DNA of 30,485 bases from a virus. The notes beneath the pieces are model-generated. The model was not told the origin of the DNA. It saw only the letters and a program-made list of their open reading frames with translations, and ran no database searches. Of this stretch, positions 1 to 30,485 are shown piece by piece. The DNA lies in IMG/VR virus record IMGVR_UViG_3300031746_000113, positions 1 to 30,485 of that record. The stretch is one strand, 5' to 3'. The first letter of the stretch is position 1. Every line of letters begins with the position of its first letter. Made by a program: the position numbers and the translations under genes.

Positions 1-1
1 C

Positions 2-607
2 GTCAGCCAAACATGCAACGTCGACCTCAGTACTGTCGCACGCTATCGTAAGTTAGACAAATGGGACGAACGCATTGCCCTCATCACGGCCGGGATCGCT
101 GAGAAGATCGATGAAATGCTCGCCGCCTCACTTGTTGTGCAGTTGCATGAGGTTATGGTCCTGCGCCAGCGGGCCTACCTCGAGGCGATGAAGGGCTCGT
201 TCAAGGACGCACGCCAGGCATTCCAGTCCTACGTCGAGCTCAGCAAACTTGAGAAGGAGATCAAGCCAGCGCCCGAGGACGGCACGGGCGATGACGTGCT
301 GGCTATCGCCCGCCGCATCTTCACGCAGCGCAAGCTCAAGGATGGTGCCAAGGTTGTGCGTGAGATCGCGGCTGAGGTGTTGCCGGGTGGAGGTGGCAAG
401 CGAGAGGCGTGCGAGAAGGCTGTAGATTTGCCCGCCTTGCCCCTAACGGATGCCTTGTCGGGTGAAGAATCACCAAAGGTGCCGATCGTGCCTACTGATG
501 GCAATTTGAGGGCTGTATACGATAAAGCTCTTCTTGAGGCACAGAAAGACGTGCCTGATAATTTACCACAAGAGACGCAAGAGGATGAGTCTAAAGACGA
601 TGCGTGA
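2..607 (+). CDS. Terminase small subunit, putative (5' end outside window)
   Basis: This reading frame is already open at base 2, so the N-terminus lies upstream; an internal ATG at 116 is not the true start. The first visible residues, with a Leu-Ser-Thr-Val-Ala-Arg-Tyr core followed by LDKWDERI, resemble the recognition helix and tail of the helix-turn-helix in many phage small terminases, which bind the packaging site and load the large subunit. A charged helical segment follows, suited to oligomerisation, and then a disordered acidic C-terminus. Its position two genes upstream of the large terminase supports the call. The stop overlaps the next start in a GTGA arrangement. A generic HTH regulator is the alternative, since only part of the motif is visible. 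Confidence 0.68.
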   Translation, partial: VSQTCNVDLSTVARYRKLDKWDERIALITAGIAEKIDEMLAASLVVQLHEVMVLRQRAYLEAMKGSFKDARQAFQSYVELSKLEKEIKPAPEDGTGDDVLAIARRIFTQRKLKDGAKVVREIAAEVLPGGGGKREACEKAVDLPALPLTDALSGEESPKVPIVPTDGNLRAVYDKALLEAQKDVPDNLPQETQEDESKDDA

Positions 608-807
608 TTATGGCGCGTAATAACTATTCTGTTAACCTGATTGATTTGAAACGAGTTACGGGCGAAAGAAAGCGGAAAGGCGCGATTTTGACAGATTGGC
701 AGAGGTTTTGGGCGGCGGGGGGTGTGGTATTCGATCACGGCGAAAAGGCGGGAGAAGGTAGGGTTACCCATGCGAAAAAATTTCCCCAATTTTTGGAGGT
801 CTCATGA
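604..807 (+). CDS. Small hypothetical protein between terminase subunits
   Basis: This 67-codon frame starts at GTG 604 (or ATG 610) inside the preceding stop region and ends at a TGA that overlaps the ATG of the large terminase. Being bracketed by two stop-start overlaps is the main evidence that it is translated and couples the two terminase genes. The product is small, basic, without cysteines or membrane segments, and I do not recognise it. No Shine-Dalgarno sequence precedes the start, and the DNA here is more AT-rich than in its neighbours. It could be a non-coding spacer that happens to be open. Confidence 0.4.
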   Translation: MIMARNNYSVNLIDLKRVTGERKRKGAILTDWQRFWAAGGVVFDHGEKAGEGRVTHAKKFPQFLEVS

Positions 808-2294
808 CCAAACTCCTTAACGGCAAACCGATTGGGCGTCCGACGGTTGAGCAGCGCAAGGCCAAAGAAGATCAAGCCGCCCAAGAGAAGCGGGAACTTG
901 AGGAGTGGCTCTCCGTCCCCTCCGGTTTCTGTGAGGGGATGATTCAGCTCAACGACAATCCGCTCGTGCTGGATCAATGGCAACGTGAGTTCCTGGATTT
1001 CGACGGGCGGTTCTACATTCTGAACAAGGCCCGGCAGACGGGTTTCTCGTTCGGGTGTGCTGCGAGGGCTGTAGCCCGGTGCTATTTGTCCCCGCCCAGG
1101 CAGTATCTTGGAGTTTTCGTTTCATACAATCTCGCAGATGCGCATGAGAAGATGAATTATGTGAACATGCTCGACGAGGGTTTACCCGTCCGCGTGAAGA
1201 TGAAGCGGGCGAAGTCGAGCAGCACAGAGATTGAGTTCGCGAATGGGAACCGGATCGTTCCGATGTTCATGCCGCGGGGGAAGGGGCCGGCGGACGTGAT
1301 GATCGACGAGCTCGCGCACATCACGGAATCCGACAAGGTAGACCAGGCGGCGACGCCGATGATCTCGAGGGGTGGGGCGAAACTAATCGGTTCATCTCCT
1401 CTCGGAAAGATGGGGCGGTTTCACGATATCTGGGTTGGGACCGATGGGAAGTTCGGGGGGTATCACCGGGTCGAGGTGCCGTGGTGGTGTTCGACGGCGC
1501 TGTGCATCGACGTGGAGGCCGCGCGGACGCTGGCGCCGCAGATGGTGACCGCTGAACGGGTCGACGTATTCGGCACGGAGGCGATTCGCGAGATCTTCGA
1601 CAACTACTTCCTCGAGGACTTCCAGCAGGAGTACGAGTGCTCATGGGCTGACGAATCCACGGCCGGGCTCCCCTGGGAGCTCATCGAGCGGTGCTCCCCG
1701 ACGGATTCGCCGCCAGCGCAGCTTTCAAGCCTCGGGGAGCTCCCGCTTCTGCGCGGTCAACTGTTCGTCGGCATGGATGTCGGGCGCAAGATCAACGCGA
1801 CGGAGTTTTCGATCGGGGAGCGGCTTGGTAACGGGAAGGTTGAGGAACGTCTACGCCTGACCTATCACAACCGGCCGCTCCCCGAACAGGAAGAGATCGC
1901 GACGCGCATCCTCCAGATTGCAAGCGTGAAGGCTTTCGTCGTGGACTACACCGGGCTCGGGTTGCATATCGGCGATTCGCTTTCGCAGCGCTTCGGCTCC
2001 CGCGTGAAACTCGTCGCCATGAGCTCGGTCACGAAACCGCAGGTTTTCAACAACGCCCGGGCGATGATGGAACGGGATCTGTTCGCCTTCTACCCGGACC
2101 GGGAAGTGCGCCGCCAGTTCCACTCGATCAAGAAGGTAATTACCGGGGGCGGGAATGTCATCTTCGACGTGGACCGTAACGAGAAGCACCACGCGGACAA
2201 ATTTTGGGCGTCTGCACTTATGTTGTATGGTGCTGCTGATTTAAATGCTGGACGGCGACCGTGTGTTGCGGTATTGAGTGGGAAAGGAGATTGA
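804..2294 (+). CDS. Terminase large subunit (ATPase-nuclease)
   Basis: This is the DNA-packaging motor that cuts concatemeric DNA and pumps it through the portal using ATP. The 496 residues show an adenine-contacting LDQWQREFL (56-64), a deviant Walker A NKARQTGFS (74-82), Walker B DVMIDELAH with catalytic Glu169, and a coupling motif around GSSP (197-200). The C-terminal RNase H-like nuclease is visible as GMD (Asp325), VVDYTG (Asp381) and HADKFWA (Asp465), the expected acidic triad. The ATPase style resembles the Mu gp28 / gp17-like terminase family, and the length is typical. A GGAGG at 795-799 sits four bases before the ATG. The start overlaps the upstream stop. Confidence 0.95.
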   Translation: MTKLLNGKPIGRPTVEQRKAKEDQAAQEKRELEEWLSVPSGFCEGMIQLNDNPLVLDQWQREFLDFDGRFYILNKARQTGFSFGCAARAVARCYLSPPRQYLGVFVSYNLADAHEKMNYVNMLDEGLPVRVKMKRAKSSSTEIEFANGNRIVPMFMPRGKGPADVMIDELAHITESDKVDQAATPMISRGGAKLIGSSPLGKMGRFHDIWVGTDGKFGGYHRVEVPWWCSTALCIDVEAARTLAPQMVTAERVDVFGTEAIREIFDNYFLEDFQQEYECSWADESTAGLPWELIERCSPTDSPPAQLSSLGELPLLRGQLFVGMDVGRKINATEFSIGERLGNGKVEERLRLTYHNRPLPEQEEIATRILQIASVKAFVVDYTGLGLHIGDSLSQRFGSRVKLVAMSSVTKPQVFNNARAMMERDLFAFYPDREVRRQFHSIKKVITGGGNVIFDVDRNEKHHADKFWASALMLYGAADLNAGRRPCVAVLSGKGD

Positions 2295-2295
2295 G

Positions 2296-2502
2296 ATGGA
2301 GATCAAATCGACAATCGAAAAACTTGAATTGAAAGCTGGAGACATATTGATCGTGACGGTGGAGAATTCATCTAGGCAGGAAGAAATTCAGGCCATCGGA
2401 GAATCGATCAAGCATGTGCTGAATGAAGCCGGGATTGATAAAATCGGTCTCCTTGTATCTGGCGAAGGAATAGATTTCGCCGTTTACAGGCGTGCCGACT
2501 GA
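2296..2502 (+). CDS. Small hypothetical protein after terminase
   Basis: I chose ATG 2296 because AAAGGAG at 2283-2289 precedes it at good spacing; an in-frame GTG at 2278 would overlap the terminase. The 68-residue product has a predicted beta-alpha-beta pattern: a strand GDILIVTVE, an amphipathic helix, then a strand IGLLVSGEGIDFAVY. This is the pattern of a small cytoplasmic fold, with no membrane segment. I do not recognise the family. It is the last gene before the intrinsic terminator at 2544, so it ends the packaging transcript. Small proteins in this slot are common in siphoviruses but have no uniform function. Confidence 0.75.
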   Translation: MEIKSTIEKLELKAGDILIVTVENSSRQEEIQAIGESIKHVLNEAGIDKIGLLVSGEGIDFAVYRRAD

Positions 2503-2543
2503 AAATAATCTCTTGGGTGTAATTTACCATCTGTCCTATATTT

Positions 2544-2567
2544 AGGTCGCTTTGTGCGACCTTTTTT
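2544..2567 (+). terminator. Rho-independent terminator between terminase and portal transcripts
   Basis: A perfect 7-bp stem (AGGTCGC at 2544-2550 pairing with GCGACCT at 2556-2562) has a 5-base TTTGT loop and runs directly into a T-tract (2562-2567). It lies about 40 bases after the stop of the small gene. It is the best canonical terminator in the window and separates the terminase block from the portal-capsid block. Confidence 0.88.
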
Positions 2568-2599
2568 GTGGGCATGTCCACTTTCGAGTACGATTTTCC

Positions 2600-2628
2600 T
2601 TGACATTTTCCCTGCTTTGTGGAATATC
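2600..2628 (+). promoter_or_regulatory. Putative sigma-70 promoter for portal/capsid genes
   Basis: A consensus -35 TTGACA lies at 2600-2605, with an AT-rich -10-like AATATC at 2623-2628 after 17 bases. The -10 matches the consensus poorly, so strength is uncertain and an activator may be needed. The location between a terminator and the first capsid-block gene is what makes it credible. If it is used, the start of transcription near 2635 favours ATG 2661 over GTG 2619 for the portal gene. Confidence 0.45.
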
Positions 2629-2660
2629 CTACTGACAGTAGACGGAAAGTATCGGCGCCC

Positions 2661-4802
2661 ATGGAAGAAATCGCCGTCCGCGTTGACGACGATCTCGATA
2701 GACCCCGTCAGTCGGCATACGAGACGGCCCTCGCGCATTGCGAGGAGGCGCGTCTTGCCGATGCCCTCGTTCCGGTAAAAGTCAAATCAGCTGCGGCCCT
2801 GCTCAATCTCCTTAATCGTCAGTTCTCCTCGCAGCCCTACACGTCGAAGTTCATTTACCAGCATCAGCTCAACATCTGGGTCTACCGATGCGTCAACGTC
2901 ATCGTCGGGGCGGCCATTCGCCCGGAGCCGCGCCAGTATCGCGAGTTCGTTTCCAAAGGCGTGCTGAAAAGTGAGGCGCTCCCGCCCGATCACCAGGCGG
3001 TGAAGATTCTCCAGAATCCGAATGCATATGATACGTGGCGGGATCTCGCAGAGAAGATTTGGACTTCATGGGAACTCACCGGCATGTGGTTCCTCCTGTT
3101 CGACGAACGGTTGAATACCCTTGATCATCTGCGCAGCGACCGCATGGAGATTCTCCCGGACAATAGAAAGCTCATCGGCGGTTATCGCTACAGCGTCGTC
3201 GGGCAGACGCAGGATTTTCTTCCCGAGGAGGTCGTTTACGGGAGGCATTGGAATCCCGATGACGACTACTACGGACTCCCGCCGCTCAAGGCCGCGTCGA
3301 ATTCCATCGCCTCGCACATGAAGGCCTCCGAATGGAATCTGAATTTCTTCGACAACTCGGCGATGCTCCTCGGGTATCTGAAATCAAGTTACGATTTCTC
3401 GAATGACAAGGCGCTCCTGGAGCAGATTCGCAGCGAGTGGAGTGAGCTCTACCAGGGGTACTCCAAGTTCGGCAAGTTCGCCGTCCTCGGCGGCGATCTC
3501 GACTGGAAGCCGCTCTCGCCGACGCATACCGAGATGGGATTCGTCGCACTTCTCGACCGGGCGCGCGATGAGATCGCCGCCGCCTTCGGCGTGCCGAATA
3601 TCTTCATGAACGTCACCGAGGGGATGAATTACGCGAACTCACGCGAGCATCAGAGCATCCTCTGGCAGACGAAGATGATCCCGCAAATCAAGAAGCTCGA
3701 GGCGACGCTCGACAAATTCTTGAACTCTCATTTCGCCGATAAAGGTGAGCGCATCGTAACTCTCTTCGACCTCACGCAGATCGAAGCACTCCGGGAAGGT
3801 GCCGTCGCCGAGGCGGAGGCTTCACGGGTCTATACCCAGAGCGGTCAGCGGACGATCAATGAAGCCCGTGCTCGACGCGGAGAAGCCTCCCTCGACGGCG
3901 GCGACGTATCGCTCGTTCCGATGAGCTTCGTCCGGCTCGATCAGGTGGGCGACGTGCTCGCCGGGCTGACACCCGCGACCGGGCAATTGAGCGCCAGCCG
4001 CGCAAGGGTGAAAAGGAAATCGCTTATCCCCGATCCCGCGAAGCGTCTCGCGCATTGGACCGAGACGAAGGGCATCATCACGGCCGGCCAGAATCGGATG
4101 CAGCGCCTCATCGTCGCTATCGTTTCCGACTGGCGGCGCGAGATGCTAGCGAATCTCAACGCCGATAAATCCGTCAAGGCGATCGAGACGAAAGCACTCT
4201 CCGCGCTCGAAATCATCTTCGATCTCGACGCCGCGACCGGGATGCTCAAGCGATTGAGCAAGCCGATATTCGAGGACTCGACGAAGCGCGGGGGCGACCG
4301 GGTGTTCGCAACGGCGAATCTCCCGGGGGCCTTCAACCTGCATGACCCGAACGTCGACGCGAAGCTCCGCGCCGCGGAACAGCGATTCGTGAACCGCATC
4401 GGCGATGCGAACTGGAACCGCGTCAAGGATTCGCTCACGGAAGGGATCAACAACGGCGAGCCGATTCGCGATCTCGCCGCGCGCATCGAAGCCGAAATGG
4501 ACCGGATAGATTCCAATGCGCTGACGATCGCACGGACTGAAGTTCTCCCGAGATATCATGAAGGCCAGATCGAGGGCATGCGCCAGAGCGGTGTCATCGA
4601 ACAGAAAGAATGGCTCTCCGCCTTCGCCGACGACTCGCGCGAGGAGCACATGGCCGCCGATGGTCAGCTTGTTGGAATCGACGAGAGTTTTCTCGTCGGC
4701 GGCGAATATCTGGCGTATCCCGGCGCACCGTCCGGGAGCGCATCGAATGTTATCAACTGTCTGTGCGACGTTCTTCCCGTCGTCGCGGGAGTGGAGGAGT
4801 AG
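2661..4802 (+). CDS. Portal protein fused to Mu-F-like head morphogenesis domain
   Basis: This protein combines the dodecameric head vertex channel with a minor capsid domain. From ATG 2661 it is 713 residues, whereas separate HK97-type portals are about 400-450. Residues about 60-430 have portal features: YTSKFIYQ near the start, repeated Trp/Tyr-rich wing segments, DDYYGLPPL, the FFDNSAMLLG stretch, then FGVPNIFMN and the helix with EHQSILWQTKMIPQIKK. The C-terminal third carries the SPP1 gp7 / Mu gpF signature: TIARTEVLPRYHEGQIEGM, then W.SAF.DD.RE.H and a terminal ...NCLCDVLPV. An in-frame GTG at 2619 would add 14 residues but overlaps the promoter and lacks an obvious ribosome site. The next gene begins three bases after the stop. 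Confidence 0.92.
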   Translation: MEEIAVRVDDDLDRPRQSAYETALAHCEEARLADALVPVKVKSAAALLNLLNRQFSSQPYTSKFIYQHQLNIWVYRCVNVIVGAAIRPEPRQYREFVSKGVLKSEALPPDHQAVKILQNPNAYDTWRDLAEKIWTSWELTGMWFLLFDERLNTLDHLRSDRMEILPDNRKLIGGYRYSVVGQTQDFLPEEVVYGRHWNPDDDYYGLPPLKAASNSIASHMKASEWNLNFFDNSAMLLGYLKSSYDFSNDKALLEQIRSEWSELYQGYSKFGKFAVLGGDLDWKPLSPTHTEMGFVALLDRARDEIAAAFGVPNIFMNVTEGMNYANSREHQSILWQTKMIPQIKKLEATLDKFLNSHFADKGERIVTLFDLTQIEALREGAVAEAEASRVYTQSGQRTINEARARRGEASLDGGDVSLVPMSFVRLDQVGDVLAGLTPATGQLSASRARVKRKSLIPDPAKRLAHWTETKGIITAGQNRMQRLIVAIVSDWRREMLANLNADKSVKAIETKALSALEIIFDLDAATGMLKRLSKPIFEDSTKRGGDRVFATANLPGAFNLHDPNVDAKLRAAEQRFVNRIGDANWNRVKDSLTEGINNGEPIRDLAARIEAEMDRIDSNALTIARTEVLPRYHEGQIEGMRQSGVIEQKEWLSAFADDSREEHMAADGQLVGIDESFLVGGEYLAYPGAPSGSASNVINCLCDVLPVVAGVEE

Positions 4803-4805
4803 AAA

Positions 4806-5777
4806 ATGCCATTTCCAAACGAGCATGCATGCCGAATGAGAGACCCGGATGATTTCAAGCCGGATTCATTCCGCCGCACTTCGCGCGAACATGAGGGCAA
4901 GCGGTACGACGTGATTATGGGGAAACTCAAGGACGGCGACGATTCGATGGTCGAGCAGACCTACCGCTACCCGAAGGATATCTGGGATACAGACGACGCC
5001 CGGCGTCATTGCAAATCTCATCATGGGATTTCATTCGAGCCGGCTTCTGAGGAGAATGCGGCGCCTGCAATAATCGAGAAGCATTTCCATGCGGATATCA
5101 AGAAGAAATCCGAGCAGGACGGACATCTCATCATCGAGGGATGGGCCTCGACGAAAGCGGTCGATCGCGCGGATGAGGTAGTCGAGCCGGAGGCGTTCAC
5201 GAACGGAATCGCCGCATACCTCGATAACCCGATCCTTCGCTACCAGCATGCGCCGGGCGCGATCGGCAAAACGCTCTCCGCAACGATCGATCCCGTTGGC
5301 GGATTCTGGATCAAGGCGATGCTCTCGAAGGCGAAGGACGTCGAGGATATCGTAACGAAGATCAAGGAAGGCATCCTCAAAGCATTCTCCATCGGCTTCC
5401 GCCCGATCGGGAAACCGGATATCATCGATGGCATCTCACATTGGAAAGCCCTCGAGCTTTACGAAGTCTCGATTGTTGATATCCCCTGCAACCGAGAATG
5501 CCTGTTCTCCGTCGCGAAGGGAATGCAATACGGGAATGATATCGTCGTGCCGGAGAATGAGCTCACGCGCGACGTTGAGATTTTGAAAACCAAAATAGCC
5601 GCGCTACCTGCCAACCTACAACCCGACGGGAAGGTCGCTCCCGTGATAATCCCCGCGCCGGTTCCCGAGGAAAAGTACAAGGAATTCTTCGCGGAACTTG
5701 AGCGAATCAAAAAGACAGATATCGATGAGATCGTCGAAAGCACGAGAGCATTTATGCGGACGATCTCGAAAGGCTGA
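4806..5777 (+). CDS. Prohead maturation protease, HK97/S78 type
   Basis: This Ser protease cleaves the scaffold or delta domain during capsid maturation. Residues about 1-80 form an N-terminal module rich in basic and acidic residues with a DDFKPDSFRR...YRYPKDIW pattern, seen in other phage proteases of this type. The catalytic domain spans about 95-240: IEGWAST, the His in LRYQH (His148), the Ser in KAFSIGF (Ser195) and the LYEVSIVDIP segment (Glu220), all as in Peptidase_S78. The remaining 85 residues are charged and partly helical and could serve as a built-in scaffold. The gene sits between portal and capsid genes in the canonical HK97 order. The start ATG is three bases after the portal stop. 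Confidence 0.93.
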   Translation: MPFPNEHACRMRDPDDFKPDSFRRTSREHEGKRYDVIMGKLKDGDDSMVEQTYRYPKDIWDTDDARRHCKSHHGISFEPASEENAAPAIIEKHFHADIKKKSEQDGHLIIEGWASTKAVDRADEVVEPEAFTNGIAAYLDNPILRYQHAPGAIGKTLSATIDPVGGFWIKAMLSKAKDVEDIVTKIKEGILKAFSIGFRPIGKPDIIDGISHWKALELYEVSIVDIPCNRECLFSVAKGMQYGNDIVVPENELTRDVEILKTKIAALPANLQPDGKVAPVIIPAPVPEEKYKEFFAELERIKKTDIDEIVESTRAFMRTISKG

Positions 5778-5784
5778 TTGAAAC

Positions 5785-7260
5785 ATGGCCGACGAAATCA
5801 AAATCCCGGTCGAATTCCTGACCGAGACGAAACAGGCAATGGGCCAACTCAAAAGCGAACTCGATGCACTGAAGAAAGGCCAAATCACAGACGAAGCTTT
5901 CATGGCGAAGGGAACGCAACTCGTCGAGACGATGCTCGCGGAGCACGACAAGAAGACGGTCGCGGAGGCCGAAAGACGGGCGATTTTCCCGACGGCGAAC
6001 ATCGACGGCGATCCCCGCGCATTCGCACTCAAGGCCGCGTTCATGGAAAGGAACTCCGAAGATCGGATGGCCAAGATATCGCAGGCGTTCAAGATGCCGA
6101 CGGATGTCAAGGCCCTCGAGCAGATCAAAGAGGCGCACGACAATCTGGCCATCGTACACGCCGGTATCGCGGCGCGATATCCCGGCAGTTATCGCGGAGT
6201 CGAGAGTCTTCGGGCGTACCAACGTTTCGTGGAACTCCGCGATCGGGTCTCGAAGTACATGGATCTGACCGATACCGCGAACTGGGTTCCCACCGGCGAG
6301 AGTGCGATGCTTCTTGAGGTTCCCGATCTGACCGGAGCGGTGGAGAATCTCTTCGAGCATGTGACGATGCCGACGAGCCCGTACAACTACCCGGTGAAGC
6401 TCAACGGGCCGACTTCACTCGGCTACCACGTCGATGAGGCCACCGCACATGTTAACCCGACGACCGATCCGGGCGCGCAAGCGCTCACGGACGGGTTGTT
6501 CACTTGGACGGCGCGCAAGGTTCGTGGCCGTTGCGTAATGAGCGGCGAAATCAACGAGGATGCGATCATCGCGATGGTCCCGGCGATCAAGCAGGAACTC
6601 GCGCAGGTCACGGCCCGTTCCGTCGAGACGTGCGACATCAACGGCGATCGCACTGGCTACGCGGGGACGCACATGGACTACGACGTGTCGGTGCTAGATG
6701 CGGCCCTCACCGCGCCGAACCACGACCCGCGCGTCATGTGGGATGGTCTTCGTCATGGCGGGATGCATGCGAGCCTCTACGTTGCGCTCACGACTTGGGC
6801 GCTCGCGACTCTGCGCTCAATGCGTGGCAAACTCGGCGCATACGGCGTGAACCCGCTCGAACTCGCGTGGCTCTTCACGATCAAGGATTATCTCCGGTAT
6901 ATCGTGACGAACGACGATGTTCGGACGCAGAACGTCTACGGCCCGCGCGCGACGGTCTTCACAGGCCAACTCGAGCAACTCGATGGTTCGCCGATTATCG
7001 TTTCACCGCACATGCCGACGAACCTGCACACGACCGGTTACAACGTGACCGGCCAGGCGAACACCGCCGGGTGTGCCCTACTCGTGAACAAGAAGTACTG
7101 GAAGCATGGCGATCGACGCCTGTTCACGATCGAGGCGGAACGGATTCTCGACAGCGATCAGCTCAAATTCGTCTCGTTCCGGCGTCTCGACTTCCAGCCT
7201 TTCCAGGCACCAGACGGAACCTATTCGAGTGTTTCGTGCGGATACAATATCGTCGCCTAG
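5785..7260 (+). CDS. Major capsid protein, HK97 fold with delta domain
   Basis: This is the main shell subunit. The 491 residues begin with a charged coiled-coil-like region (about 1-130) that acts as the scaffolding delta domain in this family and is expected to be removed by the upstream protease. The core includes DTANWVPTGESAMLLEVPDLTGAV (N-arm/E-loop area), the TSLGYHVDE...ALTDGLFTWTARKVRGRCVMSGEINEDA segment, a spine-helix region with MVPAIKQEL, and a P-domain end with KKYWKHGDRRLFTIEAERI. The ...TARK..GR..MSGEI.EDA pattern is typical of HK97 capsids. It follows the protease by seven bases with only a weak ribosome site. A strong hairpin follows it. Confidence 0.93.
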   Translation: MADEIKIPVEFLTETKQAMGQLKSELDALKKGQITDEAFMAKGTQLVETMLAEHDKKTVAEAERRAIFPTANIDGDPRAFALKAAFMERNSEDRMAKISQAFKMPTDVKALEQIKEAHDNLAIVHAGIAARYPGSYRGVESLRAYQRFVELRDRVSKYMDLTDTANWVPTGESAMLLEVPDLTGAVENLFEHVTMPTSPYNYPVKLNGPTSLGYHVDEATAHVNPTTDPGAQALTDGLFTWTARKVRGRCVMSGEINEDAIIAMVPAIKQELAQVTARSVETCDINGDRTGYAGTHMDYDVSVLDAALTAPNHDPRVMWDGLRHGGMHASLYVALTTWALATLRSMRGKLGAYGVNPLELAWLFTIKDYLRYIVTNDDVRTQNVYGPRATVFTGQLEQLDGSPIIVSPHMPTNLHTTGYNVTGQANTAGCALLVNKKYWKHGDRRLFTIEAERILDSDQLKFVSFRRLDFQPFQAPDGTYSSVSCGYNIVA

Positions 7261-7283
7261 TCGGCGCGATGAGGCATTAACAA

Positions 7284-7310
7284 TCCGGGGCCGGCCGACC
7301 CGGCCCCGGA
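7284..7310 (+). terminator. Strong GC hairpin after major capsid gene (no U-tract)
   Basis: TCCGGGGCCGG (7284-7294) pairs perfectly with CCGGCCCCGGA (7300-7310), an 11-bp stem with a 5-base loop, 23 bases after the capsid stop. It is followed by ATAAAAAGGG rather than a run of T. It may therefore stabilise the 3' end of capsid mRNA or reduce read-through rather than terminate efficiently. The structure is certain from the bases; its function is inferred. Confidence 0.6.
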
Positions 7311-7327
7311 ATAAAAAGGGGACGCGG

Positions 7328-7504
7328 ATGTACAGGTTTAAAAGAGATTTCTGGGGGTTCAAGGCCGGCAGCGTTGTCCCTGAGAAAATAGCGGCGATCC
7401 TCGAAGCCGAACAACCAGAGGTCATGGAGAAGATCGAGATCGAGGAGAAGGCAACAAGTTCTCCGAAAGACAAGATGATTGGGAAGAGTCCGAAAGACAA
7501 GTGA
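7328..7504 (+). CDS. Small charged protein downstream of capsid
   Basis: ATG 7328 follows an AAAAGGGGA ribosome site at good spacing, giving a 58-residue product; longer frames upstream run through the capsid gene and hairpin and are not credible. The N-terminus (MYRFKRDFWGFKAGSVVPEKIAAILEA) looks folded, with a short beta-turn and helix. The rest is acidic then lysine-rich and ends with two SPKDK copies. No membrane segment is present. The first half resembles short phage proteins often found near connector or tail genes, but the family is not recognised. The next gene starts 13 bases later behind its own GGAG. Confidence 0.72.
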   Translation: MYRFKRDFWGFKAGSVVPEKIAAILEAEQPEVMEKIEIEEKATSSPKDKMIGKSPKDK

Positions 7505-7516
7505 AGGAGTGACGAA

Positions 7517-7963
7517 ATGAAAAAGCTCTTACTCGCGATGCTCTTCGCGGCGGTGCTCGTAGCGGCGGCATCGCCCGTTGGAGCTCAGGTTTCGATGACG
7601 TTTCTCTCGTACTATGGCTCGCAGGTGGACGCACTCAATGCACTCATCAATCGCGCGCTCGATTCGCCGCCGTATACGAAGGGGCATTCATACACGTCGA
7701 CGAGCGGAACGATCATCACGCTGACATTCGCTACCGCCGAATCGAAAGTCGGCTATTACTGCTGGACGTACATAATGTATCCGGCTGGCGCGGGTCAGAC
7801 GGGAACGATCACCGTAGTCAAGACTCTCGGGGGTGTGACCCTCGAATCGCTCACGATCAGTCCAGGGGCTACGATAGCTGACTTCGTGGCGTGCGATCAG
7901 ATTCAACTCGGGAAGACCGTCGCGACGGATGTCGTTTATTACGGAGGGTTCTACAACCGGTGA
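7517..7963 (+). CDS. Secreted hypothetical protein with signal peptide
   Basis: The product is 148 residues with a textbook Sec signal: MKK, a hydrophobic core (LLLAMLFAAVLVAAA) and a probable signal peptidase I site after VGA (residue 23, before Gln). The mature part is about 125 residues, mostly beta-prone and Ser/Thr/Gly/Tyr-rich, with two cysteines, suggesting a small beta-sandwich acting outside the cytoplasm. AAGGAG precedes the ATG. Its stop overlaps the GTG start of the next, also exported, protein, so the two are probably made together. An exported protein between capsid and connector genes is unexpected for virion assembly in the cytoplasm. I do not recognise a family. Confidence 0.82.
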   Translation: MKKLLLAMLFAAVLVAAASPVGAQVSMTFLSYYGSQVDALNALINRALDSPPYTKGHSYTSTSGTIITLTFATAESKVGYYCWTYIMYPAGAGQTGTITVVKTLGGVTLESLTISPGATIADFVACDQIQLGKTVATDVVYYGGFYNR

Positions 7964-10900
7964 GAAAAGTCATCTGCGTTTTCGCTCTTATTTTCGCTCT
8001 CGGCTTTGGCCTTCGATCAATCGAATCGATTGCCGAAGGGCCGTATGCAGACAGTCTGTATATCGTCAAGCCGGAAGCCGACTCGCTCCATTGGGGATCG
8101 AAGACGATCGGAGCGGCTGCGGTTGTGCGGACCGTGCGGCTGTTGAATCACTGTCCGGATTCTCTCATTGGAATCGTATATTCGAGTAACCCATGCTACA
8201 AACTTAACGGTACGGCAAAGGACACCCTACAATACATCATCCCGGATACGACCGGAGTGTTTCAATTCACCGTTCGATTCATCCCGACCGGGCGCGGAAC
8301 GATAGACGCTTGGCTATATTTCTCCGATCCATTCGATTCGGTTGCATTGTACGGAAGCGGAACGGGCGGGATGACCCCGAGACCGTTCGGTACGTCGCTG
8401 TACGGGGAGGCGCCGTTCAATACGGTCGCTCAACCGCTGAACGCATATGGTCAAGCGCAGGACGTGAATACGAACGGAATTTATTCGATCATCCTGAATC
8501 CCGGTGCGTCGATGCTCGACATCAGCGCCGGATGTCTTCGCGCCTCATTCGATTCGATCCACGTTGACGCCGATACGACGACCGCCGTCTTCACGGCATA
8601 TGCAGACAGTGTATGCGCGCAATCGGTTTCTTGGAACGTTTCCGGCAATTCCTATGTTCATGCGACGACAGCGAGTGGATTGCCAGTAAATACGTTAATC
8701 CCTGTCCGGGTTCGGATCTGTCGCACAAATGACCTTTCGTGTTGCCGTGATACGACGATATCATTCACGACCGGATGCGGCGCTCTCTCTTCTCCGATTG
8801 ATTTCGAGCTCGAGCAGGCGCCCGACAGCGGGTTCATCGCATATTGGGATTCGCGCACGCCGACAACTGACGAACTTCGCTATTATGACGCCGGTCTCGA
8901 TACCGGATGGGTCTACGGATGGATTCCACACTTCCCCGCATTGTCCCATGCCGTTCATGTCGCGATTCGACTTGCTCCATCGACTACCTATTATGTCTCT
9001 GCCGATGGGTATGATGATTGTGGCTATCACAAGGGTTGGTGCGATAGCCTCGAGTTCACGACCGGCGTCGATACCGGGATTGTCGAATGCCCGACGCTCG
9101 TCAACAAGAGCGGGATCTCGACAGAGCACATTTCATCTGACAGCGAGCAACTTTTCCTCACGACCGATAAGATGGTCTGCGTCGGCTGGCGCTATGCAGA
9201 ACTCGGAAGCGTCGAATGGCTCTATGCCTACAACGAATATTATTACACCGGCGAATGCATGGAACTCGAAGGTTGTCCGGCGCTTCAGCATACGATCACG
9301 CTCGAAGATTTGCTCCCGAACAACATCGGCTATCGTTGGGAGACGAATTACAAGTACGAGTTCTGCGACACGACGGCATATGCCGATGCCGACACGTTCT
9401 ATACGGACTGCATGACCGCGGAGACGGGATCGTGGAATGATTGCCAGGTTTCAGCGAGCGCCGTCTATCTCTACTGTGCGACGCTCGTTGACGCGCACGT
9501 CGGCTTCCGATACAAGGAACCGAACGATGTTTCTTGGACGTACCTCTGGGACGCCGATGCGGATTCGACCGGGCATACCAAGCTGGCGACTGGTCTCGCG
9601 AGCGGCGACTCGACGCTCTACATCTGCAATACCGCGGTGATTTACGGCGCGTGCGATACGACAGAGTGGGGGCACGATCACGAGTTTTGGAGCGGATGTC
9701 CGACGATCGTCAATTCCAACTTCGCTTCGCAGACGCTTCAGGCCGATTCCGCTACGTTCCATTTCCATACGAGCATGCCTTGCAAGGCGCTCTATCGGTA
9801 TGATTTCGGCTTCCCTCCCGATGGATGGGAATACATCGCTGACGCCGATGCAGACTCGATGCAGCACACGAAACTCGTGACCGGGCTGACATATCCCTCG
9901 GGCGGGTATATGTGGCAGGTACGCACGCTCTATGCCGGGTGCGATTCGTCGGCCTGGGGGAATCAGCAGACATTCTTCACCGGCTGCCCGACTCTCGCTT
10001 TCACCGCGAAGGCAACGCAGGCCGTCACAGATTCGAGCGCGATTATCCATCGGCATCTGAACCAAGCGGCGCACATCGACTACCGCTACGGCGGGGAGAA
10101 CGACGAATTTTGGACTTACCATTACGACACAGAAGCCGATTCGACGCAGCGCACGGACACTCTCAGTGGCCTTGACAGCTCGACCGATTACACTTGGGAA
10201 TCCCGGTATCGTTCATTCGAGGGTTGCGATACGACGGCTTGGGGAGACTCGGCTCACTTCACGACGTTGAGTTCTTGTCCGACCGTTACGAAGAGTCTCA
10301 TCGCATCCCAGGCGATCACCACGGGCGGCGCGACGCTTCACTTCCATACGAGCGACGCAGTTCACGCGGGCTTCCGGTATCACGTCACGGGAAACAACAC
10401 CTGGTATTACCGCCACGATGCGGACGCGGACAGCGTTCAGCATACGATTTCCATTTCGGGTCTCTCGCCCGCGATCGTTCACGTCTGGGAATCGAATACG
10501 AAGTACACGGGCTGCGATTCCACTTCCTATGCGGATTCGACGCAGTTCACGACGGCATGCCCGACGATTACGCAGAGCGACTTCGCCGTTCAGGCAATTT
10601 CGACCACGACTGCGACGTTCCACTTCCACACGGACTACGCAACGCACGGCGGGTATCGGTACGGACTCTATGCCGCGGCAAACACGTACCGACACGATGC
10701 GGACGCGGATTCGCTACAGCATACGATCGGCGTCACCGGACTCACGGCGAACCACACCCGTTACAAGGTGCTGTTCAACAACAAGTATACCGGTTGCGAT
10801 TCGAGCGGCGCGCACGCCAATCAACTCGACTGGTACACGACCTGCACGGCGATTACGGCTAGTGGTGTTGATGTTTGCTCCTCAAATGAGGGGGCCGGGC

Positions 10901-11169
10901 CTGATAATACATTCACGGTCTTTGCTTCCCGTGCGGGCCAGGCATACATGCACTATCGAAAAGGGACGGGAACCTATTCAGCGAATGTGGACATGGGAAC
11001 GAGCGCTACGCATGTAGTGAACGTCGATAAGAGCAACTTCAGTTCCGGTTCATGGAACTGGGAATGGTGGTATATCGACGAGTGCGGGAATACGTCAGGG
11101 ATGCAGACGGGAACCACATTCAACTGTCTTACCGGCGGTCTGTGTGACCAAGCCTGCCCCGGAGGATAA
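7960..11169 (+). CDS. Large secreted repeat protein: HYDIN/ASH-like domain plus cysteine-paired Fn3-like modules
   Basis: The start is GTG 7960, overlapping the upstream TGA, with ACGGAGGG at 7941-7948; this gives 1,069 residues. Residues 1-25 form a Sec signal peptide (hydrophobic IFALGFGL, probable cleavage after SIA). Residues about 40-136 match the ASH/HYDIN 'choice-of-anchor D' pattern: LHWGSKTIG, then VRFIPTGRGTIDAWLYFSD and VALYGSGTGG. From about residue 195 the protein is a chain of Fn3-like beta modules. The last six are regular, about 95 residues each, beginning with CP(T) and containing DADADS.QHT, a GL turn and a GCD.T/S loop. The C-terminus is cysteine-rich. The design suggests a long, disulphide-stabilised surface or periplasmic adhesin-like rod. 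Function is unknown; a virion decoration role is possible but conflicts with the signal peptide. Confidence 0.85.
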   Translation: MRKVICVFALIFALGFGLRSIESIAEGPYADSLYIVKPEADSLHWGSKTIGAAAVVRTVRLLNHCPDSLIGIVYSSNPCYKLNGTAKDTLQYIIPDTTGVFQFTVRFIPTGRGTIDAWLYFSDPFDSVALYGSGTGGMTPRPFGTSLYGEAPFNTVAQPLNAYGQAQDVNTNGIYSIILNPGASMLDISAGCLRASFDSIHVDADTTTAVFTAYADSVCAQSVSWNVSGNSYVHATTASGLPVNTLIPVRVRICRTNDLSCCRDTTISFTTGCGALSSPIDFELEQAPDSGFIAYWDSRTPTTDELRYYDAGLDTGWVYGWIPHFPALSHAVHVAIRLAPSTTYYVSADGYDDCGYHKGWCDSLEFTTGVDTGIVECPTLVNKSGISTEHISSDSEQLFLTTDKMVCVGWRYAELGSVEWLYAYNEYYYTGECMELEGCPALQHTITLEDLLPNNIGYRWETNYKYEFCDTTAYADADTFYTDCMTAETGSWNDCQVSASAVYLYCATLVDAHVGFRYKEPNDVSWTYLWDADADSTGHTKLATGLASGDSTLYICNTAVIYGACDTTEWGHDHEFWSGCPTIVNSNFASQTLQADSATFHFHTSMPCKALYRYDFGFPPDGWEYIADADADSMQHTKLVTGLTYPSGGYMWQVRTLYAGCDSSAWGNQQTFFTGCPTLAFTAKATQAVTDSSAIIHRHLNQAAHIDYRYGGENDEFWTYHYDTEADSTQRTDTLSGLDSSTDYTWESRYRSFEGCDTTAWGDSAHFTTLSSCPTVTKSLIASQAITTGGATLHFHTSDAVHAGFRYHVTGNNTWYYRHDADADSVQHTISISGLSPAIVHVWESNTKYTGCDSTSYADSTQFTTACPTITQSDFAVQAISTTTATFHFHTDYATHGGYRYGLYAAANTYRHDADADSLQHTIGVTGLTANHTRYKVLFNNKYTGCDSSGAHANQLDWYTTCTAITASGVDVCSSNEGAGPDNTFTVFASRAGQAYMHYRKGTGTYSANVDMGTSATHVVNVDKSNFSSGSWNWEWWYIDECGNTSGMQTGTTFNCLTGGLCDQACPGG
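9088..10842 (+). repeat. Six tandem ~95-residue cysteine-paired modules
   Basis: Units begin at the codon for Cys at 9088, 9409, 9697, 9985, 10276 and 10558 and end at 10842, giving lengths of 107, 96, 96, 97, 94 and 95 codons. Each has an opening cysteine, usually in CPT(I/L/V), a mid-unit acidic DADADS-type turn followed by QHT, a (S/T)GL turn, and a second conserved Cys in (G/A)CD. One opening and one late cysteine per unit fits a disulphide within each unit or between neighbours. The repeats are diverged at DNA level, so the array is old rather than a recent expansion. Confidence 0.85.
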
Positions 11170-11171
11170 TG

Positions 11172-11696
11172 ATGGCACAACAGGCGACGGTGACAATTGA
11201 GACGGCCTTTCAGATTGATCTGGAGGTTCCGAATCGTATGTCAAGACGAGTGACACTTGAAAAAGCGGCGCAGTACATTCTGATTCTCGCGGCACTCCAG
11301 ACCGTGAGTATCTTCGGGTGCGCGCGACAGACCGCAGAGGTGCATACGTTGAAGCCGGAGGAGATCCCGGAGACGATCACTTATTACGATTATGAAGTCG
11401 CGACGGTTACTGGAGTCCCAGGGTTATGCCCCCAATTCACCTGGAAATCGAGTTACACGGTTCGATGTTCTTTCACGTGGCGTGTTGCCGGAGGTTCATG
11501 GGCAACCCCGCACGATTACGACCCGGACTATCGCCCCCTGACGTTCGATCATATCGCGGAGATCGATGGTACCTGGGATGACGAGCTTACATATGAATTC
11601 AAAGTGATCGGAATGGACATAAACGGCAATTACCATTACGGAGATCCAATACCCTTTATCTGGGATGGAGTTGTCTTCTCCATCGTGGAGGATTGA
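11172..11696 (+). CDS. Membrane-anchored or lipoprotein-like protein with two possible starts
   Basis: ATG 11172 follows GGAGG (11161-11165) by six bases and gives 174 residues. A second in-frame ATG at 11238 has its own GGAGG (11222-11226) and gives a product starting MSRRVTLEK. That shorter form looks like an export signal: basic n-region, hydrophobic AAQYILILAALQTVSIFG, then Cys28, a possible but non-ideal lipobox (IFGC). From the first start the same segment would be an internal transmembrane helix (about residues 34-49). The downstream domain is rich in Trp, Tyr and Asp (WRVAGGSW, HYDPDYRPLTFDH-like, DDELTYEFKVIGMDINGNYHYG) and resembles a single Fn3-like beta-sandwich. It directly follows the large secreted protein and likely belongs to the same exported module. 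No family is assigned. Confidence 0.78.
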   Translation: MAQQATVTIETAFQIDLEVPNRMSRRVTLEKAAQYILILAALQTVSIFGCARQTAEVHTLKPEEIPETITYYDYEVATVTGVPGLCPQFTWKSSYTVRCSFTWRVAGGSWATPHDYDPDYRPLTFDHIAEIDGTWDDELTYEFKVIGMDINGNYHYGDPIPFIWDGVVFSIVED

Positions 11697-11697
11697 A

Positions 11698-12036
11698 ATG
11701 TCGAGAGTCAAGAATTTTACGATCCGCGCAGGTGATTACGGGCAAGAACTCGATTTCTACGTCATCGACGAGGACGGGGCAATCTATACGATCCCCGAGG
11801 CGGCTACCTGCACGTTCGAAGTGCGCGAGGACGGAGAACTGGTCGATCTATTCCTCTCCGATACCGCGCACGTCACGGTAGCCGATGCTCCTGGCGGGCA
11901 ACTTCGATACACGGTGCAGAACGGCGATTTCGATGCGGCAGACGCTGGTGCCTATTGGTGCCGCATGCACGTGAACACGATCACCACGAGCGAAGTCGCG
12001 CTGACGGTTCAAGAGGATCAAACGGTTCCCGCATAG
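11698..12036 (+). CDS. Ig-like / BppU-N-like small structural protein
   Basis: ATG 11698 is six bases after GGAGG (11687-11691); longer starts overlap the previous gene. The 112-residue product is one beta-sandwich: FTIRAGDYGQELDFYVIDEDGAIY, then CTFEVREDGELV, and an Ig-like DAADAGAYWCRMHV near the end followed by a final strand. The 'DxDG ... G.Y.C.(V)' pattern is like the N-terminal domain of phage baseplate upper proteins and related small virion Ig domains. Its place just before the head-tail connector suggests a head or neck decoration protein. There is no signal peptide, unlike the three genes before it. Confidence 0.75.
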   Translation: MSRVKNFTIRAGDYGQELDFYVIDEDGAIYTIPEAATCTFEVREDGELVDLFLSDTAHVTVADAPGGQLRYTVQNGDFDAADAGAYWCRMHVNTITTSEVALTVQEDQTVPA

Positions 12037-12044
12037 GAGGAGAG

Positions 12045-12620
12045 ATGCCGCTTTCAGCATACGCCATTCTGAATCTCGACGAGGCGAAGCGTGCGGTTCA
12101 GACCGGGGCGAACTTCCAGGAGGAAGAAGACCTCATCACGTATATCAACGGCGTGAGCGAGCTCATTGAAGGTCTTTGCGGCGAGAACTTCCTGGCGCGC
12201 CCCTATACCGAGACGTTCGATGGCGACGGGACCAACAAGCACCGCGTGCGCCATACGCCGATCCTATCGGGCACGGGCCTCGAGTACGCGATCATCGCCG
12301 GTGAAGGGCATACCGCAACACCGACGGCGGACATTCTTGTAAACGCGGAACAGGGACTTTTCTACCTTGAGGCCGACGTTTTCGAGGAAGGGTTCCAGAA
12401 CTGCTCGATTCACTATCACGCCGGGTTGACGGCGGTCCCCCAGGCGGTGAAGGCCGCCGCCGGTATCATGCTCGCGAAGTTTTGGAAGATGCGCGACAAG
12501 TCGCTCGAACAGGCGTCGAGCATAACCGTCGAGGGCCAGACGGTGACGTTCAAACCGGAGGCGATACCGGGCGAAGCAATCGCGTTTCTCTCTCGCTATC
12601 GTCGCCCGAGGTTCGCATGA
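12045..12620 (+). CDS. Head-tail connector (gp6/gp15-like adaptor)
   Basis: This protein forms the ring under the portal that joins head to tail. The 191-residue product begins after an AGGAGGAG ribosome site with an N-terminal helical bundle (LDEAKRAVQTG...EEDLITYINGVSELIEGLCG), an insertion with short beta strands including YTETFDGDGTNKHRVRHTPI, then helices VPQAVKAAAGIMLAKFWKMRDKSLEQ. The 'long helix pair plus middle beta insert plus P..(V/I)K.A...' layout is typical of HK97 gp6-like connectors. The stop overlaps the next start (ATGA). Confidence 0.87.
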   Translation: MPLSAYAILNLDEAKRAVQTGANFQEEEDLITYINGVSELIEGLCGENFLARPYTETFDGDGTNKHRVRHTPILSGTGLEYAIIAGEGHTATPTADILVNAEQGLFYLEADVFEEGFQNCSIHYHAGLTAVPQAVKAAAGIMLAKFWKMRDKSLEQASSITVEGQTVTFKPEAIPGEAIAFLSRYRRPRFA

Positions 12621-13045
12621 GCGCGGGATTCCAGATTGTTGTTAAGGGAACGACCCAAGTCGCGGCGAAGATGGAACGCTTTGCGGGCGGTCTGGAGAAG
12701 ATTCTCGAGCGAGAAATCAAGAAAGCCGGGTATATGGTGCAACGCGGGGCGAAGATCAACGTGACGAACGTCGTGTTGCGAAGACGATCCGGCATTCTCG
12801 GTTCCTCGATCACGAACGTTCCCGGGCGGATTGACGGGAAGATCGCCGCGATCGTGGGAACGGACGTTCCCTATGGGCCGACGCATGAGTTCGGCGCGAC
12901 AATCAGAAACGGTTTCGGGCGTGGAGTGCTCATCCGAGTTCCGAAACGCCCCTGGCTCTCGCGAGCGATGGAAGAAAATCGGGAGAAGATTTACGCGATC
13001 TTCGGGGATTCCGTGAGCATGGAAATCAGGAAGGCGGGCCTGTGA
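12617..13045 (+). CDS. Neck / tail-completion protein (HK97 gp10 or Mu virion-morphogenesis-like)
   Basis: The start ATG overlaps the connector stop. The 142-residue product has an N-terminal strand (FQIVVKGTTQVAAKMERF), a long helix of the LEKILEREIKKAGYMVQRGAKINV type, and the highly diagnostic VPYGPTHEFGATI followed by PKRPWLSRAMEENREKI. YxxxHEFG and (R)PW(L) are hallmarks of the HK97 gp10 / Phage_tail_S group, which lies between connector and tail terminator. The gene order is as expected. The GTG start of the next gene overlaps its TGA. Confidence 0.88.
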   Translation: MSAGFQIVVKGTTQVAAKMERFAGGLEKILEREIKKAGYMVQRGAKINVTNVVLRRRSGILGSSITNVPGRIDGKIAAIVGTDVPYGPTHEFGATIRNGFGRGVLIRVPKRPWLSRAMEENREKIYAIFGDSVSMEIRKAGL

Positions 13046-13461
13046 GTTCGAAACGGGCAATCATCGAGGCGAATCTGATAACTGCCCTCAAGACGATTCC
13101 GAATATCGCCGAGGTCACAGGCGATTGGAAGCGTATCGACGAGGTGGATGCCAGTTGTATGCCCTTCATTATGGTCATCTCATCCGAAGAGACTCGCGAG
13201 CTCGTGAATTCGCAGCGGGACACCTCCTGCGAGTGGATGCTCGACGTATGGTGCTACCTTCGCCCGACCGACGATCTGGAGACCTGGATCGAACTCGTGC
13301 GGGCAAAGGTCTGCGTTGATAGAAGCCGCGGGACTACGGGTGGAGCCCCGAACGCATACGATACGTTCGTGACGCGCATCGCGACGGACGATCAGGGGCT
13401 TGCCGTACCGAACAAATTCTTTCTCATGCAGACGAGAGTTACCTACCGGGTCCGTGAATAG
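13042..13461 (+). CDS. Tail terminator-like protein
   Basis: This 139-residue protein occupies the standard tail-terminator position, after the gp10-like gene and before the tail tube. It starts with an alpha helix (KRAIIEANLITALKTI), followed by a beta-rich segment in which WMLDVWCYLR and a final MQTRVTYRVRE strand stand out. A helix-strand-strand fold with a closing beta strand is common to lambda gpU-like terminators, which cap the tail tube and fix its length. The GTG start overlaps the upstream stop, implying translational coupling. Family assignment rests mainly on synteny and fold pattern. Confidence 0.72.
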   Translation: MSSKRAIIEANLITALKTIPNIAEVTGDWKRIDEVDASCMPFIMVISSEETRELVNSQRDTSCEWMLDVWCYLRPTDDLETWIELVRAKVCVDRSRGTTGGAPNAYDTFVTRIATDDQGLAVPNKFFLMQTRVTYRVRE

Positions 13462-13471
13462 GAGGGCCGCA

Positions 13472-13645
13472 ATGAAGATCAAATACGTCGGGTGTTTTGA
13501 AAGCGTCATCGTCGGGGAAGTTCTCGTCAAGAACGGTGAAACCGTAGAACTACCGGATGCAATTGCAAGTGGGGTTGTGAAAAACCCCGGTCAATGGGAG
13601 ATCGTTGAAGATGCCGTAAAGGTATCTGGAAAGGGCGTGAAGTAA
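13472..13645 (+). CDS. Small hypothetical protein upstream of tail tube
   Basis: ATG 13472 follows GGAGG (13461-13465) and encodes 57 residues. The product is beta-rich: MKIKYVGCFESVIVGEVLVKNGETVELPD, then a short helix, AIASGVVKNPGQWEIVED. Very similar short proteins ('...V..G..v.lpd..A..ll..pg.wE.v') recur between neck and tail genes in many siphoviruses, but their function is unknown. The next ATG comes two bases after its stop, so it is embedded in the tail operon. Confidence 0.75.
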   Translation: MKIKYVGCFESVIVGEVLVKNGETVELPDAIASGVVKNPGQWEIVEDAVKVSGKGVK

Positions 13646-13646
13646 C

Positions 13647-14633
13647 ATGCCGGGTCAAGGATACAACAGTACACTCGCGATCGCGCCCGAACTGGTTGCC
13701 TACGGCACCAAGTCGGCCTCGACATGGTTCATCATGGATTATACTTCCGAGAGCGTGAAGGCGGAGCCAAGAACAAGACATAGAAAATGCCTTCGCACGG
13801 GGACCGTCCCGGGGATGCAGCGTTTCACCTATCAGGGCGTCAAGAAAATCGGCGGCGAGGTTAAGGTCGAACTTAATTTCCAGGGCATGCTCCAATACCT
13901 GAAGCACGCGATGGGCGGGTATAGCTTTGGTGCCAATACGCCCGTATCTGGAGCGAGTACTCACACGTTCACCATCGCCGAAGCGTTACCGAACTTTGGA
14001 CTCTCGATGGAAATCGGGCGCGCGGATCTTCCGGCGGGTAAGGTGTTTCTCTACGTCGGGGGCAAAGTGAACGAACTCGCCTTCAATTTCAAAACGGGCG
14101 ATATCATGGAACTCGTCGCCGGGATGAGCTTCAAGGATGAGACGACGAATGCAACGCCGTCGATAACAACCGGATATGCGGCTGATTATCCGGTGTTCTG
14201 GCGGTATGCCGGAAGCCTCACACTATGCGGAGAGACGGCCGTCCCGTTCGATGGCGGGAGCATCAAACTCAATAACAATCTCTCGCTCGATCGCTACCTC
14301 ATGGCTGCAACGCTTCCGAATCCTATTCGCGCGGGATACAAAGAAATTACCGGGGATATTCTGGGAGAATACGACAGTCTTGCGCTCTACACAAAATATC
14401 TGGCGGATACTCCGGGGACCTTCAGTCTCACCTTCACGAGTGATTCGCTCATCACGGGAACAACCTACCGGTCGATATCGTTCACGATACCGAACATCAT
14501 TCTCGAAGGCGCGACGCCGAACGTCGATGGGCCTGGGATCGTGCCCTATACGATCCCGTTCAGAGCGCTCTATGATGGCACGAACAATCCGATGACGATC
14601 GCGGTCGTATCGACCGAAGCGACTCTGCTTTAG
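13647..14633 (+). CDS. Major tail tube protein
   Basis: This 328-residue beta-rich protein is followed immediately by the chaperone pair and tape measure, the invariant tail order. Typical tube features are GYNSTLAIAPE at the N-terminus, the GVKKIGGEVKVELNFQGMLQYLKHAMG stretch (GGE...EL.F.G....L), FTIAEALPNFGLSMEIGRAD, the LNNNLSLDRYLMAATLP segment, and a last strand before the C-terminus. At 328 residues it is longer than lambda gpV-like tubes and fits the two-domain tube family (Phage_tube_2-like). It is expected to form the hexameric tube through which DNA passes. Confidence 0.87.
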   Translation: MPGQGYNSTLAIAPELVAYGTKSASTWFIMDYTSESVKAEPRTRHRKCLRTGTVPGMQRFTYQGVKKIGGEVKVELNFQGMLQYLKHAMGGYSFGANTPVSGASTHTFTIAEALPNFGLSMEIGRADLPAGKVFLYVGGKVNELAFNFKTGDIMELVAGMSFKDETTNATPSITTGYAADYPVFWRYAGSLTLCGETAVPFDGGSIKLNNNLSLDRYLMAATLPNPIRAGYKEITGDILGEYDSLALYTKYLADTPGTFSLTFTSDSLITGTTYRSISFTIPNIILEGATPNVDGPGIVPYTIPFRALYDGTNNPMTIAVVSTEATLL

Positions 14634-14646
14634 AAAGGGGTTCAAA

Positions 14647-15168
14647 ATGGGGGCGAACGGAAAGGAAAGCGCCGAGGCGCTCAAGGCGAAATCGAGAAAG
14701 ACGGTCATTCTCCCCGAGGCACAGGTTCCGTTCCTGATTAGGAAACTTTTGCCTCGGGATTTCGTTACTGGCATACTCAAGGCGAATGCGGGGCTCGATA
14801 TCCCCGCCGGGAGTATCATCCCCGATCCAAACGAGACAGAGGCGCAGGCAGTCGTTCGCATGCGCGCGCAAGCGATGCAGAAGAATCCGGCGACCTTGGA
14901 TGCCCTTGCCGAAACTTTCTTCGGTAAGGGTGTTCTCGCGCCTCGAATCCTTCTCGACGAAGATGCGGTTGCCGGGGAGGGCGAGGTCAACGCTTGGGAC
15001 GTTCCCCCTGACGATCTGAAATGGCTTCTGCGAGAGATCATCGAATTCAGCGGCTTGGGTCTGGAGGCCCAAGCGATTGAATCGTTTCGCGAAGGCGAAG
15101 CGTCAAACGATGGCGACCCTGGATGTAATGGCGAAACGGTATGGGATAGCACCGCATCGGCTTCTTGA
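14647..15168 (+). CDS. Tail assembly chaperone, N-terminal frame (gpG-like)
   Basis: This 173-residue product lies between tube and tape measure and starts after AAAGGGG. The first ~145 residues look like a chaperone: basic leader, VILPEAQVPFLIRKLLPRDF, an acidic helical middle (NPATLDALAETFF), then WLLREIIEFSGLGLEAQAIESF. The rest, after the codon for Phe near 15085, is a low-complexity Gly/Asp/Ser tail that overlaps another open frame and looks like a poor protein. That is the pattern expected where ribosomes can shift into the second chaperone frame. gpG-type proteins coat the tape measure during tail assembly. Confidence 0.82.
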   Translation: MGANGKESAEALKAKSRKTVILPEAQVPFLIRKLLPRDFVTGILKANAGLDIPAGSIIPDPNETEAQAVVRMRAQAMQKNPATLDALAETFFGKGVLAPRILLDEDAVAGEGEVNAWDVPPDDLKWLLREIIEFSGLGLEAQAIESFREGEASNDGDPGCNGETVWDSTASAS

Positions 15169-15265
15169 CCTGGATTTCGTGGATTTGATTTTCGATCTGC
15201 GCGCGATGGAAGCCGGCGGGCAACTGGAATCGGAACTGATGGAAAGGGCGAATAGGAGTCGCTGA
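15110..15265 (+). CDS. Tail assembly chaperone, second frame (gpT-like), overlapping
   Basis: This frame is offset +1 relative to the upstream chaperone and overlaps it; it is open from 15020 to 15265. From ATG 15110 it encodes 51 residues: MATLDVMAKRYGIAPHRLLDLDFVDLIFDLRAMEAG then a short charged tail. A (A/V)(K)RYG..PH.LL.LDF..(L)IF pattern is characteristic of the T part of phage G-GT chaperones. It could be reached by frameshifting, for example at the TTTC near 15085-15088, or by initiation at ATG 15110, which lacks a good ribosome site. Usually the shift is -1; here +1 (or -2) would be required. Confidence 0.7.
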   Translation: MATLDVMAKRYGIAPHRLLDLDFVDLIFDLRAMEAGGQLESELMERANRSR

Positions 15266-15268
15266 TAA

Positions 15269-16915
15269 ATGGGCCGAAACATTGTTGAGATAATCATCAA
15301 GGCTGACAACCAGGCATCGGCACAGTTAAAGGCAGTCGCCGCCGACGCGAAGGGTATGGGCGGCGCTTTCTCGCAGGCCGCAACCATCATCGCTTCCGCT
15401 GGCGCCATAGTGGCAACCGCTTTGACCGCAATGATCGTCAAGACCGCCGAATGGGAGCATGAACTTCAGCATGTCAGCGAACGTCTCGGGGTCTCGACGG
15501 AATTTCTCTCTGGCATGGAATACGCACTCAAAACAACCGGCGGCGAGATTGGCAACTTCCAGATCGGCATGAAACTTCTCGCCTCAACCCTGCAAGATGC
15601 TATCAATGGCAATGCCGAAGCGCAGAAGAAATTCGACGCCCTTGGGATCTCTATTCGCGATGCATCTGGTAACGTCCGCGGTGCTCAAGAAATGTTTTTC
15701 GTGTTCGCTGACAGGATCGCGCAGGCGAAAACCTCAACAGAGGCGATGGCGATTGCGACAGACTTCTTTGGACGCAACGCGCTAACACTTCTCCCGCTCT
15801 TGAAGCAGGGTTCGGCTGGGATCAAAGAACTCATGGATCGCAACAAGGAACTCGGGGGAGAACTCTCTACCAACGCCGCGGTCATAGCCGACAAGTACAA
15901 CGTCGCAATGGTGGACCTCAAGACATCGCTCAAGGGCATTGCGATAACGATCACGGGTGAATTTCTACCGGCCCTTACGGCATTGAACACTTTCCTAGCA
16001 AACGGTATCCCTGAATGGTGGAAATTCATCAGGTCGATAAATCCGTTCCAGAAGTCAATCGACAATATTGCTTGGGTAATTGACAAGGTTACAAGAAAAG
16101 GTGCGCCACCGACTCCTGTTTATGGCCCCGTCCTAGCGAACAACCCCTTCGCTGGTATCGTAATGGACAAGGTGGCGGCAGAGTATGCGGCTGGTCAAAC
16201 ATTCGCAACAGAGGCGACGGCGAAAACTACCGAAGCAGTTATCGCACAGACAAAGGCGATTCATTACCAAGTTGCCGCATTGAAAGACGAACTTCTGCCC
16301 GTGCTTGCAAGCGTCTATGCTGACAAGGGTATGAACTTGGGCTCCCCCGAAGCTCTACCTGCGATGGTGAATCCCCTTGCCGACTCATGGCAGGCCGGCC
16401 TTGATGAGTTTGACATCAAGGGCATGGACGTTGCACGCGACTTGACGCAAGAATTCGGCGGCATGTTCTCGCAGATAGCGCAGAAGGGCGTGAATGCAGC
16501 GGAGGTATTCGACAGCGCGTGGCGCTCTGCTATCGGGAGCGTTGCTGCGAAGCTCGCAGAGATGGCGATCTGGAAGGTGGGCGGGTCGATTCTCGGAACC
16601 GTTCTTGGTTTTCTTCCATTCCTGAACGAGGGTGGCGAAGTCAAAGGTGCCGCGAGCGGCCTCGAAGCATTCGGCGGTACGCGCGGCCGCGATACGATCC
16701 CGACGATGATCGGTTCCGGCGAAGTGGTCATGCCCTCCCCGACGGTCAACCGGCTGAAGGCATTTCTCGACCGAGCAGAGAGTTCACTCCAAGGCGCGGT
16801 GAACGTCTACCCGCTCTTTTTCAGCGGTTCACGTCAAGACTCGCAGCTTGCGGCCGAATATATCCAGCGGCGCCTTGACGGGAACAGTCGCTTCGTCATC
16901 GAGGGGAGTCTTTGA
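15269..16915 (+). CDS. Tail tape measure protein (short)
   Basis: The 548-residue product starts after AGGAG. Its N-terminal EIIIKADNQASAQLKAVAADAKGM pattern is that of Gram-negative tape measures, followed by a hydrophobic stretch (IIASAGAIVATALTAMIV), a conserved LGVSTEFLSGMEYALKTTGG and FADRIAQAKTSTEAMAIATDFFGRNALTLLPLL block, and a second nonpolar region around WKVGGSILGTVLGFLPF. It is small for a tape measure. At the usual ~1.5 angstrom per residue the predicted tail is only about 80 nm. It sits after the chaperone pair. A C-terminal LNEGGEVKG...TIPTMIGSGEVVMPSPTVNRL motif is common in tape measures. Confidence 0.92.
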   Translation: MGRNIVEIIIKADNQASAQLKAVAADAKGMGGAFSQAATIIASAGAIVATALTAMIVKTAEWEHELQHVSERLGVSTEFLSGMEYALKTTGGEIGNFQIGMKLLASTLQDAINGNAEAQKKFDALGISIRDASGNVRGAQEMFFVFADRIAQAKTSTEAMAIATDFFGRNALTLLPLLKQGSAGIKELMDRNKELGGELSTNAAVIADKYNVAMVDLKTSLKGIAITITGEFLPALTALNTFLANGIPEWWKFIRSINPFQKSIDNIAWVIDKVTRKGAPPTPVYGPVLANNPFAGIVMDKVAAEYAAGQTFATEATAKTTEAVIAQTKAIHYQVAALKDELLPVLASVYADKGMNLGSPEALPAMVNPLADSWQAGLDEFDIKGMDVARDLTQEFGGMFSQIAQKGVNAAEVFDSAWRSAIGSVAAKLAEMAIWKVGGSILGTVLGFLPFLNEGGEVKGAASGLEAFGGTRGRDTIPTMIGSGEVVMPSPTVNRLKAFLDRAESSLQGAVNVYPLFFSGSRQDSQLAAEYIQRRLDGNSRFVIEGSL

Positions 16916-18441
16916 TGAACTTCCTCAAGATCAAGACCGCCGATGGAATTCACCGCGAAATTGATCTCATCGATTATGCCGTCTATCAGCGTAATGCGGA
17001 TAAGGTTTTCGATTCCGTCATTGAAACGGATGACGGGACACAGACGGTCTATCAGCGCGCACGACGCCGGACATTTGGGATCGCACTCGATGGTGTTCCT
17101 CAAGCATCAGTCGATACTCTCGAACAGATTTGGAAAGATCGCCAGGAATGCTATTTCGAGGGCAACGTCGGGGAAAATACCCGCGTCTATCATCCATTCG
17201 AGACGGGCAAGAATCCACTTCTTGGCGGCATCGGTCTTTACGGACGCGCCTCCATTGCTACATATACCGGCCTCGACGGGAAGATTCGCGAAGTCGGTTC
17301 GGGCCTTCCGCGTTTCGAAGCGTGCAAGATGGGGAACGGGATTATCCTCGAGATGGCGCGGACGAATTACTTCTACCCGTCGCATGGGGCAAGCGGATCG
17401 ACTATCTGGACAACGCAACAGGGGACGCCGGTTGTCGCCTGGGACACGAACATCGCGAGCAATGTGTATGGTAAGGCCGGAACTATACGCCTTGAACTGA
17501 CGAGCGCGACGCCCGACATTGTGAAGACAACGGTAGCTGGTCTTACCCCCGCAGCCACCTATTCGTGTTTCATATGGGCGAAGGGCGTCGGGAGCATCCT
17601 TCTCAACGTCTATGGAGCGACCGGGACCGTCACGTCCGGGACGAAAACGCTGACGATGGATTGGCAGCAGATCGCCGTCGAGGGATTCATTGCAACCGCA
17701 TCTTCGGTTGAGATGTGGATTATCGGCTCGACTAACACGCGCCTCTGGGTATCGGCGCATCAAGTCGAGGCGGGGCATACCTTCACGAGTTACATCCCGA
17801 CAGTCAGCGCGGCGGTTCCTCGACTCATGGATCAATGGTCGATCGTCACTACCACGAATTATGCAGAGGGTTCGATTGCTTTCTGGTTGAAGTTCCCGCG
17901 CGTTACGTCAGGGGCTGATGGCACCCGATACCCCTGGTATCTCAACGCCAATTTTTATTCGTATATCAGCGCCGATGGGAAGATCGGTTTTGCCATCGCG
18001 TCCGGCGTTGGGATCGAAATCGCTTATGCGACTCACGGCCTCACGCCGGGAACGATCGCTCATTTGGCATTCGTCTGGAAGCGCGATTATTGCGCCATCA
18101 TCATCAATGGAGTCGCCGTCGGGACTTCGACGAGCAATGTGCGCGTGAGCGGTGCGGCATCGACGCTGCAACTCTACGCCGGGAGTGGTTGCCCGAATAC
18201 GGTCATCGACGATTTACGTCTCGATGACCGATACGTTGAATGGCGCACTTCGGAGACTGGCCTCTACATGAGGTATTCGAGTACAAGCAATCTCGCGTTT
18301 TGCAAAGTCACCCAGGGGCGAAAGTTCAGAATCAAAGGAGCCGATTTCAAACCGCGCGAAGGCGACCCGGCATATTTCAATGGCACATTCGTCATGGAAG
18401 AAAGTTCATCGGATGAGAATTTCACCATAGGGGCGAAGTGA
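16915..18441 (+). CDS. Distal tail protein with carbohydrate-binding and LamG/ConA-like domains
   Basis: ATG 16915 overlaps the tape-measure TGA and follows GAGGGGAG, giving 508 residues. The first ~110 residues look like a distal tail / minor tail anchor (FLKIKTADGIHREI). Residues about 150-290 form a beta-sandwich ending in the recurrent phage CBM phrase VEAGHTFTSYIPT. Residues about 295-440 fit a LamG/concanavalin A lectin fold: GSIAFWLKFP, IAHLAFVWKRDYCAIIINGVAVG and a closing TVIDDLRLDDRY. These domains typically bind surface glycans, so this is a probable host-adhesion component at the tail tip. It is followed by the fibre gene. Confidence 0.84.
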   Translation: MNFLKIKTADGIHREIDLIDYAVYQRNADKVFDSVIETDDGTQTVYQRARRRTFGIALDGVPQASVDTLEQIWKDRQECYFEGNVGENTRVYHPFETGKNPLLGGIGLYGRASIATYTGLDGKIREVGSGLPRFEACKMGNGIILEMARTNYFYPSHGASGSTIWTTQQGTPVVAWDTNIASNVYGKAGTIRLELTSATPDIVKTTVAGLTPAATYSCFIWAKGVGSILLNVYGATGTVTSGTKTLTMDWQQIAVEGFIATASSVEMWIIGSTNTRLWVSAHQVEAGHTFTSYIPTVSAAVPRLMDQWSIVTTTNYAEGSIAFWLKFPRVTSGADGTRYPWYLNANFYSYISADGKIGFAIASGVGIEIAYATHGLTPGTIAHLAFVWKRDYCAIIINGVAVGTSTSNVRVSGAASTLQLYAGSGCPNTVIDDLRLDDRYVEWRTSETGLYMRYSSTSNLAFCKVTQGRKFRIKGADFKPREGDPAYFNGTFVMEESSSDENFTIGAK

Positions 18442-19514
18442 TGGCGCGCACATGGATACATCGATTGATAGCGAAAGGCAATTCGCTTGCGGAGGATGAG
18501 GACTGGAAGGCCATCACCGATTCCATTGACGCGGGGGCGGCGGGAGGCATATCGACTACCGATCCGCGGCTATCAGACGCCAGAACACCCACCGCGCATG
18601 AGCATGAACCGGAGGATATAATCGGGGGCGTTCTTGTCGGAACTGATCCGCGACTATCCGACGCCCGTACCCCGATTGGTCATGCACACGCGCCGGGAGA
18701 TACGACGGGTACGGCTGTCATAACGAACGACGCCCGCCTCTCCGATGCCCGCACGCCGACGACGCATAACCACGATGCATCCTACGAGGCGAAAAACTCC
18801 AATATTCAGGCGCACGTTGTATCCGCTCATGCCCCATCAGGCGCGCAGGTCAATGCGGATATCACGAAGGCTGAAATCGAAGCGAAATTGACAGGCGCTC
18901 TTTCATCGCATACCCACGGCTATGAAGCGGCGAACGCGAATATCCAGGCCCACGTGATTTCGGCTCACGCTCCGTCTACCGCACAGAAAAACTCTGACAT
19001 CACCAAGGCAGAGATAGAGGCGAAACTCACCGGGGCGATTAGCACGCATACGCATTCGGGCGGCGCAGATCCTTTCCTTGTGAAATTGCGGCTGGCGGGG
19101 GATATCACGAATGCGACGGTAACGCCGACAAATCTGACGGGCATGGCGTTCACCTATGAGACGAACAGTTTCTACGTATTCGAGATGTTCATGCTCTGCA
19201 CGTCCGGGGCGGCGACTACGGGTTATGGTTTCGCGCTCGACGTTTCAACTGCTATCACTTCGATGGGATTATTTTTTGAGCACCAGCTCGCAACGGGCGG
19301 GACAGTATCGGGCGGCGATAGCATCGCGGACAATGTTTCGAGGGGATTGAGCTCCGGTGTCCCGGCGATTACGGTTGTCAACCCGGTGATGGGGCATGGA
19401 ATCTTGCTGACGGGCGCGAATACAGGGACGGCGCAATTCACGTTTCGCCCCGAAGTTGCTTACATGGCAACGTGCAAGGCCGGGTCTGTAATAAGGGTGA
19501 TGAAGATAGCATGA
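18441..19514 (+). CDS. Tail fibre with His-rich tandem repeats
   Basis: The start ATG overlaps the previous TGA, giving 357 residues. After a short anchor, residues about 40-115 carry three D(P/A)RLSDARTP copies, each followed by an HxH-type cluster (HEH, HAH, HNH). Residues about 120-212 hold two 46-residue repeats ending in HTH. The C-terminal ~145 residues form a beta-rich tip. HxH-bearing repeats of this kind occur in trimeric phage fibres, where the histidines bind iron along the shaft; metal binding here is inferred. This is likely the receptor-binding fibre, with the tip the most likely to vary between relatives. Confidence 0.82.
   Translation: MARTWIHRLIAKGNSLAEDEDWKAITDSIDAGAAGGISTTDPRLSDARTPTAHEHEPEDIIGGVLVGTDPRLSDARTPIGHAHAPGDTTGTAVITNDARLSDARTPTTHNHDASYEAKNSNIQAHVVSAHAPSGAQVNADITKAEIEAKLTGALSSHTHGYEAANANIQAHVISAHAPSTAQKNSDITKAEIEAKLTGAISTHTHSGGADPFLVKLRLAGDITNATVTPTNLTGMAFTYETNSFYVFEMFMLCTSGAATTGYGFALDVSTAITSMGLFFEHQLATGGTVSGGDSIADNVSRGLSSGVPAITVVNPVMGHGILLTGANTGTAQFTFRPEVAYMATCKAGSVIRVMKIA
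18555..18770 (+). repeat. Three DPRLSDARTP-H.H coding repeats in tail fibre
   Basis: Three units begin near 18560, 18646 and 18729, each encoding a D(P/A)RLSDARTP core and a following histidine pair. The spacing is 83-86 bases and the third unit is more diverged in sequence. The repeats lie at the base of the fibre shaft. Confidence 0.8.
18801..19076 (+). repeat. Two 138-bp (46-residue) shaft repeats in tail fibre
   Basis: Unit 1 (18801-18938) and unit 2 (18939-19076) encode NIQAHV(V/I)SAHAPS, DITKAEIEAKLTGA and an HTH, with almost identical protein sequence but many silent DNA differences. The synonymous drift suggests selection to keep the protein repeat rather than a recent duplication. 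Confidence 0.8.
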
Positions 19515-20059
19515 TGGGATGGAGCGCAGAAGCGCAGACGATTCTCGAATCGAATCACATCGAGGGCCGGCTGCGTTGCTATATCGATGTTGAGTATGGC
19601 GGCGCGTGGGGATTGAACGTCGTCGAGGTGACGAACCGGGTTATTGCCTGGGGCGAGATCGAACGTGCGACCTCGGCTATTGATAAGAACTTCAACACCT
19701 GCCAGATCATCATTCGCTTTCGAAACGACGATTCCTATCTCACGCCGAATTTCATGTCCGGGGGGCGCGACAGAATCTCGAACGTGTGGAGTCTCCGCCC
19801 GTCCGGCGAAGCCGATTATAAGGATTGTAAACTCTATGTCGATTTCGAGATCAAACTTTCCAGCGGCACGTGGGAATCGCTCCGTCTCGTGCGCGGGAAA
19901 ATCTCGGATATGAATCTCATGGATGACACCGGCCCGGCGTGCGAGCTCGTCATCAAGGATACGTTCATGGATGCGCTCGACAAGAAGTTGACTCTACAGG
20001 ATGGCGATGGTGGCTATTTCACAACCACTTGGCATCCTGGAGTATATCCCTGGAGGTAG
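19511..20059 (+). CDS. Putative baseplate / tail-tip protein A
   Basis: ATG 19511 overlaps the fibre stop, giving 182 residues. The product is beta-rich and aromatic (LRCYIDVEYGGAWGLNVVEV, VIAWGEIERATSAIDKNFNTCQI, LYVDFEIKLSSGTWESLRLVRGKISDM) without signal or membrane segments. The pattern '...(R)..(I)....I....(A)...L.I.N.D..(L)T' is seen in N-terminal domains of tail hub proteins. Together with the next gene it may represent a hub split into two polypeptides. Family not recognised with confidence. Confidence 0.7.
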   Translation: MMGWSAEAQTILESNHIEGRLRCYIDVEYGGAWGLNVVEVTNRVIAWGEIERATSAIDKNFNTCQIIIRFRNDDSYLTPNFMSGGRDRISNVWSLRPSGEADYKDCKLYVDFEIKLSSGTWESLRLVRGKISDMNLMDDTGPACELVIKDTFMDALDKKLTLQDGDGGYFTTTWHPGVYPWR

Positions 20060-20062
20060 ATC

Positions 20063-21079
20063 GTGGCGCTTCCGACAACCGATCCGCGTTTGCTTCCGGT
20101 TGTGAGTTCAGTCTCAGAACCGGAAGGCGGCTACACGGTCGATGGTCGCGCATATTCCTATTACATCGTGGGAACCGGCTTGAGCATATTCGCGAAGCCG
20201 CGCGCGACTTGGATAGACACGCCCAAGTGGGCTTATGATATCGCCGATCTTGTCTATATGATTTTCGACAAGACGAATTTTTACACGAAACTGAGCCTCT
20301 ATTTCCAAGCTACTCGTCCGGCAAATATGGGCTTGGAACAACCGCTTAGCTATTACCGCAAGACCGTTCCATGTATCATCTATGCCTACGCGCGATGGAA
20401 AGCCATGATTGACATTGCGGATATCGACGCCGCAAGTTTCACCGCGGTCGATTCGTTCTGCCTGGGGAACAACTACCTCTTTACCCCCGCATTCATCGAG
20501 GAGAGTTCCCTTGAAATCATTCGTTCACTCTGCGAGGCGAGCAATCTCATATTCATCTACACGAACGGCGCCGGGAAACTCGCATGCGGTTATTTCTATA
20601 ATCCACCGGCGAGTGCGAATTGGATACTCAATGAGGATGAGATCATCTCGATCAAATCATATAGCGAGATGCTCGATCGTGAGCTCCCGGGCGTCGCGCG
20701 CTACGGATGGGATGCGCGGGGCATATCACCCGGAGATCCAAAATTCGGGTGGGCGAAGAAGGACGTGACAGAACTTCCATTCACTGCCGATGGCACGGTC
20801 ATGGAAGGCGAATACGAATCGAAGTATGTAGATTATGGTTCAGACTGGTGCGGATCGTTCATTGATTTCGGAAAGTACATGCGCCTCGAGGTTGAGATCG
20901 GCCCCCGGGCGTTCGCCTGGGATATCGACGAGGTTGTCGAGGTCTTTCATGAGGCGCTCGGTCTCGGGATCGATCCCGACTACCACGATTATTTTCGCAT
21001 CCATAAGATTCAGTACCATCTGCGAACGATGACCGCGACGGTGACGATGGTAAAGCACAAATGGTGGAACATCACGTAG
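20063..21079 (+). CDS. Putative baseplate / tail hub protein B
   Basis: The start is GTG 20063, seven bases after GGAGG (20052-20056), giving 338 residues. It opens with a short TTDPRLLPVV stretch reminiscent of the fibre repeat, then a long domain with FCLGNNYLFTPAFIEESSLEIIRSLCEASNLIFIYTNGAGKLACGYF. That segment, followed by LNEDEIISIKSYSEMLDRE, has the look of the tail hub fold in which a helix precedes a 'reads like a ligand-binding' loop region. The C-terminus is beta-strand and basic (HLRTMTATVTMVKHKWWNI). It likely closes the tail tube with the preceding gene. Function by position mainly. Confidence 0.72.
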   Translation: MALPTTDPRLLPVVSSVSEPEGGYTVDGRAYSYYIVGTGLSIFAKPRATWIDTPKWAYDIADLVYMIFDKTNFYTKLSLYFQATRPANMGLEQPLSYYRKTVPCIIYAYARWKAMIDIADIDAASFTAVDSFCLGNNYLFTPAFIEESSLEIIRSLCEASNLIFIYTNGAGKLACGYFYNPPASANWILNEDEIISIKSYSEMLDRELPGVARYGWDARGISPGDPKFGWAKKDVTELPFTADGTVMEGEYESKYVDYGSDWCGSFIDFGKYMRLEVEIGPRAFAWDIDEVVEVFHEALGLGIDPDYHDYFRIHKIQYHLRTMTATVTMVKHKWWNIT

Positions 21080-21089
21080 GAGGAGGCGA

Positions 21090-21368
21090 ATGGAAGGCAA
21101 TGGCGAGAAGGCCGTGATGAAACGGGATATCGAGGAACTCGAAAAGAAGATTGATGAATTATCCACGACTTTCATCACGCGCTTTGCAAAGATCGAAAAG
21201 TTTTTTGATGCTGGAGGTATCTGCGAACAGTCGAGGCGCAAGGTCGATACGGTGGCAAGCCAGACGAAATGGCAATGGGGTGCGATAACGGGCCTCGCTG
21301 CGGGAATCTCGGCATGGCTCGGATATGTGACTAGGATTGTTATCGAGCACTTCCAGCGGGGTGGATAA
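21090..21368 (+). CDS. XhlA-like coiled-coil membrane protein (lysis cassette)
   Basis: ATG 21090 follows AGGAGGAGG. The 92-residue product has an N-terminal charged coiled coil (MKRDIEELEKKIDELSTTFITRFAKIEKFF) and one C-terminal transmembrane segment (about 68-86, WGAITGLAAGISAWLGYVT). This matches haemolysin XhlA-type accessory proteins that sit beside holins. It may regulate the holin 500 bases downstream. Its stop overlaps the start of the endolysin in a TAATG. An antiholin role is possible but cannot be read from sequence. Confidence 0.72.
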   Translation: MEGNGEKAVMKRDIEELEKKIDELSTTFITRFAKIEKFFDAGGICEQSRRKVDTVASQTKWQWGAITGLAAGISAWLGYVTRIVIEHFQRGG

Positions 21369-21832
21369 TGATCTTGAACTTCTCCCAAGACCTTCTTGAA
21401 CGCAAGACACAGGTCGATCTTGAAGATGAATTCGGCACGCTCAACCCGCTCGCATGCCGCGTGTTTGCCATGTGTGCTCTGCTCGCGCTCGTGCTATTCA
21501 ACAAGCAACTCATCATCACCTCGATGCGCCGCGCGACGGGTAACCATCTCTCGGGCCGCATGGTAGATTTCGACGTGGATGAGAAGCGACAGTACAACGG
21601 CCTCGCGCCCGAGGAGGCGCAGATACTCGCGGACATCATCGCGCTCACGTTTTGCTATGACCTTGACCGTCCGCACTTCCCCGTCGCAGTCTACGGGAAG
21701 AACGATTCGGCGGGCCTGCATTGGAATCATATCCACCTGCAAGTCTGCTACGGCGACGGTACGAAATTCAAGCGAATGGATCTGATAGACCGTTGGAACC
21801 TCAACCTCGCGGCCTTCGCGAGCGAATCTTGA
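21368..21832 (+). CDS. Endolysin, M15-type zinc peptidase (putative)
   Basis: This 154-residue enzyme probably cleaves peptide bonds in peptidoglycan. Zinc ligands of the M15 (D-Ala-D-Ala carboxypeptidase / L-Ala-D-Glu endopeptidase) family are visible: His60 and Asp67 in NHLSGRMVDFD (HxxxxxxD) and a final histidine in LHWNHIHLQV (His121 or His123). The length is as in single-domain M15 endolysins. No signal peptide or SAR anchor precedes it; one short hydrophobic stretch (FAMCALLALVLF) lies inside the fold. It therefore probably depends on the holin encoded next. A cell-wall binding domain is absent. Confidence 0.84.
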   Translation: MILNFSQDLLERKTQVDLEDEFGTLNPLACRVFAMCALLALVLFNKQLIITSMRRATGNHLSGRMVDFDVDEKRQYNGLAPEEAQILADIIALTFCYDLDRPHFPVAVYGKNDSAGLHWNHIHLQVCYGDGTKFKRMDLIDRWNLNLAAFASES

Positions 21833-21849
21833 GGAGAGGAGGTTGAGCA

Positions 21850-22134
21850 ATGGAACTCGTAGGATGGTATGAACTCATCCTGGTTGCAATCCAGGTCGGG
21901 TATTCGTGGTGCCTGAAGCATTTCACGGCGCTCAATTCGAAGTGGCTCCCGCTCATAAACTTCGGCGTCGCGTTCCTGACGATCACGGTAGTGACCATGC
22001 AGGCCGGGCAATCGTTCCAGGTGGCGATAGTCCAGGGTCTCTACAAGGGACTGTTGACCGCGATAGCTTCGACAGGCGTTCATTCCGCGGCGAAGAACAC
22101 GGCGGAAGCGTTCGTTCCCACTACCCCGGCATAG
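21850..22134 (+). CDS. Holin, putative
   Basis: The 94-residue protein has an AGGAGG ribosome site and two to three hydrophobic segments: ELILVAIQVGYSWCL, WLPLINFGVAFLTITVVTM and a weaker FQVAIVQGLYKGLLTAIAST, with a short polar C-terminus. Size, topology and placement directly after the endolysin fit a phage holin that permeabilises the inner membrane at the end of infection. The GLLTAIASTGVHSAAKN ending resembles several phage holin families (LLH-like). Exact family unresolved. Confidence 0.8.
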   Translation: MELVGWYELILVAIQVGYSWCLKHFTALNSKWLPLINFGVAFLTITVVTMQAGQSFQVAIVQGLYKGLLTAIASTGVHSAAKNTAEAFVPTTPA

Positions 22135-22151
22135 GCCGGAAAGGAGAGGCG

Positions 22152-22598
22152 ATGAAAAACCTCATTCTCGTTTTCCTCGTTTCGTTCCTGATGCTTTCGC
22201 CCGTGCTGGCGATGGCGCAGGATATCGGCGACTATCCGCTTGGCAAGCATGGCTGGATGTTCGACGTGGCGACGGCGGTGCCGCTCATGAAGATCGTCGA
22301 GTCGAATGACGCCAATACCAAGATGGACGTTCTCCCCGTCGCCGGTCTCGGCGGCGGTCTGTGCATTTACTGGACGGATGTCAACGTCATCGATCACAAG
22401 AAGATCGTGGCTCTCAACGCGCCGATGCTCTATGCCTCAACACGCATCGACGACGAGAAGAAACTCGACCTGACTGTGGCGGCGACGGTAGGGTTCTTCG
22501 ACAATCTCATCGAGTTCGGCGTCGGGTATGAGCTCGGAAAACTGCCATATGAGCGAAGTCGGCTGGTGGGCCTGTTTTCGCTGGGGGTGAGTTTCTAA
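22152..22598 (+). CDS. Exported outer-membrane beta-barrel-like protein
   Basis: ATG 22152 follows AAAGGAGAGG. The 148-residue product has a clear Sec signal (MKNLILVFLVSFLMLSPVLAMA, likely cleavage before QDIGD). The mature part is an alternating hydrophobic/polar beta pattern: MFDVATAVPLMKIV, VAGLGGGLCIYWT, KLDLTVAATVGFFDNLIEFGVGYELG, and LVGLFSLGVSF, ending in Phe as outer-membrane barrels do for BAM recognition. About 126 mature residues would make a small (about eight-stranded) barrel. It sits in the lysis cassette but is not a spanin. Surface exclusion of other phages or lysogenic conversion are possible roles; none is demonstrated. Confidence 0.8.
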   Translation: MKNLILVFLVSFLMLSPVLAMAQDIGDYPLGKHGWMFDVATAVPLMKIVESNDANTKMDVLPVAGLGGGLCIYWTDVNVIDHKKIVALNAPMLYASTRIDDEKKLDLTVAATVGFFDNLIEFGVGYELGKLPYERSRLVGLFSLGVSF

Positions 22599-22641
22599 TT
22601 TTCGGCACCGCGTCGGCTTCCCCCATGCTGGCGCAACTGGG

Positions 22642-22670
22642 GGGAGGGGGAACGAACCTCGCCCCCTCCC
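22642..22670 (+). terminator. GC-rich hairpin after lysis/barrel gene, possible terminator
   Basis: GGGAGGGGG (22642-22650) pairs with CCCCCTCCC (22662-22670), a 9-bp stem with an 11-base loop, about 45 bases after the barrel-gene stop. No U-tract follows, so simple intrinsic termination is doubtful. It may mark the end of the late transcript. Confidence 0.45.
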
Positions 22671-22686
22671 TCATAAGAGGTTCCGC

Positions 22687-22977
22687 GTGAAGTGTCCTCT
22701 CCGAAGAAAGTTCTGTCGTCCTTCAATACTCAAAGAATACGAATGCGGGTCATGGTTCTGTAGCGGCGTGAAAACCTCCGACCGCAAGAGTCCCGGCGGC
22801 GTCAAGATGGACGTGATTCGCCTCTGCGCCAACGGGCATTTTGCCAAGCGCGAGTGCATCCTCCAATGCACTCCCGATGAGGCGGCAACCTTGGGGGCAC
22901 TTCTCTCGAATGCCGCGGCTGAATGGCTTAACGCTTCGGACGATTATCAAGGATTCATCGCGGACAATGACAAGTGA
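22687..22977 (+). CDS. Small cysteine-rich hypothetical protein
   Basis: The start is GTG 22687 after an AAGAGGT-like site. The 96-residue product is cysteine-rich in its first two-thirds (MKCPLRRKFCRPS, YECGSWFCSG, CANGHFAKRECILQC) and acidic at the end. The spacing of cysteines suggests one or two zinc sites rather than disulphides, since there is no signal peptide. Its last 11 bases overlap the start of the next cysteine-rich gene. It is the first of three consecutive small cysteine-rich proteins. Family not recognised. Confidence 0.65.
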   Translation: MKCPLRRKFCRPSILKEYECGSWFCSGVKTSDRKSPGGVKMDVIRLCANGHFAKRECILQCTPDEAATLGALLSNAAAEWLNASDDYQGFIADNDK

Positions 22978-23248
22978 ACACCTGAAACCTCTCTCCGCTT
23001 GGGCCCGCAACGCCCGCTATGCTCAGCGGCACCGCGACAGGGGCTTGTGCAAGCAATGCCCGCGCCCGGTGGCGCATGGTTTCCTCTACTGCTCGCACTG
23101 CCTCGAAAGCAACCGGAAACGCCGGTCAGAACTGCGGAGGCGTTGGGCCGCGGCAGGATTGTGCCTTTCGTGCGGACGCCCCATCGAGCCGGGTTTCCGA
23201 TGCCACAATCGTAACGAGTGCATACCGTCGAGGAGGATTGCGAGATGA
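22967..23248 (+). CDS. Small double zinc-finger protein
   Basis: ATG 22967 overlaps the preceding gene, giving 93 residues. It contains two zinc-binding-like units: CKQCPRPVAHGFLYCSHC, and then CLSCGRPIEPGFRCHNRNEC, separated by a strongly basic helix (LESNRKRRSELRRRWAAAG). Two CxxC knuckles plus a basic linker are typical of small phage nucleic-acid-binding proteins or HNH-nuclease-type treble clefs that have lost the catalytic part. I see no His-Asn-His core, so I do not call a nuclease. A regulatory or nucleic-acid-binding role is inferred. Confidence 0.7.
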   Translation: MTSEHLKPLSAWARNARYAQRHRDRGLCKQCPRPVAHGFLYCSHCLESNRKRRSELRRRWAAAGLCLSCGRPIEPGFRCHNRNECIPSRRIAR

Positions 23249-23466
23249 CTATCGAAAAGTATATTCATCATGGCGTCGAGGTTTTAGTTCGCAAGGACTT
23301 AAAAGGTAGGCATGCCGAGCATTGTTTATGCTGGTATCCCTGTGCCAGATTCAAACCCAATGAAACCGATAATTGTTCAATCGCACAGGCGCTCTTTGAA
23401 TTCGATAAGGCGCATCAGGTAACAACGCCCATATGGGAATGCGCCGTTTTCGAGGAAACCACATGA
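23245..23466 (+). CDS. Small cysteine-containing hypothetical protein
   Basis: ATG 23245 is eight bases after AGGAGG (23231-23236) and begins within the preceding stop region. The 73-residue product contains HCLCWYPCARFKP, a later NCSIAQALFEFDKAH and an ending WECAVFEE. This 'CxC...C..F.P....NC..A..L......P...C..F' arrangement is a recurrent small phage zinc-protein pattern of unknown function. The stop overlaps the metallophosphoesterase ATG, suggesting the two are co-translated. Confidence 0.72.
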   Translation: MTIEKYIHHGVEVLVRKDLKGRHAEHCLCWYPCARFKPNETDNCSIAQALFEFDKAHQVTTPIWECAVFEETT

Positions 23467-24305
23467 GACTCCTCACCGCGCTCATTCCCTCGAACTGCGA
23501 GATTGCGATGCACGGATGCACCCATGAGGGGAACATGCAGACTTGCGATAGCGGGATGGAACAAACCTTCGAGTGGATAATGGCGGGACGAAATCGACGG
23601 TTCATCTTCACCGGCGATGCTATCGAGGCAATCACGACGGATGACAAACGGTATCAGCATGACACGACATACGACCCGATACCGATGCGGCAACTCGCAC
23701 GGCTGGTTGAACGATACAGACCTATCCAGAAGCGTGGTCTTGCATGGCTTGCGGGAAATCACGAGTTCAAACTCCAGCGATTCGGCGATCTCGGAGCGGA
23801 AATGGCCGAACGTCTCGACATCCCCTATGGCGGGTGTGCGGCGAAACTGCTCTTGAAGGATAAACGCGGACCGATAGCGAAGGTCTACCTCTGCCATCCT
23901 AATCGTTTTCAGTTGCGCAGCGGGGCGAAGGATTATGAACAGAGGGTTGCGAACATGAAGGCACAGGTGAAACGGTTTCTGACGGACAAAGCGGGGGACT
24001 GTGTTGTGATGGCCGCCGCGAATGCTCATAAACTACTCATCGTTGACCCGTCGCCGAAACTGGTCATCTTCGATGAGGGTGGCAAACTGAAACAGGACTA
24101 CCTTGTCGGGGATAACTCGATGCCTCGATACATTGACCCGGATCGTCGTTGGTATGCGAGCATCGGAAGTTACCTCCGCACAATGATACTTGGACACGAC
24201 GGGTACGCGGAGCGTGCAGGCTATGACCCCGTGGAACTCGGGTTTGCCGTCGTGGAGATTCGAGACAGAAAGGTCGTCGCGGTCAAGCGGATGGTGGTGG
24301 ATTGA
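23463..24305 (+). CDS. Calcineurin-like metallophosphoesterase
   Basis: This 280-residue protein belongs to the metallophosphoesterase superfamily. Visible motifs are FIFTGDAIEAI (GD, about 51-52), LAWLAGNHEFKL (GNHE, about 98-101), CHPN (histidine motif IV) and AAANAHKL (the GHxH-like motif). The C-terminal YASIGSYLRTM...YAERAGYDPVELGFAVVEI fits phage members of this family. The first motif reads HGCTHEG where D-x-H is usual, so the metal-binding Asp appears replaced by Cys. Possible roles include nuclease or phosphatase activity on nucleic acid. Placed after the late genes and before the att region, it could be an accessory gene. Confidence 0.85.
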   Translation: MRLLTALIPSNCEIAMHGCTHEGNMQTCDSGMEQTFEWIMAGRNRRFIFTGDAIEAITTDDKRYQHDTTYDPIPMRQLARLVERYRPIQKRGLAWLAGNHEFKLQRFGDLGAEMAERLDIPYGGCAAKLLLKDKRGPIAKVYLCHPNRFQLRSGAKDYEQRVANMKAQVKRFLTDKAGDCVVMAAANAHKLLIVDPSPKLVIFDEGGKLKQDYLVGDNSMPRYIDPDRRWYASIGSYLRTMILGHDGYAERAGYDPVELGFAVVEIRDRKVVAVKRMVVD

Positions 24306-24340
24306 ACGGTCAAACCGAACGATTGTACGGTACCAATTTT

Positions 24341-24356
24341 GGGTACACGGGTACAC
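24341..24356 (+). repeat. Tandem 8-bp repeat GGGTACAC x2
   Basis: Two perfect adjacent GGGTACAC copies occur at 24341-24348 and 24349-24356, with a further GGTACC just upstream at 24329-24334. They sit directly after the metallophosphoesterase gene and may be protein-binding sites in the attachment region. Confidence 0.6.
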
Positions 24357-24378
24357 TTGACAATTTCAGCCGAAAGCA

Positions 24379-24582
24379 ATGGTTTTGTTAGATACTTTGA
24401 ACGATAATGTCAAGTACGGCGTCCTCTCAGGCTTCCACGGCGCCGACCCGCACGCCTGGAGAATCTTCTCCTTCGACAACGATCCAGACATCGCCCTCCA
24501 TGAGGCGCGGCAAACGAAACGGGGATGCCGCCTGTCGTATGCAACGTGCATCGAGGGGCGTCGGATCGTCGATACCCGTTGA
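24379..24582 (+). CDS. Possible small ORF in integrase-adjacent spacer
   Basis: This 67-codon frame from ATG 24379 encodes a product with reasonable protein character (HGADPHAWRIFSFDNDPDIALHEARQTKRGC), but there is no ribosome site and no family resemblance. It overlaps the inverted TTGACA/TGTCAA pair. I list it as low-confidence; it may be spurious. Confidence 0.3.
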   Translation: MVLLDTLNDNVKYGVLSGFHGADPHAWRIFSFDNDPDIALHEARQTKRGCRLSYATCIEGRRIVDTR

Positions 24583-24697
24583 ATTCCCCCAAGGCGCAAG
24601 AACCTATAGAGCGCCCTCTGGCGTTCTACCCCTGAACCGAACCATCTATCGAGTGAGACCGATCGTGCCGCTACGGGCAAATTTAGGGCCCTCCGTG

Positions 24698-24927
24698 AGT
24701 CGGTTCTTTAGTCGGTTCATATTGGACGGAGGGGTAAAAGTGGGCCTAATGGACAACGGGCGATTGTGGCCTATCCGCCTTAAATATCAGTAAGTTATTG
24801 TTTCACATGGAACATGAGAAAAGCCTTCTTTGGCGTCGGCCCCGCCAAGATATCAATAGATAAGTCGTTAAATGAGAATGGCTTATTTCTTTTTTGCCCC
24901 ATTGATTATCCGTTTGTTAGTCGGTTC
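24698..24927. promoter_or_regulatory. Repeated AGTCGGTTC motifs, candidate integrase arm sites
   Basis: Identical 9-mers lie at 24698-24706, 24710-24718 and 24919-24927, the last inside the 3' end of the integrase gene, and a partial inverted GAACCGA is at 24634-24640. The first two are one helical turn-plus apart (12 bases). Several direct repeats flanking a core next to int are the layout of arm-type sites in lambda-like attP. Binding is inferred only. Confidence 0.5.
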
Positions 24928-25929
24928 CAAGAGAGCGATCGCGGCTCGTTTGCGGTCAAGGCTGGTATGGGTATACCGCGTGGTCATATCGAGGCTGGAA
25001 TGCCCCAAGAGTTCCATCGCCGTCCGTGGATCGACGCCAGCCTTGATAACCCATGAGGCAAACGTATGCCGGAGATCGTGGAAACGCCAGCGGGTGAACC
25101 CCTTCAATTTCTTACGCTCGTAGGCGAATCGGCCTATGAGGCGGTCAACCGACTTATCAGGGAAGAGTCGCGTTTTGTACCGGGCGAATCGGATTGCCAG
25201 GATTTCTGAAACCCGACCCGTTAAGGGTATTTCCCGCACCTTGCCGCTTTTCGTTCGCTCTATGAGTACCGTTCCAGCCCCACGATCCCAATGTTCCGGC
25301 CGCAATCGATAGATTTCCCCAAGACGCATGCCGGTATAGAGCGCGATGACTATGGCGTCCCGGTGATCTTCCGATACCAACGCCATGATCTTGTCGATCT
25401 CCTGGATTCCCAGTTCGCGCGCCGGGCCTTCCTCCTGAACGGGCAATTTCTTGACGCGCGGTATGCTCTCGAGGAATCCCCACTCGACAGCCTTTCCGAG
25501 CGCGGCTCTCAAATAATCGAGTTCAGTATTGATGGTGCGCGGTTTCGCATGATCGTCGGTGCGATGCCGCACATACCCCTCAATTGTCCAGGCATTGATC
25601 GCCTTCAGATCGAGCGGCCCAAAGAACGCGGAGAGATGTTTCAAAAGCGACCGCACGCGGCATTGATTATCCGGACTGCCTTTCGCGTCATAGTATTTCA
25701 GGTATTCGAGCGCGATTTCATTGAAGGTGATATTGACGACATGGGTGATACCGAATTTCTCCTCGACTCGACGAATGCGAATCTCCGCTTGGATACGCAG
25801 GGCGTCATCGAGCCGGGGGCCGACCGAGCGCCATGTCTGGCGCCCGCCCGAGTAGAGGCGAAGGTAGTAGGTCTTTCGCCTGTACTTGTCGAGGCGGAAA
25901 TAAATGGACCGGTGCGCGGTGTGCTTCAC
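24883..25929 (-). CDS. int: Tyrosine integrase
   Basis: The product catalyses site-specific recombination between attP and attB. Starting from GTG at 25929, it has 348 residues. The N-terminus (about 1-60) is a short beta-rich arm-binding-like domain (YFRLDKYRRKTYYLRLYSGGRQTWRSVG), then a core-binding SAM-like domain and the catalytic domain. All six catalytic positions are visible: Arg202 in TGMRLGEI, Lys227/230 in RTKSGK, His284 and Arg287 in FHDLRHTFAS, His310 in LLGHSS and Tyr319 in TTRYTHTS. It overlaps the stop of the upstream small membrane gene (GTGA). The operon also contains the repressor, so integrase is probably made in the lysogenic programme. Confidence 0.95.
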   Translation of the reverse strand: MKHTAHRSIYFRLDKYRRKTYYLRLYSGGRQTWRSVGPRLDDALRIQAEIRIRRVEEKFGITHVVNITFNEIALEYLKYYDAKGSPDNQCRVRSLLKHLSAFFGPLDLKAINAWTIEGYVRHRTDDHAKPRTINTELDYLRAALGKAVEWGFLESIPRVKKLPVQEEGPARELGIQEIDKIMALVSEDHRDAIVIALYTGMRLGEIYRLRPEHWDRGAGTVLIERTKSGKVREIPLTGRVSEILAIRFARYKTRLFPDKSVDRLIGRFAYERKKLKGFTRWRFHDLRHTFASWVIKAGVDPRTAMELLGHSSLDMTTRYTHTSLDRKRAAIALLEPTNKRIINGAKKK

Positions 25930-26153
25930 TTCTTGTACTGTTTGCGGAGGCGTTCCATTGCCTCATCCATTGACTCGACTTGGCGGGGCCTCTCCGGGAG
26001 CATCGGCATCCCCACAAGGGTTATTAGAGCAATCAGGGTAAAGAATGCGCCAAGAAAGAACCAAACTGCCCCGTGGCGGTTCTTTTCATTGGCCAAGGCC
26101 ATACAGAAGAGAGCACATATGAAGCAGAAAAGGGGATAGAGAAAGGCGTACAT
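25926..26153 (-). CDS. Small two-helix membrane protein, between repressor and integrase
   Basis: The 75-residue product has two transmembrane segments (FLYPLFCFICALFCMALA and AVWFFLGAFFTLIALITLVGM) separated by a short NEKNRHG loop, then a charged tail (SMDEAMERLRKQYKK). Upstream lies a partial AGGCGGTG ribosome site. Its stop overlaps the integrase start, so it is co-translated. Membrane proteins in lysogeny operons commonly exclude superinfecting phage or modify the envelope, which makes that a reasonable but unproven idea here. Confidence 0.75.
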   Translation of the reverse strand: MYAFLYPLFCFICALFCMALANEKNRHGAVWFFLGAFFTLIALITLVGMPMLPERPRQVESMDEAMERLRKQYKK

Positions 26154-26175
26154 CGGTCACCGCCTAGATTTTGAA

Positions 26176-26409
26176 TTACTCTTCCAGAAAGTCGCCGGCC
26201 CGCATCCCAAGTTGGCGCGCCAACAGGATAAGATCACCTACAAATAGGGGTATCTTGCCTGTTTCAATCCGGCTCACCCTACTGGGCGCCCATCCGCATT
26301 GTATAGAGAGTGCTTTCGCGGTTAGCCTTTTCCCGTTGATCTTCTTCCGTCGCCGCATGATCCCAATACGTTCAGCGACTCGCAGTTCATCTTCGGTGCG
26401 TGTTCTCAT
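26176..26409 (-). CDS. XRE-type HTH repressor (probable lysogeny regulator)
   Basis: I prefer the ATG at 26409 because GGAGAGG (26425-26419 on the minus strand) precedes it by nine bases; an earlier ATG at 26427 adds six residues but would give a 5' leader of only a few bases. The 77-residue protein has a single HTH_3 domain: an initial basic helix, LTAKALSIQCGWAPSRVSRIETGKIP (the recognition region), then LILLARQLGMRAGDFLEE. There is no C-terminal oligomerisation or autocleavage domain, so it is not a LexA/CI-type full repressor. It is transcribed leftward toward integrase, opposite to another XRE gene, giving a typical divergent switch. Confidence 0.85.
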   Translation of the reverse strand: MRTRTEDELRVAERIGIMRRRKKINGKRLTAKALSIQCGWAPSRVSRIETGKIPLFVGDLILLARQLGMRAGDFLEE

Positions 26410-26437
26410 GGTTGCCGACCTCTCCATTTCCGTAACT

Positions 26438-26466
26438 ATTCTAAACCCTTTCTAATGACGCTGCAA
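26438..26466 (-). promoter_or_regulatory. Leftward promoter for repressor-integrase operon
   Basis: On the minus strand TTGCAG (26466-26461) is followed, after exactly 17 bases, by TAGAAT (26443-26438). Both hexamers match the sigma-70 consensus well. Transcription would start near 26431, just before the repressor ribosome site GGAGAGG. Confidence 0.72.
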
Positions 26467-26468
26467 GA

Positions 26469-26494
26469 TTTTTTTGCCATTTTAGCATTTTTTT
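26469..26494. promoter_or_regulatory. Phased T-tracts between divergent promoters
   Basis: Three T-runs of 7, 4 and 7 bases (26469-26475, 26480-26483, 26488-26494) have centres about 9.5 bases apart, close to one helical turn. Such phasing produces intrinsic DNA bending. They lie exactly between the two -35 hexamers, upstream of both promoters. Confidence 0.55.
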
Positions 26495-26495
26495 C

Positions 26496-26524
26496 TTGAC
26501 ACAGGAACGCGATATGCGTTAAAT
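26496..26524 (+). promoter_or_regulatory. Rightward early promoter with operator-like palindrome
   Basis: A perfect -35 TTGACA (26496-26501) and -10-like TTAAAT (26519-26524) are spaced 17 bases. Expected transcription start is about 26531, the first base of the downstream ATG. The palindrome AACGC-GATAT-GCGTT (26506-26520) fills the spacer and is a natural operator candidate for one of the two XRE proteins. Confidence 0.7.
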
Positions 26525-26530
26525 GACGGC

Positions 26531-26794
26531 ATGAGTCATCAATCACATAAGAAGGCACAAAAGCACGAAGCCGACATTGGGGCGTCAATACGCCAACTTC
26601 GCCGCATTCGCGAGCTCACCCTCGAGCAAATCAGCCGCCTCACCGGACTCGATGTCGCAACGCTTTCGCGAATCGAAACGGGCAAAAGGCGGCTCACTCT
26701 CGCGAACTACATGATCATCTCGAAGGCTCTCAAGATCGACCCGAAGGAGATTCTCCGGCATGGAACGCTACCTAAGTGCAAGACAGGTTCGTGA
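26531..26794 (+). CDS. XRE-type HTH regulator (Cro-like), likely leaderless
   Basis: The 87-residue protein contains one HTH_3 domain: IGASIRQLRRIRELTLEQISRLTGLDVATLSRIETGKRRLTLANYMIISKALKIDPKEIL. It is transcribed rightward, divergent from the other XRE gene, and heads the early operon, which is the position of Cro or an early regulator. No ribosome site precedes ATG 26531 and the predicted promoter places the mRNA start at or next to this codon. The C-terminal 35 bases overlap the next gene. Which of the two XRE proteins maintains lysogeny cannot be decided from the sequence. Confidence 0.87.
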   Translation: MSHQSHKKAQKHEADIGASIRQLRRIRELTLEQISRLTGLDVATLSRIETGKRRLTLANYMIISKALKIDPKEILRHGTLPKCKTGS

Positions 26795-27035
26795 ACGCTA
26801 CTTCCCCGGTCTGAGTAGGAGTGCGATCTACAACCTACTCGATACCGGAGCGATAGTATCGGTCCGGCTTGGGCGCAAGCGGCTCATTGCGGAGTCAGCA
26901 CTCAAGACATTCATGGAATCGCACCTTCAACCGGCTGAGCAGCCGGCTCGCGGGCGCGGCGCCTCATTCCCATCGCTTCGGAATCTACAGGGGGCGCCGC
27001 GCACTCTATCCATCACAAGGGAGGCATCGAAATGA
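26760..27035 (+). CDS. MerR/excisionase-like winged-helix protein (HTH_17)
   Basis: The 91-residue product starts with a typical HTH_17 domain: ERYLSARQVRERYFPGLSRSAIYNLLDTGAIVSVRLGRKRLIAESALKTFM. This fold is used by phage excisionases and Cox-type proteins to bend att DNA, and by small replication or transcription regulators. The remaining ~40 residues are basic and probably disordered. The start overlaps the preceding regulator by 35 bases. A relation to excision is plausible since the integrase lies close by, but a role in early regulation is equally possible. Confidence 0.78.
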   Translation: MERYLSARQVRERYFPGLSRSAIYNLLDTGAIVSVRLGRKRLIAESALKTFMESHLQPAEQPARGRGASFPSLRNLQGAPRTLSITREASK

Positions 27036-27244
27036 CTCAGCGTCTTTTCAAACTCTATCGAATAACCGGCCACTGGCCTCTACGCCGCAAGAAGCTCGTC
27101 TGCACCTTTCTCAACTCTCGCGAGGCACAGGAGACGTTTCGCAAGGTGCGCGAGGATGGCGGAGGTTGGAAACTGACACCACGGACAGTATCGCAGTCTC
27201 TCCCCGACGCAAGGGTGTTCTTCGCGCCGAAGGTATGGCTGTAA
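27032..27244 (+). CDS. Small basic hypothetical protein
   Basis: ATG 27032 overlaps the preceding TGA (ATGA) and encodes 70 residues, following AAGGGAGG. It contains strand-helix elements (RLFKLYRITGHWPLRRKKLVCTFLNSREAQETFRKVRED) and is strongly basic. No family is recognised. It lies between two HTH_17 genes, so it belongs to the same early unit. Confidence 0.65.
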   Translation: MTQRLFKLYRITGHWPLRRKKLVCTFLNSREAQETFRKVREDGGGWKLTPRTVSQSLPDARVFFAPKVWL

Positions 27245-27256
27245 GGAGGTTCTTCG

Positions 27257-27556
27257 ATGAAATGGATTGACCCCGAACTCATGATTCCCCCGCGCCAGGT
27301 GCGCGAGCAGTACCTGCGCTCGTATGGTCTGAGCGAGATCTACCGGTTGCTCTACCTCGGGCGTATTCGTGCCGCCTACGAGCAACGGAAGAACCGGCGC
27401 AAGTGGTCTATCCCGGTCTCGGCCATTCTGGAATTCCAGCAGACTCTCATTCCGAATATCGACCAGCAAGAGCGCGGCGTACCGGCTGCGAGCCACCTCG
27501 AGAGGATACGCCATCCCTACCGGGCGCCGCGCGTCATTCAAGGGGGTCTCCGATGA
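27257..27556 (+). CDS. Second HTH_17-like DNA-binding protein
   Basis: ATG 27257 follows AAGGAGG at 27243-27249. The 99-residue product shares RQVRE.Y, a SEIYRLLYLGRI helix pair and a following SAILEFQQ with the HTH_17 protein two genes upstream, indicating a diverged paralogue. The wing contains several basic residues (EQRKNRRKW). A DNA-binding or DNA-bending role is likely. The stop overlaps the start of a tiny membrane peptide. Confidence 0.72.
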   Translation: MKWIDPELMIPPRQVREQYLRSYGLSEIYRLLYLGRIRAAYEQRKNRRKWSIPVSAILEFQQTLIPNIDQQERGVPAASHLERIRHPYRAPRVIQGGLR

Positions 27557-27654
27557 AAACGGTCTGGATTCTTAGCAGGATCTTCAATGTGATGGCCGCC
27601 CTCGCGCTGTTCTACATCACGGTCGTGGCGCTGGCGCGGTGGCTCTGGCAGTAA
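27553..27654 (+). CDS. Tiny single-transmembrane peptide
   Basis: This 33-residue frame starts at ATG 27553 in an ATGA overlap and lies behind a GGGGG ribosome site (27542-27546). It is one transmembrane helix: MKTVWILSRIFNVMAALALFYITVVALARWLW. Length and composition are like other short phage membrane peptides of unknown role. The overlap with the upstream gene and the ribosome site make translation likely. Confidence 0.55.
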   Translation: MKTVWILSRIFNVMAALALFYITVVALARWLWQ

Positions 27655-27687
27655 CAGGCATTCGGGGAAGCGCGAGAAAGGGGGATC

Positions 27688-27909
27688 GTGAATCAATCGG
27701 CGAAAAGGATTCAAGGGTTGGCACCCTTACCGGGCTCCACCGCTTCCCCAGACATTGCTGGTCCCGAGCGGATAAGCGGTGAAATGGAACGCCGTGCGCC
27801 GAACACTGCGCGTGAAACTCGGGACCGGCTCATAAATGAGAAGGGCGCCCACGCAGGCGCCCCAAAGCAAACAGTCACTACAGACTCACTGTCGCAAATG
27901 CGCCGGTGA
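27688..27909 (+). CDS. Possible small hypothetical protein
   Basis: GTG 27688 follows AAAGGGGG (27677-27684) and opens a 73-codon frame. The product is rich in Pro, Ser, Arg and Gly with no evident fold, and the frame runs through the hairpin at 27843-27862. It may be a real but disordered product or a leader stretch for the next gene. Confidence 0.35.
   Translation: MNQSAKRIQGLAPLPGSTASPDIAGPERISGEMERRAPNTARETRDRLINEKGAHAGAPKQTVTTDSLSQMRR
27843..27862 (+). other. Hairpin upstream of large early gene
   Basis: GGGCGCC (27843-27849) pairs with GGCGCCC (27856-27862) over a 6-base loop, giving a 7-bp GC-rich stem without a U-tract. It could modulate read-through into the gene starting at 27925. 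Confidence 0.45.
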
Positions 27910-27924
27910 TTGTCAAGGGGGATT

Positions 27925-29265
27925 ATGGAAGCAATTCGCAAGGTCAAGACGGTGATGGAGACGCTTGATGAATTCAAGCAAAGGTATCCTCGGGAGCGTT
28001 TCATTTACGTGAACGCCCCATTGGAGACCGCTGGACCGTGGCCGGAGCACTACGGCCTTGGCGCTCGGGTGTTCCGTGTTCCTACCGAGAATCTCAAGGG
28101 AACGCCGGCGATGAACGGGTGGATCTACGAGCTTCACGGCCTCTACGCACTCTCGAAGCCCTCGAAACTCCAGATCATGCATGACGCCGGGGTCATTTTC
28201 TCGCGTGAGAAAATGCACCGTGTAGACGATGGATCAGACCCGGATGTTTGCGAGCTCGAAGGAGCGGCGGCAATTCTTAGTCTCTCAGGGCTCGCGACTG
28301 TCACCGGCACGAAGCGCATCGATAGAAAGATCACCCCGAAGGTGTCGCGCGAATTCCTCGTCGAGAACTGCGAGACGAAACTTGAACTCCGCCTCGGATG
28401 GAAACTCGTCGGGCTCCCGCAAGCCTTCACGCTCGAAGAGCTCAAGGCGAAAGAGTTCGTGACATTCTGCGTGTTCTCGGCACCCCACGCGGCGAATCCC
28501 GAGGAGCGCATGCTCATTCTCAGGCATCATCTCGGCATCTGGGGACCCGCCTTTGGAGACGCCCGGCCTATCGAGATCGGAACCGTTGAGGCGCCGCGAC
28601 AGATCGAAGGAGCGCGCCAGCCGATTCAGGAAGCCGAGGAAGTTCAGAACGACGACGACGACCCTGATCCCGCGGATCAGCAACCGAGCCCGGGCGGAGA
28701 GGTAGGAGCCGCACAGCCTCCTTCGCTTCCCCTAGGCGAATCGCCTCCGCCGCCCGGCTCGTCAAAACCCACAGCGGAGAAGATCGACTTCCTACAGGCG
28801 GTGCGCCCGCTGAAAGACGAGCTCCTGAACCTCCTCGGCCCGCTCAACGGCTCCGAGGAATACTACAAACTCATGCTCGCGACAACCGGCTGCCAGCACG
28901 CGAATGAGATCCCCGCCGGGGAGAAGCGGGGCACGTTCTTCCGCAAGCTCGAGCGCATGGTGAAACTCCTCAAGGAGAACCCGAAGGTGCAGGAGCCGGT
29001 GAAACCGTTCCAGGAGGCGCTCGAGATGGCGCGTCAGGGTTATGCGAAGCTCTCAATCGAGAAACTCGTCGAGCGCATCGAGGCGCAGATGGAACTTCAG
29101 CACTACCCGACGGATCAAGACCCGCTCGAAATCGTCGCGGTGCTCCAGGAGGGTGACAAGGCGAAGTGCGTTGATGCGGCGGTACGGCTCATGGAACGGG
29201 GTCTCATCGAAACGACAAAGATGCGCGAGCAAAAGCAAGCGGACCCGAGAGGGGGCGCGCGGTGA
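27925..29265 (+). CDS. Unknown early protein, possible single-strand annealing/recombination factor
   Basis: ATG 27925 follows AAGGGGG closely; the open frame also allows a TTG at 27910. The 446-residue protein has three parts. Residues about 20-225 include LSKPSKLQIMHDAGVIFSREKMHRVDDGSDPDVCELEGAAAILSLSG and LATVTGTKRIDRK, a pattern found in unassigned phage proteins near recombination genes. Residues 235-285 are an acidic, Pro-rich linker (QNDDDDPDPADQQPSP, GESPPPPGSS). Residues 286-446 are helical, with GSEEYYKLMLATTGCQHANEIP, which recalls C-terminal segments of phage annealing proteins. The adjacent SbcD-like nuclease gene supports a recombination role, but I cannot assign a family. Confidence 0.75.
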   Translation: MEAIRKVKTVMETLDEFKQRYPRERFIYVNAPLETAGPWPEHYGLGARVFRVPTENLKGTPAMNGWIYELHGLYALSKPSKLQIMHDAGVIFSREKMHRVDDGSDPDVCELEGAAAILSLSGLATVTGTKRIDRKITPKVSREFLVENCETKLELRLGWKLVGLPQAFTLEELKAKEFVTFCVFSAPHAANPEERMLILRHHLGIWGPAFGDARPIEIGTVEAPRQIEGARQPIQEAEEVQNDDDDPDPADQQPSPGGEVGAAQPPSLPLGESPPPPGSSKPTAEKIDFLQAVRPLKDELLNLLGPLNGSEEYYKLMLATTGCQHANEIPAGEKRGTFFRKLERMVKLLKENPKVQEPVKPFQEALEMARQGYAKLSIEKLVERIEAQMELQHYPTDQDPLEIVAVLQEGDKAKCVDAAVRLMERGLIETTKMREQKQADPRGGAR

Positions 29266-30485
29266 TGAGACTCATCATCTTCTCAGACCTCGAACTCACC
29301 CGCGACCGTCTCGCGATTGCCGAGCCGATTCTCAAAGAACTTTTCTCGCACGTGCGGCTGGGCGATAAGGTCGTCTTTACCGGCGACATGTGGCGCGAGT
29401 ATAACGCGGTAACGGAGAGATTCGCAAAAAAAATCCTCGCAGCAAATCTGGAGGACGCGTGGTTCCTCGTCGGCAATCACGATCGAGAGATCGGCACCGA
29501 TCGCCTCAGCGCGGCATTCGATATGTCGTCCGTATTTGATGTACCAGACGCATTCGAGAAGAACGGCGTCTGGTTCGCCTTCCTCCCGGCCCCGGATCGC
29601 GCCGCCTTCGGCACCTCTCGCCGTCCCGAAGGACGCAAGGCTCGCGATGCCGCCCTATCCGAAGCCCTCGAAGCGGCGCTCATCTCCCTCGAAATCCAGA
29701 TCGGCCCGGAGAATCTCGGGCGCGCAATTCTGTTCTTCCACGGTGCGGTATCGGGCGAAGAGGTTGCGCCGGGGCAAATCGCCGCCGGTCTCACTTGGTC
29801 GATACCCGCCGCGCGCCTCTCACGTTGGGGCCTCGCGATCGGCGGGCACATTCACAAGCCGGGGCAGAGCGCCCCGAACGTCTACAGCGTCGGTGGAATC
29901 GCCAACTGGACCTTCTCCGACCGAGCCGAGCAATTCCGCGCGCTGGTAGTTGAGATCGAGGATCATTGGTCTGGGCTATCAATGACGGGGCCTTTCAAGG
30001 TCTCCGAGATTCCGCTCCTGCGCGTGCTCGTGCCGATAGAACTTACGCTTGATGAGGAAGGATTGCATGGCGGCGGCGGTGAGGAAATAAAGGCCTATGA
30101 TATTGGGGCAATCATGGGCGTTCTTGAAGGATGTGGCGTCAATCTCGCCACCGACACCATCTCCCTCAAGATCAAGGCCCGTCTCCCTCAGCACGAAATG
30201 GCGATGGTGCCCAAGGCCGAAGATCTGCAGAAGGCAATCAACGATCTCGTCGAGAGGTCGCTCATCCAGACCTGCATCATCACCCGCGAAGTAACGGGGC
30301 TCCATAAGGCCCGGCTCACGACCGAGCAGAGCGCACGCGAAATGACACTCCCGCAAATACTCGACCTCTACGTCGAGACGACGGGGAACGGCACGGCGCC
30401 AGAGACGGTAGTGGCCGCGAAGGACCGCATCGACCGCATCGCTGACTACTACAAGCCGGGAGCAGGGACGTTCGGCTTCGAACCG
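29265..30485 (+). CDS. SbcD/Mre11-like nuclease (3' end outside window)
   Basis: The ATG at 29265 overlaps the previous stop, and the frame is open to the last base (407 codons visible, no stop). Metallophosphoesterase motifs are visible: IIFSDLE (motif I), VVFTGDMW (Asp41), FLVGNHDRE (70-73), FFHG (His159) and GGHIHKPG (His195, His197). Motif I carries Glu10 where D-x-H is normal. The arrangement and the long C-terminal part point to SbcD/Mre11-type nucleases, which process DNA ends with an ATPase partner; an SbcC-like gene would be expected just downstream but is outside the window. Confidence 0.86.
   Translation, partial: MRLIIFSDLELTRDRLAIAEPILKELFSHVRLGDKVVFTGDMWREYNAVTERFAKKILAANLEDAWFLVGNHDREIGTDRLSAAFDMSSVFDVPDAFEKNGVWFAFLPAPDRAAFGTSRRPEGRKARDAALSEALEAALISLEIQIGPENLGRAILFFHGAVSGEEVAPGQIAAGLTWSIPAARLSRWGLAIGGHIHKPGQSAPNVYSVGGIANWTFSDRAEQFRALVVEIEDHWSGLSMTGPFKVSEIPLLRVLVPIELTLDEEGLHGGGGEEIKAYDIGAIMGVLEGCGVNLATDTISLKIKARLPQHEMAMVPKAEDLQKAINDLVERSLIQTCIITREVTGLHKARLTTEQSAREMTLPQILDLYVETTGNGTAPETVVAAKDRIDRIADYYKPGAGTFGFEP

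Follow-up and report, generated by a model that had tools for sequence, protein, structure and literature searches.

Here, we report that the interval between the major capsid gene and the head-tail connector gene of a tailed-phage fragment encodes two putative exported proteins, SP1 and SP2, and probably a third one, SP3. The best explanation, to which we give a probability of about 45%, is that SP1 and SP2 (probably also SP3) are late phage proteins which the host Sec pathway exports for display in or on the cell envelope, and are not parts of the capsid assembled in the cytoplasm. An earlier note on this DNA had proposed a co-expressed secretion module at this place. What the analysis supports is an exported pair, or possibly three proteins, translated together in the head operon, with FN3 repeats, no tie to the capsid, and a position that recurs in other phages; the envelope location, the late expression and the function of SP1-SP3 are what we infer beyond this.

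The genes between capsid and connector

The window, i.e., the whole stretch of 30,485 nucleotides that was analysed, is a linear 30-kb IMG/VR virus fragment with a typical siphovirus gene order on the + strand: small and large terminase, a portal fused to a Mu-F-like part, an S78 protease, the capsid gene and the block, followed on the 3' side by connector, neck, tail tube, tape measure, tail genes and holin. Past the tail and lysis genes, two calcineurin-like phosphoesterases, one of them SbcD-like, are encoded at 29262-30485 and 23433-24305. The products of phage head genes are expected to be cytoplasmic. The capsid-connector interval holds five genes (7328-7504, SP1, SP2, SP3 and 11698-12036), listed here with their borders and two genes of the lysis region:

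5785-7260, +: HK97-type major capsid protein, bounding the block upstream; PF05065 E 3.7e-4, under cutoff
7328-7504, +: small gene, 58 aa, between the capsid gene and SP1; 53% identity to relatives
7517-7963, +: SP1, 148 aa; Sec signal peptide by sequence pattern, beta-rich mature part
7960-11169, +: SP2, 1069 aa; Sec signal peptide followed by beta domains and seven tandem FN3-like repeats
9088-11127, +: the seven tandem FN3-like repeats of SP2, ~95 residues each, from alignments
11169/11172-11696, +: SP3, 174/175 aa (152 aa from ATG 11238); hydrophobic segment, possible lipobox IFGC, ribosome-binding sites
11698-12036, +: small beta protein; weak BppU_N / LtfC similarity, E 0.005-0.015, under cutoff
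about 12045-12620, +: head-tail connector/adaptor, downstream border; phrog_442 E 7e-20, PF24163 E 4e-5
21850-22134: holin, PF16079
22152-22598, +: SP4, putative fourth exported protein, adjoining the holin; signal peptide and outer-membrane beta-barrel-like C-terminus ...GLFSLGVSF

The coordinates and reading frames that had been given for the three proteins are correct, and the flanks that had been named, a capsid gene and a head-tail connector, are borne out by a weak PF05065 match, together with distant tblastn matches that carry a capsid protein annotation, and by phrog_442, respectively. The 11698-12036 protein has no signal peptide.

SP1 starts at ATG 7517 downstream of AAGGAG, and its N-terminus reads MKKLLLAMLFAAVLVAAASPVGA up to the predicted cleavage site, with Q following; the cleavage motif before this Q is VGA in the window and LRA in the relatives. 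SP2 starts at GTG 7960, within a GTGA that overlaps the SP1 stop, and has the N-terminus MRKVICVFALIFALGFGLRSIESIA. The earlier note had read both N-termini as Sec signal peptides, and this reading holds: N-terminal K/R, an uncharged hydrophobic core and small residues at -3/-1 are found in SP1 and SP2 of three phages, i.e., the signals are canonical and are kept in two related IMG/VR contigs (all signal-peptide calls here are heuristic, from sequence). SP1 belongs to no family in Pfam, PHROG or NCBIfam, and its AlphaFold model was kept out of the fold search because of its pLDDT of 39. A PDB profile search with SP1 returned antibody light chains (best E 3e-4, a 'YYC'-type motif), which we take as chance matches since the profile was built from three near-identical sequences.

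In SP2, six of the repeats (9088-10842) have two conserved Cys each and the seventh (10843-11127) is the most divergent; the protein ends with an FN3-like repeat followed by a short tail rich in Cys. Structure prediction had been proposed for the proteins, and for SP2 it gave an FN3 fold: when one repeat was modelled with AF2 from those in the window and in its relatives, the pLDDT was 88, and almost all of the 50 PDB matches listed by Foldseek are FN3 domains or FN3-derived monobodies, with E about 2e-4 and TM up to 0.8 among these matches. Viral matches of the repeat include FN3 proteins from uncultured Caudovirales; no match to a Pfam family is significant. The predicted repeat is a seven-stranded beta sandwich of about 90-100 residues, like solved FN3 domains. 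SP2 has 36 Cys residues (3.4%, vs 1.0% across the remaining cluster genes; Fisher p 5e-8), and disulfide-type FN3 repeats are typical of extracytoplasmic proteins; the Cys content and the FN3 repeats together thus fit folding outside the cytoplasm. Judging from the model, SP2 is probably a beads-on-a-string protein of disulfide-type FN3 repeats, the disulfides being putative. SP2 has no match in ten bacterial genomes with terminase relatives, which therefore offer no host-derived source for it.

As for the third protein, which had been described as having a hydrophobic export or anchor segment, the segment and a possible lipobox are present, and the export signal is plausible, not certain. The first starts (ATGATG, 11169/11172) lie after GGAGG, with the hydrophobic stretch beginning only from about residue 35, and an alternative ATG at 11238 with GGAGG 11 nt upstream would give MSRRVTLEKAAQYILILAALQTVSIFGC, which resembles a lipoprotein signal. 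Compared with the lipobox [LVI][ASTVI][GAS]C, IFGC has an unusual F at -2, and it needs either the start at 11238 or a long n-region. It is plausible from this pattern that the export signal fits best with the start at 11238 and that SP3 is a third exported protein. No relative of SP3 was detected, and a profile comparison with the FN3 repeats found no similarity.

Close relatives and the capsid gene

The close relatives are two IMG/VR contigs, L002 and L003/L005, whose terminase and portal are 93-97% identical to those of the window; a portal-alignment scan of viral contigs, in which patterns were poor, returned only these two. SP1 is 88% and 82% identical in them, and SP2 comes next, its GTG again overlapping the end of SP1 in L002 and L005/L003. 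The GTGA junction of SP1 and SP2 given in the earlier note is confirmed. The N-terminus of SP2 in the relatives stays hydrophobic and positively started while its sequence drifts. Of the trio that had been suggested to occur together in other phages, SP1 and SP2 are found in these two relatives, whose contigs both end inside SP2, and SP3 has no detected relative. Among 50,697 cultured-phage records, there is no relative of SP1, SP2, SP3 or SP4.

The capsid protein of L002/L005 is only 37% identical to that of the window, and DNA similarity to the relatives (blastn segments) resumes at 7430, inside the small gene 7328-7504 and just 5' of SP1. Given a capsid identity of 37% and an SP1 identity of 82-88%, the capsid gene was seemingly exchanged and SP1-SP2 was not, i.e., SP1 and SP2 do not track the capsid. 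At about 5672-7429 of the window, the protease C-terminus and the capsid gene look replaced relative to L002/L005. SP1 differs from its L002 counterpart by 37 synonymous and 1 nonsynonymous differences in codons 50-148, and its -3/-1 residues are conserved in type across the three phages although codons 25-49 of the mature part diverge. This substitution pattern argues for strong purifying selection on SP1, independent of the capsid. A separate observation is that the first 60 nt of SP1 (7517-7576; L002 5575; L003 10001), which encode signal peptide, are identical DNA in the three phages, even though 37 of the 99 later codons differ synonymously and codons 21-49 are diverged. It may be due to recent exchange or to a translation-start constraint; a mobile element was rejected as the source, as the first 30 bases are, among viral contigs, confined to the two relatives.

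The number of domains in SP2 varies: L005 has an extra N-terminal domain and is without some of the repeats. At L005 11681-13528, the N-terminal beta domain is duplicated and the FN3 repeat composition is unlike that of the window. From these sequences, SP2 appears to be a surface-type protein that undergoes quick modular change, or domain shuffling, behind a maintained signal peptide.

The post-capsid slot in distant phages

A terminase scan collected 80 viral contigs and 15 bacterial loci, and nearly all of the viral contigs are less closely related than L002 and L003/L005 (mostly 32-39% identity, one 51%). Proteins with a signal peptide, TM anchor or lipobox cluster just 3' of the capsid gene in L014, L018, L024, L027, L028/29, L063 (two proteins) and L089; L072 has two such proteins several genes later, and the slot protein of L054 was read by eye. 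Capsid assignments are confirmed by PHROGs for eight slot loci. Briefly, enrichment was tested with one representative per 90% terminase cluster, the capsid being located by profile and the N-termini being judged by a simple signal/anchor criterion. A signal/anchor gene is found in the first three post-capsid positions in 8/29 dereplicated terminase clusters, a proportion biased upward because the capsid profiles were seeded partly from loci with known slot proteins; this bias matters less when positions are compared within loci. By position, signal/anchor N-termini occur in 9/87 genes in the first three post-capsid positions vs 3/280 elsewhere downstream of the terminase (p 2e-4, with kinship among loci ignored), the latter comprising 0/132 genes between terminase and capsid and 3/148 later genes. 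A similar signal criterion also passes 3/65 spurious minus-strand ORFs. With single-linkage TerL clusters, the p value is 0.004 at 90% and 0.15-0.20 at 60% or 50%, and the capsid-anchored enrichment is reported instead because the 60% and 50% clusters are too few. Several slot proteins are mutually homologous, so the independent origins are perhaps four or five. A search with an L063 protein led to a bacterial genome of class Anaerolineae (the class is taken from the centre genome of the search, Ornatilinea), in which a TM-anchored fibre-like protein comes after Phage_capsid (E 4e-69) and before Phage_connect_1.

The slot proteins of the TerL relatives (L014, L018, L024, L027, L028, L054, L063, L072, L089 and L100) are like the block in their signal peptide, TM anchor or lipobox N-terminus, in a beta-rich or fibre-like mature part and in the post-capsid position of their genes, but they mostly look like shaft-plus-knob fibres, unlike the FN3 string of the window, and have no detectable sequence homology to SP1. 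Sequence search links them into L063/L054/L028/L100, L027/L018 and L024/L072, beside the window clade; L014 and L089 are aligned with the fibre-like group, without a link by search. Two relatives' slot proteins carry perfect lipoboxes, IAAC and LSAC, and those of L018 and L027 have a phage depolymerase C-terminal domain (PF25692), a domain usual in virion fibres. No homology between SP1 and either the fibre-like or the L024/L072 family is detectable by profile comparison, so the function need not be common to all. A PHROG family was found for 0/10 slot proteins scanned, an NCBIfam match for 0/6 scanned and a cultured-phage match for 0/4 searched by tblastn.

Two minor observations concern the neighbourhood of these genes. 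L063 has tandem paralogues (11482-12439) with near-identical mature N-termini, one behind a TM/signal N-terminus and the other behind the LSAC lipobox, which look like two export routes for the same fibre-like protein. A protein of ~170 aa adjoins the fibre-like slot gene in L063 (10964-11485), L027 (8757-9278) and L018 (17976-18479), with the common motifs YIRLHG... and then V-GACH / LEGCHG / LEGCYG; this companion is conserved and by eye looks like a caspase/CHAT-type fold, and it has no Pfam family.

The slot of the window thus does not appear to be unique, i.e., exported or anchored, often fibre-like proteins seem to recur after the capsid gene in phages of uncultivated bacteria. This recurrence points to an overlooked surface function in such phages, whose bacteria include the Anaerolineae-class genome and a Desulforudis MAG, and the slot gives a positional rule for finding more proteins of this kind. 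Many tailed phages of uncultivated bacteria may even reserve the capsid-connector slot for an exported or anchored fibre that is co-produced with the heads, either for surface display or for a virion fibre that matures outside the cytoplasm and is picked up by the heads; we regard this general reading as tentative and somewhat doubtful. If true, it could be a general surface-display system undescribed in the open-access literature. In the case of extracytoplasmic maturation, virion fibres would gain disulfides outside the cytoplasm and be joined to the heads at release, and the slot allows one to ask directly if parts of the virion are able to mature there.

A proposed surface display and its alternatives

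In the reading we prefer, which is also the most economical, SP1 and SP2 are translated within the head operon, as gene order and the GTGA overlap show, and their signal peptides, seen as sequence patterns, would lead each of them to the host Sec pathway. Once outside the cytoplasm, SP2 would form a chain of disulfide-type FN3 domains, with SP3 as a putative lipid-anchored partner of the pair, and late in infection the three proteins would alter the cell surface of the host, whether infected or lysogenic. By covering the receptor that the phage itself uses, for example, they could keep progeny from adsorbing again to the cell or to its debris, and could shut out second phages. By analogy, receptor masking is the best-precedented job for a surface module made together with heads. 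In T5 and BF23, the exported lipoprotein Llp blocks the receptor of the phage and is believed to let fewer progeny be lost on debris; in related phages, Llp proteins of unrelated sequence also block the receptor (PMC4728585). Like the block in this reading, Llp is a phage-encoded exported or lipid-anchored protein of the infected cell with its gene beside a virion gene (PMC4728585); unlike the block, llp has the gene for the receptor-binding protein as its neighbour, and its expression is described as early, whereas SP2 is a 1069-aa FN3 protein encoded beside the capsid. The likeness is by description, and no family match links SP1-SP3 to Llp.

The main alternative, which is rather unlikely, is that the proteins are head fibres or decoration of the virion. 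SP2 would then sit on the capsid as a Hoc-like string, with SP1 as its base, and the hydrophobic N-termini either would not act as export signals or would take the proteins out of the cell, where they would fold, gain disulfides and bind to heads set free by lysis. The gene location directly 3' of the capsid gene, the beads-on-a-string build with a domain number that varies between close relatives, as in Hoc, and the shaft-and-knob shape and PF25692 in other slot proteins all favour this, but canonical signal peptides and lipoboxes speak against it, the capsid protein was replaced without change in SP1, and Cys-rich repeats are poorly suited to a reducing cytoplasm. The signal peptides, the lipoboxes and the indifference of SP1 to the capsid swap count against simple decoration within the cytoplasm; heads may nevertheless acquire the proteins after lysis. 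The Hoc of T4 type is an acidic Ig-domain string with N-terminal Ig domains and a C-terminal capsid-binding domain, and that of phage Muldoon is a 1174-aa protein with ten Ig domains (PMC10385173). SP2 shares with Hoc and other Ig-domain decoration proteins (T4, Muldoon, T5 pb10) an acidic Ig/FN3-type string, a variable domain number and the phage origin; no signal peptide is mentioned for Hoc (PMC10385173), whereas SP2 combines a signal peptide with paired cysteines and an FN3-like end, and it has no Hoc family match in Pfam or PHROGs.

Lysogenic-conversion cargo (a moron), i.e., adhesins with which the lysogen binds surfaces or cells and which have no lytic role, is unlikely. Secreted FN3 proteins rich in repeats are typical bacterial adhesins, SP3 has the lowest GC (0.52) among the head-tail cluster genes that were measured, and the phage also encodes the OMP-like SP4. 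Independently transcribed morons have their own promoter and terminator; in contrast, SP1 and SP2 are tightly coupled in translation by their GTGA overlap, and consensus scans of the block gave 5 promoter-like sites vs 3.9 expected and 2 terminator-like sites vs 3.9 expected, i.e., neither above chance. Recurrent use of the slot in distant phages also tells against a moron, as does the absence of an integrase from the 30-kb linear fragment. It is very improbable that SP1-SP3 are envelope or lysis helpers, i.e., exported proteins acting on the host wall or outer membrane for release: they lie in a presumed late operon and lambda Lom co-transfers with the holin, but the phage has its own lysis region 10 kb away, with the holin at 21850, and SP1-SP3 are without an enzymatic domain.

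Lambda Lom, which lies in the late operon and is strongly expressed in lytic growth (PMC9836094), sets an example of a surface protein made from a late operon. It resembles the block, as do Bor and other morons, in being an exported phage protein that alters the host surface; the difference is that Lom and Bor are an outer-membrane barrel or a small lipoprotein encoded at other genome positions. SP4 has no family, PDB or cultured-phage match. From its sequence features it appears to be Lom-like in kind and a better Lom-like candidate than SP1-SP3, and it suggests a diderm host.
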